A stretch of DNA of 64,000 nt from Beggiatoa leptomitoformis (GTDB lineage: Bacteria > Pseudomonadota > Gammaproteobacteria > Beggiatoales > Beggiatoaceae), in contig NZ_CP012373.2 in the NCBI RefSeq assembly GCF_001305575.3, positions 310,001 through 374,000 of the forward strand, in the 5' to 3' direction. Shown in pieces: positions 1 through 64,000 of this stretch (position 1 is the first letter of the stretch; every line of letters starts with the position of its first letter). The notes under the pieces are model-generated. The model ran no database searches, was not told the DNA's origin, and saw only the letters and a program-made list of their open reading frames with translations. The position numbers and the translations under genes were made by a program.

Positions 1-815
1 ACAGCATCATAGAGGTGCGACTGGGTGACCACGTACAGAAACGGATGTCTGTTTTGTTTGCGGATATTCGTTCTTTTACCAGTCTGTCTGAGGCGATGAG
101 TCCACAAGATAACTTTAGTTTTCTCAATGCTTACCTACAACAAGTCAGTCCTGTTATACGCCAATATAATGGTTTTATTGATAAATATATTGGTGATACC
201 GTAATGGCTTTATTCCCCGATAAGGCAGACGATGCCCTACAAGCGGCAATTAGTATGTTAGCGGCATTGGCAAAATATAATCTGACACGCGGCAGACCGG
301 GCAGACCGATTATCCGCATTGGTATTGGTATTCACATCGGCAATTTGATGCTGGGAACAATTGGCGAGGAAAAACGCATGGAAGGGACGGTTATTTCTGA
401 TGCGGTCAATCTTGCCTCGCGGATGGAGGGATTAACGCGGATTTACAATATATCGCTAGCCATCAGTAAACAACTGTTAGACAGTTTGGAACATCCTGAA
501 AATCATCATTATCGGTTTGTTGGTAAATTGCGTGTCAAAGGTAAACGTGAACCCGTACAAGTCATTGAAGTGTTAGATGCCGAACCTGACGCGACCACTC
601 GACAATTAAAAATTATGTGTACGGATAAATTTGACAAGGCGATTCAATACTTTTTTGATAAATCTTTTATCGAGTCGGCGCAATTATTTGAACATATTGC
701 AACGTTAAATCCTGCGGATAAAGTTGCAGGATTCTACTTAGACCGTTGTCATTATTATAAAACTGAAGGTATTCCTGATGATTGGGAAGGTGTAGAAGAA
801 TTACGCGAAAAATAG
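1..815 (+). CDS. Class III adenylate cyclase, C-terminal part (cut by window start)
   Basis: Makes cAMP from ATP. The frame is open to the window edge: the codons before the first possible start (GTG at 15) read S-I-I-E, matching the run before the cyclase domain in the paralogue at 6728-8488, so the true start lies outside. The catalytic domain shows the first metal-binding Asp in FADIRSFTSLSE, the second Asp in FIDKYIGD, and SDAVNLASR. The Lys of DKYIGD and the Asp of SDAVNLAS are the pair usually linked to ATP rather than GTP. A helical tail of about 80 residues follows, ending LDRCHYY, also shared with the paralogue. A membrane or sensory N-terminus is likely but not visible. The gene converges on the next one with a 20-base gap. 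Confidence 0.9.
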   Translation, partial: SIIEVRLGDHVQKRMSVLFADIRSFTSLSEAMSPQDNFSFLNAYLQQVSPVIRQYNGFIDKYIGDTVMALFPDKADDALQAAISMLAALAKYNLTRGRPGRPIIRIGIGIHIGNLMLGTIGEEKRMEGTVISDAVNLASRMEGLTRIYNISLAISKQLLDSLEHPENHHYRFVGKLRVKGKREPVQVIEVLDAEPDATTRQLKIMCTDKFDKAIQYFFDKSFIESAQLFEHIATLNPADKVAGFYLDRCHYYKTEGIPDDWEGVEELREK

Positions 816-835
816 CTTGTTTCTCGTCTGATTTG

Positions 836-3739
836 TTAAATCGGTGAAGAATGCGTAAGCGAAATAGATAATTCAGGATGTAACAAACTTTGAATTAATT
901 CAATAATATGCGGTGATGTATCTTTCATATAAGGTCTTAATTTTACCTGTAAATCAGCAGGTTTTAAGTGTGCTAATGCCCAAATAGCGGTTTCACGAAC
1001 TAAGGGGTCAGTTGCTTGTTCTAACACAGTTAAAACAGCCGCTTGTAACGTTGTGCTGGGCGATTTGCCAACCACAAAAAGCGTGCAGGCTTTTGTCCAT
1101 GCGGTTGTAGAAACGTAGGTACTGTCTAACATTTCACGCAACCGTGTTTCGCGGTTTTTACGTGTTTGAGGAAATAATGTTGTTAAACGGGCAAGGCGTT
1201 GGGCAGGACTGAGATTGTCTAATAACGGAAAAATAAGGATTTTAATATCATGGCTGATAATATTATCTAAGGCTTCTAAAGCGTAGGCCCGTTTTTCGGT
1301 AGAGTCATCAAGTAATTCCCGTTGCGCTTGAAAAATGGATTTTGCAGGATGTAAAAAAGCGAGGAGGAAAAAAATAAGCTCTTGGCTTTTTTGAATCTCG
1401 TTGTGCAGACTTTGCACCAATAATGCCGTTATGCTGTCTATGCCCATGTCTTGAATACTGGCTAACCATAACGTAATTTGTCGTACTTCCCGCTCGATAA
1501 AGTGTTCAATTTGTTTTTCCTCGCTCGCCGTTTGTACCCGATAACCAGAAGCAACCAATGATTTTAACAACTGGCAATATACTTCCCGACGTGGCGGAGA
1601 CTGGAGCAATGATTTTAATAAGGTTATTGTTGCGTGACTACCGATACGGGCGCAAACTTTTAATAGTCTAATTTGAATTGGATAATTATTTTCTTGCCGG
1701 TGTAATCCTTGTTCTAACACAGGTAATGCCGCATCACCAAATGCAACGAGTGTCGCGGCGGCTGTCTCACGAACATCTGTGTGAGAAAGATTTTCTAATA
1801 CCAGCGGTAAAAGTTTAGGATTTTTTAATTTACTACAGGCAGATAGGGCTGCACGACGGACACAAACATCATTATCGTGTAATAATTTGATAAGCGGGCG
1901 ATAAAAACTAGTAATGCCAACATCGCCTAAAATATCAGCCGCTAAACAACGTTCATGTGCATGGGGTGAAATAAGGAGTGCATTCAAGGTTTCACCTGCG
2001 GCAAGTACGCCATCAATTCCCCCATTTTTGAGTAATCCGACAATCGCGCCTTTTTTAATATTTGGATTACTCACATTGGTATAAGTTGCAACGTGTTCAA
2101 AGGCTTCTGCATCGCTAATAGCGCAAAAAGTGCGAATAGCTGTGCCTAAGGCGGTTGCATTGGTTTCTATTAACAAATGTTGATTTACTATTTTAACGGC
2201 TTCCGTTACGTTGTACTGTTCAATTTTTCGCAGGGCGTGAATACGTACTTCCGCTTGTGAATGCTCTAATAGCTTGATAAAAAAGCTATTTATATTATTA
2301 TGTTCCATCTCTTCTAAAGTATTTAAGCAGTAAATAACTTCACCCGCTAAAGGACTTTCTAGCCCTTTTTGTAACACCGCAACACTTGAACCATCTTCTA
2401 AAGATAAGGATAAGCCATTGAGTTTACGATTACTCAGTGCATTCATTAATACTTTAGTGTAATTTTTACGTAATAAAAACGCGACTAAAATCCATGCACT
2501 GAGTGGTATTAAAAACAGCATGGCAAGATGTAGTGCAGACAGTTGAAAAACGAGGTTACACACTAATAATAAAATCCCTGCAACCCCTACTGCCGTCGGT
2601 TCAACAATGGATTCTCGCACGCCTTGAATACGCAGGCGTTCTGCAACGGGAAAGGGTTGATAGAGAATGCGAAAAGTAGGGGATTCAAAGGCGGTGCGTA
2701 AGACTTCGTCAAATAATTTCATTAGGGTAACAAGCCATAAAAACGCACCCACTGTGCCATTTAATATCCCAACTGACACGGATAAACCCGTTGTGATGAA
2801 TACAATAACGGGCAAAGATAATAAACCGACGGTTAAACCGTAACGAGTGAGTAATCGCCCTGATAGTAATGCACTGCTAATAAAGTTTATAAATCCGAGT
2901 AAGGCGAAGAATAAACCAAAGAAACCTGCCAATTCTTCTTCGTGGGTGTAATGCGCGCCAACCGTGTCATAAAAAATAAAATCAACGAAGTAATAACCCA
3001 TTGATGAAATGGCAGAAATAATAAAAAATAGGATTACATAAGGTTCTTTAATTAACTCACTGAGGGGTTTACGTGATATTTCTTCGCCATTATTATCTTT
3101 TTCCACCGTTATAATAAAATTCTTAGGAAAAACATGGGTAATATAGCGCAAAATCAATAATGAACCTGTAACGCCAATGAGGGAAATTAAGAGTAAATTC
3201 GTTGTTCCTATCCATTTGACAAGAAAAGAAACTGATGCACCGCCAAGGATGATGGCGATAATATCCCCTGTAGAAGTGAGTCCGAATAGACGTTTCCCTT
3301 GTCGCACATTAAACATGAGTCCCGCTAATGCCCAAAATTCTAAGGTGAGCAATATCCAATGCACGCCTTTCCATATCATCATTGTGATGGCAAAAAAGGG
3401 CGCGACAGCTTGTATTTCTCCAAATAAGGACAGGGATAAATAGAAAAATAATAGCATCACCCATAAAAGACTAATTGTATAAGTTAATAATTTATCAGGT
3501 GAAAGCTGTGCTTCTAATTTGGAGTAGATGATACCGAAAGAAATAGACAACACGGCTGTTGCCATATAAACATAAGGCAAATATTGAGAGTCAAATTCTT
3601 TTAAAAAAAGGGTATTGGCTGTTGTTTCAAAAAAAACGGTTGAAATGCCTTTAAAAAAGGAATGCACCAATAGCAACATCAAGGGCAAGCCTTCACCTCC
3701 CCGAATATTTAACGCATTTGCCAATGAGTTTTTAAGCAT
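836..3739 (-). CDS. Nucleotide-transporter (NTT/MFS-like) membrane protein fused to HEAT repeats
   Basis: 967 residues. Roughly residues 15-430 are hydrophobic with about ten to twelve membrane segments, resembling the ATP/ADP-translocase-like branch of the MFS found in many free-living bacteria. Residues about 450-950 are soluble and made of HEAT-like helical repeats, with recurring phrases such as VRRAALSACSKL, VRETAAATLVAFG and VRETAIWALAHL. The start is ATG at 3739. The transported substrate cannot be read from sequence, and similarity to obligate-parasite nucleotide carriers does not prove nucleotide transport. HEAT repeats usually bind proteins, so the tail may be a cytoplasmic scaffold. 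It stands alone, convergent with the cyclase before it. Fold assignment is fairly sure; function is not. Confidence 0.7.
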   Translation of the reverse strand: MLKNSLANALNIRGGEGLPLMLLLVHSFFKGISTVFFETTANTLFLKEFDSQYLPYVYMATAVLSISFGIIYSKLEAQLSPDKLLTYTISLLWVMLLFFYLSLSLFGEIQAVAPFFAITMMIWKGVHWILLTLEFWALAGLMFNVRQGKRLFGLTSTGDIIAIILGGASVSFLVKWIGTTNLLLISLIGVTGSLLILRYITHVFPKNFIITVEKDNNGEEISRKPLSELIKEPYVILFFIISAISSMGYYFVDFIFYDTVGAHYTHEEELAGFFGLFFALLGFINFISSALLSGRLLTRYGLTVGLLSLPVIVFITTGLSVSVGILNGTVGAFLWLVTLMKLFDEVLRTAFESPTFRILYQPFPVAERLRIQGVRESIVEPTAVGVAGILLLVCNLVFQLSALHLAMLFLIPLSAWILVAFLLRKNYTKVLMNALSNRKLNGLSLSLEDGSSVAVLQKGLESPLAGEVIYCLNTLEEMEHNNINSFFIKLLEHSQAEVRIHALRKIEQYNVTEAVKIVNQHLLIETNATALGTAIRTFCAISDAEAFEHVATYTNVSNPNIKKGAIVGLLKNGGIDGVLAAGETLNALLISPHAHERCLAADILGDVGITSFYRPLIKLLHDNDVCVRRAALSACSKLKNPKLLPLVLENLSHTDVRETAAATLVAFGDAALPVLEQGLHRQENNYPIQIRLLKVCARIGSHATITLLKSLLQSPPRREVYCQLLKSLVASGYRVQTASEEKQIEHFIEREVRQITLWLASIQDMGIDSITALLVQSLHNEIQKSQELIFFLLAFLHPAKSIFQAQRELLDDSTEKRAYALEALDNIISHDIKILIFPLLDNLSPAQRLARLTTLFPQTRKNRETRLREMLDSTYVSTTAWTKACTLFVVGKSPSTTLQAAVLTVLEQATDPLVRETAIWALAHLKPADLQVKLRPYMKDTSPHIIELIQSLLHPELSISLTHSSPI

Positions 3740-3998
3740 GGATATGTGTAACCCATTTAGTAAAAAAAGAATGACAAGGTAAATTTGATTGTTCTAAATA
3801 CATCAGAATGGCTCAGCATTTTTTAATTAAGTAGCATGGATGTATAACAGATTGAAAATGTAAGCTAATCCACAATTATCTGATTTAAACAATTCTTATC
3901 TTTATCTGACATTGTTTAGCACTGCCGTCAATTTTACCAAGTTATACCCGTTAGGATTAAAGTTTTTCATTTTTCTACTTTTTACACTGAGCCTTATT

Positions 3999-4784
3999 AT
4001 GAAAACTATTTACAAAATAATCATTGTATTACTTATTATTATTGGGGGTGTTGGTTTATATCAAACGTTCATTTCAGTGCCTCCTGCCCCTGTTGTTCGT
4101 GAACATCTTGTTGTGGTAACAGAAGCGAGTTATCCCCCCTTTAATATGCGCAATGAGAAAGGGGAAATCGTTGGTTTTGATATTGATTTGATAAATACAT
4201 TGTGTGACCGTGTGAAGATAAAATGCACAATGACTACGCAGAATTGGGATAAAATCGTTTCTGGATTATTAACAAAACAATATGATGTGATTGTAAATAG
4301 CATGTCGATTACAGCAGACCGTCAATTGTTCTTAGCTTTTAGCGACCCTTATCAGTCAAACCGTCTGGCCTTTATTGTACCTGTCGCTAGCAATATTCAT
4401 TATAACAAGGAATTAAAAGGGAAAATAATTGCTGTACAAAAAGGAACCGTTAGTACGCGATATTTAGAAGCCGCCGCTAATTTTGGCGTGTTACAGGTAA
4501 AACAGTTTGAAACCCAGAATGATGCTTGGAATAGCTTGTTAAACAAAGAAGTAGATGCGGTATTAACCGATAAATTACTTGGTTATGCGTGGTTAAAAAC
4601 TGCACAAGCGAAGGATTATGCGTTTACGGATGAATTTATTGATTTTGGCGATAAAATCGGTATTGCATTTCGTAAAGAAGACAGTGCATTGGTAAAACAA
4701 TTTAACGCTGCTTTAGCGGATATATTACGCGATGGAACGTATGAGAAAATGAACGCTAATTATTTTCCATTTAGCATTTATTAG
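3999..4784 (+). CDS. Family 3 extracellular solute-binding protein (amino-acid type)
   Basis: Periplasmic or membrane-anchored binding protein of the HisJ/GlnH type. I use ATG 3999 rather than TTG 3912: it places an N-terminal hydrophobic segment (IIIVLLIIIGGVGLY) right after a Lys-bearing start, as expected for a signal or anchor, leaving 261 residues. Family features are VVTEASYPPFNM near the mature start, GEIVGFDIDLINTL, the central DVIVNSMSITADRQ with the ligand-binding Arg, and the late DGTYEKMNANYF. No cleavage or lipobox Cys is obvious, so it may stay anchored. No ABC permease or ATPase adjoins it, so the transporter partner, if any, is elsewhere. The ligand is probably a polar amino acid, by family only. 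Confidence 0.8.
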   Translation: MKTIYKIIIVLLIIIGGVGLYQTFISVPPAPVVREHLVVVTEASYPPFNMRNEKGEIVGFDIDLINTLCDRVKIKCTMTTQNWDKIVSGLLTKQYDVIVNSMSITADRQLFLAFSDPYQSNRLAFIVPVASNIHYNKELKGKIIAVQKGTVSTRYLEAAANFGVLQVKQFETQNDAWNSLLNKEVDAVLTDKLLGYAWLKTAQAKDYAFTDEFIDFGDKIGIAFRKEDSALVKQFNAALADILRDGTYEKMNANYFPFSIY

Positions 4785-4989
4785 ATTTTTGAAAAGTAAC
4801 AATAAATTCGTTTATAACGGGTTTATTGTCTCTATCTGTCTGCATCAAAATTCATTAAATTTTAAGTATTATCAGAATTTAAAAGCATTATCTTTCTTGT
4901 CTTTTAATTCTGATAATCCTGAAAGTGCTGACCCCAACATTTTTAAAACGGATAACACCAAGCAATTCATGCGATGTTATCCGTGTTAC

Positions 4990-5901
4990 CTACCACGCCT
5001 CATCAAAATAATCACTGTCAATTTTCTTGAGTTCATATGTTTGTTGTGTTGTGCAGCCTAGATTGTAATCTATCATGAGTTGTGCGAGTTGTTCGCCATC
5101 AATTAACACAATTCTGGTGTCATTTTTTGGAACATAATCAATAGCATCTTTTGTAAAGCGTGAGGTGGTGATAAAAACGCCTTTTTTTGCCCCTTGCCCT
5201 GCTAAAGCCCCCACAAACTTCTGTAATTCTGGTCGCCCAACGGTGTTGTTTGGTTGCCAACGTTTGGCTTGGAGATAAATAATTCCCAACCCTAACTTGT
5301 CCTCTTTTATCATGCCGTCAATACCTTCATCACCAGTGCGCCCAATGGTTTTTCCCGCATCTTTAATTGAACCACCGTAGCCCATTTTAACGAGTAGTTC
5401 GACGACTAATCGTTCAAAAAAAGCGGGCGACAGTTCAATGATTCTGTTTAATAATTCGGTTGCCAATGACATTCTTATTTGCTGATAAGCAATATCTAAA
5501 TGTTCTTCGGGTGTTTGTGTAGAAACATCTTGTTTGAGCAGTTCCTCTTTACTACTATCTTGATTATTTTGAAGTTCAACAAAGGAAGGAAGTTGGGTTA
5601 AATATTTTTTATCAATTTTGCTAGGATTTTTTGCAAGTACATCAAGCCCTTGTTGTGTGATTATGACCGTTGCACGTTTAGGAGAATCTAACAGTTGTGC
5701 TTTTTTTAAATAAGTTTTTGTCCAACTCACGCGATTATCAAAAATCGGTTGATTACCGCTTGTTAGCAATTCTTTTCTTTCATTATCAGTGAGTTAAAAC
5801 TGGGTTGCTAATACCTCTACAAGGTCTCTGTATTTATGTTCTTGTCCATCGGCAATTTGTTGTAAAAAGGGAAGCATCAATGTTTGATAGTCGGGAATCA
5901 T
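4990..5901 (-). pseudogene. Mrr-like type IV restriction endonuclease broken by an in-frame stop
   Basis: Read from ATG 5901 the protein begins MIPDYQTLMLPFLQQIADG, the Mrr N-terminal DNA-binding domain, runs 35 codons to TAA (5796-5794), then continues in the same frame without a shift through ERKELLTSGNQPIFDNRVSW to the normal end: 303 codons in all including the stop. The catalytic PD-(D/E)xK domain is intact, with GDEGIDG (Asp195 in full numbering) and LQAKRW (QxK, 211-213). Mrr enzymes cut DNA carrying foreign methylation. One base change (for example TAA from AAA or CAA) explains the break. A restart at TTG 5769 would give a 259-residue protein lacking most of the recognition domain. 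Upstream is the end of the mlaF-like gene, 47 bases away. Confidence 0.88.
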
Positions 5902-5948
5902 ATTGGTTTTATTTACCTAGTTGTGTATTACGTTTTAATAAATTTAAC

Positions 5949-6722
5949 TTATACAGGTTCATGCGCATACGCAGTAACTCGTCCGCGCACGCCGTGAAAA
6001 TACTCTTTCAGCCATGCGTGGTCAATCTTTAATAAATCGCGTATGGGTTCAACGGCTAATACTTTTTTATCTGCAAGGACAGCAATTCTATCCGTTACTT
6101 TCCATAAAGTATCTAAATCGTGCGTTACGATGACAATGGTCAGTCCTAATAATTCGCGCAATTGTAAAATCATATCGTCTAACGAATCCGCACCAACGGG
6201 GTCTAGTCCTGCGGTTGGTTCGTCTAAAAAGAGAATTTTAGGGTCTAGGGCTAATGCCCGTGCAACAGCCGCGCGTTTAATCATGCCACCGCTTAATTGA
6301 CTGGGGTATTTATTGCCCGCTGTTGGTGGTAAGCCGACAAGGGCTATTTTATAGGCAACTAATTCAGCAATGGTGGTTTTGCTTAGTTGTGTGTGTTCTT
6401 GTAGGGGGATTGCAACGTTTTCTGCAACGGTGAGTGAGCTAAATAACGCGCCATTTTGAAACATCATGCCACATTCGCGCCGTAGCCATTGGGCTTGTCT
6501 ATCACTTAAGCCTAATACTTCGCGTCCTAAGACTTTTATAGATCCTGAAATAGGTCTTTCTAACAGGATAATTTCCCGCAAAATGGTCGATTTTCCTGTT
6601 CCACTACCGCCAATAATGGCAACAATTTCTTGTTGTTGAATGGTCATGTTTACATCCTCATGAATAACCATTTTGCCAAATTGGGTAGAAAGATGGGTGA
6701 TTTCTATAGCAGGTAAGGGCAT
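5949..6722 (-). CDS. mlaF: ABC transporter ATPase, MlaF/Ttg2A type
   Basis: 257-residue ATPase of the phospholipid-trafficking (Mla) family. Visible are Walker A GGSGTGKST, the signature LSGGMIKRAAVARAL, Walker B ILFLDEPTAGLDP and the switch His in VIVTHD. The variant signature with GGM-K-R is typical of MlaF-like ATPases. ATG 6722 follows the cyclase stop by five bases, so the two are probably co-transcribed with sanA upstream. The usual partners (permease MlaE, MlaD, MlaC, MlaB) are not next to it: the following gene is the mrr pseudogene. It must work with a permease encoded elsewhere or be an orphan. Assignment to the MCE/Mla ATPase group is good; the exact substrate is inferred from family. 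Confidence 0.78.
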   Translation of the reverse strand: MPLPAIEITHLSTQFGKMVIHEDVNMTIQQQEIVAIIGGSGTGKSTILREIILLERPISGSIKVLGREVLGLSDRQAQWLRRECGMMFQNGALFSSLTVAENVAIPLQEHTQLSKTTIAELVAYKIALVGLPPTAGNKYPSQLSGGMIKRAAVARALALDPKILFLDEPTAGLDPVGADSLDDMILQLRELLGLTIVIVTHDLDTLWKVTDRIAVLADKKVLAVEPIRDLLKIDHAWLKEYFHGVRGRVTAYAHEPV

Positions 6723-6727
6723 TAGGA

Positions 6728-8488
6728 TTAGGATGTCGTTGGGTTGTTTGAACAGGGGTTTCTTAGGTGGGCGTGACAGCGTTCTAAATAAACGGTTGCT
6801 GCATCGTCTTGGGGATTAATCAGTAATACATTTTCAAAAAGTTGTTTTGCAACGCTAATATTGGCTTGGTGATAGGATAAACAGGCTTGTTCAAATTGGG
6901 TTAGGGTTTTATTTTTGAGTTCTATCATCAGTGGTAAATCAGCATCATAAATTTCATAGAGGGTAACAAGATTGGTTTTGCCTTTTACGATAACTCTATC
7001 AAGTAAACGAATTTTATAATTTTTCGGGTTTTCTAATTTTTGATAGGTTTGTTCGGTAATGAGAAGACAAACGCCGTAAGTTTTTGTCAGGCTTTCGGTG
7101 CGTGAAGCAAGATTAACCGCGTCAGAAATCACGGTTCCATCCATGCGACTTTGTCCGCCAACCGTGCCTAGCATGAGTAATCCTGTATGAATACCAATAC
7201 CGATGCGTAGTTTAGGTCTGCCCGGTCTGCCACGGGTTTCGTTATAGTCATTAAGGGCTTGTAGCATACCAATGGCGGCTTGCACGGCATGGTCCACGTT
7301 TTTTGGAAACAATGCCATGATAGCATCACCAATGTATTTATCGATAAACCCCCGATGTTCGCTAATAATGGGTTCCATCCGACTGAGATAGGCATTGATG
7401 AAATTAAAGTTTTGTTGGGGTGTCATGGCTTCGGAGAGTGAGGTAAACCCGCGAATATCAGAAAATAATACGCTCATTTCTCGCTCGGTATGGTCGCCTA
7501 AATTGACATCTACGATGCTTTTTTTGTTAAGAAAACTTAAAAATTCGTGTGGCACAAAACGCGACATGCTGGCTTCTAATTTTGTCCGCTCGCTGATAAG
7601 TGCCATTAAAAAGAGGGTTGTTAAACAGATAACGCCAATAAAGGCTTGTAAGAGGAGTAGTGATTGATAAACGGAGGGTAACACAAACGGGCCAACTCGC
7701 ATGATAGTGCCAAAAATGGCAATGATGGAGAGCATAAAAATCACCATCATGGTCTCGCGTTGTCCAAAGCGGAAGATTGCCCAGATAATAAAGGGCATCA
7801 TGAGAAATGCCATTGGATAGGCGCGCACGCTCTCACTGAGCGGTTGTCCAAAAATGAGCCATGCTGTCAAACTTAAACTTAGAAAAAGTGAAATAGCTTC
7901 AATAAGCTGCGCTCTATTCCAGTGTATATGCCATTCTTGGTGCCATGTAACGATTAAGGGGGCGACAACCAACACGCCAACAATGTCTGCAAGCCACCAT
8001 GTCCACCAATTTCCCAGTAGTGAACCCGCATCAATAATGTCATACGCATATAAACTGGCAGTACCCACACTAGCACTGATAAGGCTGCTCAATAAGACGG
8101 CGAAGAATAGAAAATAAATGACATTGCCCGTATGTCCAAATAAGTCTTTATTTTTGGCGTAGCGGTTTATAAACCAAACAGCCAAAAAAAGTGAAATGAC
8201 ATTCCCTGTCGCTATCCAGAGTTGTTCATGTTTTATAGGTTCTAAAAATAGTAAGTTAAGCTCACCGAGTAAAATGCTGATAAGAAAACGATAGCCCCAA
8301 ATAAATAAAACGGCAAAACTTAACCCTGCAACAGGCCAAATAGCGGTTACTTCCCCCGTTGTGCTGCCTAATAAAACACTTAATCCGCTAATGACATAAT
8401 ATAAAACTGCAAATAATAAAATATAAATTGCGTCCCGTAAAAATTTTTGTGTTTTTCTTGTTAATTTAAAGGGAAATAGACGCAACAT
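6728..8488 (-). CDS. MASE1-domain membrane adenylate cyclase
   Basis: 586 residues from ATG 8488, which sits four bases after the sanA stop; a longer TTG start at 8509 would overlap sanA. Residues about 15-300 form a MASE1-type sensor with eight or more membrane segments, including TTGEVTAIWPVAGLSFAVL and a WWTWWLADIVGVLVVAPL stretch. The cyclase domain (about 320-510) has VLFSDIRGFTSLSEAM, FIDKYIGDAIMALFP and GTVISDAVNLASR, with both metal Asp residues and the Lys/Asp pair expected for ATP. A helical tail of about 80 residues ends the protein. It is a close paralogue of the partial cyclase at the window start. It probably turns an unknown membrane signal into cAMP. Part of a sanA - cyclase - mlaF run. 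Confidence 0.9.
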   Translation of the reverse strand: MLRLFPFKLTRKTQKFLRDAIYILLFAVLYYVISGLSVLLGSTTGEVTAIWPVAGLSFAVLFIWGYRFLISILLGELNLLFLEPIKHEQLWIATGNVISLFLAVWFINRYAKNKDLFGHTGNVIYFLFFAVLLSSLISASVGTASLYAYDIIDAGSLLGNWWTWWLADIVGVLVVAPLIVTWHQEWHIHWNRAQLIEAISLFLSLSLTAWLIFGQPLSESVRAYPMAFLMMPFIIWAIFRFGQRETMMVIFMLSIIAIFGTIMRVGPFVLPSVYQSLLLLQAFIGVICLTTLFLMALISERTKLEASMSRFVPHEFLSFLNKKSIVDVNLGDHTEREMSVLFSDIRGFTSLSEAMTPQQNFNFINAYLSRMEPIISEHRGFIDKYIGDAIMALFPKNVDHAVQAAIGMLQALNDYNETRGRPGRPKLRIGIGIHTGLLMLGTVGGQSRMDGTVISDAVNLASRTESLTKTYGVCLLITEQTYQKLENPKNYKIRLLDRVIVKGKTNLVTLYEIYDADLPLMIELKNKTLTQFEQACLSYHQANISVAKQLFENVLLINPQDDAATVYLERCHAHLRNPCSNNPTTS

Positions 8489-8492
8489 GGAA

Positions 8493-9218
8493 TTAAGGCT
8501 CAAGCGCAATATGAATTTTATCCCCTAAAAAACGGGGTTGTGTGTTGAGAATATATAAATCTAGTACGGCTTTAAAGCGCGCTAAATATTCGCGTACAGG
8601 GGTTTTGGGGTCTAGGGATAGCGGAACATCTTTTGCGTTAAACCCTATGGCTTGAATCCCATAAAAATCACTGATAAATAACGCACGTTGATTATGAAAG
8701 GCTTGAGAAACAATAATAAAGTCGTTTTGCGAAAAAACCTCGTGGGCGCGAACAACGGAGTCTAGTGTACGAAATCCTGCATAATCTAGTGTAATTGCCT
8801 GTACAGGAATCCCCGCTTCTAATAAGGCTTTTTGCATATCTAGGGGTTCGTTGTAAGAAGCTTTTCGATTATCACCACTGACAATAATATGTCGAATTTT
8901 ACCTGCATGATAGAGTTGTGCTGTTGCCTCAATTCTATAACGAAAATATAAGTTAGTTCGCCCATTTGCGACATATTTACTTGTTCCCAATAATAAGGCT
9001 AATGATTTTGTAGGAACGGTTTGAATATCACTATATACACGGTCTTGGGTTTGTAGTGACACCCAATAATAGACGCTGACAACACTAAAGATTAAAAAAA
9101 CTAAACAGATAAATCCGACCAGACAACTATAGCGGCAGGCAATATATAATTTCTGCATAAATCTCTTAAGACGCGGATTTTTTCTGAATTGAGAAAATGT
9201 TTTATTTAATATAACCAT
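8493..9218 (-). CDS. sanA: SanA-like envelope protein (DUF218)
   Basis: About 241 residues from ATG 9218. TTG 9233 and ATG 9158 are alternatives; the last has the better ribosome site (AAGAGA) and would give 221 residues. One membrane segment (CLVGFICLVFLIFSVVSVYYW) is followed by a periplasmic DUF218 domain. The match to E. coli SanA is strong along the length: LGTSKYVANGRTNLYFRYR, IVSGDNRKASYNEP, LDYAGFRTLDSVVRA and the ending PRFLGD. SanA affects envelope barrier function and vancomycin tolerance at high temperature in enterobacteria; the biochemical activity is unknown. First gene of the minus-strand run with the MASE1 cyclase and the mlaF-like ATPase, both envelope-linked. Confidence 0.85.
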   Translation of the reverse strand: MVILNKTFSQFRKNPRLKRFMQKLYIACRYSCLVGFICLVFLIFSVVSVYYWVSLQTQDRVYSDIQTVPTKSLALLLGTSKYVANGRTNLYFRYRIEATAQLYHAGKIRHIIVSGDNRKASYNEPLDMQKALLEAGIPVQAITLDYAGFRTLDSVVRAHEVFSQNDFIIVSQAFHNQRALFISDFYGIQAIGFNAKDVPLSLDPKTPVREYLARFKAVLDLYILNTQPRFLGDKIHIALEP

Positions 9219-9470
9219 AAAAGAGCTACACAATCATGCAATCTGAATAGGTAATCGTATTTTCAAGGAAAAATTAAGAATAGGCAATTTAATACACTTA
9301 TTAAGAATGCGGAAAATCTCGCTTGAGTGCGTGGTATTTATGCTGTTGCTGTTAATTTTTCGTCCGCATCTAGCATTTGCTAAAGAAATTCGCTGTAGAG
9401 AATATAGCCCCTTTCTCGAATCAGCTATAATCAACAGTTCCTTTTCTGTTAAACAAGCTCATAGATTTCC

Positions 9471-10541
9471 ATGACATCTTTTTTAAAAAATGATTGTTTT
9501 TTACGTGCGCTACTTCGCCAACCCGTCGATAAAACGCCTGTTTGGATGATGCGACAAGCAGGGCGTTACCTGCCTGAATATCGTGCTACTCGCGCCAAAG
9601 CAGGCGATTTTATGACCCTGTGTAAAACGCCAGAACTTGCGTGCGAAGTCACGTTACAACCCCTAGACCGTTATCCACTGGATGCAGCCATTTTATTCTC
9701 GGATATTTTAACAATTCCAGATGCAATGGGACTCGGCTTGTATTTCAGCGAGGGGGAAGGCCCTGTTTTTAATCATCCATTGCGTAACCATGCCGCCATT
9801 GAAGCATTGGGCATTCCTGACCCCCATCAAGATTTACGCTATGTAATTGATGCGGTTGCACTGATTCGTCAAGAACTGAATGGGCGCGTGCCACTCATTG
9901 GTTTTTCAGGCAGTCCTTGGACACTTGCTACCTACATGGTAGAAGGGGGTTCTACCAAAACATTCCGCTATATTAAAGGGTTATTATTCGACCAACCCCA
10001 CAGTTTACACTTACTACTTAATAAACTTGCCCAATCCGTTATTCTCTACCTAAATGCCCAAATTGCAGCAGGTGCGCAAGCTGTTATGATATTTGACACT
10101 TGGGGCGGTGTATTAACGACACGTGATTATGAGGCTTTTTCCTTACAATACATGCAACAAATCGTTACAGGCTTACAACGAGAACACAACGGACAACGTA
10201 TCCCGATTATTCTTTTTACCAAAGGCGGGAACGAATGGTTAGAACAAATTGCCGCAACAGGCTGTGATGCAGTTGGTTTAGACTGGCAATTACCGATAGG
10301 ACACGCTCGCCAACGCATAGGTCAACAAGTCGCATTACAAGGCAATATGGACCCTTGCGTACTCTACGCATCCCCCGCACGTATTCGTGAAGAAGTTGCT
10401 GATATTTTAGCCAGTTATGGTAACGGTACAGGACATATTTTTAATTTAGGGCATGGCATACACCCCCAAATAAATACCGAAAATGTCAGCGCATTTATTC
10501 AAGCAGTCAATGAGTTAAGCCCTGCCTATCATATTGCTTAA
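9471..10541 (+). CDS. hemE: Uroporphyrinogen decarboxylase
   Basis: Cytosolic haem-pathway enzyme that converts uroporphyrinogen III to coproporphyrinogen III by removing four carboxyl groups. At 356 residues the length is standard. The N-terminal signature [17 protein letters not shown] is complete, and [15 protein letters not shown] and the C-terminal NLGHGIHPQ are as expected. ATG 9471 is preceded by about 250 bases between divergent genes, in which I see no clear operator. surA follows 62 bases downstream on the same strand; co-transcription is possible. Confidence 0.96.
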
Positions 10542-10603
10542 CCAAAAAATACCCATTTAAATACGGCTAAAATGAACAACATCTCATTCTTTTGAGGACA
10601 ACA

Positions 10604-11908
10604 ATGAAAAAATTATTTGCAGGGTTGCTACTTTGTTATAGCCTAAGCGTGCAAGCTGAAACCCAACTACTGGACTATATTGTGGCTGTCGTTAATGACG
10701 AAGTAATTACTTCCGTCGCCTTACAAGATGAAGTCCGTACCACAGAAGCAAAACTCACAGAACAAAAAATCCAAGCCCCGTCACGCCAAGAACTAGAACG
10801 GCAAGTATTAGAAAGTCTCATCATGGGGAAAATTCAACTCCAATTTGCCGCGCGGACAGGCATCAATGTAGATGATAACGCGCTAAATGAAACCATGCGC
10901 AAAGTTGCTGCACAAAACAACCTAGATTTACAAAAAATGCGAACAGTATTAGAACAAGAAGGATTAGGGTTTAATCAATTTCGTGAAGATATTCGTAATC
11001 GCATGATTATTCAACGGCTACAACAACGCCAAGTCATCAATAAAATTAATGTTTCCCCGCGTGAAATTGATGCGTTTTTAATGGCGCAAGCCAAACAAGA
11101 CACCAGCAAATCCGCAACCGAATTCCGTATTTTTCACATCCTTATTGCAGTGCCAGAAGCAGCCTCTCCAGAAGCCATTGCAACCAAACAAAAACGGGCA
11201 GAAGAAATTCTTGCACAACTACAGGCAGGTGCAGACTTTCAAAAAACCGCTGTTGCAATGTCAGACAGCCCCCAAGCCTTAGAAGGTGGCGATTTAGGCT
11301 GGCGACGACTGGGCGAAATCCCCAATATTTTTGCCGACGCACTCAGCCAGTTACAAACAGGTGAAGTCAGCAACTTAATTCGCAATTCTAGTGGTTTTCA
11401 CATCATTAAATTAGTTGATAAACGGGGACAATCTGCACAAAACATCGTTACACAAAGTCGCGCCCGTCACATACTGATTAAAACCAGTGAAGTAGTATCC
11501 GATTTTGAAGCCCAAGCCCGTTTAGAAGGGATTAAAGAACGGATTGAACGCGGTGAAAAATTTGCAGATTTAGCCAAAGCCTACTCCGAAGATTACTCCT
11601 CAGCCAGCAATGGCGGTGAATTAGACTGGATTAATCCCGGTGACATGGTGCCAGAATTTGAACAAATGGTAACGCGCTTACCCACGGATAAAATCAGTGA
11701 GCCTTTTAAAACCGCATTTGGTTGGCATATCGTTGAAGTATTAGAACGCCGTCAACAAGATAACACCGAACAAGCCTCACGAATGAAAGCCACAGAACAA
11801 ATTCGTCAACGAAAAATTGGCGAGGAATTACAAACATGGTTGCGTCAACTGCGCGATGAAGCCTACGTCGAATACCGCCTAGCTGATGGTGTTGCAGAAA
11901 AAAGCTAA
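10604..11908 (+). CDS. surA: Periplasmic chaperone/peptidyl-prolyl isomerase SurA
   Basis: Folds outer-membrane proteins in the periplasm. ATG 10604 is chosen because a GAGG box lies six bases before it and it gives a clean signal peptide (KKLFAGLLLCYSLSVQA, cleavage after AQA/VQA); the longer frame from TTG 10592 overlaps that box. 434 residues, near the E. coli length of 428. An N-terminal SurA chaperone domain (LDYIVAVVNDEVIT) is followed by two parvulin domains, about residues 170-275 (FRIFHILIAVPE) and 285-390 (SRARHILIKTSE), each with the GGDLGW/GGELDW strand. A terminator follows. Confidence 0.95.
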   Translation: MKKLFAGLLLCYSLSVQAETQLLDYIVAVVNDEVITSVALQDEVRTTEAKLTEQKIQAPSRQELERQVLESLIMGKIQLQFAARTGINVDDNALNETMRKVAAQNNLDLQKMRTVLEQEGLGFNQFREDIRNRMIIQRLQQRQVINKINVSPREIDAFLMAQAKQDTSKSATEFRIFHILIAVPEAASPEAIATKQKRAEEILAQLQAGADFQKTAVAMSDSPQALEGGDLGWRRLGEIPNIFADALSQLQTGEVSNLIRNSSGFHIIKLVDKRGQSAQNIVTQSRARHILIKTSEVVSDFEAQARLEGIKERIERGEKFADLAKAYSEDYSSASNGGELDWINPGDMVPEFEQMVTRLPTDKISEPFKTAFGWHIVEVLERRQQDNTEQASRMKATEQIRQRKIGEELQTWLRQLRDEAYVEYRLADGVAEKS

Positions 11909-11940
11909 GTCCAACGCAAAAATAGCGTGATTTTTAAACA

Positions 11941-11976
11941 AGGCTGACAATTTTTACAATATTGTCGGCTTTTTTT
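11941..11976 (+). terminator. Rho-independent terminator after surA
   Basis: A nine-pair stem (GCTGACAAT with ATTGTCGGC, one G-U pair) with a nine-base loop is followed directly by a run of seven T. It lies 33 bases after the surA stop. Confidence 0.85.
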
Positions 11977-12003
11977 ATAAGTAAGAATAAGGGAAGAATA
12001 AGA

Positions 12004-12422
12004 GGACGCTACCCTTTTCTAGGCCGTCCAAACGAAATCGCAAAACTCGCCCAGCAAATTGCTCCAATTGCTTGATAAACGCCTCCACAGATGCCCCGAC
12101 CACTTCCGTTGTCGGTTGATGTGTTGGGCATAGCGCATGTGCAAGGGTTTCAACGCACACTGCAAACCGTCGTCCTGCGCGGGAACGGCGACAAGGTGAA
12201 TGTGGTTGGTCATTAGACAATAGGCGAGTATCTCGACTTCATGGCGGCGGCAGTATTCCTCCAGCCATTCGAGGTAGATTTGGCGGTTTTCTTCCGCGAA
12301 AAACACATTCTCCCGACGGTTGCCACGCTGGGTGATGTGATGGGAAATGCCCGCAAAAACGGTGCGTGCGAGTCTTGGCATGGAGGGGGTTTACAAGAAT
12401 TGCCTAGAAAAGGGTAGCGTCC
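12004..12422. repeat. Perfect 21-bp inverted repeats framing the RAYT remnant
   Basis: The sequence at 12004-12024 (GGACGCTACCCTTTTCTAGG then C) is exactly the reverse complement of 12402-12422. Together they bracket a 419-bp unit holding the shortened RAYT gene. The core AAAGGGGACGCTACC appears again at 16084-16098 and reads inward at 12412-12426, matching the REP-type palindromes that RAYT enzymes act on. The unit looks like a deletion derivative able to be moved by a full RAYT elsewhere in the genome; that last point is inference. Confidence 0.75.
12019..12381 (-). pseudogene. REP-associated tyrosine transposase (RAYT), internally deleted
   Basis: The 120-codon frame starts with the typical RAYT N-terminus (TVFAGISHHITQRGNRRENV) and keeps the HUH motif as NHIHL (His60, His62). 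Family similarity stops after WSGHLW at about residue 99. The middle, which should carry FFS, the Y-xxx-NPV segment with the nucleophilic Tyr, and the following domain, is gone. Sequence resembling the family C-terminus (EAFIKQLEQFAGR) continues in another frame across the same bases, so a deletion fused front to back out of frame. The usual length is about 200-320 residues. Without the Tyr it cannot be active. A second, smaller piece of the same gene lies at 24517-24641. Confidence 0.85.
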
Positions 12423-12572
12423 CCTTTACCGATGATTATTTCTGGCTGAATTTTGTGTAGTCTATAAATTTTATTATTGATAGATGTATAAAATATACAG
12501 CCAGTTTCTACACCTAAACCGCCAATTATCCCTATCTTTTTCATAAGCCTAAAGCAGCATTTCAATTTAAGT

Positions 12573-12635
12573 GGCTAACGTTTGAGTTCAGCGGCGCGCG
12601 GCTTTTTGCGCGTCCGCTGGAACGATTTGTTACGC
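12573..12635 (-). other. attC-like integron recombination site after the HNH gene
   Basis: Read on the minus strand, a degenerate GCGTAAC end is followed by an imperfect palindrome (AGCGGACGCGC pairing with GCGCGCCGCT around an AAAAA loop) and the recombination core GTTAGCC (12579-12573). The layout and phrases such as AACTCAAACGTTAGCC match attC sites of mobile integron cassettes. It begins eight bases after the stop of the HNH gene, exactly where a cassette attC should lie. 63 bp is within the normal attC size range. Confidence 0.8.
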
Positions 12636-12642
12636 GTTTTGG

Positions 12643-13635
12643 CTACGCCCAACTACGCACCTTTCGGGCTTCTGCAATGTACTGTGGCGGCGGGTAGTCA
12701 CACTGATCATTAGGTAGAATTATTGCGGTTCGCAGATGCTGCTTAAATTCTTTCAGCCCACCCACAAGATTTGTAGCAGTTAAGCGGGATACTTCAGAAT
12801 CACTTACTTCGATTTCGTATCGTTCGTTAAAGGAAATTAAATTACGGTCAAAGGCCGTATGATGTAGCTTGCACAGTGCAATTCCATTCTTTGTTTCATC
12901 GGTGCTTGTAGGTGCCGCAACTGGAATAATGTGGGCGGCGTCAATAAGTTCTAACTGAACTCCGCAGATGGCACAACGATGCTCATAAGCACCAAGAACC
13001 CGTTTCCGAAAATCGGTTGCTCGGAATTTACGAGCGATCTGAGACAACACAATTTGTCGTTCTTGACTCTGCACTGCCACAATTTGCGATTCAGTCAAAG
13101 TGTCTAAGTTATTCAGCAGTGACATATCAGCGGCAGCCTTACCCGTAAGATGCAGAGATGCTGAATTCAATGCGTATTCTGCTAGAAATTCGGGGCGAAA
13201 TGCGACTGCTATTTCACCATTCTGGCGATGATAAATAGCGAAGGCGCGAGTATGCGCGTTTTGTAAGGTTTTTTCCTTCACCTGAATTGACGGGGATTGT
13301 GAGGCTTGACCGTCATGTTTCTTTATGTCGAAGCCTACGAATACTTCATAGTCAGAATGCCACCCAAGCAAGAGCGTGACTTCACCAGCTACTGCGCTAG
13401 GCACCACCCCAGTAAGCTGTACGCGGTATTCATCTTTCGCACGCGCGGCACCCCCACCGTGCGTGCAATTCCAGAGATAAACGCGAACATCAAACCCTTT
13501 TTCATCTCCACGGAATAGGCGTAGACAAAACGGTTTTCGAGAGTCGAGAATAAGGGCTTGCCATCCGCTTTCATCAACGGCGCGCAAGACCTGTTCAAAT
13601 AGTTGCTTAGGCTTGAGTGTTGACACTATTGGCAA
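12643..13635 (-). CDS. HNH restriction endonuclease partnered with the adjacent methylase
   Basis: 330 residues. The C-terminal third holds an HNH nuclease fold: CAICGVQLELIDAAHIIPVA, then NGIALCKLHHTAFDRNL, giving the Cys pair, the first His and the His-His. The N-terminal 200 residues have no family I recognise and would supply DNA recognition. The frame starts at TTG 13635, or GTG 13626, either one inside the methylase gene (overlap up to 29 bases), so the two are translationally coupled. In context it is the endonuclease of a type II-like restriction-modification pair cutting the site protected by the PvuII-like methylase. R.PvuII itself has a different fold, so this would be an unrelated nuclease for a similar site. 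The attC site follows at once. Confidence 0.8.
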   Translation of the reverse strand: MPIVSTLKPKQLFEQVLRAVDESGWQALILDSRKPFCLRLFRGDEKGFDVRVYLWNCTHGGGAARAKDEYRVQLTGVVPSAVAGEVTLLLGWHSDYEVFVGFDIKKHDGQASQSPSIQVKEKTLQNAHTRAFAIYHRQNGEIAVAFRPEFLAEYALNSASLHLTGKAAADMSLLNNLDTLTESQIVAVQSQERQIVLSQIARKFRATDFRKRVLGAYEHRCAICGVQLELIDAAHIIPVAAPTSTDETKNGIALCKLHHTAFDRNLISFNERYEIEVSDSEVSRLTATNLVGGLKEFKQHLRTAIILPNDQCDYPPPQYIAEARKVRSWA

Positions 13636-14557
13636 CCAGTATTTTCTTCTTTACAGAAACCATGTGTTCAAGCTCGAAGGAATCAAATCGAAACGCGCTC
13701 CCTTCCAAGTATTCTTCAGAAAGCTCCGACGCAAGCCAGCGCCGCCCAAGAGTTTCGGCAACAAGCCCTGTAGTATTGGACCCGGCAAATAAATCAAACA
13801 CCAGATCACCTTCGTCGGTAAGAAACTTGATAAAAAAATCCGCAAAACCCGCAGGGAAGCGGGCTGGATGTACTTTTAATCCCGCTGCCCTGCACTTTTT
13901 TTGATACGCGCTGTTACTGTCAGTGTTTGCGAGTTCAAGCAAATTTGGTGGAATCGCCCCACCATTATCACGGCTGAATTTGTCCGAAATATCATGCCCG
14001 CTTGGTCGTAGTTTTGCGGTATAGCCGTTTTTTAATAAGCTCTTCATGCTGTCGCTGTAGGGCTTCAACACCTTGCGGTTATCGGCTTTTGGGTTTTGTG
14101 ATTTTGATAACCACCAAACAACATTCACACTGTCTTTTACTCGGATGCGCCGAACATTCACCCATTCAGCGGGTGCAGGAAGTCGTGCGGGGTTGTAATG
14201 GTAGAACTCTTGAGCAAGATAGAAGCCCGCTTCTTTGACCAATCTCACTAACAGTTCAAACTGGTAGATGCTGCGAACAGGAAAGCCGGGCATATAGGCT
14301 CCGCCTAAATCTAGTACAAATGAGCCTTCAGGCTTAAGGATGCGGTGTAACTGCCCCGCGAAGCCCATAAACCAATCAACATATTTATCTTCGTCCTCGT
14401 TCCCGTATTCTTTCTTTCGTTTCAATGCGAACGGAGGCGACGTAAGAATTAAATCAACTGATTCACTAGCAACTTGCGGCAAAAACGCGAGACTGTCCCC
14501 TAGATATGCTTGGCCTAGCGGGGTCTTGTAATACAACTTTAGTGCTTGTGTTTTCAT
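13607..14557 (-). CDS. DNA (cytosine-N4)-methyltransferase, PvuII-methylase-like
   Basis: 316 residues, ATG 14557. Methylates DNA to protect it from the partner nuclease. Motif IV is TSPPFALKRKKEYGN, the beta-class order with motif I late as DLFAGSNTTGLVAE. The TSPPF form is typical of cytosine-N4 enzymes. Long stretches recall M.PvuII (recognition CAGCTG): WFMGFAGQLHRILKPEGSFV, GGAYMPGFPVRSIYQFELLV, IRVKDSVNVVWW, RPSGHDI and IPPNLLEL. From recall of that family I expect CAGCTG or a close site. The two-gene unit reads away from the integrase and is bounded by attC-like sites, so it appears to be an integron cassette. Base usage is more GC-rich by eye than the core genes. Confidence 0.9.
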   Translation of the reverse strand: MKTQALKLYYKTPLGQAYLGDSLAFLPQVASESVDLILTSPPFALKRKKEYGNEDEDKYVDWFMGFAGQLHRILKPEGSFVLDLGGAYMPGFPVRSIYQFELLVRLVKEAGFYLAQEFYHYNPARLPAPAEWVNVRRIRVKDSVNVVWWLSKSQNPKADNRKVLKPYSDSMKSLLKNGYTAKLRPSGHDISDKFSRDNGGAIPPNLLELANTDSNSAYQKKCRAAGLKVHPARFPAGFADFFIKFLTDEGDLVFDLFAGSNTTGLVAETLGRRWLASELSEEYLEGSAFRFDSFELEHMVSVKKKILVANSVNTQA

Positions 14558-14645
14558 GGGGTGTATTTTCTCACGATAGATACATCAGCGTTCAATTTTG
14601 TAACCGCCCTTCTGTGTTGTCGGCGTACCCATGCTCAGTTACAAC

Positions 14646-14744
14646 GCATAACGCCAAGCTAAGCCGACACCCGCCGCCACTTAACCCAAAACAAAACCAA
14701 AAAAGCCCGACGGCGGGTGGTCGGCCTTGAGTGCCAAGTTATAA
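14646..14744 (-). other. attC-like site upstream of the R-M cassette
   Basis: Minus-strand reading gives TTATAAC at 14744-14738, a long imperfect palindrome (CCGACCACCCGCCGTCGG against GGCGGCGGGTGTCGG) with a T/G-rich loop, and the core GTTATGC at 14652-14646. Outer arms also pair (TTGGCACTCAA with TTAGCTTGGC). The 99-bp size and arm order fit an attC. It lies 89 bases before the methylase start, marking the 5' cassette boundary. Confidence 0.72.
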
Positions 14745-14863
14745 AAGATGCCAGAAACGCGAAGCCGGAAACACCGTCAAGCCCAAAACCGCGAAGTCTG
14801 AAACACGGATGCCAAAACCAACACGAAGTCCGAGCCAGTCAAAAAGCCGGTTTTCCTAGCCAT

Positions 14864-14963
14864 TTATAACGCCTAAGCTAACCCGCGCTGCGCCTGCACG
14901 GAGCCAGCCTGAAAAGCCAAAAAAGTCCGACGGCGCAGCGTCGGGTTGAGCACCAAGTTATAC
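14864..14963 (-). other. attC-like site nearest the integrase
   Basis: Minus-strand reading gives GTATAAC (14963-14957), palindromic arms (CCCGACGCTGCGCCGTCGG against GCGCAGCGCGGGTTAGC) and the core GTTATAA (14870-14864). It is 100 bp and clearly related to the site at 14646-14744. The 119 bases between the two sites hold no open frame of useful length, so that interval is a gene-less mini-cassette. Confidence 0.7.
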
Positions 14964-15054
14964 CGGATACCGGAAACAAAGCGCCCGAAACACCGCATGG
15001 CCGCAGAAACAGGCCAAAAACCGGATGCGCCAGAAACTGCAACCGAACAGCCTG

Positions 15055-15306
15055 CTATAACTTATTAGTATCAAGTCAATCTGACCTGATACTCTCCGAT
15101 ATTAAAAGATAAATCAGGCAAGCTTGACCTGATACCCATTGCCCTGCATTTTTGCCCCGATAACACGGGGTATTGGCGTAAAATTCAGGCATACTTACCT
15201 GTTATCCGATTTATCCTGCCAACTTAACCTGATAATTTGATATTAAACAAGCAATCACGCATAATTAACAGGATATTCTCTAGGATGCTATCACTGCCTT
15301 TGTACT
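15055..15306. promoter_or_regulatory. Presumed attI junction and control region with four dyad boxes
   Basis: On the minus strand GTTATAG (15061-15055) separates the cassette side from integrase-proximal DNA and is the best attI crossover candidate. To its right lie four related boxes at 15070-15090, 15113-15133, 15184-15203 and 15213-15233. The clearest is the dyad ATCAGG-N9-CCTGAT at 15113; the others keep the CCTG(A/T)T half. All face the same way, spaced 43, 71 and 29 bases from start to start. They could be integrase-binding repeats or operators for the divergent intI and cassette promoters. Clear promoter hexamers were not identified. Confidence 0.5.
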
Positions 15307-16082
15307 ATGTCAACAACTCAATCAGATAAAACACTACTTTCAGAAACCCGCGATTTGATGCGACGTTTACATTATTCCATTCATACTGAACGGGCGTATT
15401 GTGATTGGATTGCGCGTTTTGTGCGCTTTCATCACATGCAGGCGCGGGAGACTTTATTTGTTGAGCCGGAGAAAAAAGTCGAGGATTATCTGACTTATCT
15501 GGCGGTGCAGGCGAATGTGGCGGCTGCAACGCAGAATCAGGCGTTTAATGCGCTGGTATTTTTGTATAAGCGGGTGTTAGAGCGACCATTGGAAAATGTC
15601 GAAGCGGCACGCTCGCGCAAGGAGCCGCGTATACCGGAAGTGTTGACGCGGGAGGAGGTCAAGCGAGTGTTGGCGTTTGTGGAGGGGACGGCGGGGTTGA
15701 TTGTGAAGTTGTTGTATGGCAGCGGCCTGCGGATTACCGAGGCGGTACGGCTACGGGTGCAGGACATCGACTATGGCTACAAGCAAATCACGGTGCGCAA
15801 CGGCAAGGGCGAGAAAGACCGCGTTACGCCCTTTCCCGCCAATTTAGAAGCACTGTTGAACAACCACTTGGAGCGAGTCAAATTGCTGCATGAACAGGAT
15901 TTGGCGGCGGGCTTGGGCCCGGTGTATTTGCCCTATGCGCTGGAGCGCAAGTATCCGAATGCGGCGCGGGAATCACGATTCAGTCGTTGCTGGGGCATAA
16001 GGATGTGCAAACGACGATGATTTATACGCATATTTTGCAACAGGGCGGCGAGGGGGTGGTGAGTCCGTTGGATGATTTGTGA
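15307..16082 (+). pseudogene. Integron integrase (IntI family), internally deleted and frameshifted
   Basis: Site-specific tyrosine recombinase of integrons. The open frame keeps the N-terminal SAM-like domain (TRDLMRRLHYSIHTERAY), the box I Arg in LLYGSGLRITEAVRLRV, and [17 protein letters not shown]. It then changes frame at about 15973. In the other frame the true C-terminus follows: [20 protein letters not shown] with the catalytic Tyr, ending SPLDDL and TGA at 16080-16082. About 75 residues are missing, including the integron-specific patch and the box II HTLRH motif. The intact family length is about 320. It reads divergently from the R-M cassette, the normal integron layout. The broken frame gives a 237-residue product that cannot recombine DNA. 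Confidence 0.9.
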
Positions 16083-16098
16083 AAAAGGGGACGCTACC
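16082..16098 (+). repeat. REP-type motif (AAAAAGGGGACGCTACC)
   Basis: The same 15-base core that ends the RAYT unit at 12412-12426, here in the opposite orientation and overlapping the last bases of the integrase pseudogene. The 140 bases after it, up to the VapC gene, hold only a short minus-strand tail of about 35 codons ending at 16112 that I cannot assign. Confidence 0.6.
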
Positions 16099-16238
16099 TA
16101 ATGGCACTAACTTAAGCAGGCATAAAACATGCGTCCTCCTGTAACGCTCCAAACTCACTAAGCCATTCTGCCTGCTGTTGCAGCAATTCCGTCTTAACCC
16201 TTGGACTTGTTGATTGACGTGTTTATCCGTCATGTTTG

Positions 16239-16613
16239 CTACCCCTTGGTAATATACCGCACACCTTCAATCCCCTCGAAATCATTGTCCTGCGTCCATA
16301 AAGTCGCACCGTACCGGCGTGCGGTTGCCAGTATCAAGCTGTCCGCCATCGGCAGTTTGAGTTCATGAGATAACTGCGCCGCACTCAATGCCAATGCGGC
16401 GCTGAGTTCGACCACCTGTCCCTGCTGCATCAAGGCCACGGCCTGCATGGCTGCATTTTCATCGCGTTGCTGTAAAACGCGCTTGAACACTTCGTACAGC
16501 GTGATGACCGGGACAACGAGGTCTTCCGTATTTTCGACCGCAGCACTGAAAAAATCCGCGTTCGACCCGTCAGCGAAATATTCCAGCCAGGCGGAGGAAT
16601 CAACCACGTTCAT
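16239..16613 (-). CDS. vapC: VapC-type PIN-domain toxin
   Basis: 124-residue ribonuclease toxin. The four acidic residues of the PIN active site are visible: Asp5 in NVVDSSAW, Glu41 in LYEVFK, Asp91 in MADSLILATA, and Asp109/Asp111 in WTQDNDF. Its ATG overlaps the antitoxin stop by four bases (ATGA), giving translational coupling. VapC toxins cut tRNA or rRNA; the target here is unknown. The pair lies just beyond the integrase pseudogene, in the island. Confidence 0.92.
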   Translation of the reverse strand: MNVVDSSAWLEYFADGSNADFFSAAVENTEDLVVPVITLYEVFKRVLQQRDENAAMQAVALMQQGQVVELSAALALSAAQLSHELKLPMADSLILATARRYGATLWTQDNDFEGIEGVRYITKG

Positions 16614-16816
16614 ACGCGATCCGCCTCGCGCGGCACATCGGTATCAATGCCGCGCAGAAATCCCCGCATGGTTTTCACGGGTTTGACCGGAAGCAATTCG
16701 ATGCGTTCGCCGCATTGGACAATTTGCATTTTCTGACCTACCTGTAAGTTCAAGTTACGGCGGATGTCTGCGGGAATAATGACTTGGAATTTAGGTGATA
16801 CAGTGACGGTTTGCAT
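16610..16816 (-). CDS. vapB: VapB-type antitoxin with AbrB/SpoVT fold
   Basis: 68 residues from ATG 16816. A swapped-hairpin AbrB domain is evident from VTVSPKFQVIIPADIRRNL followed by GQKMQI, which binds the operon operator. The C-terminal tail (RGFLRGIDTDVPREADR) would wrap the toxin. Such antitoxins repress their own operon together with the toxin. GGAGC lies in the leader seven bases before the start. Downstream vapC overlaps by four bases. Confidence 0.9.
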   Translation of the reverse strand: MQTVTVSPKFQVIIPADIRRNLNLQVGQKMQIVQCGERIELLPVKPVKTMRGFLRGIDTDVPREADRV

Positions 16817-16962
16817 GGTTTTGCTCCTTTATTTTTTATCGACGTTTATACTTCCCGAACCGGAAAACACATTCCCATTTCCCGTGACCAAAAGAAACGT
16901 AAGGGACGGATTTGCAAAACCCGCCGCCTTACATATACGACTTACGAGTTTAAGGCTCAAAG

Positions 16963-16986
16963 GTGTATGACGCTTCGCTTATACAC
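16963..16986. repeat. Short hairpin GTGTAT...ATACAC
   Basis: Arms at 16963-16968 and 16981-16986 around a GACGCTTCGCTT core. The form (GGTG-pyrimidine-AT-GACGC...AT-ACACC) resembles the hairpin at 40511-40537, so the two may belong to one dispersed intergenic repeat family. Nothing else recognisable lies in the 206 bases between vapB and the peptidase gene. Confidence 0.4.
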
Positions 16987-17022
16987 GCTGACTTAAGTTT
17001 GGTTTTAATTACATTGATTCAA

Positions 17023-17727
17023 TCAGTAATCCCAAATCTCATGCCTAACTGGCAATCTATTTAATTCCTCTCGCAGTGATTTCCATTTTGGCAAATAGTG
17101 ATTCATCAATGCGCTAAAACGCCGATTATGGCTTGGCTCAAGCAGGTGGACGAGTTCATGCACGATAATATATTCCAGACAATCACGGGGTTTTTTGACT
17201 AATTCAAGGTTAATGCGGATGATACCCGATGCTGGGGTGCAGCTTCCCCATTGGGTTTTCATTTTTTGCACTATCACGCGGGTTGCGGTGACACCAATTT
17301 TTGCTTCCCAGTCTTGGAATAGGGGCAATAAAGCCGCTTTGAGTTGGGCGCGATACCAGTCCTCTAAAATACGCCCTCTTTTGCTTGCATCCGTGTTGGG
17401 TTTCACTTGCAGCACAATGGCTGAATGATTTAAGCGCACCATTGGCACGGCATTTTGTTCAACGACTTTTAGTAAATATCTTTTTCCCCAAAAATAATGA
17501 CTCTCGCGTTCAAGGTATTCTCTGGGCGACTCGCGTTCTTGGGCGCGGAATTTTTGTTGTTGTTTTTTAATCCAAGCCAGTTTGGAAATGACAAAAGCTC
17601 GGATTATTTCCAGCGACATGGTTTCAGGCGCGGCAACTTTAACCCTGCCGTTGGGTGGATAGACGCTTAAATGTACGTTTTTGATGTCTTTTTGAATCAC
17701 TTCTATCTCTAAATCGTTCAGTCTCAT
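17023..17727 (-). CDS. YgjP-like zinc metallopeptidase (DUF45) of the type I restriction operon
   Basis: 234 residues from ATG 17727, one base after the hsdR stop; an ATG at 17760 inside hsdR is the alternative. The zinc-binding motif HELVHLLEPSHNRRF (HExxH plus a further His) and the preceding QWGSCTPASGIIRINLEL are the hallmark of the DUF45/WLM peptidase group. Such genes commonly trail hsdR in type I operons, though their role there is unknown. Co-transcription is near certain from spacing. Confidence 0.85.
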   Translation of the reverse strand: MRLNDLEIEVIQKDIKNVHLSVYPPNGRVKVAAPETMSLEIIRAFVISKLAWIKKQQQKFRAQERESPREYLERESHYFWGKRYLLKVVEQNAVPMVRLNHSAIVLQVKPNTDASKRGRILEDWYRAQLKAALLPLFQDWEAKIGVTATRVIVQKMKTQWGSCTPASGIIRINLELVKKPRDCLEYIIVHELVHLLEPSHNRRFSALMNHYLPKWKSLREELNRLPVRHEIWDY

Positions 17728-17728
17728 C

Positions 17729-20700
17729 TTAATAATCACGCTGTTGTTCGATGATGGCAAAAATACGCTCGACTTCTTTTAAATCATTAAGGATTTTATA
17801 AATCGCCCGCTTAATCCCGTTCTCCTTAGCCTGATTACCGCGCCAGCCGTCGCTTTTACTTTCTAAAATGGCGGTATCAATCTGTAAAGCCAGTGCTTCA
17901 TTTTGCCCAAGATTGTTGTATAGCGCACGTTTGGCTTGAGTATTGAGCAATGGCGGCATGTTATTCATTGTTCCGCTAGAGACTTGATTTGCTAAATTAG
18001 CCATTTCTTGTAAATAGCGTTGATAATCAATAGCTTTTTGTTTGCGCTGTAAAATAATTTCCGCTAACAGCAATGACATTTTTTCAAAATACGCGGGATC
18101 AAGTAATTGGTCTTTGATAATTTTGCTACGCACATTGTTTTCAATGGTTTCCGCCGCCGCGTCTTGATTGTCTTTAATCCCATCAGGCAGGGTATTGATA
18201 GCCTTCTCGATGCCGATTTTTTGGATAATCTCTAAAATGGGCAGATTGGCGAAAGGGGAAATGACTACGGAATCTTCTGCTTGAATATACAAATCAATTA
18301 AATTCTGCATGTCGGCTTCATAGGCTTTGAGGTCAAGCACTTCACCGCTGGCTTTGCGGATGATTTCGCGTAGTTTGTGGTAATGATTGAGGCGATTTGT
18401 AATATATTTAATTTCATCAGCGCGATAACCTGCACCTTCCATGTCGTCGGCAATATTGGCATACGCACGGATAAAGCTGACGGTGGTTTGATATAAGGTC
18501 ATGCGTAGCACTTCGCGCTGTTTCAAATCCGTAGCGATGTCGGTGTTACCGCAGAAGTAATGGATATAATCTAAGTCATTTTTTGGTTGTGGCACGGGTT
18601 CACAGATTAATTCGATGGCTTCTAGCGCATTGTCCAGCCGTTCACGTCCTTCTTTAAGGCGATTTTTGAGCAAAATATCGCAATCTTTAGCTTCAAAATC
18701 ATCATAATCTAATTCTTTGGTATAGACTTGAATCGCGCCCGTTAGATTTTCGAGCAAATTCTTGTAATCAACGATGCAACCTATCAGCTTGTCTTCAGTG
18801 TCTAAGCGGTTGACGCGGCAAATGGCTTGAAATAAGCCGTGATCTTGCATTGATTTATCAATATACAAATAGCTGCAACTGGGCGCATCGAATCCCGTCA
18901 GCAGTTTATCCACCACAATCAATAGTTTCATTTTGGCGGGTTCATGGATAAATTGCTGTTTGACTTCATTTTCATAGGTTTCGGCTTTGCTCTTGCCTGA
19001 TTTGGCTTGTATTGCTTTGAGCAAATTGGTGTAAGTGTTATAAATAAATTGCTTTTTGGTTTCGGTATTCGCCCCCGTTTCTTCATCGCTTATATCGGTA
19101 TTTTGCGGGTTGTAAGAAGTCACTAGCGCGCATTTGCCTGTTAATGCCGTGTCTTGAAATAAGTTGTAATAGTGGCAAGCGTCAAAAATACTGGAGGCGA
19201 CTAAAATCGCATTGCCCGACTCAGAACTTAATCTTGCTTTACTGCTGAAATCGCTCACTATATCAGCCACTATTTTGCCCAAGCGTGATTCAGAGCTGAG
19301 GACTTTTTGCATTGTGCCCCATTTCTTTTTCAATGCCGCTTGCTGATACTCATTTAATCCGCTGGTTTTGGCGGTAAACCACGCATCAATTTCTTGTGGT
19401 GAATTCAGGCGTTGGTCAATGTCGCGGGCTTCATAGACTAAATCAAGCACCACTTTATCTTCCACTGCTTCTTTAAATTTGTAAGTATGGATATAGTTGC
19501 CAAACACTTCTAAGCTGGTGGCTTTGTCTTGTTTTAATAAAGGCGTGCCAGTGAAGCCGATAAATACCGCGTTGGGTAGTAATGCCTTCATGGTGCGGTG
19601 CAATTTGCCGCTTTGGGTGCGATGGCATTCGTCCACAAATACAAATAATTCACCGACGGCAGGGCTGGGCTGGCTTTTTAATTGTTCGATAAAGGCTTCA
19701 AAATTATCCACCTCTTTATTGCCGAATTTATGCACTAGGGAACACAACAGGCGCGGGGTTTGTTGTCCTAGTTGTTTCATCAAATCGCGTCCGCTATGGC
19801 TGCGGTGTATTTTTTCCCCTGCTTCTTCAAATACTTGTTTGATTTGTTTGTCGAGTTCATCGCGGTCAGTGATAACCACGACACGGGCGCGGGGATTGTT
19901 TTCTAGTATCCATTTTGCCAGTAATACCATGACGATACTTTTGCCGCTGCCTTGGGTGTGCCAGATAATACCGCCTTGTTTGCGCTGGATATATTTCTGC
20001 GCGGCTTTGATACCGAAATATTGATGTACACGCGGGAGTTTTTTCTTGTTGCCATCAAATAAGATAAAGTCGTGGATTAATTCAATTAGGCGGGATTTGT
20101 TGCAGATTTTGCGTAAATATTTGTCTAGTTTGTAATCGGTGTTGTCTTGTTCGTCTTCTTTCCAGTTGAGAAAAAATTTTTCGGGTGTGCCAATTGTGCC
20201 GTATTTCAAGCCTTCGGAGTCGTTCCCAGCAAATATGAATTGTATGGTGCTAAAAAATGCGCCGATAACGCTTGATTTTTGGTTGTTTAAACTTTGGCGG
20301 ATGCCTTCACCAAGGGATACGCGGCTGTTTTTTAGTTCTAACACGGCGATGGCGATACCGTTTATATATAGCACGATGTCGGGGCGTTTGGTTTTTTCGC
20401 CGTCGTATATTGTGACTTCTTCAGCAATATAAAAATCGTTGGCTTCGGGGTGTTGCCAGTTGATTATATGCACGGTGTCGGTGGGTTCGCCTGCGGCTAT
20501 TTTCACCGCCACGCCATAACGCAGTAGTTGATAGACTGCTTTGTTATTGTTGTATAAATTTTGGGCGTGGTTGTTGGCGGTGGTTTGTAATTTGTCTAAG
20601 GCTTTGTTGATGTGGGCTTGGCTGTAACCGTTGGCGGATAGGTATTTGCTCAGTTGCGGCGGTTCGATGTTGCGGTTATCGGGTTTGCTTTGTAAGTTGC

Positions 20701-20785
20701 CGAGATAGGTGTAGCCCAGTTGTTCGGAAAATAGTTTTATCACGCGGTTTTGGGTGGCGCGTTCGGGTTTGTCAACGGTGGTCAT
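17729..20785 (-). CDS. hsdR: Type I restriction enzyme, R (motor/nuclease) subunit
   Basis: 1018 residues. ATP-driven DNA translocase and nuclease of the HsdRMS complex. The N-terminal PD-(D/E)xK nuclease shows RPDIVLYINGIAIAVLELKN (Asp, then ExK). The superfamily 2 helicase motor follows, with Walker A HTQGSGKSIVMVLLAKW, the DEAD-like box FVDECHRTQSGKLH, motif III GFTGTP and later LLTGFDAPSC. A helical C-terminal domain binds the methylase core. ATG 20785 overlaps the hsdS stop by four bases. No break is seen, so it should be functional. Expression depends on the hsdM promoter. Confidence 0.95.
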   Translation of the reverse strand: MTTVDKPERATQNRVIKLFSEQLGYTYLGNLQSKPDNRNIEPPQLSKYLSANGYSQAHINKALDKLQTTANNHAQNLYNNNKAVYQLLRYGVAVKIAAGEPTDTVHIINWQHPEANDFYIAEEVTIYDGEKTKRPDIVLYINGIAIAVLELKNSRVSLGEGIRQSLNNQKSSVIGAFFSTIQFIFAGNDSEGLKYGTIGTPEKFFLNWKEDEQDNTDYKLDKYLRKICNKSRLIELIHDFILFDGNKKKLPRVHQYFGIKAAQKYIQRKQGGIIWHTQGSGKSIVMVLLAKWILENNPRARVVVITDRDELDKQIKQVFEEAGEKIHRSHSGRDLMKQLGQQTPRLLCSLVHKFGNKEVDNFEAFIEQLKSQPSPAVGELFVFVDECHRTQSGKLHRTMKALLPNAVFIGFTGTPLLKQDKATSLEVFGNYIHTYKFKEAVEDKVVLDLVYEARDIDQRLNSPQEIDAWFTAKTSGLNEYQQAALKKKWGTMQKVLSSESRLGKIVADIVSDFSSKARLSSESGNAILVASSIFDACHYYNLFQDTALTGKCALVTSYNPQNTDISDEETGANTETKKQFIYNTYTNLLKAIQAKSGKSKAETYENEVKQQFIHEPAKMKLLIVVDKLLTGFDAPSCSYLYIDKSMQDHGLFQAICRVNRLDTEDKLIGCIVDYKNLLENLTGAIQVYTKELDYDDFEAKDCDILLKNRLKEGRERLDNALEAIELICEPVPQPKNDLDYIHYFCGNTDIATDLKQREVLRMTLYQTTVSFIRAYANIADDMEGAGYRADEIKYITNRLNHYHKLREIIRKASGEVLDLKAYEADMQNLIDLYIQAEDSVVISPFANLPILEIIQKIGIEKAINTLPDGIKDNQDAAAETIENNVRSKIIKDQLLDPAYFEKMSLLLAEIILQRKQKAIDYQRYLQEMANLANQVSSGTMNNMPPLLNTQAKRALYNNLGQNEALALQIDTAILESKSDGWRGNQAKENGIKRAIYKILNDLKEVERIFAIIEQQRDY

Positions 20786-22092
20786 GGGTTTGTTTCCGTT
20801 TCAGGCGATACCAGTCGAATTTGTCCCGTGAGCAGGTTTTGCATCATGCCTTGTTTGATTTGTTGGTATTTGTTGAGTTTACTTTCTAGGGCGTTTATTT
20901 CGGTGTCCATGTCGGATAGGATTGTGGCGATTCGGGTTTGTTCTTCTTTTGGCGGCAAAGGTATTTTAATTAATTTTAAATTAGTTTTAGAAATACCATA
21001 TACTTTTAATCCTGTCGCAAGACGATCAAGCTGCTCTTTTACATATTTTGTCGAATGGATATAACCTCTAAACCCATCAACGAAAACGTTTTTAGAATCT
21101 CTCAGTAAAAATGTGTGCAAACCAGAAATTACTTTTTTAATTCCAACTCCTTTTATTTCTACACTCTTACCAATTCCCTTGTAATCCTCTGAAGCATCAG
21201 CCATTATTAAATCGCCATCTTTGATAACAACATAATTTTTAGCTTTATTCTCAGCAATGCCTGACACTTCATTCTTTTTGAAATCCACAAATCCATCCCA
21301 TAGCGTATGAATGTCTCCATAATGAATATATCCATATTCTCCACTGTTACTTAATTCGCTTCTGGAAAAGGATGCAGTTGATAGAAAGTTAAATGCTTCG
21401 TCATACGTTATAGTCGCCCACCCCGCTTTTAAGCGACCATTTTCATAGGGGTTGAGCAGGGTTTGCATCGCACCTTGTTTTATCTGGCGTTTTTTGGCGA
21501 TGAGGCGGGTGAGCGATTGAATCAAGGCATCGGCATCGCTTAAAACATTGGCTATGGCGGTTTGTTCTTCCAGCATATTTGGAAGAGGTATTTTAATCTT
21601 CCTCATAACACTCTTTGGTACAAAACCCATTCCTGACCCAGACTGATTATCTTTTATGTTTTGAGAAATCTTTGGGGAATTAACTACTGAAGATAAGTAG
21701 CTTGGAATAATTTTATTTGTATTTGGAATAATTCTCATTACATTCCATGCAAAGCTGCATTCTGTTTCCACTGATAACAGTGAACCTGTACCTAAACGAG
21801 CGCCTATATTAGAGAATAAAAAATCATTTTTCTTTAACTTATATCTGTCACTATATGTGGAGAAAGTTTTTTTAGAAATGTGATCTGCTCCATTAAATCT
21901 CACTTCTTTATCAATAATATTATTCGCCTTAAGAATTGGGATTCCACTACCACTATTTACATATTCTGGTTTATCGATTGCGGTATTAACACCTTGAAGC
22001 ATATCCAAAATTATATCCTTAAGTTCACTAACCTCCCAATCCACAGGAATCACCCCAACCTCAGTCTGTTTATATCCCGCTTTCAGTGCCAT
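20782..22092 (-). CDS. hsdS: Type I restriction enzyme, S (specificity) subunit
   Basis: 436 residues, with two target-recognition domains (about 15-180 and 225-395) separated by conserved helices: TAIANVLSDADALIQSLTRL with KKRQIKQGAMQTLLNP in the middle, and TRIATILSDMDTEI with KYQQIKQGMMQNLLTGQIRL at the end. Each TRD reads half of a split DNA site; the site cannot be predicted here. The start at 22092 overlaps hsdM by ten bases. Both TRDs look complete, and the repeated QIKQGxMQ(T/N)LL segment is a known hot spot for TRD exchange. Confidence 0.94.
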   Translation of the reverse strand: MALKAGYKQTEVGVIPVDWEVSELKDIILDMLQGVNTAIDKPEYVNSGSGIPILKANNIIDKEVRFNGADHISKKTFSTYSDRYKLKKNDFLFSNIGARLGTGSLLSVETECSFAWNVMRIIPNTNKIIPSYLSSVVNSPKISQNIKDNQSGSGMGFVPKSVMRKIKIPLPNMLEEQTAIANVLSDADALIQSLTRLIAKKRQIKQGAMQTLLNPYENGRLKAGWATITYDEAFNFLSTASFSRSELSNSGEYGYIHYGDIHTLWDGFVDFKKNEVSGIAENKAKNYVVIKDGDLIMADASEDYKGIGKSVEIKGVGIKKVISGLHTFLLRDSKNVFVDGFRGYIHSTKYVKEQLDRLATGLKVYGISKTNLKLIKIPLPPKEEQTRIATILSDMDTEINALESKLNKYQQIKQGMMQNLLTGQIRLVSPETETNP

Positions 22093-24500
22093 ACAAACCC
22101 CATTTTTTCCAAATGCGCCGTTACTGTTTGCTCTAATTCTGCCACTTTCTCGGTTTGTTGCGATAAGGGGATTTCATACCGTTCCGCCAATGCCTTGATG
22201 CGCTGCGTGAGATGCTGACTAATGCGATCCATTTCAGAATGAACATCTTGGTCAATCCGCGCCATCCATTTATCATCCACCACCAACTGCTTAATCTGTT
22301 CTTCGGTAAGCGTCGGATAAAAGTCTAACAAATCAACATCCAATTGATTCTCCATGACTTTAACCGCTTTCTTATTATCGGCTTCACTGTCCAAAAGGTG
22401 CAAATACTGCTTGAGAATTTCCTGCTCTGGTTTGGCTTCTGCATCGCCTTTAATTTCCTTGAGTCGCGCCGTAATACTGCCCTTATTGATTCTATCCAAT
22501 TCTGCAAAAAAACCCTCCTCACCGCCGTGTTCTTCCTCCAGTTCAGTCTTCTGACTTTGCACGGTTTCCAGTTCAGCATTCAACGCGTCAATCGCTTGCT
22601 GTTGCTCAGAAAAATAATGCTTAATGACCAATGATTTAGGGATTAAATCACACGCCCAACCTTTATCAATGGTTTTGGTAACGTTGCCGTCTTTATTCTT
22701 CTTTTCCTCAAGAATGCGGTCAATCGTCGCCTGCCAACCGTCCGCCGCAATCAAATACGCATCATCTTGCATCACTTCAAACCAATAACTCATTAAATGC
22801 TGATAAACCGCATACTGGTCAATCAATGCCTTATCCGCGTAAGCCGTCAACAAGGCTTCACTCAGTGTGCGAATGATTTCTTTAGGATGATAGCCCGCTT
22901 GCAATGCTTTTAAGTCGGCAGTGCTGCGCTGTTCCCATAATTGAAACACTTGACGCATGTTGTTCATATAACTGGTAAATTCAGGATGCTGATAAATGCG
23001 GGTTTTAATCTCATCCTTAGCGACTTGCAAACTCAAATAATCCGCGCACCGTTTCGCAGGCGCAAATAACGCGGATTTAAGCGCGGGACAAACCGCCCAA
23101 TAACTATGCAATGCCTCAATATCCGCCTTGGGAATATCGCCCAATAAATGCGCTGCAATATCCTGTAAATCCTCTGCTTCACTGCTGTCAATATAACGCG
23201 GAATATTTAAATTAAACTCATTTTTTTCAATCTCATTGAACGCGACCATTCTACTGTAGCCATCAATATCCATTTGCTTATTAAACACATCCACGATTTT
23301 ATGAATATCGCGCTCACGCAGACGGTTTTTATTGCCATCTTTAACAAAGCCCTTACCCGCATCAATCATAAAAATACCTTTACGATGCTCTGCGTTTTCC
23401 TTATCAATCACAATAATGCACGCAGGAATACCCGTGCCATAAAACAAATTAGCAGGCAAGCCAATAATGCCCTTAATCAAGCCCTTGCGTACAATATTCT
23501 CACGAATAACCGCCTCAGCATTACCGCGAAATAACACCCCATGCGGCAGAATACACGCGCCTTTACCGCGATTTTTTAACGAGCGAATAATGTGCAACAA
23601 ATAGGCATAATCGCCATTTTTATCAGGCGGCACACCATATATAAAACGCTGATGCGGGTCTTGCTCAGTATTAACCCCCGTACTCCAGCGTTTATCACTA
23701 AACGGCGGATTCGCAACCACGAAATCAAAAATTTTCAGGCTGCCTTCATTCATAAACTTAGGTGTGGATAAAGTATTTTCCCGCTCAATCACCGCAGTAG
23801 GATTGTTATGTAAAATCATATTCATACGCGCCAACGCACTGGTAGCCGCATCTTTTTCTTGACCGTATAAAGACACGGGGGTTTTTGCCGCATCGGCGAC
23901 TTTTAACAACAAAGAACCAGAGCCACAAGTGGGGTCATAAACTGTAGTATCGCCGCTGGTGTTTGCTTCACCAATGCCGATAATTCTCGACATAACATGA
24001 CTGACTTCTGACGGCGTATAAAATTGTCCCTTACTCTTGCCGCTCTCAGTCGCAAAATGGCGCATCAAATACTCATAAGCATCGCCAAGAATATCATCCC
24101 CATCCGCACGGTTTTTACTAAAATCTAAGGCTTTATTTTCAAAAATAGCGATAAGATTGCTCAGACGTTCAACCATATCTTTGCCAGAACCCAATTTTTC
24201 AGGGTCGTTGAAATCAGGCATACTGGCGAGTTTATTTTTCTCTGCCAACGGCGCGATGATTTTCTTATTAATATCATCACCAATGGAAGCCTTCCCCTTC
24301 AACGCCACCATATCCTTAAAACTCGCACCTTCTGGAATGATGACAGGCGCAAACGGTTGCCCCGCGTATTTATCGCTGACGTATTTAATAAACAACATCA
24401 CCAGCACATAATCTTTGTATTGACTGGCATCCATACCGCCACGCAGTTCATCGCAGCTTGCCCAAAGAGAAGAATAGAGTTCAGATTTTTTGATTGTCAT
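22083..24500 (-). CDS. hsdM: Type I restriction enzyme, M (adenine-N6 methylase) subunit
   Basis: 805 residues, longer than the classical 520-residue HsdM. The N-terminal HsdM domain (ELRGGMDASQYKDYVLVMLF) precedes the SAM-binding motif DPTCGSGSLLLKVAD and the adenine-N6 catalytic motif NPPFSDKRW. The C-terminal 300 residues are helical with a coiled-coil-like region rich in Glu/Lys (about 630-700) and end in EQTVTAHLEKMGFVWH. The long form is known in a subgroup of type I systems. ATG 24500 is only 16 bases from a RAYT remnant, so the promoter must lie in or beyond mobile DNA. First gene of hsdM-hsdS-hsdR-peptidase. Confidence 0.95.
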   Translation of the reverse strand: MTIKKSELYSSLWASCDELRGGMDASQYKDYVLVMLFIKYVSDKYAGQPFAPVIIPEGASFKDMVALKGKASIGDDINKKIIAPLAEKNKLASMPDFNDPEKLGSGKDMVERLSNLIAIFENKALDFSKNRADGDDILGDAYEYLMRHFATESGKSKGQFYTPSEVSHVMSRIIGIGEANTSGDTTVYDPTCGSGSLLLKVADAAKTPVSLYGQEKDAATSALARMNMILHNNPTAVIERENTLSTPKFMNEGSLKIFDFVVANPPFSDKRWSTGVNTEQDPHQRFIYGVPPDKNGDYAYLLHIIRSLKNRGKGACILPHGVLFRGNAEAVIRENIVRKGLIKGIIGLPANLFYGTGIPACIIVIDKENAEHRKGIFMIDAGKGFVKDGNKNRLRERDIHKIVDVFNKQMDIDGYSRMVAFNEIEKNEFNLNIPRYIDSSEAEDLQDIAAHLLGDIPKADIEALHSYWAVCPALKSALFAPAKRCADYLSLQVAKDEIKTRIYQHPEFTSYMNNMRQVFQLWEQRSTADLKALQAGYHPKEIIRTLSEALLTAYADKALIDQYAVYQHLMSYWFEVMQDDAYLIAADGWQATIDRILEEKKNKDGNVTKTIDKGWACDLIPKSLVIKHYFSEQQQAIDALNAELETVQSQKTELEEEHGGEEGFFAELDRINKGSITARLKEIKGDAEAKPEQEILKQYLHLLDSEADNKKAVKVMENQLDVDLLDFYPTLTEEQIKQLVVDDKWMARIDQDVHSEMDRISQHLTQRIKALAERYEIPLSQQTEKVAELEQTVTAHLEKMGFVWH

Positions 24501-24516
24501 AGGTTTTTATGTTTTT

Positions 24517-24641
24517 CGCGGGAACGGCGACAAGGTGAATGTGGTTGGTCATTAGACAACAGACAATAGGCGAGTATCTCGATTTCATGGCGGCGGCAGT
24601 ATTCCTCCAGCCATTCGAGGTAGATTTGGCGGTTTTCTTCC
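24517..24641 (-). pseudogene. Fragment of a second RAYT gene
   Basis: 125 bases that match 12178-12295 of the RAYT remnant almost base for base, covering the part that encodes the region around NHIHL. It carries a seven-base insertion (a repeat of CAGACAA near 24562) that shifts the frame, and both ends are cut. It runs straight into the 93-bp repeat. It shows a past RAYT copy between hsdM and the lectin-like gene. Confidence 0.85.
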
Positions 24642-24734
24642 CCAAGCAGGTGCAGGTTACAAACCTGCACCTGAACGTTTCATAACCTTAAAGTTAGCAA
24701 AACATTAGGTTAAGGTTACAGACCTTGATTCGCG
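24642..24734 (+). repeat. 93-bp direct repeat, copy 1
   Basis: Contains a 27-base perfect hairpin at 24647-24673 (arms CAGGTGCAGGTT and AACCTGCACCTG, loop bases ACA) and a conserved tail through TTGATTCGCG. Apart from the hairpin loop it differs from copy 2 at two bases only. Downstream of the lectin-like gene. Confidence 0.85.
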
Positions 24735-24755
24735 TGTACGGAAATAATACAGAAT

Positions 24756-25283
24756 TTACTGCTGAAACTTCCACAATTGACCAGATACGTTCTGACATTT
24801 GTCCATAAACGCCGCGCCATTCATTGAGCCCTTGACTTGATTGCCTTCAAGGCATTCGTTGTTGCTCTCACGGAATTGGGTGGTGAGTTTGAAGTATCCA
24901 TTCTCGGCTGGGGTTGCTTTCCACAACTGACCAGATACGTTCTGACATTTGTCCATAAACGCCGCGCCATTCATTGAGCCCTTGACTTGATTGCCTTCAA
25001 GGCATTCGTTGTTGCTCTCACGGAATTGGGTGGTGAGTTTGAAGTATCCATTCTCGGCTGGGGTTGCTTTCCACAACTGACCAGATACGTTCTGACATTT
25101 GTCCATAAACGCCGCACCATTCATTGAGCCGTTCACTTGGTTGCCTTCAAGACATTCATTCTTACCCTCGCGGAACTGAGTTGTGAGCTTGAAATAACCG
25201 TCTGGGAAACTGGAATCAGCCGCTAAGGCATTGCTGCTTATTGCAATGATTGCAGGGACAGTTAGTTTCAATAACATTTTCAT
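24756..25283 (-). CDS. Secreted three-repeat protein, ricin-lectin-like
   Basis: 175 residues. A signal peptide (MLLKLTVPAIIAISSNALA, cleavage near ALA-ADSS) is followed by three tandem 50-residue units, each running GYFKLTTQFRE...NECLEGNQV...GSMNGAAFMDKCQNVSGQLW. Two Cys per unit suggest one disulfide each. The QxW-type ending (GQLW) recalls ricin-type beta-trefoil repeats, and three repeats would build one trefoil; sugar binding is therefore a guess. Units 2 and 3 are identical in protein and nearly so in DNA (150-bp period), which means recent duplication. The gene sits between the two 93-bp repeats and may have arrived with them. A ribosome site (GGAG) precedes ATG 25283. Confidence 0.72.
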   Translation of the reverse strand: MKMLLKLTVPAIIAISSNALAADSSFPDGYFKLTTQFREGKNECLEGNQVNGSMNGAAFMDKCQNVSGQLWKATPAENGYFKLTTQFRESNNECLEGNQVKGSMNGAAFMDKCQNVSGQLWKATPAENGYFKLTTQFRESNNECLEGNQVKGSMNGAAFMDKCQNVSGQLWKFQQ

Positions 25284-25533
25284 CAGAAAAACTCCTTTTT
25301 ATTTAGAGATACGCTTTGTAGTTTCCACGTTATTATCGTGGATCATTGGCAACAAAGCCTAAAGTACAAATTAGGCACCCCAATTAAGCACCCCAAACCT
25401 CGCAATTTTTTGTTCTTTCCGTGTATCTAGTCCAAATAAAATGGTCTAAGCCACTATTTCTAGTGATAAGGAAAGCCAAAAATTTTTTTCAGTTTAAAGT
25501 TGATTCCACACCATCATTTTGAATATGTCAACA

Positions 25534-25626
25534 CCAAGCAGGTGCAGGTTTGTAACCTGCACCTGAACGTTTCATAACCTTAAAGTTAGCAAAACATTGG
25601 GTTAAGGTTACAAACCTTGATTCGCG
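25534..25626 (+). repeat. 93-bp direct repeat, copy 2
   Basis: Same orientation as 24642-24734. Its 27-base hairpin (25539-25565) is the exact reverse complement of the copy 1 hairpin, so within an otherwise direct repeat the stem-loop alone has flipped. The 250 bases between it and the lectin gene start hold no gene, only A/T-rich leader and two GCACCCCAA words near 25374. Confidence 0.85.
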
Positions 25627-26041
25627 AGAATATCCTTTACACAAAATCATCTTTTTAAAAACCCCACCCAAACAAAAACGCGAACAACCCCTTCCAGATT
25701 ATCCGCGTTTTCATTTAAAAATAACGGTAAAAATTCGATTAACGAATTTCTGTGTTTAATTCGCCGCGTTGATAGCGGTACGTGGCATCGACGCGATAAT
25801 CGGATTTGCTCGATAAACGCCTCCGACCCGCAAGGCAAATTTTTTGAAGATTGCGCCGTCCCTCCTTTATCTTTTTCCAAAAAGATAGAAAATCACATCG
25901 GAGCTACTATTGTTTTCATTGAGGATTATAACAAGCAGACGATATTTTCTAATATCATCAATAAAAATACTTAATTTTATAATTCCCTAAAAACCTATAA
26001 ACTATATTTATAAAAATAACGATTCACCAAAGGAAAGGCTT
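25627..26041. other. Gene-less stretch before pyk
   Basis: A 77-codon minus-strand frame at 25647-25880 has no recognisable family or start context. A short stretch in another minus frame, GELNTEIR before a stop, looks more protein-like and may be the tail of a lost gene. The last 120 bases are A/T-rich and contain AAAGGAAAGG just before the pyk start; the pyk promoter must be here. Confidence 0.4.
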
Positions 26042-27490
26042 ATGCCACGCCGTACTAAAATCATCGCGACCTTAGGTCCTGCTACTGACGCGCCTGCAAT
26101 GTTAGAAAAGATTATTCAAGCAGGTGTCGATATTGTCCGTTTAAACTTCTCCCATGGAACGGTTGAAAACCACCAACAACGCTTTGATGCCGTGCGACAA
26201 TGTGCGCGAGCATTAGGGCGACATGTCGCCGTTATGGCGGATTTACAAGGGCCTAAAATCCGCATTGAAAAGTTTCAAACAGGGCGCATCACCCTGAGTG
26301 AAGGCGACAACTTTATTCTTGATGCGGCGTGTCCTAGCGATGCGGGAACACAAGAGCGCGTCGGTCTAACCTATAAACAACTACCGCGTGATGTACGGGC
26401 AAATGACACCCTACTGCTTGATGATGGACGGATTGTTTTAGGGGTGGAAAAAGTCGAGCAAACGCTAATTTTCTGCCGTGTGCAAGTGGGGGGAACGTTA
26501 TCTAATAACAAAGGAATTAATCGCTTAGGTGGCGGATTGTCCGCCGAAACCCTCACCCATAAAGACCGCACTGATTTAATTGCTGCGGCTAAAATGGGCG
26601 TGGATTATTTAGCCATTTCTTTTCCGCGCAGTGCAGAAAATGTGCATGAAGCACGACGTTTATTACAAGCAGCAGGCAGTAAAGCGGGTATTGTTGCGAA
26701 AATTGAACGTGCAGAAGCTGTTACAAATTATGAAGAAATCATCCGTGCGGCGGATGTTATCATGGTAGCACGCGGGGATTTAGGCGTAGAAATTGGCGAT
26801 GCGGCACTGCCTGCAGTGCAAAAAATGCTGATTAAAAAAACCCGTGATTTAAATAAAGTCGTCATCACCGCTACACAGATGATGGAATCCATGATTGAAA
26901 ATCCCATTCCAACCCGTGCTGAAGTCTCTGATGTTGCTAACGCCGTGTTTGATGGGACGGATGCCGTTATGCTCTCCGCTGAAACCGCATCAGGTAAATA
27001 TCCTGATAAAGCGGTTATTGCAATGGATCGGGTGTGTCAGGAAGCCGAAAAACAGCCGATGACTCGCGTATCTGACCACCGTTTAGCCTTACATTTTGGG
27101 CGCATTGATGAAGCCATTGCGATGGCGACCATGTACACAGCCAACCATTTAGACGTAAAAGCCATTGTTTCCCTAACAGAATCAGGTTCAACACCTTTGT
27201 GGATGTCACGGATTAGTTCTGGCATTCCAATTTATGCGTTTTCTCGCCATTTAGAAACATGCCAAAAGGTAACGCTTTATCGCGGGGTTTACCCCGTACA
27301 TTTAGATTTAGCGGCATTTGACATTGTTGAAGTCAATCATGCGGTATTAAACCGCTTACAATCCAGCGGGGCGGTTAGTGATGGCGATTTAGTTATTATT
27401 ACTAAAGGAGATTTACGCGGTATCTCTGGCGGGACAAATTTGATGAAAGTTATTTGTGTCGGAGACGAAAAAACGCTAATCAATGTCTAA
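26042..27490 (+). CDS. pyk: Pyruvate kinase
   Basis: 482 residues. Catalyses phosphoenolpyruvate plus ADP to pyruvate plus ATP. The N-terminal RTKIIATLGPATDAP and VRLNFSHGT, the K+/Mg2+ site region MADLQGPKIR, the active-site Lys in GIVAKIERAEAV, and the signature MVARGDLGVEIGDAALPAVQK, ITATQMMESMIENPIPTRAE and DAVMLSAETASGKYP are all intact. ATG 26042 has AAAGGAAAGG six or so bases before it. fba follows by about 180 bases, a common pairing in autotrophic proteobacteria. Confidence 0.97.
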   Translation: MPRRTKIIATLGPATDAPAMLEKIIQAGVDIVRLNFSHGTVENHQQRFDAVRQCARALGRHVAVMADLQGPKIRIEKFQTGRITLSEGDNFILDAACPSDAGTQERVGLTYKQLPRDVRANDTLLLDDGRIVLGVEKVEQTLIFCRVQVGGTLSNNKGINRLGGGLSAETLTHKDRTDLIAAAKMGVDYLAISFPRSAENVHEARRLLQAAGSKAGIVAKIERAEAVTNYEEIIRAADVIMVARGDLGVEIGDAALPAVQKMLIKKTRDLNKVVITATQMMESMIENPIPTRAEVSDVANAVFDGTDAVMLSAETASGKYPDKAVIAMDRVCQEAEKQPMTRVSDHRLALHFGRIDEAIAMATMYTANHLDVKAIVSLTESGSTPLWMSRISSGIPIYAFSRHLETCQKVTLYRGVYPVHLDLAAFDIVEVNHAVLNRLQSSGAVSDGDLVIITKGDLRGISGGTNLMKVICVGDEKTLINV

Positions 27491-27674
27491 TTGCGAAAAT
27501 TAGGGTTGAGGGGGATTTATCCTGAAAATACATTAAATAAATCCCGCTACATCACGACTAAAATAATCAAAACTGACTCATTATAAAAAATACGCTAAAT
27601 AGGGGTAATTTTGCCAAGCAACGGTATAATTTCCCCTTTTGACGCTTTACCACAAACTGAGAGGAGAACGCAGA

Positions 27675-28739
27675 ATGGCGTTAATATCCCTAAGACAACT
27701 ACTTGACCATGCAGCAGAACATAGTTATGGTTTGCCTGCTTTTAATGTAAATAATATGGAGCAGATTCAAGCCATTATGCAAGCGGCTGATGAAGCTAAT
27801 AGTCCTGTTATTTTACAAGCCTCCGCAGGCGCGCGCTCTTACGCAGGCGAACCCTTTTTGCGGCATTTAGTACTCGCCGCGTTAGAAATGTATCCCCATA
27901 TTCCCGTTGTCATGCACCAAGACCATGGCGCAGAGCCTGCTGTTTGCATTCGTTCTATGCAAAGTGGTTTCAGCTCCGTCATGATGGACGGCTCATTACT
28001 TGCGGATATGAAAACCCCAGCAAGCTATGACTATAACGTTGATGTAACACGGCGCGTGGTAGAAATTGCCCATGCGGCGGGTGTTTCTGTAGAAGGGGAA
28101 TTAGGCTGTTTAGGGTCATTAGAAAGTGGCACGGCTGGAAAAGAAGATGGTGTTGGTGCAGAAGGGATTTTATCGCATGACCAACTTTTAACCGACCCAG
28201 AACAAGCTGTTGATTTTGTGAAAAAAACAGGCGTAGATGCGTTAGCGATTGCGATTGGGACAAGTCACGGCGCGTATAAATTTAGCCGTCCACCTACGGG
28301 TGATATTTTAGCCATTGCCCGCGTTAAAGAAATTCATGCCCGTTTACCGAATACACATCTTGTGATGCACGGCTCATCTTCTGTGCCACAAGATTGGTTA
28401 GAAATCATCAACAAATATGGTGGCGACATGGGACAAACCTATGGCGTACCTGTTGCGGAAATCGTCGAAGGGATTAAACACGGCGTGCGGAAAATTAATA
28501 TTGATACTGACTTACGCATGGCATCGACGGGCGCGATGCGTAAAACCATGCACGACAACCCTAAAGAGTTTGACCCTCGCAAATTCTTTAAGGCAACCAC
28601 AAAAGCCATGAAAGAGATTTGCAAAGCGCGCTTTGAAGCCTTTGGTTGTGCAGGGATGGCGGACAAAGTCAAACCATTATCATTAGAAAAGATGGTAAGT
28701 CTATATCAAAATGGTACATTAGCACCAAAAATTCAATAA
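27675..28739 (+). CDS. fba: Fructose-bisphosphate aldolase, class II (Calvin subtype)
   Basis: 354 residues from ATG 27675, preceded by GAGGAG eight bases upstream; a TTG 36 bases earlier overlaps this box and is rejected. Zinc-dependent aldolase of glycolysis, gluconeogenesis and the Calvin cycle. Zinc and catalytic residues lie in [42 protein letters not shown] and [10 protein letters not shown]. The 354-residue length and the start [22 protein letters not shown] match the CbbA-like subtype. A strong terminator follows. Confidence 0.96.
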
Positions 28740-28767
28740 GATAGAAATTGATTTATTGTAGTGCTGA

Positions 28768-28803
28768 AACCTTCTAGGCATTAAAAGCCTAGAAGGTTTT
28801 TTT
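28768..28803 (+). terminator. Rho-independent terminator after fba
   Basis: A 12-pair perfect stem AACCTTCTAGGC / GCCTAGAAGGTT with a seven-base loop, then a T-rich tail of seven. It starts 28 bases after the fba stop. Confidence 0.95.
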
Positions 28804-28855
28804 GTTAAAACGGTAGTGTATTTAATTATAGCTAACGCACTTTAAAATGATTATT

Positions 28856-28996
28856 GTAGGGTGGAATAGGCGCAAGCCGTATTCCACAACAGTGCAAGCT
28901 TTCTGCATAAACTCAGCTATTTGTGGCGTTTTATGGTGGAATACGCTACGCTATTCCACCCTACGTTTTCCTCGTTCCCACGCTCTAGCGTGGGAA
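28856..28996. repeat. Two dispersed-repeat hairpins
   Basis: The first is a 109-bp inverted structure: GTAGGGTGGAATAG at 28856-28869 pairs with CTATTCCACCCTAC at 28951-28964, with inner arms GTATTCCAC and GTGGAATAC. The second is a compact hairpin, TTCCCACGCT at 28975-28984 with AGCGTGGGAA at 28987-28996. Both look like intergenic repeat types common in gammaproteobacterial genomes. They fill much of the 450-base gap between fba and the small membrane gene; the remainder (29000-29150) shows nothing. Confidence 0.75.
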
Positions 28997-29150
28997 TGCC
29001 TACCGCGTCGCTCCAGCGGCGTGGATTGCTGAACTCGTCGATACAAATCGATTACTGACACAAATTATTGCTTTTCATGATTTATCACAACGCGCTGAGG
29101 AATAAAATTCATTTGAGAATTCTTTTGCTCGTTACCAAGCAAAACTCAGG

Positions 29151-29169
29151 TTATAGTACTGTTGCTATA
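29151..29169 (+). promoter_or_regulatory. 19-bp box (TTATAGTACTGTTGCTATA), copy 1
   Basis: An imperfect dyad TATAG...CTATA whose right half continues as TGCTATAGT, an extended -10-like sequence. It ends 23 bases before the ATG at 29193. An identical box occurs at 29551-29569 the same distance from another ATG, so it is likely a shared promoter or operator. Confidence 0.5.
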
Positions 29170-29192
29170 GTTTTTAAAATTAAGGAATTATC

Positions 29193-29468
29193 ATGAGCGA
29201 AAATGTATTAATTGTGTTGATTATTGTTAGTGGTCTAGTGATATTAGGGGGTATTGCCCTTTATTTTTTAAAAGACCGTTTAGGCTTAGCAGATTTTAGT
29301 GCAAATAAAACAGGGGTAAAAGCCCGTATTAAGGCAGAACAAACACCTGTAACAAGCATTAGTAAAAATAAAATTAAAGGGGATGGGAATACCTTACGCG
29401 CAACTGGTGCATCAAAAATGGATGCTAATGATGTGGAAGGAAATAAAAATACATTGAATGGACAATAA
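29193..29468 (+). CDS. Small single-span membrane protein, unknown
   Basis: 91 residues. One membrane helix (LIVLIIVSGLVILGGIALYFL) near the N-terminus is followed by a short basic stretch and a Gly/Asn/Asp-rich tail (KIKGDGNTLRATG, VEGNKNTLNGQ). The tail style recalls the GN-rich linker (NVSGNGNVVGDN) of the LRR-ROC protein at 48751, which may be convergent. I do not recognise the family. AAGGA lies eight bases before ATG 29193. It stands alone behind the 19-bp box. Confidence 0.7.
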   Translation: MSENVLIVLIIVSGLVILGGIALYFLKDRLGLADFSANKTGVKARIKAEQTPVTSISKNKIKGDGNTLRATGASKMDANDVEGNKNTLNGQ

Positions 29469-29550
29469 ACTATGCGCATAAATTCAGAAGTAATAACGAG
29501 CAAATTGTTCTATTGATGCGCTCTTTTTACTGATATTCTATTTAATCTTT

Positions 29551-29569
29551 TTATAGTACTGTTGCTATA
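29551..29569 (+). promoter_or_regulatory. 19-bp box (TTATAGTACTGTTGCTATA), copy 2
   Basis: Identical to 29151-29169, exactly 400 bases away. Here it precedes a 26-codon frame by 24 bases. The surrounding sequence is not duplicated, so this is not a simple tandem copy. Confidence 0.5.
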
Positions 29570-29593
29570 TGTTTTCTTCGTTTTTAATTTAAT

Positions 29594-29674
29594 ATGAAAA
29601 CAAGAAAACGTAGCCCAACTAACCGCCATCGCCTAAAAAAACGACAAAAACTGACAAAATTATTAATCTATTAA
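29594..29674 (+). CDS. Possible 26-residue basic peptide
   Basis: ATG 29594 to TAA 29674. Starts MKTRKRSPTNRHRLKKRQ: 10 of the first 18 residues are Lys, Arg or His. There is no good ribosome site, and the only support is that the 19-bp box stands at the same distance as it does from the 91-residue gene. It could be chance in an A-rich stretch. Confidence 0.25.
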   Translation: MKTRKRSPTNRHRLKKRQKLTKLLIY

Positions 29675-29721
29675 TAATGTTAGTTATATTTCACTCTTCC
29701 CCGCTTTAAAACCGTATAAAT

Positions 29722-29737
29722 TGTTATCTTCCTTACA
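29722..29737 (+). promoter_or_regulatory. NifA upstream activator site (TGT-N10-ACA)
   Basis: TGT at 29722-29724, ten bases, ACA at 29735-29737: an exact match to the NifA enhancer consensus, 44 bases upstream of the sigma-54 element and in front of nifE. The spacing to the promoter is shorter than the common 80-150 bases. Confidence 0.65.
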
Positions 29738-29781
29738 ATCCTGATAATAGTTAATTTGTTGATTAATAACTTAACTTTAAA

Positions 29782-29797
29782 TGGCATAGCCTTTGCT
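29782..29797 (+). promoter_or_regulatory. Sigma-54 promoter of nifE (-24/-12)
   Basis: TGGCATAGCCTTTGCT has the GG and GC elements at the exact sigma-54 spacing (consensus TGGCAC-N5-TTGCW) with one change, T for C at position 6. Its GC element lies 48 bases before ATG 29845, leaving room for a short leader. Together with the NifA site it indicates expression only under nitrogen-fixing conditions. Confidence 0.8.
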
Positions 29798-29844
29798 AAA
29801 CTCTAGTGTACCAATACATCAAACGACATAAACGGGGTTAGCCC

Positions 29845-31248
29845 ATGACCATGAAGGCGAAAGATATTGCTGAATTGCTCAATGAGCCAGCATGTACGCA
29901 CAATAAGAAAGAAAAATCAGGCTGCGCACGTCCTAAGCCGGGTTCAACGGCGGGTGGTTGCGCGTTTGACGGCGCACAAATCGCTTTGTTACCCATTGCG
30001 GATGTTGCTCATATCGTTCATGGTCCTATCGCCTGTGCGGGCAGTTCTTGGGACAATCGCGGTACACGTTCATCTGGTTCAACATTGTATCGTTTAGGCA
30101 TGACAACCGATTTAACCGAAAACGATATTATTATGGGACGGGCAGAAAAACGCCTATTTCATGCGATTAAACAAGCTGTTGAAGAACATAATCCTTCAGC
30201 GGTATTTGTGTATAACACTTGTGTTCCCGCGTTGATTGGTGATGATATTGAGGCTGTGTGTAAATCTGCTCAGGAACGGTGGGGTACACCTGTTGTACCT
30301 GTTGATTCTGCTGGTTTTTATGGCACAAAGAATTTAGGTAATCGTATCGGTGGCGAGGCGATGGTCAAATACGTGGTCGGTACACGCGAACCTGACCCCC
30401 TGCCAACCTGTACAGAAAACGCTGGTATGAAAGTTCACAGCGTTAATTTGGTCGGTGAATATAATATTGCGGGCGAGTTTTGGCATGTTTTGCCCCTCTT
30501 AGATGAATTGGGTTTACGGGTTCTCTGTACCTTATCAGGCGATGCGCGTTATAGAGAAGTGCAAACCATGCACCGCGCCGAAGTGACGATGATGGTCTGT
30601 TCTAAGGCCATGTTAAATGTGGCACGTAAACTCGAAGATCAGTACAAAATTCCTTGGTTTGAGGGTAGTTTTTACGGCATTACGGATACTTCTCAAGCCC
30701 TCCGTGATTTTGCGCGTGTCATTAATGACCCAGACTTGATTGAACGCACTGAAAAGTTAATCGTGCGTGAAGAAACACGTATCCGTGCGGCACTTATCCC
30801 TTGGCGGGAACGCTTAAAAGGTAAGCGAGTGTTGCTTTATACGGGTGGTGTTAAATCATGGTCTGTGGTGTCTGCTTTGCAGGATTTAGGCATGGTCGTT
30901 GTTGCTACAGGCACAAAAAAATCTACGGAAGAAGATAAGGAACGGATCAAGGAAATTATGGGCAAGGATGCCAAAATGATTGATGATGGCAACCCGCGTG
31001 CGTTACTGAATGTCTTTAAGGAATACAAGGCAGATATTCTGATTGCGGGTGGTCGAAATATGTACACTGCGCTAAAAGCTAAAATTCCCTTCTTGGATAT
31101 TAACCAAGAACGCGAGTTTGGTTATGAAGGTTATGAAGGCATGTTAGAACTCGTGCGCCAATTAGCATTGACTATTGAAAGTCCTATTTGGTCGGCCGTT
31201 CGTCAGCCCGCCCCTTGGAAAACCCCCTTGCAACCGTCTATTGCTTAG
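29845..31248 (+). CDS. nifE: Nitrogenase iron-molybdenum cofactor scaffold protein NifE
   Basis: 467 residues. NifE with NifN forms the scaffold on which the nitrogenase cofactor matures. Family features: the Cys-rich start [82 protein letters not shown], and [17 protein letters not shown]. Cys residues expected to bind the P-cluster-like centre are present. The length is normal. ATG 29845 or 29851; CGGGGTT nearby serves as ribosome site. nifN usually follows but does not here: the next gene is unrelated to NifN and a hairpin terminator intervenes, so nifE is transcribed alone. Confidence 0.96.
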
Positions 31249-31263
31249 TCAGTAGACATTTAA

Positions 31264-31302
31264 CTTTCCTACTCAATTACTTGAGTGGGAAGGTCTTTTT
31301 TT
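31264..31302 (+). terminator. Rho-independent terminator after nifE
   Basis: A 13-pair stem (CTTTCCTACTCAA with TTGAGTGGGAAGG, two G-U pairs), four-base loop TTAC, then TCTTTTTTT. Begins 15 bases after the nifE stop. Confidence 0.9.
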
Positions 31303-31405
31303 ATTTTTACTGATTAGCCCAAGTATTATAATATAAGATGTAGTTGTACCGCAGATGAATGATGTTAATAATTATTGATTATTCACACCCACTTAAGGTC
31401 TATTT

Positions 31406-31972
31406 ATGAGTAATTTTCTAGAAAATATTCAGGCACAAAATTTAACATGGCAGGTTTCTATCTGTGAAAAAGCAGAAAGCTCTGATACATTGGTTTATCG
31501 GGGTGATTTGATTCTGCAAGAAGGCAAATTAACCATTCACGGAACACGCGGAACGCCTGAGGCAGTAATTAAACAAGTAGTGTTAACAGCAAAAGGCGAA
31601 AAAATTGAGTTTTTCGCGGGACACTTGCAGAAATTAGAAAGCATCTCCTTGTTTTGTGAAAAGTATCTCGCACAATGTGCGGCGGGTATTCCTTTGTTTT
31701 TCTTTGTGGAAAATATCAAAGAAAAGTTAGTTGTTGAAATTGAAGGTCATCTTGCCTACTTATATCCCTTAGTTGAAGGGGTTGTGTGGAATGAGTTTAA
31801 TGAAATGCTTGGGTTAGAAAAAGGGGACTTTAAAGGCTTAGGGGCTGGCGATAAAGTGGTTAAAGTAGCGGATGAATCCAAAACTTTAAAACCCAAAAAT
31901 GTCAAAGTTTCTTTAGAAGAAGCCTTAGCACGGACTGTTGTTGTGCATAAAGAGTTACGCGGCGCGATATAA
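31406..31972 (+). CDS. Hypothetical cytosolic protein after nifE
   Basis: 188 residues, no signal peptide or membrane span. AAGG seven bases before ATG 31406 supports the start. Sequence shows a beta-rich first half (LVYRGDLILQEGKLTIHGTRG) and an acidic/Lys-rich end. I do not recognise the family. It lies behind the nifE terminator, so a link to nitrogen fixation is not shown. A symmetric hairpin at 31999-32036 separates it from the convergent split membrane gene. Confidence 0.7.
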   Translation: MSNFLENIQAQNLTWQVSICEKAESSDTLVYRGDLILQEGKLTIHGTRGTPEAVIKQVVLTAKGEKIEFFAGHLQKLESISLFCEKYLAQCAAGIPLFFFVENIKEKLVVEIEGHLAYLYPLVEGVVWNEFNEMLGLEKGDFKGLGAGDKVVKVADESKTLKPKNVKVSLEEALARTVVVHKELRGAI

Positions 31973-31998
31973 GCGCGTGTACGTCGTATCCTCTCAAA

Positions 31999-32036
31999 TA
32001 ACGGACAACATCGCTTTTGAGTGGTGTTGTCCGTTA
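31999..32036. terminator. Hairpin between convergent genes
   Basis: A perfect 12-pair stem, TAACGGACAACA with TGTTGTCCGTTA, around a 14-base loop. There is no strong T-run on either side, so it is at best a weak bidirectional terminator or mRNA 3' stabiliser. Confidence 0.5.
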
Positions 32037-32048
32037 GCATTTAAATAA

Positions 32049-33049
32049 CTAGGGTTTATTAGCCAAATAAACTTTATAGTCATCATTTTGATACGCTAGC
32101 TGATAAACACCTGATTGTTCAATATAAGGTGATTGCCAGATGGAATCATGTTGGTCGACTAACAGGGCTTTTATATTGTATTGGTCTCGCAGGGTGAGTA
32201 AGGTTTTTGCTTCTACTGGTGCGGCGAAAGCACTGCGAATAATCTGATATTGCTGTTTATTTTTTTCAGCATCATAACGATAAGCAAACACCGTTGCATA
32301 TTCTATATTGGCGTAGGCTATTTTACGGTCAGCAAATAAAGCATAGGGTAGTGTTGCTGGCCATGGTGTTAGCGCGAGATACCCATCAGGATTAGATTGC
32401 ACAATATCGCTAGGTTGGGTTAAGGTGCGGACGGTTTCCCATGCTTGATATTGTTTGAGAAATCCCTGATGTAAGCTAATTTCTTCTGGCGTTGCGTTTT
32501 GAAAATGCAACGGCAAATGCATTATTCGAATAGTCGCTAAAATCCCGATTGTTATGCCGCAGGTTAAAATCACAGGGATAGCGCGCCGCCAACGGACAAA
32601 CAAAGCTTTTTCTCGCCAATGGGTTAAAACGGCCGTATATGGCAAGCTCGCCGCAACCCCTGCCCAAATTAGTAATAACATCAGCGGTGGTAAAACCGCA
32701 CGCCAGCCAAAACTATTATTCCAAAATGTGCTTTTTATAAATAATGTAACGAGTAAAAAGCCTATTGTGCCTGCAACAGATAAGTAGTGGAAATTTCTTG
32801 CTTCTTCATTCTGCCCACGATAGGCAAACAGGCCAAAAATCCCTAATAGATAACTAATACCTAAACTCAAGGGTAAATATTGCACCCAGAAAGCAATAAT
32901 ATGAATGAGTTGTCCTTTAAATACCTCACGTGAGGCGAGCGCGGTGGAATTGTAAATTTCAAACCCAAAAGGTAATTGTGATTCTGCCAGCGAAGGGCCT
33001 GATACTTGAGAAATTAATAAGGGCAAAGAAAAAAGGGTTGTCATACCTA
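32049..33049 (-). pseudogene. Split membrane protein, C-terminal part
   Basis: 331 codons from ATG 33044, plus one Gly codon before it. Contains several membrane helices and a soluble C-terminal domain (ALLVDQHDSIWQSPYI), in the style of multi-span membrane proteins with a periplasmic tail, as in some glycosyltransferase-like families. It is the downstream half of one gene interrupted by the IS element: removing the IS and one TA joins it in frame to the part ending at 33901, giving 689 residues with L-G-M-T-T at the junction. As it stands it has no promoter of its own. Confidence 0.85.
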
Positions 33050-33119
33050 GAGCGTGTCATCAAATAGTAAAAAGTGTTATATTATAAATATATACCCAGA
33101 TATCGCCAAGGATAAAACA

Positions 33120-33539
33120 ATGAGTCGTCGCTATGCCTTAACCGATGAACAATGGTCAAAACTAGAACCGCTACTCCCTGGGCGTAAAGGACATGTCGGG
33201 ATGACGGCTAAAGATAACCGCTTGTTTATTGATGCTGTTCTATTCCGTTATCGCAGTGGCATTCCTTGGCGCGACCTCCCCGAACGCTTTGGTGATTTCC
33301 GTGTCGTCCATACCCGCTTCAGTCGTTGGTCTAAAAAAGGTGTCTGGGAACGTGTTTTCAAGATACTAAGTGCCGATGCCGATAATGAATATGCCATGAT
33401 AGACAGCACAATAGTTAGAGCGCATCAACATAGTAGTGGTGGTGGTGCAGATGAAGCCATTGGACGTAGCGCAGGGGGTTTAAGTACCAAGATTAACTCC
33501 GTTGTTGACGCACTGGGCAATCCGACCCTTTTTTTTTGA
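33120..33539 (+). CDS. IS5-family transposase, OrfA
   Basis: 139 residues from ATG 33120 (RYALTDEQWSKLEPLLPGRKG). Holds the N-terminal helix-turn-helix-like region, GIPWRDLPERFG, and the first catalytic Asp in MIDSTIVRAHQH. It ends at TGA 33537-33539 directly after a run of nine T (33529-33537). A -1 slip on this run enters OrfB and yields the full transposase. Confidence 0.9.
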   Translation: MSRRYALTDEQWSKLEPLLPGRKGHVGMTAKDNRLFIDAVLFRYRSGIPWRDLPERFGDFRVVHTRFSRWSKKGVWERVFKILSADADNEYAMIDSTIVRAHQHSSGGGADEAIGRSAGGLSTKINSVVDALGNPTLFF

Positions 33540-33868
33540 CTGCGGGACAGGCAAGCGACCTTGAAGGGGCTGATGCTCTTATTCCTCAGATAAAGGCAAA
33601 CGCTTTATTGGCTGATAAGGCTTATGATGCTGATGAACGGGTTAGAGATGTTTTAAAACAGAAAAGCATAGAACCTGTGATTCCGTTCAGGAAAAATCGT
33701 TTAAATCCACCTGACTATGATAAAGTCCTTTATAAGGCACGTTATTTAATCGAGCATTTCTTCGGTAAATTAAAGCAATACCGCGCCATAGCTACACGAT
33801 ATGATAAACGCGCTAGGAATTTCTTAAGTGGGGTTTATTTGGCTTCTACCTTGATTCTTTTGGCTTGA
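33536..33868 (+). CDS. IS5-family transposase, OrfB (frameshift-expressed)
   Basis: Continues the transposase: LTAGQASDLEGADALIP, the second Asp in LLADKAYDAD, PFRKNR, and the third acidic residue in LIEHFFGKLKQYRAIATRYDK (Y-x2-R-x3-E-x6-K-like region). It has no good start of its own (TTG 33536 inside the T-run), consistent with -1 frameshifting from OrfA. Confidence 0.88.
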   Translation: MTAGQASDLEGADALIPQIKANALLADKAYDADERVRDVLKQKSIEPVIPFRKNRLNPPDYDKVLYKARYLIEHFFGKLKQYRAIATRYDKRARNFLSGVYLASTLILLA

Positions 33869-33900
33869 ACCTTTAACCCTTCTTATTTGATGACAGGCTC

Positions 33901-34971
33901 TAAGGCAATCAAACTGTTTTTGATAAGGGTTAGATATTGTACAAAAGGTAAGCGGAGTAATAAAATTGCTAATAATAATATAGGACTAGCAAAGGCTAAT
34001 CCAATGCCACCTACCCATGTTGACGCACCAAATCCCGTTGCAACAGTAAGCCCTAATATGGCGGCATACACAGGTTGCAAGGTTGTTTTGGTTAATAACC
34101 GCGCCATTAAAAATAAACCCATTAAAACAGCGAGCGCAGATAACACATGTTGTGGAACCCATGCCATTTGTAGCCACAAGACCTCTGCGGGGTGGTCTGG
34201 TAAAAGAAGTTTTCCTGCAATCCACTCGCCGAAAAAATCCGTTAAAACGAATGGTTGTGCGCAGATACCCAACAGTAACACAAAAAAACCAGCCATTACT
34301 TTTTGACTGATGCGAATGGCTAGACCACTCAAAAACCCAATGACTGCAAACCCTGTAAACCAGTTAAAAGCAACTTCAGCCGACCAGCCATTTATGGCAC
34401 TCAGCATTTTGAGTTGGGACGCGAGAAAATGCCAAGTGTAATAATAAATAAGCGGAATTGTTTCGCCATCAGGTGCGTAATACGGATTTACTGGTAATAA
34501 ACCCTCACGCGCAATGCTATCAACCAAGGCTACTTTGGCATGATCAAAAATCATTTCTAACACGTATAAACCATCGTGCCGAAAAAAAGGCACAATTTGC
34601 AGGGTAGGTAATAGCGACCAAACCCCCGCCCCCAACAATAAGCCTATCGCGTACTTATTGGTAATCGGGCAAAACGCTTCTGTTGTGGACACGGGATATC
34701 GCCACATCCACCCCCAGACCAGTAGCTGAAACCCAAGCCATGAAAATATTAACGTAATAAAATGATAAGGAAAAATTGCATTAATTAATAAAGAAAAACT
34801 GCCATAAGTACACAATCCTAACGCAGGCGCGATAAGTAGCGTTGATAACGGTGCGGGATGACGCGCAAAACCTAATAAACGTGCAACTCCCCATCCGGGC
34901 AAGGTAAACCATAATAAACTAAGACAAACACCCCACGCGGTGTGTGTCCAAAATTGACTCCAAAACGCCAT
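33901..34971 (-). pseudogene. Split membrane protein, N-terminal part
   Basis: 357 native codons from ATG 34971; the last residues EPVIK before the stop are encoded by the IS end. Eight to ten membrane segments, with charged periplasmic loops including FFRHDGLYVLEMIFDHAK and NPYYAPDGETIPLIYYYTW. The acidic residues in such loops recall integral-membrane glycosyltransferases, but I cannot name the family. Product would be a truncated membrane protein. See the C-terminal half at 32049. Confidence 0.85.
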
Positions 34972-35071
34972 AACAATCCTTTAACACAGGGAAGGAAAAA
35001 ATAAAACGCATTATACGTTACCTGTTCAGAAATGCAGTGACTAACTGAATGACCTAATACACCGCTTTTAT

Positions 35072-38000
35072 TTAACTCATCCCCTGATAATCTGATTTAT
35101 TATCAAATAGTTCTTGTGCATCTGCTTTGTCCACTAATAAGTTTTTTACATACAACTCATGTTGTGGATAAGACATCCGAATGTCAGCGGCTTTTAACGC
35201 ATCCCAAATGTGTAAAGTCAACCGATTACGACTTTGTAACACACTATTTGTTCTAACATTAATGTGATAATCCACGCGAAAAACCATCCACGAATCACCA
35301 AACTCCCATAAATTAACTTGGGATACAGGGGGCGCGGTGACAATATCAGGGCTGTCTTGTAAAACCTTGGTTAATATTTTGATGACGTGATAGGGGTCGC
35401 TGTCATAACTAATACGTAAGCGCAGGGTAAAACGTACAATATCATCGGAATGCGTCCAGTTTGTAAATGAATTAGTAATAATATCCGCATTAGGCACAAT
35501 CACTTCCTGATTATCCCATTTTCTCACCACCAGTGAACGAATACCGATATTAGCAACTTCCCCCTCATATTTATCGCCAATATTAACCAAATCACCTGTT
35601 TTTAATGGCCGTTCAACCAACAAAATAATGCCACTGATAAAGTTATTAAAAATCGTTTGTAACCCAAAACCTAATCCAACCCCTAATGCACCTGCAAAAA
35701 TGGTTAATGTGGTTAAATCAATGCCAATAATCTGAAAAACAATTAATAATCCAACTAAAATAACCATATATTGTGTGAAGACCGATAAACTATGTCTAAC
35801 ACCCAAATCATTAACATTGATATAAATCCAGCGATATGTAATACGTCTAGCCCAGCCACCAAACCAAAATACAAACCAAAGAGTTATCAGGGAAACCGTG
35901 ATAATACTAACGGTAATTTTTGTTTCACCAATCTTAAACAAAGGGTATGTTAAAAAGGTTTCTAAACTATTGCGCACGGCAAAATCGTTATACCACCCAT
36001 TCGCCCAAAATAACACTAATAACACAATGAAAAATAAAAGGATAAAAGTTATTTTCTGCACTAATGGAATAATATCTTGCGTCCATAACAAGCCAAATTC
36101 ACTATGCTTTAACGCCATATTTTTTAAAATATTAGTCAGGTCAATTAATAAACCGCGTATCGTCAACCATCCGATTAATACCAATAAGGACACGGTTAAA
36201 TGTTCAGCAACGTACCAGCCTAAATTTAAATATCCCAACAAGCCTAAAATTGACACCGCCAACACAGCTAATGGCACTAATAAACTCACAAAACGCAAGA
36301 CCAACAACCAATAGCCTTTCATCACCTTTTCTAAGGTTGTAAGCAATAGGTTGCGAATGTGCATAATGGGAATTAATGTCCACGATAAGAACAGCATAAA
36401 ACAAGTATCTAACAAATCACGAGTGACTGTTGCAATAGGTAAAATATGTCCTAATCCCGTTATCATTGAAAAAACAGCAATCAGGATAATAAATAAACGT
36501 AATTGACGATAACTACGTGAACGATTCGGCGTTTTGGTGAGTATTTTGCTAGAAAAAAGCAGCCATAGCAGATTAATAGGAAATTTGATGCCTAACCATA
36601 AAAAAACAAAACTTAGGCTCACTAAGATAGTATTTTTAGTCGGTTGTGTAAGCCATAATAACAAACAAAATACCCCAATGACTGCAATGCCTATGGCATT
36701 TAAATGCAGTAAACGTAAGCCTGTAAGAAATAAACTCGCCGCAAAAGAACGGTTATTAACTTCATTTAATTGTGCAAATAAACGAAAGAGGGCTTGTCGA
36801 ATCCAAATAAATAAAACGAGCCAAATAATCACCCCAACACTCAGCAATCCCCAACGATGCAAGGGCGTTTGTTCAAAAGTTCTATGAAATCCCTGTAAAG
36901 TTAGTTGATACTCTTGTAACAACAAATTAGGTACATGACTAATATCTGTTCCTAAACGTTGCCATTCTTCTTGTGAATCAGGTAAATTCCGTTGTCTTAA
37001 CAATAAACGTGTCACGCTATCTTGATAACTTGTTGTCAACTTTGTGACTAAATTATCAGTCGCTTGCAACAGGATTGAGACTTCAATGCTTTGTTGTTGT
37101 AATTTTTCATTTAACGTGTTGATAATTTTTTCTGCTTCTTGATTATCTCTTAAAATTTCACCGCTTAGTGTCTCGTTACGTTTGCGTATTAATTCTAATT
37201 GCTGTTGTAATAAATTCCCCCGATTTTCTAAAAAATGTTGTACGGTTTTTAATTCATCTATAATCTTTCCCGTGTCTAACAACATATTTTCTAAATTTTT
37301 TTCTACAACTTCAGGTTCATGCTCTGTTAAACGTTGTGCTAGATATTGTGTAAATTCAATTAAGTTTTTTTGCAATAAATGTAGCCGAAAGTTATGGGCT
37401 ACATATTGCGTCATTTCATCCGCTTCTTGAATTTTGGCTTCTAAAGCAAAATACTGTTTAAACGAGTCTAATTCCTGTTTTTTAGTCAATTGTTGGCGCA
37501 GCGTAACAGCCAATGCTTGATAACGTTGTTTATCTTGTTGTAGTTGGGTTTCTAAACTGGCTTTTTGTCGTTCTTGATAGGCTTTGTCGAGTGCATTGTG
37601 CCATTCTGTGAGCAGGTTTAAGCGTTCTTGCGCAATATTCAGGCGTTCTTGCATCACTTGCAAAAAGGCTTCTTCAACGGTTGTTGTTGCTTGTAGTGAA
37701 GTTAGTTGATTTTTTAAAGCGGTGATTTTTTGCTGTTGTTGTGCAATTTCTTCAGGTGCAGTTAGCGGTGTTTTTTGCAATTCTGCCAATTGCATTGTTA
37801 CTTCATGGCTGGCGTTTTTTTGATTAGAAATAGTTGTTTCTGTGGTTTTATATTCTTGGAGTATCTTTTCTAATTCAATAGCGGCGGCATCTCTATCGAT
37901 TTCTGCATTTTCTAGCAGTGCCGATGTAATTTTTGAGGCATCTAGCTCACGGATTTTATTTTCAAGTTGTTTGGTTAAAACGGTGATAGCGTCACGACTA

Positions 38001-38197
38001 TATTGCAACGCTGTCCAATTATCTTTGATAACTTGTTTGCGTTCTTCTAACCCTGCGGCATTAAGAACAGGTGGAAAATTCTGGTTTTTCTGCGTTGCCG
38101 TTTCGGGCGGGCTGGCAACGGTGGTTTGCGGTTCGGCAATACTGTATTGAATGATGAGCGTATAAAAAATAAAAAGGGTCAATAAAAACCGATACAT
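35072..38197 (-). CDS. Large mechanosensitive channel, MscK/MscM-like
   Basis: 1041 residues. Signal peptide (LLTLFIFYTLIIQYSIAEP), a long periplasmic coiled-coil domain rich in Gln/Glu/Leu (about 45-430), around eight membrane helices (about 450-780), then the MscS pore and beta domain: LTIFAGALGVGLGFGLQTIFNNFISGIILLVERP is the pore-lining helix with its Gly/Ala pattern, followed by GDLVNIGDKYEGEVANIGIRS. Opens under membrane tension to release solutes after osmotic downshock. Length is close to E. coli MscK (1120) and MscM (1107). Monocistronic: 128 bases from parE upstream. Confidence 0.92.
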   Translation of the reverse strand: MYRFLLTLFIFYTLIIQYSIAEPQTTVASPPETATQKNQNFPPVLNAAGLEERKQVIKDNWTALQYSRDAITVLTKQLENKIRELDASKITSALLENAEIDRDAAAIELEKILQEYKTTETTISNQKNASHEVTMQLAELQKTPLTAPEEIAQQQQKITALKNQLTSLQATTTVEEAFLQVMQERLNIAQERLNLLTEWHNALDKAYQERQKASLETQLQQDKQRYQALAVTLRQQLTKKQELDSFKQYFALEAKIQEADEMTQYVAHNFRLHLLQKNLIEFTQYLAQRLTEHEPEVVEKNLENMLLDTGKIIDELKTVQHFLENRGNLLQQQLELIRKRNETLSGEILRDNQEAEKIINTLNEKLQQQSIEVSILLQATDNLVTKLTTSYQDSVTRLLLRQRNLPDSQEEWQRLGTDISHVPNLLLQEYQLTLQGFHRTFEQTPLHRWGLLSVGVIIWLVLFIWIRQALFRLFAQLNEVNNRSFAASLFLTGLRLLHLNAIGIAVIGVFCLLLWLTQPTKNTILVSLSFVFLWLGIKFPINLLWLLFSSKILTKTPNRSRSYRQLRLFIILIAVFSMITGLGHILPIATVTRDLLDTCFMLFLSWTLIPIMHIRNLLLTTLEKVMKGYWLLVLRFVSLLVPLAVLAVSILGLLGYLNLGWYVAEHLTVSLLVLIGWLTIRGLLIDLTNILKNMALKHSEFGLLWTQDIIPLVQKITFILLFFIVLLVLFWANGWYNDFAVRNSLETFLTYPLFKIGETKITVSIITVSLITLWFVFWFGGWARRITYRWIYINVNDLGVRHSLSVFTQYMVILVGLLIVFQIIGIDLTTLTIFAGALGVGLGFGLQTIFNNFISGIILLVERPLKTGDLVNIGDKYEGEVANIGIRSLVVRKWDNQEVIVPNADIITNSFTNWTHSDDIVRFTLRLRISYDSDPYHVIKILTKVLQDSPDIVTAPPVSQVNLWEFGDSWMVFRVDYHINVRTNSVLQSRNRLTLHIWDALKAADIRMSYPQHELYVKNLLVDKADAQELFDNKSDYQGMS

Positions 38198-38325
38198 TGA
38201 AAAATACTCCTAAAATAGAGCATGTTATAAATACGGAGCAAAATATAGTTAGGTTAAATTTCTTGTTTTCTCTCCCTCTTTGTTAAAAGGGAGGATTATA
38301 ATGAGTTGAGTTTTTAAGTTATTTC

Positions 38326-40563
<2,238 letters not shown>

Positions 40564-41778
40564 TTATCCAGCAAAGCGTTGGAAAACAAGCGTTGCATTG
40601 GTGCCGCCAAAGCCAAAGCTATTGGACATAACGGTGTTAAGTGTCGCTTCTTGATAGTTGCGAACAATTGGCACACCTGCTGCCCCTGCGTCTAATTCGG
40701 TAATATTGGCTGAGGCACTGATAAAGTTGTGTTCCATCATCAGTAAACTGTAAATCGCTTCGTTAACCCCTGCTGCCCCCAGCGCGTGTCCTGTTAGGGA
40801 TTTTGTTGAGCTAACGGGTGGAGCTTCGTTACCAAAAACGGTTTTAATCGCTTCTAGTTCTCGAATATCGCCAACGGGTGTACTGGTACCATGTGCGTTG
40901 ATGTAGTCAATGTTGCCTTGTGTGGTTGCAAGGGCTTGACGAATACAACGGACAGCACCCTCACCAGAGGGTTGTACCATGTCGTAACCATCAGAGGTTG
41001 CACCATAACCGACAACTTCACCATAAATTTTAGCACCGCGTGCAAGTGCATGATTCAGTTCTTCTAAAACGACAATACCACCACCACCAGAGGCAACAAA
41101 ACCATCGCGGTTTGCATCATACGGGCGTGAAGCCGTTTGTGGGGTGTCGTTATATTTGGAGGATAACGCGCCCATTGCATCAAACAATAGCGTTAGACTC
41201 CAGTGAACTTCTTCCCCGCCCCCTGCGAATACAATATCTTGCTTTCCAAGTTGAATAAGTTCGCAACCGTTACCGATGCAATGCGCGCTAGTTGCACAGG
41301 CAGAGCTGATGGAATAGTTGACTCCTTTAATTTTAAAAGGGGTTGCTAAGCAGGCGGATGTTGTATTTGCCATCGTCCGCGTGACCATGTAAGGGCCTAC
41401 TTTGCGTAATCCTTTACTACGGAGTAAATCCGTTGCTAATACTTGATTAGCAGGTGATGCTCCACCGGAGCCTGTAATAATTCCCGTGCGTTCATTGGAT
41501 ACGTCTGTTTCTGCTAACCCTGCATCTTCAATAGCTTCACGCATCGCTATATAATTAAAGGCAGCGGCATCTCCCATAAATCTTTTTATTTTTCTATCAA
41601 TTTGTGCATCTAAGTCTAAATTGATCGCGCCATGAACTTGGGAACGAAAGCCAAGATCGGCATATTCTTGGGAAAAACTAATGCCAGAACGTCCTTCACG
41701 CAGGGAGGTGAGTACTTCCTGTTTATTGTTGCCAATACTGCAAACAATTCCCAGCCCTGTCACCACAACACGTCTCAC
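40564..41778 (-). CDS. fabB: Beta-ketoacyl-ACP synthase I
   Basis: 404 residues. Condensing enzyme that elongates both saturated and unsaturated acyl chains. Catalytic Cys in [17 protein letters not shown]; the two His in [11 protein letters not shown] and [13 protein letters not shown]-terminal [14 protein letters not shown]. The start [17 protein letters not shown] matches the E. coli protein. ATG 41778, 18 bases after fabA; the fabA-fabB operon makes unsaturated fatty acids anaerobically in gammaproteobacteria. Confidence 0.97.
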
Positions 41779-41796
41779 TATGATTCTCCTTTTATT

Positions 41797-42312
41797 TTAG
41801 AAATTATCGGTAGAAGTAAACAAACCGACGCGCAAGTCTTTTGCGTTGTAAATTTCTCTACCATCAACCAACATAACAGCATCACCAATTCCCATAACGA
41901 GTTTACGCATGATGGTGCGTTTAATATCAATTCGGTAGGTGATAAGTTTATTTTTTGGGGTGACTTGTCCTGTAAACTTGACCTCGCCGGCACCTAATGC
42001 GCGACCGCGACCGGGCCCTCCGAGCCAACCCAGATAAAAGCCGATTAATTGCCACATGGCATCGAGTCCTAAACAACCCGGCATAACGGGGTCACCGATA
42101 AAATGACAGTCAAAAAACCATAAATTGGGGCGTATATCCAGTTCAGCAATGATGTGTCCTTTACCAAATAAACCGCCGTCTTCAGTAATGGTGACTATTC
42201 GATCAAACATCAGCATGGGAGGCAATGGGAGTTGTGCGTTACCCGGTCCAAACATTTCCCCTCGCGCACATTGCAATAGTTCTTCATAAATATAGCTGTT
42301 TTTTTGTTCCAT
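41797..42312 (-). CDS. fabA: 3-hydroxydecanoyl-ACP dehydratase/isomerase
   Basis: 171 residues, the standard FabA length. Dehydrates 3-hydroxydecanoyl-ACP and isomerises the trans-2 to the cis-3 bond, the branch point for unsaturated fatty acids. Active-site His in [14 protein letters not shown] and Asp in LGLDAMWQL are present. [12 protein letters not shown] is conserved. First gene of the fabAB operon. Confidence 0.97.
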
Positions 42313-42674
42313 GAGATTTCCTATCAGTCACCAAATTTTCGATGATTCCACTGGAATATCGGGTAATTAAAACGTGCTAATTTAGCATTAATTCGCTTAG
42401 ATAGCAGAGATTATTGCTAAAAGGTTGTGTATTTTAGGGGAAACTCAGGCTAAAATCGCGTTTTTTCTACTTTCATGAGTAGATTTTCTTTTTAAGCGTT
42501 TATCAGCGATAGTGCCACATATTATTTTTGTCTGAATCAGTATTTTTGTTTTTATTATAATTTTTAATTCTATAGGAAAATAATACGGTTTAATTCCGTC
42601 AATTTTGGTAATCCTGAATATTTTAATTTCGACAGACTTTAATTTTTAATTATTGATAACTTAATGGGAAAGAC
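42313..42674. promoter_or_regulatory. Divergent control region fabA / rnhB
   Basis: 362 bases, strongly AT-rich, between divergent starts. Promoters for both operons must be here, but I see no FabR- or FadR-like operator that I would defend, and no small gene. Confidence 0.4.
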
Positions 42675-43265
42675 ATGCAGGATAAACAAGTAGTGAAACA
42701 GTTGATTGCAGGGGTTGATGAGGTGGGGCGCGGGCCTTTAGCGGGAGCGGTGGTTGCGGCGGTGGTGATTTTGAATCCTGATAAACCCATCCTTGGGTTA
42801 GCCGATTCTAAAACATTAAGTGAAAAACGACGAGAGCAGTTAGCCGAGCTTATTCGGGAACAAGCACTTGCATGGGCATTGGGGCGCGCAGAAGTATCTG
42901 AAATTGACAGCATTAATATTTTACAAGCCAGTTTATTAGCGATGCAGCGGGCGGTTGAACAATTATCTATTGTTCCCGAACTAGTGTTGGTGGACGGTAA
43001 TAAATGTCCACGATTGGCTTATCCAACGCAAGCAATTGTACAGGGGGATAAAACCATTCCCGCCATTAGTGCCGCTTCTATTTTGGCAAAAGTTGTGCGC
43101 GATAATGAAATGGTGGAGTGGGATAAAATTTATCCTGATTATGGTTTTGCCCAACATAAAGGTTATCCAACAAAAGCACATATCAGTGCTTTACAACACT
43201 ATGGTGTAACTCCTATTCATCGTCGGTCTTTTGCGCCCGTCAAGGCTTGTTTAGAAAAAGCATAA
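42675..43265 (+). CDS. rnhB: Ribonuclease HII
   Basis: 196 residues. Removes RNA from RNA-DNA hybrids and single ribonucleotides from DNA. Signature [21 protein letters not shown] with the paired acidic residues, [19 protein letters not shown] and the final Asp in [18 protein letters not shown]. Length is typical. Convergent with the PocR gene 18 bases downstream. Confidence 0.96.
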
Positions 43266-43283
43266 GTATCAAATAAGTTGTAC

Positions 43284-43973
43284 TTAAGCGATTTGGCGAT
43301 TTACATTGCCCTGTTCGTAAAACATAACCATCTGTTCCCAAACGTCATATAAGCCAGACAAACTGGGTTGTTGTTCTATCAAAGCCGTCAGAGCTTGATG
43401 ATTTTCGCGTAAACTGCGTTCTCCATCGCCTGACATAAAGGCAGACAGTTGTTTGGAGAAGACAAACAATATATTGCTTAAGCAGGTGAATTTGTTCTGA
43501 CTCATGACGGTCGCAAAAGAAATGGCATAGCTAAATTCCTCAGTGTTTGCACCAATTGTGTGTGCATACAACATCATTTTATCGAGTTTTTGTACTTGTG
43601 CTTCGTTAAATACTTGTCCAATTAACCAACTCGCAACATGGTTGTTATTCATGTAAATACTTGCACCAGAATCCCACAACCCACCGCTTAAACAGGGTTG
43701 AATAATGGGGGATTTATTATCCGATTTACCAATCATCGCATCAGATTTCATGCAATTTGCATTGCCTTTTTCGGTGCTACGGATTAGTTGGCAGAGTTTA
43801 GAGAAATTACTGGGTTTGGTAATTGGTAAGCCATCAGGATAGATAATAAGAGAAGCAACCCCTGTTTTGCTCGTAAATTGGTCTTGTAATATCTGCAATT
43901 TATCCGTACTGAACACTCTTAAAAACGGGCTACTGGTTAGCGCGGATAATTTAACGGCATGAATGTTATTCAT
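43284..43973 (-). CDS. Stand-alone PocR-domain sensory protein
   Basis: 229 residues, almost entirely a PocR ligand-binding domain: LQDQFTSKTGVASLIIYPDG, SNFSKLCQLIRSTEKGNANC, PCLSGGLWDSGASIYMNN and SWLIGQVFNEAQV. The Cys residues seen in the family (here in LCQLI, ANCMKSD and QPCLSG) are present. PocR domains bind small organic ligands in regulators and kinases, but no output domain is fused here. It might hand the signal to a partner protein. Monocistronic. Confidence 0.85.
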   Translation of the reverse strand: MNNIHAVKLSALTSSPFLRVFSTDKLQILQDQFTSKTGVASLIIYPDGLPITKPSNFSKLCQLIRSTEKGNANCMKSDAMIGKSDNKSPIIQPCLSGGLWDSGASIYMNNNHVASWLIGQVFNEAQVQKLDKMMLYAHTIGANTEEFSYAISFATVMSQNKFTCLSNILFVFSKQLSAFMSGDGERSLRENHQALTALIEQQPSLSGLYDVWEQMVMFYEQGNVNRQIA

Positions 43974-44203
43974 TGATTTTTTCCTCGGTGGTGTTATTTC
44001 CCTTGCAAAAGCAAGGACAGGCTTAGGTATTGTTTGAGCAAGCCCTGAGTGGTTTTTAACAGGTTACAGCTAACAAACAATACATGATATAAATTAAGTT
44101 TAATTGAAAAAAATAAGGTTGTGCTATGAAGTCAGACAAGTCTTAAACGGATAATACCGCCTGTTTTTACCAGTGGTTTGGCTAAAAAAATTAAGCGGAT
44201 ATT

Positions 44204-47113
44204 TTAAAGCCAATTTCCCATCATTATAAAAGGTGCCCAATAGTAAGGATGTTCATAATAGGCAGGATAACCCTCTGTTTGCCCTGCTTTACGGGCATTA
44301 ATAAAGGCTTGTTGTGTTGCTTGCAAAGCAGCCCCTTTGGTTATTCCTTTTTGTTCTGCGTGTGTTTTATATAAATGTTGCATAAATGCACCTGTACTTT
44401 CATCGTCCACAGGCCATAATGTTGCGATAACACTTTTTGCACCTTGTCGTTGCGCAAGTGCGGCAAACCCTTCTACTTCACGCCCGTTGCTAAAATCACC
44501 CACTGCTGTTTCACAGGCTGAAAGTGTCAGTAAATCTATATTATCAAAGTGATAGCCATCACGAATAGCGGCTAATGTTAATTCACTTCCATCACCGATA
44601 AGTAAAAAAGAATCTTGGTCTGTGCCTGTTTTAAAAACAAAATGGCTGGCAATGTGTAGGACTGAATAAGTCGTTTGTTGTAATACTTCATGTAGGGTTT
44701 TAGCATTAAACGCTTCGTTTAAACGGATAATTCCCGGAATAATGCCCTCTTTTTTACCCACTTGTTTAACAATGGTTTCTAACTCTTTGCGGACAGCAGG
44801 TAACGGGTTAAAGTTGCGTATGCCTTTAGTCAGTCCTAAACCTGCTAGTGTCCAATTATCATGTGGTTGAATGTTAATTTTATCGCGTCCAACTTCAATG
44901 AGTAGTGCAACGGCATAATTTTCAGCGAGATAATGTTGTCCATCATATAGCGCAGCAAAAGGGATATACCGTAAGCGTCCATCTAAAGAAAGCATGAGGG
45001 TTTTTGCTCCAACCCTTTGTAAATCTTCTGCAATAGGGGCAATGAGGATTTTATATAACGCGCTTGCTAGGGCTAAGGGTGGACGACGTATATCTTGTAA
45101 CGCATTACGAAAACTTAAAATCTTATCGTTTAGTTCAGTTGCATTAATGACAGTATCCCGACAAAATTGTTGGTCGGCAGTAGTTAAAATCATGCGGAGT
45201 TTATCACTGGTTATTAAATAGTGAATTAATACCGCATCATTACTGAGTTCACGTAAGGTTTTTTGGAGCGCGACTAACGTTGTTAAGTCTTTTTGATTTT
45301 GGGGAAAGTCGGATTGTGTCGTGCAAATATTGCTGGCTTCCGCGCTTTGTCCTGCTTGTTGGCGACGTTGTTCTTGTTCCGCAAAACTTTGTTTAATATC
45401 ATTTAAATACTGGTTTAGTTGTTTAAATGTTGCATCTGATTCGCGTTGCAAGTCTTGTAGCTGTTGTTGCTCTTCTGGCGTAAGGATGATTTTTTGGCGT
45501 AAGGTACGAATTGCCTCTGCAATACTGCTAATTTGGCGATTTAATTCCGTGCCTTTCGTAATCCAAGGTTGTTCTGTTGTGTTGTAATTTGCTTGTAATG
45601 TGCGAACATCGGTTGTGCCACTGTCACGGCGGATAAAATCAAAATATTCTTCTTCTTTCAACATCATTAAAACTTGTTGTGCTTCTGATAATCGTCCTTG
45701 GTCAGTTAATAGCCCCGCTAAATGACGATAAACATCTTCTTTGTCCAGCAGAAAGCTACGTTGCAATTCTTTATCCATTTTGGCGACATTGACACGCAAT
45801 TCTTGCAAGGTATTAACCGCCTGTTTACCAATAAAAATCGCTGTATCATATTGTTTTTGTGCGGCATATAGACGGCTTAAGATGTCTAAAACTTTCCACA
45901 ACAACAAGGGTTGTTCGCTGCTTAATGCAATGCCTAATGCGCGTTGTAATTGATTTTCCGCAGTAAAGAAATCATTTTGTGCAATATTTGCCTTGGCTTG
46001 GTTGGTGAGTGTTGTCGCAACGGTTGCATGGTCTTTACCATAGATTTTTTCCCAAATAATTAAGGCTTTGGCGTAAAATAATTGCGCTTTGGCATAATCG
46101 CCCTCCGTCGCGTATAACAGACCTAAATTGTTAAAATTACGTGCAATATCAGGGTGGTCAGCTTTATACACTTTTTCAGTGATGGCTAACGAGCGTTGTA
46201 ACAGTTTTTCTGCCTGAACGTAATCTTTTAAGTTATAGGCTAACCAGCCTAAATTATTTAGCCCTGCAGCCACAATGGGATGTTCTTTACCGGGGGTTTT
46301 TTCCCAAATGGCTAGGGCTTTTTCATACAAAGGCTTTGCCCGTTGATAATCGCCAATAGTGCGATATAGCTGTCCTAAATTATTGTAACGAATGCCCAAA
46401 TTCATGGGGTCTAATTCTTTAGCTTTCACAGCTTTTTCATCAATTTGCAAGGCTTGCTGTAATAACGTTTCTGCTTGGGCGTAATCCCCTTTTTGTCGGT
46501 ATAATTCAGCAAGATTATTCAGGCGAATCGCTACGCGCGGATGTTGCGCACCTGAAACCGCTTTATCAATGCTTAACGCCCGTTGCAAGAGGGGTTCAGC
46601 CTCAGTAAAATTTCCTAAATTTCTATATAATTCAGCAAGATTATTCAAGCGTATAGCCACTTTTTGACTGTTTGCACCTGCGTCTTTTTCATCAATGGCT
46701 AATGCACGTTTATACAAAGTCTCCGCCTGAGCATAATCGCCTAATTCATAATAAACGCCCGCTAAGTTGTTTAAACTAACCGCAACCGCGCCATGTTCCG
46801 CGCCCAAGCGTTTTTCCCGAATATCCAATGATTCTTGATAGGCTTGTTGTGCCTCAGCGAAGCGTGCTTTGCTTTTATACACATCGCCCATACTTTGCAA
46901 AATAGCCGCACTATCCTCCGCCCAGTCTTGACGGCTCATTTCTAAGGCTTGCCGATACCGTGACAACGCGGTTTCTGTGTCTCCCGCGAGTTCTGCGGTG
47001 CGCCCCTCGGTATAAACTTGTTGATGTGCTTCTCGCGGTGTTGTCGCATGAATGGAAACTGCTACACAGAGAAGAGAATAAAAACAATAAGGTAAGATTT
47101 TTTTTAGCATCAT
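44204..47113 (-). CDS. Secreted TPR-CHAT protein (caspase-like peptidase)
   Basis: 969 residues. Signal peptide (ILPYCFYSLLCVAVSIHA), then about nine TPR units of the 42-residue kinesin-light-chain type (GDYAQAETLYKRALAIDEK and similar) to about residue 430, a helical linker, and a C-terminal CHAT domain (about 650-969). The caspase-type dyad is visible: His in VLHIASHFVF and Cys in LLTLSACETAVGD; AAIRDGYHFDNID and SVIATLWPVDDEST complete it. Such proteins are common in filamentous and autotrophic bacteria and are usually of unknown target. The signal peptide argues for a periplasmic place, which sets it apart from cytosolic gasdermin-type CHAT proteases. No gasdermin gene adjoins it. Confidence 0.88.
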   Translation of the reverse strand: MMLKKILPYCFYSLLCVAVSIHATTPREAHQQVYTEGRTAELAGDTETALSRYRQALEMSRQDWAEDSAAILQSMGDVYKSKARFAEAQQAYQESLDIREKRLGAEHGAVAVSLNNLAGVYYELGDYAQAETLYKRALAIDEKDAGANSQKVAIRLNNLAELYRNLGNFTEAEPLLQRALSIDKAVSGAQHPRVAIRLNNLAELYRQKGDYAQAETLLQQALQIDEKAVKAKELDPMNLGIRYNNLGQLYRTIGDYQRAKPLYEKALAIWEKTPGKEHPIVAAGLNNLGWLAYNLKDYVQAEKLLQRSLAITEKVYKADHPDIARNFNNLGLLYATEGDYAKAQLFYAKALIIWEKIYGKDHATVATTLTNQAKANIAQNDFFTAENQLQRALGIALSSEQPLLLWKVLDILSRLYAAQKQYDTAIFIGKQAVNTLQELRVNVAKMDKELQRSFLLDKEDVYRHLAGLLTDQGRLSEAQQVLMMLKEEEYFDFIRRDSGTTDVRTLQANYNTTEQPWITKGTELNRQISSIAEAIRTLRQKIILTPEEQQQLQDLQRESDATFKQLNQYLNDIKQSFAEQEQRRQQAGQSAEASNICTTQSDFPQNQKDLTTLVALQKTLRELSNDAVLIHYLITSDKLRMILTTADQQFCRDTVINATELNDKILSFRNALQDIRRPPLALASALYKILIAPIAEDLQRVGAKTLMLSLDGRLRYIPFAALYDGQHYLAENYAVALLIEVGRDKINIQPHDNWTLAGLGLTKGIRNFNPLPAVRKELETIVKQVGKKEGIIPGIIRLNEAFNAKTLHEVLQQTTYSVLHIASHFVFKTGTDQDSFLLIGDGSELTLAAIRDGYHFDNIDLLTLSACETAVGDFSNGREVEGFAALAQRQGAKSVIATLWPVDDESTGAFMQHLYKTHAEQKGITKGAALQATQQAFINARKAGQTEGYPAYYEHPYYWAPFIMMGNWL

Positions 47114-47286
47114 ATTAACCTATTTAAGTGAATAGCTATGCCAGACTAAAGACAATCTGCATCAGATATTTTTGGATTTATCTTTTGTCGTTTAGCATGA
47201 CCTTATTATTACCCTGCAAAGAGTGTTCACTAACAAAGAAAGACCACGTTTAATAAATGCCTTCTACAATCGAGGATGAAAAAAAT

Positions 47287-47961
47287 ATGCAAGATTATTA
47301 TATTGCTCCTTCAATTCTATCAGCAGATTTCGCGCGTTTGGGTGAGGAAGTACGAAATGTGTTAAGTGCTGGTGCAGACATTGTGCACTTTGATGTCATG
47401 GATAATCACTATGTTCCCAATTTAACGATAGGCCCTTTAGTGTGTGAAGCCTTACGGAAACATGGAATTACTGCACCAATTGATGTGCATTTAATGGTCA
47501 AACCAGTTGACCGCATTATTCCCGATTTTGCCAAAGCGGGCGCGACATACATCACCTTTCACCCCGAAGCCAGCGAACACATAGACCGTTCTTTACAACT
47601 GATTCGTGATTGTGGTTGTAAATCAGGTTTAGTTTTTAACCCCGCGACTCCATTAGATTATTTACGCCATGTACTGGATAAAGTTGATATGATTTTATTA
47701 ATGTCAGTTAATCCCGGCTTTGGTGGACAATCTTTTATTCCCAACACCTTAAATAAATTACGTGAAGCCAGACAGTTGATTGATAACAGTGGCTTATCTA
47801 TACGACTAGAAGTTGATGGCGGCGTGAAGGCGGATAATATTCGCCAGATTGCCGAAGCAGGCGCAGATACCTTTGTTGCAGGTTCGGCGATTTTTAACAC
47901 CCCTGACTATCCAGCAACCCTCGCAAAATTCCGTGCAGAATTAGCACAGGTGAAAAGATGA
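47287..47961 (+). CDS. rpe: Ribulose-phosphate 3-epimerase
   Basis: 224 residues from ATG 47287, which has GAGG upstream and starts at the family position before [19 protein letters not shown]; the earlier ATG 47257 has no ribosome site. Interconverts ribulose and xylulose 5-phosphate in the pentose phosphate and Calvin cycles. Metal and active-site residues: [32 protein letters not shown] and [11 protein letters not shown]. gph overlaps its stop by four bases (ATGA). Confidence 0.96.
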
Positions 47962-48629
47962 TGCAAAGACCCGCATTAGTTTTATGTGATTTAGATGGTA
48001 CGTTGGTCGACAGCATGGCGGATTTAGCCAACGCGGTTGATGCAATGATGGCGGAATTGGAATTACCGCTGTGTGGTGAGGAAAAAGTTCGTCATTGGGT
48101 GGGAAATGGTGCAGAACGCTTGGTAAAACGCGCATTGACAAATGATTTTCATGCTGAACCCGATGCCGATTTATTTGCCAAAGCGTTTCCTTTATTCGTA
48201 ACAGCTTATGCACAAAATAATGGTGAACATAGCAAATTATATGATGGTGTTATGGAAGGTTTACTATGGTTACAGCAACAAGGTTTTCATTTAGGCTGTA
48301 TCACGAATAAACCCGAGCAATTTACCTTGCCCCTGTTGGAAAAGCTAGATATTAAACGTTTTTTTCCATTAGTTGTCAGTGGTGATACCTTGCCCGCAAA
48401 AAAACCCGACCCACTCCCCTTATTACATGCCGCGCAGTTTTTTGGCGTGTTGCCTGCTGATAGCTTATTTATTGGTGATTCAATCAATGATGTTTTAGCC
48501 GCGCGTGCTGCGGGTTTTAGCGTGATTTGTGTTAGTTACGGTTACAATCACGGGCAAGACATCCGCACAGCCAATCCTGATAGTGTGTTGGATTCCTTGG
48601 TAGAATTAACAACATTATCATTTAATTAA
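47958..48629 (+). CDS. gph: Phosphoglycolate phosphatase
   Basis: 223 residues. HAD hydrolase that removes phosphate from 2-phosphoglycolate, made by Rubisco oxygenation or DNA repair. Motif [17 protein letters not shown], motif II CITNKP, motif III Lys in [10 protein letters not shown], motif [18 protein letters not shown]. The overlap with rpe is the usual gammaproteobacterial order. After the stop, a GTAGGTGC...GTGCCTAC hairpin (about 48642-48669) may end transcription, though it lacks a T-run. Confidence 0.94.
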
Positions 48630-48750
48630 ATACAGTATTTTTGTAGGTGCAAATTGATTTGTGCCTACATAGTTATGTTAGTAGTTTGATGACATTGATA
48701 TTTAGGTGTATTAGAATATTTCGTTAAAATTTAACGGCTTCTAAAAAATC

Positions 48751-51700
48751 ATGCCTATCCCAAAAACGCCTACTTTCCTTTTAAAAAAAATAGAGGCCTG
48801 TCGCGCTCAGCAAGAAAAAACGTTGAGCTTAAAAGAGGGAGACAAGTTTAACAACTTTCGTCTGCTTCATATTCCGCCTGAAGTTTTTACCCTAACACAC
48901 TTAGAACATTTAGATTTATGTGATAACGCTATTCAAATCGTTCCCGACGAGATTAAACAACTAACCCAGTTAAAACGCTTAGATTTACGCGGTAATCCCT
49001 TAAGTCGAGTTGCAGATATTGCTGGTTTAGTTGTGCATTATGCTGATTTTCAGCGTTTAAATATTCCCGCCAAAAATATTCTTGGTTTAAAACTCACCTT
49101 ATTTTCTTATGACCCGCCCACTGGGATTTTTGCATGTCCGAATTTAATTGCGTTAGAAATTCGTAACCATCGTTTAACCCAAATTCCTGACTGGGTTTTT
49201 AAATTGGTTAATCTGACAGAATTGAATTTAAGTAATAACAAACTACAAAATCTGTCAGGGCTAGAAACGCTGAGGAATCTCTCTACTTTAGATTTGCGTG
49301 ATAACCGATTAACGAGTCTGTTAGGGCTAGAAACGCTGAGGAATCTCTCTGCTTTAGATTTGCGTGGAAACCAATTAACGAGTCTGTCAGGGCTAGAAAC
49401 GCTGGCGAATCTCTCTGCTTTAGATTTGCGTGGAAACCAATTAACGAGTCTGTCAGGGCTAGAAACGCTGGCGAATCTCTCTGCTTTAGATTTGCGTTCT
49501 AACCGATTAACGAGTCTGTCAGGGCTAGAAACGCTGGCGAATCTCTCTACTTTAGATTTAAGTTTTAACCAATTAACGAGTCTGTCAGGGCTAGAAACGC
49601 TGGTGTATCTCTCTTCTTTAGATTTGAGTGGAAACCCATTAACGAGTCTGTCAGGGCTAGAAACGCTGGCGAATCTCTCTACTTTAGATTTAAGTTTTAA
49701 CCAATTAACGAGTCTGTCAGGGCTAGAAACGCTGGCGAATCTCTCTTCTTTACATTTGAGTCATAACAAATTAACGAGTCTGTCAGGGCTAGAAACGCTG
49801 ACGAATCTCTCTGCTTTAGATTTGAGTTTTAACGAATTAACGAGTCTGTCAGGGCTAGAAATGCTGGGGTATCTCTCTTCTTTAGATTTGAGTAGAAACG
49901 ACTTAACGAGTCTGTCAGGGCTAGAAACGCTGGCGAATCTCTCTTCTTTAGATTTGAGTAGAAACGACTTAATAAGTCTGTCAGGGCTAGAAACGCTGGC
50001 GAATCTCTCTTCTTTAGATTTAAGTTATAACCAATTAACGAGTCTGTCAGGGCTAGAAACGCTGGCGAATCTCTCCTTTTTAAATTTGAGTAATAACGAC
50101 TTAACGAGTCTGTCAGGGCTGGAAACGCTGGGGAACCTCTCTACTTTATATTTGAGTGGAAACCAATTAACGAGTTTGTCAGGGCTAGAAACGTTGGGGA
50201 ATCTCTCTTCTTTAAATTTAAGTAGAAACCAATTAACGAGTCTGTCAGGGCTAGAAACGCTGGCGAATCTCTCCTTTTTAAATTTAAGTAGAAACCAATT
50301 AACGAGTCTGTCAGGGCTAGAAACGCTGGCGAATCTCTCCTTTTTAAATTTGAGTAATAACGACTTAACGAGTCTGTCAGGGCTAAAAACGCTGGCGTAT
50401 CTCTCTTCTTTAGATTTAAGTGAAAACCAATTAGCGAGTCTGTCAGGGCTAGAAACGTTGGCGAATCTCTCCTTTTTAAATTTGAGTAATAACGACTTAA
50501 CGAGTCTGTCAGGGCTGGAAACGCTGGCGTATCTCTCTACTTTAGATTTAAGTGAAAACCCATTAACGAGTCTGTCAGGGCTAGAAATGCTGGCGAATCT
50601 CTCTTCTTTATATTTAAGAGATAATCAATTAACGAGTCTGTCAGGGCTAGAAACACTGGCGAATCTCTCTGCTTTAGATTTGCGTTCTAACCAATTAACG
50701 AGTCTGTTAGGGCTAGAAACACTGGCGAATCTCTCTGCTTTAGATTTGCGTTCTAACCAATTAACGAGTCTGTTAGGGCTAGAAACACTGGCGAATCTCT
50801 CTGCTTTAGATTTGCGTTCTAACCAATTAACGAGTCTGTCAGGACTAGAAACGCTGGGGAATCTCTCTTCTTTGGATTTGAGTTATAACCAATTAACGAG
50901 TCTGTCAGGGCTAGGAACGCTGGTGAATCTCTCTGCTTTAAATTTGAGTTATAACCAATTAACGAGTCTGTCAGGGCTAGAAACGCTGGCGAATCTCTCT
51001 ACTTTAGATTTAAGCCACAATCAATCATTACACGAGTTACCTGATAATCTATTTTTTCTACAAAAATTAGAAGCCTTGCAATTAGAAGGTACTGTTCTCA
51101 CTTATCCGCCGATTGAACAATTAGAGTTAGGGCGGGAAGGAGATGCCAACCTTTTTCGTGTTCGTAATTACTTACGTCAATTAGCCCAAGGCGAACAAGA
51201 TTACTTATACGAAGCTAAATTATTGATAGTTGGTGAAGGCGGGGCGGGAAAAACAACGTTAGCCAACAAAATTAAAGATAAAACCTATCAAGTTCCTGAT
51301 AGTCATGTTGGTAGTACAGAAGGCATCGATGTGATGACATGGTACTTTGCTTATAATCAAGAACATCAATATCGTGTCAACATTTGGGATTTTGGTGGGC
51401 AAGAAATTTACCACGCCACGCATCAATTTTTCCTCACTAAACGCGCTTTATACCTATTAGTCGCGGATAATCGCAGAGAAGACACTGATTTTTATTATTG
51501 GCTCAATGTGGTTGAGACACTTAGCGATAGCAGTCCTATTTTATTGATTAAAAATGAAAAAGACGACCGCCAGCGAGAAATTAACGAACCCGCCTTAAAA
51601 GCACAATTTGCGAATTTTAAAGACAGCTACGCCACCAATTTAAAAACTAACAGCAAAGACTTTTCCCGTTTCTTAGAAGGTTTAGAACATCATTTAAAAC

Positions 51701-53175
51701 AACTACGTCATATTGGTATGCCATTGCCTAAAACATGGCTAGATGTCCGTGCAGAATTAGAAAAACTCAGTAAAACTGGAAACTATATTTTCTTACAAGA
51801 GTATTTGGCTATTTGCGAACGGTACGGCTTTAAAAATAGTGGCGATAAATTGCAACTGAGCGAAACCCTGCACGAGTTAGGGGTAATTTTACATTTTCAA
51901 CAAGATCCCCTTCTAAGGAAAACGCTATTTCTCAATCCTGCATGGGCAACCCAAGCGGTTTATCACGTTCTTGATAACAAAACCGTACAAAATAACTATG
52001 GCAAATTTACTAAAGATGATTTAGACCAGATTTGGCACGAATCGCAATATGAGGGGATGCACGATGATTTATTGCAATTAATGCTCAATTTTAAATTATG
52101 TTATCCACTGACTTATTGCCAAAAAACCTACATTGCCCCGCAATTACTCGGCGAAACACAACCCGATTATCAGTTTGATACACAAAACACAGTAACAGTG
52201 TATTACAAAAATTATACATTCATGCCTAAAGGGATGCTAAGCCAATTAATTGTTATTTTACATAAAGTTATTGCTGAAAAACAAACTTTAGTCTGGCGTA
52301 GCGGCGTTGTATTAAAAAAACAAGAAACACAGGCGGAAATAATTGAAAAATATGGAAACCGTGAAATTAGTATCCGCGTTGCGGGCAGAAATCGACGGGA
52401 TTTACTAACCGAAGTAATGCTTGAATTGGATAAGATTCATGAAAGTTATCATAAACATCTAATTTATGAAGTAGAATTACCTTGTAGCTGTGCAGAACCT
52501 TATTATTTTAACTTTAAAACGCTCAAAGACTTTGCGGTTGACCATGCCAAGATTCAATGTCAAAAACGTAGTTGTCGACAAATGCTTGACGCTCGGGATT
52601 TACTTGAGGGGATATTAAACATGAAAGAAGAAACTGGAAAAACAAGTTTTAGCAATATTTCTATTGGTAGTGTGCTTGAGGGGATATTAAACATGAAAGA
52701 AGAAACTGGAAAAACAAGTTTTAGCAATATTTCTATTGGTAGTGTGGCGGGAGATGTGAGTTTTAACCAAGCAGACAGAGATATTGTAAAGAATAACGAT
52801 AACCGCTCGATTAATGTGTCGGGCAATGGCAACGTGGTGGGCGATAATGCAACAATTTATCACACAGAAACCCACAACACGCTAAATCAAGGCATGCAAG
52901 CAGATTTAAAATCTTTGCGCGAAATTCTTTTAAAGATAGAGTTAGGTGAAGACAAAGCCAAAGTTGAGAAACTTTTAACAACGGCTGAAAATGAAGTAAA
53001 AAAACCAGAACCTGATAAAGAAGAAGTCGGTAGTGCATTAGACCGTGTGTTTAAACTGGTGAAGAAAAGCGGAAAATTAATTGGTGCGGTTCGTACTGAT
53101 TTAGTCCCTATCGCAAAAAATGTAGGCGAGTGGCTAGGTGAACATGGCGGAGAACTAAGCGATTTTTTTCAATAA
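48751..53175 (+). CDS. LRR-ROC-COR (bacterial Roco) protein
   Basis: 1474 residues, no signal peptide. Residues about 40-165 are ordinary leucine-rich repeats; about 168-757 hold 26 near-identical 22-residue repeats plus a partial one; at about 828 a Ras-like ROC domain begins with P-loop GEGGAGKTT, then DFGGQE (about 880) and KNEKDD as the base-specificity motif. A COR dimerisation domain follows (about 990-1200), then SCAEPYYFNF with a Cys-rich patch, two copies of a 24-residue segment, a Gly/Asn linker (NVSGNGNVVGDN) and a helical tail. Roco GTPases cycle with dimerisation; LRRs likely bind a partner. Bacterial roles are mostly unknown. It stands alone; an Rpn-like gene follows by 100 bases. 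Confidence 0.93.
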   Translation: MPIPKTPTFLLKKIEACRAQQEKTLSLKEGDKFNNFRLLHIPPEVFTLTHLEHLDLCDNAIQIVPDEIKQLTQLKRLDLRGNPLSRVADIAGLVVHYADFQRLNIPAKNILGLKLTLFSYDPPTGIFACPNLIALEIRNHRLTQIPDWVFKLVNLTELNLSNNKLQNLSGLETLRNLSTLDLRDNRLTSLLGLETLRNLSALDLRGNQLTSLSGLETLANLSALDLRGNQLTSLSGLETLANLSALDLRSNRLTSLSGLETLANLSTLDLSFNQLTSLSGLETLVYLSSLDLSGNPLTSLSGLETLANLSTLDLSFNQLTSLSGLETLANLSSLHLSHNKLTSLSGLETLTNLSALDLSFNELTSLSGLEMLGYLSSLDLSRNDLTSLSGLETLANLSSLDLSRNDLISLSGLETLANLSSLDLSYNQLTSLSGLETLANLSFLNLSNNDLTSLSGLETLGNLSTLYLSGNQLTSLSGLETLGNLSSLNLSRNQLTSLSGLETLANLSFLNLSRNQLTSLSGLETLANLSFLNLSNNDLTSLSGLKTLAYLSSLDLSENQLASLSGLETLANLSFLNLSNNDLTSLSGLETLAYLSTLDLSENPLTSLSGLEMLANLSSLYLRDNQLTSLSGLETLANLSALDLRSNQLTSLLGLETLANLSALDLRSNQLTSLLGLETLANLSALDLRSNQLTSLSGLETLGNLSSLDLSYNQLTSLSGLGTLVNLSALNLSYNQLTSLSGLETLANLSTLDLSHNQSLHELPDNLFFLQKLEALQLEGTVLTYPPIEQLELGREGDANLFRVRNYLRQLAQGEQDYLYEAKLLIVGEGGAGKTTLANKIKDKTYQVPDSHVGSTEGIDVMTWYFAYNQEHQYRVNIWDFGGQEIYHATHQFFLTKRALYLLVADNRREDTDFYYWLNVVETLSDSSPILLIKNEKDDRQREINEPALKAQFANFKDSYATNLKTNSKDFSRFLEGLEHHLKQLRHIGMPLPKTWLDVRAELEKLSKTGNYIFLQEYLAICERYGFKNSGDKLQLSETLHELGVILHFQQDPLLRKTLFLNPAWATQAVYHVLDNKTVQNNYGKFTKDDLDQIWHESQYEGMHDDLLQLMLNFKLCYPLTYCQKTYIAPQLLGETQPDYQFDTQNTVTVYYKNYTFMPKGMLSQLIVILHKVIAEKQTLVWRSGVVLKKQETQAEIIEKYGNREISIRVAGRNRRDLLTEVMLELDKIHESYHKHLIYEVELPCSCAEPYYFNFKTLKDFAVDHAKIQCQKRSCRQMLDARDLLEGILNMKEETGKTSFSNISIGSVLEGILNMKEETGKTSFSNISIGSVAGDVSFNQADRDIVKNNDNRSINVSGNGNVVGDNATIYHTETHNTLNQGMQADLKSLREILLKIELGEDKAKVEKLLTTAENEVKKPEPDKEEVGSALDRVFKLVKKSGKLIGAVRTDLVPIAKNVGEWLGEHGGELSDFFQ
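49252..51019 (+). repeat. 66-bp tandem repeats coding 22-residue LRRs
   Basis: 26 complete units (49252-50967) and a partial 27th, each coding LSGLETLxNLSxLDLxxNxL-TS. Most units differ from the consensus by a handful of bases, and runs such as units 22-24 are almost identical. Variation is concentrated at the L-D-L-x-x-N positions that form the exposed face. Such an array should change length by slippage or recombination. Confidence 0.95.
52603..52746 (+). repeat. Exact 72-bp tandem duplication in the LRR-ROC gene
   Basis: 52603-52674 and 52675-52746 are identical and code twice for LEGILNMKEETGKTSFSNIS plus IGSV. In frame, so the protein gains 24 residues. Identity at every base means the duplication is very recent. 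Confidence 0.93.
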
Positions 53176-53189
53176 ATCAAACAATTCAG

Positions 53190-53221
53190 CTCTTATAGAC
53201 TCTATTTAAAGTCTATAAGAG
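53190..53221. terminator. Hairpin after the LRR-ROC gene
   Basis: A perfect 12-pair stem CTCTTATAGACT / AGTCTATAAGAG with an eight-base loop, 14 bases after the stop and extended imperfectly by AGCT and AATT arms. No T-run follows, so termination is uncertain. Confidence 0.5.
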
Positions 53222-53276
53222 AAAGCTAATTGTTTAATAAAACAGATAGTCTGTTCAATCCTAAAGTACAGATAAA

Positions 53277-54300
53277 ATGCCAACACTACACGACAAAGGT
53301 TATAAAAGACTCTTCTCCAATAAAGTCTTCTTTCGCCAACTCCTAGAATCCTTCGTCCCTGAACCTTGGGTACAACACATTGATTTCGACACCTGTGAAC
53401 GCCTTGAAAAATCTTTCATTACTGACCACTACAAAGAAACTGAAAGTGACTTAATTTATAAAGTTAAATTCAAACAACAAGAAGCCTATATTTATGTCCT
53501 GTTAGAATTCCAATCCTCCGTCGTTTGGTTTATGGCTCTCCGTGTTCTACACTACGTCTGTAGCTTCTGGTTAGATTTCGCAGAAACTCGCCCTAAACAG
53601 AAAAAACTCCCGCCCATTTTTCCTATCGTCCTTTACAGTGGCGATAAACGCTGGACTGCCGCCGAGAATCTGCATGATATTCTGGAACATCCGCACTTAT
53701 TAAAAGCCTATACTCCAGAATTCCGCTATTTTAAAATTGCTGAAAATGAATATTCGCAACTTAGTTTCAACCCTATTTCTCGCAGAAACCTATCCGACAG
53801 ATATGGCACTACTCAAAGAACAAGTTCTAAACTTATTTGAGGAGAAAACAGACAAAGAAGCGGCTTCATTATTTCTCAACTGGTTTGTACAATTAGTTGT
53901 ACACAACCGACGTAATTTAGAAGATTATCAAGTATTAGAAACCATCTATCATGACAAGTTAGAGGCAAAAACCATGTTAGAACACGCAATGGATAAAGAA
54001 CGACAACAGGCTTTTGTGTTGGGAAAAATAGAGGGAATTGAGGAGGGTATCTTAAAAGGTAAGATGGAAGGTAAAATAGAAGGCAAGATGGAGGGTAAAA
54101 TAGAGGGCAAGATGGAAGGTAAAATGGAAGGCAAAGCAGAACTGTTAATAACTCTATTAGAAGCACATTATGGTCAATTAACAGATATGCAAAGAGCCAG
54201 ACTGTTACAGCTCAGTGATGAAAGATTAACCTACTTATCACTAAAATTGTTTCAGACAACCTCTCTAGCGGAATTTTGGCAGGAAGTGGAAGTACATTAA
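53277..54300 (+). pseudogene. Rpn-family recombination-promoting nuclease, frameshifted
   Basis: Two overlapping frames make one gene. Frame 1 (53277-53840) starts HDKGYKRLFSNKVFFRQLLESFV and includes the PD-(D/E)xK nuclease core (ESDLIYKV, YVLLEFQSSV); family similarity stops at KIAENEYSQ near 53755. Frame 2 carries the expected continuation RNLVSTLFLAETYPTDMALL to the end at 54300. Around the joint several expected codons are missing, so a small deletion shifted the frame. The C-terminus has a run of (K/M)EGK repeats (about 54055-54135), which often varies in this family. Rpn/YhgA proteins are DNA nucleases related to transposases. Intact length would be about 340 residues. Confidence 0.85.
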
Positions 54301-54404
54301 TTACTGGTTATAAGTATATTATCAACAGATAGGCGCATGGTTAAGTGAATGTAACGAAAAGGCAATTGCGTTTTTTCATAAATCAAACAATTCTACTCTT
54401 CAAT

Positions 54405-54438
54405 ATCGGATGTGATTCACAGACTCACCACATCCGAT
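54405..54438. terminator. Hairpin between rpn pseudogene and kdsB
   Basis: A ten-pair stem ATCGGATGTG / CACATCCGAT with a 14-base loop, between convergent genes. No T-run. It is preceded by ATAAATCAAACAATTC (54378-54393), which also precedes the hairpin after the LRR-ROC gene (53172-53187). Confidence 0.45.
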
Positions 54439-54447
54439 AAATGACCT

Positions 54448-55209
54448 TTATTTTCTATTCGTAAAAAACAAGCGTACTTTTTGCAAATCTTCCTCAGTAT
54501 CCACACCAATACCGATTGAACACAACGCCTGTGTTACACAAATTTTTCCGCCATTAAACAAAACCCGCAACTGTTCCAATGCTTCCACCTGTTCTAACGC
54601 ACATACAGGCAACTGTGTGTAATCTTGTAAATAAGCGGCACGATAAGCATAAATTCCAATATGACGATAATAATGCGCAGTAATTGGAACGGCTGAATTA
54701 AGCGGAAATCCATCGCGCCAAAACGGAATCGGCGCACGACTAAAATATAAAGCAAAATTTTGTTTATCTAACACTACTTTAACAATATTTGGATTAAACA
54801 CGCTCGCCCATTCAGTTATCGATTCGCAAGCCGTTGCCATGTTTGCAATAGGTTGATTGATTAACGTTTCAGCCACTTGACGAATTAAACTGGCAGGCAA
54901 TAGCGGCTCGTCTCCCTGCACATTTACCAATACGTCTTCCCCCACCAATCCCAACAACCGCGCGGCCTCTGCCACACGATCTGTGCCTGACTGATGCGTA
55001 TTTGCAGTCATACACACAGTCGCGCCGAAAGCATGGGCAACATCCGCTATACGTGCATCATCTGTTGCAATCACAACCCGTGCTGCGCCGCTTTGTAACG
55101 CATTTTGATAGACGTACCAAATCATCGGTTTCCCTGCAATATCAGCTAGGGCTTTCGCAGGTAAGCGTGAGGAGGCATAACGCGCGGGGATAATGACAGA
55201 AAAAGACAT
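54448..55209 (-). CDS. kdsB: CMP-KDO synthetase (3-deoxy-manno-octulosonate cytidylyltransferase)
   Basis: 253 residues from ATG 55209 (SFSVIIPARYASSRLPAKAL, as in E. coli); GTG 55221, adjoining the pdxH stop, is the alternative. Activates KDO as CMP-KDO for lipopolysaccharide core synthesis. Nucleotide-binding motif at the N-terminus, VNVQGDEPLLP and HIGIYAYRAAYL are family features. Second gene of a pdxH-kdsB pair on the minus strand. Confidence 0.95.
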   Translation of the reverse strand: MSFSVIIPARYASSRLPAKALADIAGKPMIWYVYQNALQSGAARVVIATDDARIADVAHAFGATVCMTANTHQSGTDRVAEAARLLGLVGEDVLVNVQGDEPLLPASLIRQVAETLINQPIANMATACESITEWASVFNPNIVKVVLDKQNFALYFSRAPIPFWRDGFPLNSAVPITAHYYRHIGIYAYRAAYLQDYTQLPVCALEQVEALEQLRVLFNGGKICVTQALCSIGIGVDTEEDLQKVRLFFTNRK

Positions 55210-55221
55210 ATTTTTACTCAC

Positions 55222-55836
55222 CTAAGGCGAAAGCCGAACAATTTGCCATGTGCCATCAACTAATTGTGTGTATTTAAATCTATCGTGCAACCGACTAGGG
55301 CGTTGTTGCCAAAACTCCATACGCAATGGCTTTACACGATATCCCCCCCAATGTGGCGGGCGTGGTGGGTCTTGCTCTTGATACAGTGCGTTTAAGGCGG
55401 CAACCCGCTCATCTAACCACTCACGATTAGGGATTTCTTGACTCTGCTTAGATGCCCATGCACCAATCCGACTAAGCAGGGGACGAGAATGATAATAAAC
55501 ATCTGATTCATCATCAGAAACTTTTTCGACAATACCCATAATATTAACTTGTCGTTCTAAATTTGCCCAATAAAACAATAGAGTAGCACGCGGATTTGCT
55601 TCTAATTGCAATGCTTTAGGACTTTCATAATTAGTGAAAAAAACAAATCCTTGTTCATCAAAGCCTTTTAATAAAATCGTCCGTGCATAAGGAATTGCAT
55701 CAGTTGTCGCTGTGACAACAGTCATTGCATTAGGATTAATCGGATGTGCTTGTTCTGCATCCTTAAACCATAACCCAAACTGGGTATAAGGATTCGGGTG
55801 CATATCACTTTTGCGTAAACCCTCTGAGGTACTCAT
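55222..55836 (-). CDS. pdxH: Pyridoxamine 5'-phosphate oxidase
   Basis: 204 residues. FMN enzyme that makes pyridoxal 5'-phosphate from pyridoxine or pyridoxamine phosphate. FMN- and substrate-binding stretches PYARTILLKGFDEQGFVFFTN and LERQVNIMGIVEKV are present, and the C-terminal signature RMEFWQQRPSRLHDR is intact. ATG 55836. kdsB follows without a gap. Confidence 0.95.
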   Translation of the reverse strand: MSTSEGLRKSDMHPNPYTQFGLWFKDAEQAHPINPNAMTVVTATTDAIPYARTILLKGFDEQGFVFFTNYESPKALQLEANPRATLLFYWANLERQVNIMGIVEKVSDDESDVYYHSRPLLSRIGAWASKQSQEIPNREWLDERVAALNALYQEQDPPRPPHWGGYRVKPLRMEFWQQRPSRLHDRFKYTQLVDGTWQIVRLSP

Positions 55837-56111
55837 AGATACTTATTGCCTTTGTGGTAAAAATTTTATGTTGATTATATTGCGCATTGATTTATTTTCC
55901 AATTTATAAAAAATACATTTTAAATCAAAAAAATAGCGCGACTTATTTGATTGGATTTAGAAAAATCATTAACGAATAAATGTAATTCTCTCATAAGAAA
56001 ATGTCTGCGTGATTATAAATACTTTTCTCCTAGCTCCTTATTCAGGTATGGTGTTTGCTTAATTACGCTAAAAACTGTCATAGAATCTACATCGCCTGTC
56101 AGGAAACCAAT

Positions 56112-57080
56112 ATGTCAAAATTCATTCGATATTTATTTTTTACTGCATTGATAATCATGCCGTTTATGAGTTATGCGGAAAATAATGCTACAAAAAAAAT
56201 CTTGTACATTGATTCCTATTATGAAGGATATGAATGGAGTGATGGGGTTGTCAACGGCGTTCGTAATGTGTTGGCAAAAAAGATGCCTACGGCAACTTTA
56301 AAAACGATTTATATGGATTCCAATCGACACAGTGAATTAGATTTAATTCAAGCAGTTGTTGCTAAGATACGCGATGAAATTACGAATTTCCAGCCAGATG
56401 TTGTTATTGCCTGTGATGACAGTGCAATGAAAAACGTGGTTATGCCTTATTATAAGAATACTTCTTTACCTATTGTTTTTTGTGGTATTAATTGGGATGC
56501 CAGTATCTATGGTTTACCCTATCAAAATACAACAGGAATGGTTGAGGTTTCCTTAATTCCTCAAATTGTTGCCCATTTGGAACAATACGCAAAAGGGAAA
56601 AAATTGGGGATTTTAGCTGAAGAAACAATTTCCTCACAAAAAAACATAGACCAATACAAAAAAATGTTTCATATACAATATGATAAAGTTTACAAAGTAA
56701 GCACAATTGGTGAATGGAAAGAAAAGTTTCTTCAGTTACAAGATGAAGTTGACATGATACTTATGACAAACATGAGTAATGTCCGTGGTTGGAATGAGAC
56801 TGAAGTTGCGGATTTTGTTTATCAAAATATAAAAATTCCATTGGGGACAGATGTGACATGGAATATTCCTTACAGTTTGGTAGCCATTGGTAAAATTCCT
56901 GAGGAACAAGGTGAGTGGGCTGCGGAAACCGCTTTGAAAATCCTTGCGGGGGAAAAACCATCAGAAATCCCCATTACGCAAAATAAACAGGGTCAATTGC
57001 ATATTAATTTGAAATTGGGCAATAAGTTAAAAATTGCGTTTAATCCCGCGTTATTAAAAGTGGCTGAACTTTTCCGTTAG
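56112..57080 (+). CDS. Periplasmic ABC-type substrate-binding protein (paralogue 1)
   Basis: 322 residues from ATG 56112, with AGGAAA before it and a signal peptide ending MSYAEN; the longer frame from 56055 has neither. Two-lobed binding-protein fold of the PF04392-like group: KILYIDSYYEGYEWSDGVV, PDVVIACDDSAMKNVV, LPIVFCGINWDASIYGLPY, EEQGEWAAETALKILAGEKP and the conserved end LKLGNKLKIAFNPALLK. The first of three tandem paralogues that precede a sensor kinase. No permease or ATPase is near. Ligand unknown; members of the wider family bind amino acids or other small organics. Confidence 0.85.
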   Translation: MSKFIRYLFFTALIIMPFMSYAENNATKKILYIDSYYEGYEWSDGVVNGVRNVLAKKMPTATLKTIYMDSNRHSELDLIQAVVAKIRDEITNFQPDVVIACDDSAMKNVVMPYYKNTSLPIVFCGINWDASIYGLPYQNTTGMVEVSLIPQIVAHLEQYAKGKKLGILAEETISSQKNIDQYKKMFHIQYDKVYKVSTIGEWKEKFLQLQDEVDMILMTNMSNVRGWNETEVADFVYQNIKIPLGTDVTWNIPYSLVAIGKIPEEQGEWAAETALKILAGEKPSEIPITQNKQGQLHINLKLGNKLKIAFNPALLKVAELFR

Positions 57081-57160
57081 TTATAAGCCTTACTTTTTAA
57101 AATTACACAAGATAATGGATGGATATTTATCTTTTTCATTGGACATTGTATGGAGCAGGT

Positions 57161-58126
57161 ATGCTAAAAATTTTACTGAAGGCAATAGTTATTTGCTTGA
57201 TAATAATACCTATTATTGGTCAGGCGACAGAAGAAGTTGGTAAGAAAATTTTATTTGTTGATTCTTACAATAAGGACTTTGAATGGAGTAATGGTATTTT
57301 ACAGGGGATTCAACAGACATTAGCGGCTCAAGCCCCAACGGTTACGCTGCATACTTTCCACATGGACACGAAACAGCATCCTGATGAAAGCTCCATTTTA
57401 GCAGCTGTTAACAATGCACGTGCAGAAATTGACCGTTTTAAACCTGATGTTGTTATCACTTGTGACGATAACGCAGTTAAATATTTGCTAGTTCCTTACT
57501 ATAAAGATGTTGATTTACCCGTTGTTTTTTGTGGTGTGAATTGGGATGCCAGTATTTACGGACTACCTTATCGTAACGCAACGGGCATGTTGGAAATCTC
57601 TTTAATGGGCGAAATCGTTCAACACCTCAAACAATACGCTAAAGGTGATAAAATTGGTTATTTAGCGGAAGACGCAACTTCTCGTAAGAATACGAAATAC
57701 ACAGAGAAACTGTTCAATATTCATTATAATAAAGTTTATTTTGTTAAATCAGTTGAAGAATTTAAGGAAAAATTTATTCAACTACAAACAGAAGTTGATA
57801 TGCTGATTATTGATAATATCAATAATCTAAAGGGTTTAAACAAGGATGAGTTAAGCACATTTGTCGTGGAAAATATTAAAATCCCCTCTGGTACGGATTT
57901 AGTATGGAATGCCGATTATTGTTTAATTGTACTGGGTAAAATTCCTGAAGAGCAAGGGGAATGGGCGACAGAAACCGCATTAAAAATCCTTGCGGGGGCA
58001 AAGCCATCAGATATTCCTATTGTGCAAAATAAACGTGGCAAATTGTATATTAATTTAAAACTGGGCAATAAACTGCATATTCCCTTCAGCCCTGCATTGT
58101 TAAAAATGGCCGAGATAATTAAGTAA
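57161..58126 (+). CDS. Periplasmic ABC-type substrate-binding protein (paralogue 2)
   Basis: 321 residues from ATG 57161 (GGAG ten bases before; signal peptide LLKAIVICLIIIPIIGQATE). Same architecture as its neighbours: KILFVDSYNKDFEWSNGIL, PDVVITCDDNAVKYLLVPYY, LPVVFCGVNWDASIYGLPY. By eye it is closer to paralogue 3 than to 1, sharing DIPIVQNKRGKLYINLKLGN. The spacer after paralogue 1 is 80 bases, without a terminator. Confidence 0.85.
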   Translation: MLKILLKAIVICLIIIPIIGQATEEVGKKILFVDSYNKDFEWSNGILQGIQQTLAAQAPTVTLHTFHMDTKQHPDESSILAAVNNARAEIDRFKPDVVITCDDNAVKYLLVPYYKDVDLPVVFCGVNWDASIYGLPYRNATGMLEISLMGEIVQHLKQYAKGDKIGYLAEDATSRKNTKYTEKLFNIHYNKVYFVKSVEEFKEKFIQLQTEVDMLIIDNINNLKGLNKDELSTFVVENIKIPSGTDLVWNADYCLIVLGKIPEEQGEWATETALKILAGAKPSDIPIVQNKRGKLYINLKLGNKLHIPFSPALLKMAEIIK

Positions 58127-58257
58127 AAATCAAACAGCTAAACAGAAGTAACTAGAAACCGTCATTTTTTAAGGGTTATTCACAAATAAAGCTTATAATT
58201 AAACACTCAATCTGCAATTAGTCACTTGTTTTTACCAAGATGCAAAGTGGAGGGAGT

Positions 58258-59232
58258 ATGTTAAAAAAATTACTAGCAATATTTGTTATTTCTCTAATAG
58301 TAATGCCTATTACCAATTATGCTGATGTTAGTACTGATAAGAAGATTTTATATATTGATTCTTATCATCCTGAGTATGAGTGGAGTCAGGGCGTTCTTAA
58401 TGGAATTCGGCAGACTTTGGCGATGCAAGCACCGCATGTGGTTTTGGACACCTTTTACATGGATACTAAACGCAATTCAGACGAGGCGTTTATTCAAAAG
58501 ATGGCTGTGCAGGTACGTGATAAAATTGCCACGTTTAAACCAGATGTTGTTATTGCTTGTGATGATAATGCAATGAAATATGTAGTAATGCCATATTATA
58601 AGGATGCTGATTTACCATTTGTTTTCTGTGGGGTAAATTGGGATGCAAGCATCTACGAGTTACCGTATCGTAATGTTACGGGAATGGTTGAAATTGCTTT
58701 AATAGGGCAGATAATTCAGCATATTAGACAATACGCAACAGGCGATAGAATTGGTTATTTAGCAGAAAATAGCCCTGTTGCGCGCAAAAATGTTGAGTAT
58801 GAAGAGAAGTTATTTAATATTCATTATGAACATGCTTATTTTGTGAATAACATTGAAGAGTTAAAAGAAAAGTTTATTCAACTACAAACAGAAGTTGACA
58901 TGATGATTATTGATAATGTAAGTGGTATTAAAGGGTTAGATTTAAATAAAGCAGATTTTAGCCATTTCGTTGTGGAAAACACTAAGATACCCAGTGGCTC
59001 GGATTTAACTTGGAATGCTGATTATTGTCTCATTGCACTGGGTAAGGTTGCTGAAGAACAAGGTGAATGGACAACAGAAACGGCATTAAAAATCCTTGCA
59101 GGGGCAAAGCCTTCGGATATTCCCATTGTGCAAAATAAACGTGGCAAACTGTATATTAATTTAAAATTGGGAAACAAATTACGTATTCCTTTTAACCCCG
59201 CTTTACTAAAAACCGCAGAAATCATTCATTAG
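58258..59232 (+). CDS. Periplasmic ABC-type substrate-binding protein (paralogue 3)
   Basis: 324 residues from ATG 58258, preceded by GGAGGG, the strongest ribosome site of the three; ATG 58240 overlaps it and is rejected. Signal peptide LLAIFVISLIVMPITNYADV. Conserved lobes as in paralogues 1 and 2 (PDVVIACDDNAMKYVVMPYY, FVFCGVNWDASIYELPY). The stop lies 12 bases before the sensor kinase start, so it is almost certainly co-transcribed with it, placing binding protein and kinase in one unit. Confidence 0.85.
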   Translation: MLKKLLAIFVISLIVMPITNYADVSTDKKILYIDSYHPEYEWSQGVLNGIRQTLAMQAPHVVLDTFYMDTKRNSDEAFIQKMAVQVRDKIATFKPDVVIACDDNAMKYVVMPYYKDADLPFVFCGVNWDASIYELPYRNVTGMVEIALIGQIIQHIRQYATGDRIGYLAENSPVARKNVEYEEKLFNIHYEHAYFVNNIEELKEKFIQLQTEVDMMIIDNVSGIKGLDLNKADFSHFVVENTKIPSGSDLTWNADYCLIALGKVAEEQGEWTTETALKILAGAKPSDIPIVQNKRGKLYINLKLGNKLRIPFNPALLKTAEIIH

Positions 59233-59244
59233 GACTTTATCTTT

Positions 59245-62200
59245 GTGATTAAGAATGGATTAGCCGTTATGAGTAAATTTGTTTTCTCTTATCTGGGCAA
59301 TGCAAATGCGTTGCATACCCAAGTCAAAATCATTTTGTTTATGTTTATGATGTTGCTTGGGCTTGGTTTGCCTTTATTTTTGGCGGGTTATTTTACGATT
59401 GATAAAGTCACTTACTCAACCAGTGAAAAACTGTTTTTTAAGGACATTGATGTCATTCAAGAAAAAATCGCCGATGCCTATAAGGTATTAGCTGATGCAG
59501 GTGTTTCAGGACTCGATTTTTATGTCACAACGGCTAAAGATAGATTACTAGCAGCGTTAGCAAATGATGAAACCAGACAGGGAAAATTGTATATTTTTGA
59601 TTCAAAAACGCGAAATGTCATTTTGGGTGATGAAACATTAGTATTCACAGATGCCCAGTTTGATGAAATGTTGGGGAGTAAGCGGGGTGTTTTAAAACAC
59701 ATAACCAACCATAAAACACGTTATACCTTTTATACATTTTTTACAGTTGTCCCCGAATGGCAATGGGTTGTTATGTTATCCATTCCAGAAACAACCCTGT
59801 TTGCAGAACGTTATCATTACTTGTATGTGGTTATAGTAACAAGTGTTATTGCTTTACTAACATTACTTTTACTGTCTTATTTATTCACACGACGTATTAG
59901 TCATAAATTGCAAACGACCCTAGTTACTTTAAGAAAAGTAGAAAAAGGTGATATAACGGCAAGAATCAGTGATCTCAGTAATGATGAGGTTGGTATTATT
60001 CAACAGGGTATTAATCACATGTTGGATAAAATCTCTCAGGCAACCGCTGATTTGAAGGTGAGCCAAGAACGTTTTGACTTGGCAATGACGGGCACAAGTG
60101 ATGGTTTATGGGACTTAGATTTATGTACTAATCAGGTGTATTACTCACCCCGTTGGAAAGCAATGTTAGGTTATGAGGCAGAGGAAATTAATGATACGCT
60201 TGATGATTTTAAACGATTAACTCATCCAGATGATGTAGAGATGATTAATCGAGTCATTGAAGATTATCTCGCAGGCAAATTGCCTAATTATGAAGTGACA
60301 TTGCGGATGCTACATAAAGAGCGCGGTTATATCTGGATTCTGACGCGTGGGATTGCATTGCGTAATGAAGAGGGTGTTCCCTATCGTTTTATTGGTACGC
60401 ACGTTGATTTAACAACGCAAAAACAAGCAGAAGAAAAACTTCGTGAACAACAGGAGTTTTTAAGAGTTGTTATTGATAATATTCCACAATATCTATTTTG
60501 GAAGGATAAACAAGGTAAGTATTTGGGCTGTAATCAAAACTTTACGATACGCTCTGGTTTTCAAGAATCTGCACAAATAGTTGGGTTGGATGATTCTGCA
60601 ATGCCTTGGAAAGAACAAGCACATAAAACGATTGATAGGGAAAAGTTTGTTTTAGTAAACGATACGGCACTTAATATAATAGATACTTATACGAGTCCAG
60701 AAGGTGTATTGGGATATTTTGATATTAACTACATCCCTTTACATGATACGAGTAATGGCATTTTTGGTGTGTTGGGAATGGTTGAGGACATTACCGAACG
60801 TAAAGTAGCTGAAATACAATTGTCTGAAGCAAAAGAAGCCGCAGAAATGGCAAATAGAGCAAAAAGCACTTTCTTGGCGAATATGAGTCATGAACTCCGC
60901 ACACCGCTGAATGGCATCTTAGGCTATGCACAAATTTTAGGACGTGACCGCCGTTTAACCGAAGATCAGTTGGAAGGTGTACGGGTTGTACAACGTAGCG
61001 GGGAATATTTACTAACACTTATCAATGACATCTTAGACTTGTCAAAAATTGAAGCCGACAGAGCAGAATTGTATTTACTAGATTTTCATTTCTCTAGCTT
61101 TATCACAGATATTGTTGAATTATTTGAAGTTCGTGCGCATCAAAAGGGGATTAGTTTTGTTTACGAACCGATGACAGCCTTACCGCAAGGAATTCGTGGT
61201 GATGAAAAACGGTTACGGCAAATTGTGATTAATCTACTGGGAAATGCAGTAAAGTTTACCCGTCATGGCGGCGTTACACTTAAAGTCAGTTATGATGCAA
61301 ACGCAGAACGTATGCTTTTTTGTGTAGAAGATACAGGAACAGGAATTGATGCGGAATCATTAGAAAAAATCTTTTTACCTTTCCATCAAGTTGGTGATAT
61401 TGCAAATAAGGCAGAGGGAACAGGTTTAGGCTTATCTATCACAAAACGGCTTGTGGAACTGATGGATGGTACGTTATCGGTAGAAAGTACATTCGGTAAG
61501 GGAAGCACGTTTATGGTGTCTATTAGCTTACCTACCAGCGATTTGGTTAAACCGAAAGAAATAGAACAACCAATGATTGTCGGGTTTGAAGGCGCACCAC
61601 GTAGAATTTTAGTAATAGATGATCGAGAAGAAAATCGTTCTGTGCTGCGTAGATTACTCACTGCACTAGGGTTTATTGTCGTAGAAGCCTGTAATGGTAA
61701 AGAAGGATTGGCGCAAATGGCGGTGCAAACGCCTGATATTGTCTTAACGGATTTAGTAATGCCTGTTATGGATGGGTTTGAATTTACAAGACAAATTCGC
61801 AAACAATTTCCATTAGAATCATTACCTGTCATTGCGGTTTCTGCCAGTGTTTTCGAACATGAACAACAAGCCAGTTTAGACAACGGATGTACTGCCTTTT
61901 TACCCAAACCAATTAGAGCAGATGATTTATTTGCCTGTTTACAACAATATCTAAATCTTGTTTGGATTTACGAGCAAAGCTACAACAATATCAATGCAAA
62001 ACCTAATGAACATGTTAATACAGAAGCAAATAATGGTAATGTGGGATTGGTAGAATTATCGGTTGCAGATGCTGAAAATTTACACGAATTAGTATTACAA
62101 GGGGATATACAAGGAATCATCGATTACGCCGATACCCTACTTAGCGAAAGTCCGCATTTAAAACCCTTTATGGACCAAGTAAAACGGCTCGCAAAAGAGT

Positions 62201-62253
62201 TTGAAGATGAGGAAATTTTGACGATGATTGAGCCATTTTTACAACCAGCGTAA
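59245..62253 (+). CDS. Hybrid sensor histidine kinase with periplasmic, HAMP, two PAS and receiver domains
   Basis: 1002 residues from GTG 59245 (AGGA upstream); ATG 59269 is possible. Order: membrane helix (about 28-50), periplasmic Cache-like domain (about 50-190), second helix (about 193-215), HAMP (to about 270), PAS 1 (about 275-390, DGLWDLDLCTNQVYYSPRWK), PAS 2 (about 400-525, DNIPQYLFWKDKQGKYLGCN), dimerisation domain with His in FLANMSHELRTPLNGILG, ATPase (NLLGNAVKF, DTGTGID, GTGLGLSITKR), receiver with Asp in VLTDLVMPVMDGF, then a helical end of about 90 residues. No phosphotransfer domain. It adjoins three binding proteins, which may present ligand to its periplasmic domain. No DNA-binding regulator adjoins it. 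Confidence 0.93.
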   Translation: MIKNGLAVMSKFVFSYLGNANALHTQVKIILFMFMMLLGLGLPLFLAGYFTIDKVTYSTSEKLFFKDIDVIQEKIADAYKVLADAGVSGLDFYVTTAKDRLLAALANDETRQGKLYIFDSKTRNVILGDETLVFTDAQFDEMLGSKRGVLKHITNHKTRYTFYTFFTVVPEWQWVVMLSIPETTLFAERYHYLYVVIVTSVIALLTLLLLSYLFTRRISHKLQTTLVTLRKVEKGDITARISDLSNDEVGIIQQGINHMLDKISQATADLKVSQERFDLAMTGTSDGLWDLDLCTNQVYYSPRWKAMLGYEAEEINDTLDDFKRLTHPDDVEMINRVIEDYLAGKLPNYEVTLRMLHKERGYIWILTRGIALRNEEGVPYRFIGTHVDLTTQKQAEEKLREQQEFLRVVIDNIPQYLFWKDKQGKYLGCNQNFTIRSGFQESAQIVGLDDSAMPWKEQAHKTIDREKFVLVNDTALNIIDTYTSPEGVLGYFDINYIPLHDTSNGIFGVLGMVEDITERKVAEIQLSEAKEAAEMANRAKSTFLANMSHELRTPLNGILGYAQILGRDRRLTEDQLEGVRVVQRSGEYLLTLINDILDLSKIEADRAELYLLDFHFSSFITDIVELFEVRAHQKGISFVYEPMTALPQGIRGDEKRLRQIVINLLGNAVKFTRHGGVTLKVSYDANAERMLFCVEDTGTGIDAESLEKIFLPFHQVGDIANKAEGTGLGLSITKRLVELMDGTLSVESTFGKGSTFMVSISLPTSDLVKPKEIEQPMIVGFEGAPRRILVIDDREENRSVLRRLLTALGFIVVEACNGKEGLAQMAVQTPDIVLTDLVMPVMDGFEFTRQIRKQFPLESLPVIAVSASVFEHEQQASLDNGCTAFLPKPIRADDLFACLQQYLNLVWIYEQSYNNINAKPNEHVNTEANNGNVGLVELSVADAENLHELVLQGDIQGIIDYADTLLSESPHLKPFMDQVKRLAKEFEDEEILTMIEPFLQPA

Positions 62254-62327
62254 CTGTTTGGGTAAGACTGAAAATCTTGACTTTTTAAACAATGATTGCA
62301 TTATTTAGCATGAGTAAGTTTTTATCT

Positions 62328-62354
62328 AAGGGCGAATTTATTCGCCCTTTTTTT
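62328..62354 (+). terminator. Rho-independent terminator after the sensor kinase
   Basis: A nine-pair stem AAGGGCGAA / TTCGCCCTT with a TTTA loop, followed by a T-run. It ends the binding-protein/kinase transcript. Confidence 0.93.
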
Positions 62355-62526
62355 ATTTTCTAGTCATATCAGACAAACACATTGCATAGTAACCATTTGT
62401 TGAGTTGGATTTTTTTAGTTTTGTCAATTCTGGAAATTCGGAAAATGTTGATTCGGACAAAAAATTAAAGCGGGTGTATAACACTATCACTTATATATCC
62501 TACATCATCTATAGGTTACTTAATTT

Positions 62527-63309
62527 ATGCACATTAATCCCCTGTATATTAAACAGCAAGGACAAGGAAACCCCTTAATTTTATTACATGGTTGGGGATT
62601 TAATCACACCATTTGGGACAGTATTGCGAATGAATTGGCAAAAACATGGCGGGTTTATCTAGTTGATTTACCGGGACATGGACAAAGTCCACTATGTGAT
62701 TATGAATTAACCACATTATGTCAGATATTGGTTGATAATTTACCACAACAAGCCGTTTGGGTAGGATGGTCTTTAGGGGGATTATTCTCAATGGCAATCG
62801 CAAATCGTTATCCTACGGCTGTTAAAGCACTTGCACTGGTTGCAACATCCCCTCGCTTTAGCATTGCAGACGATTGGAAATGTGCGATGACAAATACAAT
62901 ATTACAAACGTTTGAACAAAACTTACAAGCAGATGCAGTAGGCACACTTAAACGTTTTCTGTCTTTACAAGTTAAAAATAGCGATACTGCCCGCACACAA
63001 CTACGACATTTATATCAACTATTTCAAACGGGGGGCTATCCACAACCCGCTGCTTTACAAGGTGGATTACAATTATTACGCACCGTAGATTTACGAGATA
63101 CGCTCGCACAAATTACCTGCCCTGCTTGGTTGTGCTTAGGCGAACATGATACGCTAGTTCCCGTTGCTGTCGGCGAGGCATGTCAACAGATTTGGCGACC
63201 GTTAGAAACCGTTTATATTCCCTCTGCCGCCCATATTCCTTTCTTATCTCATCCTGAGCTTTTTTTACATCACCTGTCTGATTTTTTCTCACACCATGGA
63301 CTCACCTGA
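62527..63309 (+). CDS. bioH: Pimeloyl-ACP methyl ester carboxylesterase
   Basis: 260 residues. Alpha/beta hydrolase that frees pimeloyl-ACP from its methyl ester in biotin synthesis. Oxyanion motif LLHGWGFNHTIW, nucleophile Ser in VGWSLGG, acid in LCLGEHDTLVP, and catalytic His in SAAHIPFLSHPE. Overlaps bioC by 14 bases, the expected partner that adds the methyl group, so the assignment is firm. Confidence 0.93.
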   Translation: MHINPLYIKQQGQGNPLILLHGWGFNHTIWDSIANELAKTWRVYLVDLPGHGQSPLCDYELTTLCQILVDNLPQQAVWVGWSLGGLFSMAIANRYPTAVKALALVATSPRFSIADDWKCAMTNTILQTFEQNLQADAVGTLKRFLSLQVKNSDTARTQLRHLYQLFQTGGYPQPAALQGGLQLLRTVDLRDTLAQITCPAWLCLGEHDTLVPVAVGEACQQIWRPLETVYIPSAAHIPFLSHPELFLHHLSDFFSHHGLT

Positions 63310-64000
63310 TTTATTAAACTTACGTGCCATTGCCCGTTCATTTGGACAAGCCGCACAAACTTATGAACAGTTTGCACAATTACAAAAAGAAGTTTGTGAA
63401 CAGCTAGTTGCTCGTACAGTGGAATTAAAAATACAACCCACCGTTATTGCCGACATTGGTGCAGGTAGTGGACGTTTAACCCGTGCATTAAGCCAACACT
63501 ACCCAAATGCACAACTTTACGCACTAGATATTGCTATGCCCATGTTGCAATATGCACAACAAAAAGCTCCATGGTCTATCCCCTTTTTTCGTCCTCGTCA
63601 TCAACATTTTATTGCCGCAAATGCCCTACATCTGCCCATCGCATCAGCGAGTGTTGATTTAGTCGTATCCAGCTTAATGTTGCAATGGTGTCCTGATTTT
63701 GCGGGCGTATTTGCTGAGTTTGCTCGCGTTTTAAAACCTGATGGTGTTTTATTATTTTCTACACTCGGTTTAGATACCTTAAAAGAATTGCGCCAAAGCT
63801 GGGCAAGCGTTGACGATACAAACCATATTAATCACTTCACAGACATGCACGAATTAGGCGATGCATTACTCCGTGCCGGGCTACATAATCCCGTTATGGA
63901 TGTTGATTGGCATCGTTATTATTACGCTGATGTTGTCACCCTGATGCGGGAACTAAGAGCAATTGGTGCGCACACAGTGATGACAGGTAAACGTCAAGGA
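63296..64000 (+). CDS. bioC: Malonyl-ACP O-methyltransferase, N-terminal part (cut by window end)
   Basis: ATG 63296 opens a frame that runs to the last base (235 codons) without a stop. Starts MDSPDLLNLRAIARSFGQAA and has the SAM-binding motif VIADIGAGSGRLTRAL, then LDIAMPMLQYA and SSLMLQWCPDF, typical of BioC. It methylates malonyl-ACP to start pimelate assembly. The C-terminus lies outside. The order bioH-bioC is common in gammaproteobacteria. Confidence 0.93.
   Translation, partial: MDSPDLLNLRAIARSFGQAAQTYEQFAQLQKEVCEQLVARTVELKIQPTVIADIGAGSGRLTRALSQHYPNAQLYALDIAMPMLQYAQQKAPWSIPFFRPRHQHFIAANALHLPIASASVDLVVSSLMLQWCPDFAGVFAEFARVLKPDGVLLFSTLGLDTLKELRQSWASVDDTNHINHFTDMHELGDALLRAGLHNPVMDVDWHRYYYADVVTLMRELRAIGAHTVMTGKRQG

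Follow-up and report, generated by a model that had tools for sequence, protein, structure and literature searches.

For human LRRK2, the Roco protein of Chlorobaculum tepidum (CtRoco) serves as a structural model. CtRoco is reported to pass through a GTP-driven dimer-monomer cycle, in which GTP makes it a monomer and its LRR domain swings through some 135 degrees; a nanobody that sits inside the curved LRR horseshoe helps to shift the protein to, or hold it in, the active monomer (PMC11052575). Proteins in which an AP-GTPase (Roc) and COR stand between "rapidly evolving" LRRs at the N-terminus and variable effectors at the C-terminus have been predicted to be counter-invader systems (Kaur et al. 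2021, PMC8195603). An LRR-Roc-COR counter-invader proposal therefore already exists and the kind is known; the relevant parts of that paper hold no codon test, repeat homogenisation or turnover count. In fungi, het-d/het-e (HNWD) carry WD repeats which undergo concerted evolution, with positive selection at four interface codons (PMC1805685, PMC2873952). The relevant parts of the fungal papers describe repeat homogenisation, interface selection, and length polymorphism for het-d/het-e and other fungal NLRs (PMC1805685, PMC4986451, PMC2873952). For bacterial Roco LRRs, no report of a codon-level concave excess or of concerted evolution was found in the open-licence literature, as far as its accessible text goes.

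The locus described here lies in a 64,000-nucleotide stretch of DNA from Beggiatoa leptomitoformis (the window). It encodes a Roco protein with the same core architecture and order as the AP-GTPase systems and with a rapidly evolving LRR region fused to Roc-COR, as judged by codon test and turnover. TIR domains occur among related tails; the tail of the window protein differs in carrying no recognised effector. CtRoco (PDB 6hlu, 8r4b-d) matches the window protein in sequence over residues 434-1235 (E 4e-94), and both internalin A and the CtRoco LRR domain (5il7) were among the top 15 Foldseek matches to the LRR model. Unlike CtRoco, the window protein has an array made up of 26 22-aa units that are near-identical, and its model places a further four putative helices at the C-terminus. 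Solenoids of the internalin A type share the unit length and fold, whereas the window LRRs are fused to Roc-COR and their units are near-identical in DNA. The likeness to het-d/het-e lies in near-identical repeats, a unit number that varies (for the window Roco, among its relatives), excess change at interface codons (putative ones in the window Roco), and concerted evolution. However, the fungal proteins join a STAND NTPase to WD repeats and exchange repeats between family members, while the window protein joins a Ras-like GTPase to LRRs and its unit DNA has no other copy in the Beggiatoa genome. Since its core is Roc-COR and not a STAND NTPase, the window Roco may work like het-d/het-e without being a member of that family.

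Architecture of the gene and its repeat array

The Roco gene is a single open frame of 1,474 aa in which Pfam calls LRR, Roc, COR-A, and COR-B, all above their cut-offs (Table 1). Across 21 aligned sequences the P-loop G, K, and T and the DFGGQ columns show no variation, so that the nucleotide-binding motifs are intact. By sequence, the closest solved relatives are the CtRoco set, with 4wnr the closest for Roc-COR alone. The preliminary description of the locus, made from its letters, had read it as a Roco GTPase with an LRR array coupled to a ROC-COR switch, and the Pfam order, the intact G motifs, and the PDB matches to CtRoco agree with this. In the N-terminal region, model confidence is low across most of residues 1-128. 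The 72-bp duplication at the end of COR-B has no second copy in the translations of the two nearest relatives.

Table 1. Features of the Roco gene and of other genes in the window (positions within the window).
Feature	Position	Strand	Remarks
Roco gene, 1474 aa	48751..53175	+	Order: N-terminal LRR-like region, LRR array, Roc, COR-A, COR-B, linker, C-terminal helices
N-terminal region, degenerate LRRs	48751..49251	+	Still recognisable in the translations of L012 and L039, the two nearest relatives
26 complete 66-bp (22-aa) LRR units	49252..50967	+	Tandem Repeats Finder and frame-by-frame table
Partial 27th unit and end of LRR domain	50968..51150	+	Array reaches 51011 by Tandem Repeats Finder
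Roc GTPase domain, residues 823-938	51217..51564	+	Pfam PF08477, E 9.7e-25; GEGGAGKT P-loop, DFGGQE motif
COR-A, residues 993-1133	51727..52149	+	Pfam PF16095, E 8.2e-45
COR-B, residues 1154-1286	52210..52608	+	Pfam PF25497, E 1.8e-27
Perfect 72-bp (24 aa) tandem duplication	52603..52746	+	100% match; end of COR-B; second in-frame duplication in the Roco gene
Four predicted helices after disordered linker, about residues 1372-1474	52864..53172	+	From the model; candidate output module
YhgA-like Transposase_31 / DUF4351 protein	53277-54300	+	Directly downstream of the Roco gene; coding sequence broken into two frames that overlap
12- to 48-bp repeats coding EGKMEGK	54042-54135		In the YhgA-like gene
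TPR-CHAT protein	44204-47113	-	Near the Roco gene; two housekeeping-enzyme-like genes (from translations) between
Ricin-B-lectin-like protein	24756-25283	-	150-bp repeat present in 2.8 copies (94% matches)
Type I restriction-modification genes HsdR, HsdS, HsdM	17729-24500	-	In a row

Tandem Repeats Finder (TRF) reported a period of 66 with 26.7 copies at 49251-51011 (89% matches, 0% indels, score 2541), a result which excludes low complexity or chance as the origin of the array. The twenty-six near-identical units of the preliminary description were recovered in full, followed by a partial 27th, with a mean pairwise nucleotide identity of 87.6% among the 26; the end at first placed at 51019 lies about 8 bp too far. 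Near-identical tandem repeats are prone to collapse or expansion during assembly, and the repeat number could in principle be wrong. This is extremely improbable, given that the genome is a single contig and that the D-402T genome, if it is the one represented by the window, was PacBio-sequenced and Illumina-polished according to the relevant part of PMC7356093. Moreover, the relative L039 has a similar array, and 52 of the 79 Roco genes with a complete N-terminal part, the window gene included, are similar to themselves over 200 bp or more.

Within the array, units resembled their neighbours more closely than they did after shuffling (lag 1, p 0.005; lag 2, p 0.015). Identical units reappear out of order, leaving 24 unique units among the 26, and a single exact in-phase repeat of 100 bp or more is left (131 bp, at 50643). 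The similarity of neighbours and this remaining exact repeat fit duplication and exchange of adjacent units, through an enzymatic route that we infer.

The array compared among strains and relatives

The preliminary description had also suggested active length change and shuffling of the units, and had named an identical repeat number in all strains as the outcome that would speak against it. Two strains allow a comparison, D-401 (CP018889.2) and D-402T (CP012373.2). An earlier count between B. leptomitoformis D-401 (genome 4,266,286 bp) and D-402T gave 98 differing loci, mainly insertions and deletions (PMC5920184). After correction of both sequences 21 differences are given in the relevant part of PMC7356093, namely 1 substitution, 4 one-base indels, and 16 inserts of 853, 782, 378 or 11 bp. 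None of these is a multiple of 66 bp, the size expected from gain or loss of units. The array therefore seems to be the same in both strains, as judged from the published differences rather than from the D-401 sequence. As D-401 and D-402T are almost one clone, this is a weak test which says little about rate, and the contrary outcome is seen only in part, in two near-clonal strains. Plasmids were of no use for strain comparison, since the Roc-COR proteins found in 12 of 72,556 plasmid records (Nostoc, Acaryochloris, Haliscomenobacter, and others) each have less than 60% identity.

Relatives keep both protein ends and differ in the middle. The nearest are L039, from the MAG STC_44, with a Roc-COR 67% identical to that of the window, and L012, from the same genus, at 70%. 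Against the 26 units of the window, L039 has about 18 and L012 about 11-12. Third-position identity was 0.893 within the window array and 0.846 within that of L039, and 0.759 between the two; higher identity within than between arrays is what concerted evolution predicts. In contrast, the units of L012 are not homogenised, with a third-position identity of 0.590 among themselves and 0.644 to the units of the window. The genes flanking the Roco gene differ between the window and the same-genus genome (translations read by eye), and strict orthology of L012 is therefore not established. The genomes searched for relatives included one of the same genus (4.3 Mb, three contigs). In this same-genus genome, the DNA polymerase III alpha-like gene (L120 12456-16697, minus strand) seems, from its translation read by eye, to hold an intein. 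In a genome of the same family, several open frames with LRRs, each about 590-650 aa long, lie near one another (L153 (G006:C18:66000-82000), L154, and L155), and the same genome has 14 Roc-COR matches at E up to 0.001.

A wider comparison used 30 locus pairs with Roc-COR DNA at least 90% identical; they involve 26 loci, are not independent, and are of unproven orthology. First and last units were dropped and arrays then having fewer than three units were excluded. Third-position identity was higher within arrays than between them in 29 of these pairs, the pattern known from het-d/het-e, and the unit number differed in 27. At 92% identity or above, 15 of 16 pairs (orthology again unproven) had no six-residue face code in common, a face code being the residues at the six concave-face positions of a unit. 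The L068/L114 pair (93.6%) kept 8 of 11 face codes, in order. Exchange of repeats between paralogs of one genome was also considered. The most similar units of two loci were closer to each other than the Roc-COR parts were in 7 of 22 paralog pairs, by at most 0.04, which gives no clear sign of exchange. Length change between lineages is thus supported by the different unit numbers and faces of relatives, while the two strains, whose published differences contain no multiple of 66 bp, give no sign of it within the species.

These comparisons bear on the idea that the array has a structural or self-assembly role, in which it would scaffold cell organisation in filaments, its length or surface tuning assembly or binding to a family of host proteins, with no foreign target. 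Many of the related Roco loci, taken as the best 80 of 96 matches to the window Roco, come from cyanobacteria which we take to be filamentous, and this fits development as well as defence. Moreover, the accessible parts of the open-licence literature looked through do not name a natural ligand for any bacterial Roco. However, a fixed host partner would not favour the loss of all common face codes in 15 of 16 close pairs, as far as these are orthologous, and the TIR tails found in 19 of 82 Roco proteins point to conflict. We consider a self-assembly role rather improbable.

Replacement change at the concave face

In the 26 units, eleven of the 22 residues are invariant (1, 3, 4, 7, 10, 11, 13, 15, 18, 20, and 22). 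The most variable is position 17, with nine kinds of residue from nine codons, followed by 19 (six), 8 (five), 12 and 14 (four each), and 16 (two). For the entropy and codon tests the array was cut into 26 units starting at unit position 10 (28 were found), so that counts at positions 1-9 may differ by one from those of the frame-by-frame table. The six concave-face positions (11, 12, 14, 16, 17, and 19) hold 70% of the amino-acid entropy, positions 10, 13, 15, 18, and 20 hold 0%, and the remaining 30% lies elsewhere. There are 18 distinct six-residue face codes among the 26 units. Position 8 varies as well (1.43 bits) and lies off the concave face; the focus on the concave face is therefore strong and not complete. 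The initial reading of change concentrated at exposed positions thus holds, with position 8 as the off-face exception.

In an AlphaFold prediction for residues 1-820, made from the single sequence (mean pLDDT 76), a three-residue strand recurs every 22 residues. The first strand of the array (residues 179-181) corresponds to unit positions 12-14, so that 12 and 14 flank leucine 13, and 16, 17, and 19 come after. That these variable positions sit on the concave side is taken from established LRR knowledge.

The pattern of codons has some resemblance to the work of a diversity-generating retroelement (DGR). DGR mutagenesis leaves a signature at AAY codons, and in the array a third-place T with differences in the first two places is seen in the codons of positions 12 and 14 and in six of the nine of position 17, loosely like mutagenised AAY. 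Exceptions are position 19 and the other three codons of position 17. Moreover, a genome-wide match of the unit DNA found no second copy in the single-contig 4,265,317 bp genome, and hence no template; the other loci with the same units for which a search had been proposed come down to the Roco locus itself. The single PF00078 reverse-transcriptase match in the genome is 1.63 Mb away and is a Drt4-type defence reverse transcriptase (E 5e-194). This gene is found at L119 763-2340 (minus strand), near 1,992,000 of the same genome. The single-locus unit DNA and the distant Drt4-type enzyme largely refute mutagenesis by a DGR, which is hardly credible as the source of the variation, and the comparison with diversity-generating proteins first made for this array fails in the DGR sense: there is neither a template repeat nor a nearby DGR reverse transcriptase.

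Nei-Gojobori counts between units were made for concave, core, and other non-core positions, the last scored without the three consensus leucines per unit. In the window array, concave piN was 0.331, core piN was 0, and piS was 0.109, which gives a concave piN/piS of 3.02. Other non-core piN was 0.087 (0.068 with the consensus leucines). The ratio is robust, at 3.00 on the 24 unique units and 2.34-4.28 on resampling of units. Neutral simulations on the tree of the units, in which only stops were barred, reached it in 1 of 500 cases without transition bias and in 0 of 500 with a threefold bias, with the same counts in two runs; the concave-to-other ratio of 3.8 was reached in 0 of 500 under either bias setting. 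An IQ-TREE partitioned codon model was left out of the evidence, as its printed parameter (0.92 for a core without replacement change) is not readable as omega. There is an excess of replacement change at the concave-face codons of the window array, which form the putative interface. The codon-level comparison of exposed and core positions proposed at the outset therefore came out in favour of the exposed ones, and the even spread over core positions which had been set against the idea was not found.

Further arrays were drawn from the related Roco loci, which as the best 80 of 96 matches are not an unbiased sample. Of 90 arrays, the 51 with at least six units and a mean identity of at least 0.70 were tested, the window included; L012 (mean identity 0.635) was left out and L039 was represented by its longest unbroken run, of 11 units. 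Concave piN exceeded other non-core piN in all 51 arrays and exceeded piS in 40, not being above it in the other 11, and the ratio of the window was the highest of all. Conversely, other non-core piN was above piS in 7 of 51 (6 of 51 with the consensus leucines) and core piN in none. L012, the same gene as L124, lacked a concave excess (ratio 0.67). Three non-Roco LRR arrays with a mean identity of at least 0.70 gave ratios of 1.53, 0.87, and 1.10, and more diverged ones gave 0.53-1.10. In old arrays, saturation prevents such an excess from showing. With three young arrays this control is not decisive; the concave excess may not be special to Rocos, and the pattern is not claimed as confined to them.

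Recent expansion by slippage under relaxed constraint would offer another account, in which exposed residues drift and nothing is recognised. LRR proteins in general are more variable at the surface than in the core, and one of the three young non-Roco arrays has a clear excess too. D-401 and D-402T appear identical at the array, going by the published differences. In addition, new repeats across whole proteomes diverge faster, with purifying selection strongly relaxed and positive selection also at work, according to the relevant part of PMC5120217. However, relaxation alone would bring piN at most to the level of piS, and in the window concave piN is 3.0 times piS. Since other non-core piN (0.087) stays below piS (0.109), the excess belongs to the concave face in particular. 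Drift under relaxed constraint is unlikely on this evidence, if still to be taken seriously.

A proposed switch with a diversified sensor

The reading that we prefer is that of an LRR-Roc-COR sensor whose recombining array is under diversifying selection for a changing non-self target, and we hold it with slightly better than even confidence. The LRR solenoid would do the sensing and Roc-COR the switching. Through recombination or slippage among its 66-bp repeats the array would grow, shrink, and stay alike, while selection would favour different residues on the concave face; each lineage would then come to have its own array length and binding face.

By analogy with the Chlorobaculum protein, a ligand on the diversified face could be the trigger of the window Roco. 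Once a target is bound in the concave face, the LRR would come away from Roc-COR, the GTP-bound monomer would be favoured, and the C-terminal module would be released or exposed. In the model of the C-terminal half this module follows a low-confidence linker. A Pfam scan gave no match and no recognised effector for the tail, and in PADLOC the tail weakly matched PDC-M14B, a candidate defence family (E 2.8e-6). Among the 82 tails scanned (81 relatives and the window), TIR_2 was found in 19 and CHAT in one. The most likely use of such a switch would be the recognition of a changing non-self molecule, from phage or a competitor.

A broader proposal is that bacterial Rocos hold a diversity generator free of retroelements. 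Recombination within the gene would homogenise and resize the LRR array and selection would diversify mainly the concave face, to give lineage-specific receptors for phage or kin, as an independent bacterial counterpart of fungal het-d/het-e. This we advance tentatively, as a possibility that is on balance doubtful. The window Roco itself is a real, measurable diversifying recognition array of a known kind, whose function we infer. A concave face changing faster than silent sites points to a probable ligand site and a moving target, and makes the search for a phage or competitor ligand practical. As the concave excess is found in 40 of 51 arrays, such a study is not tied to Beggiatoa.
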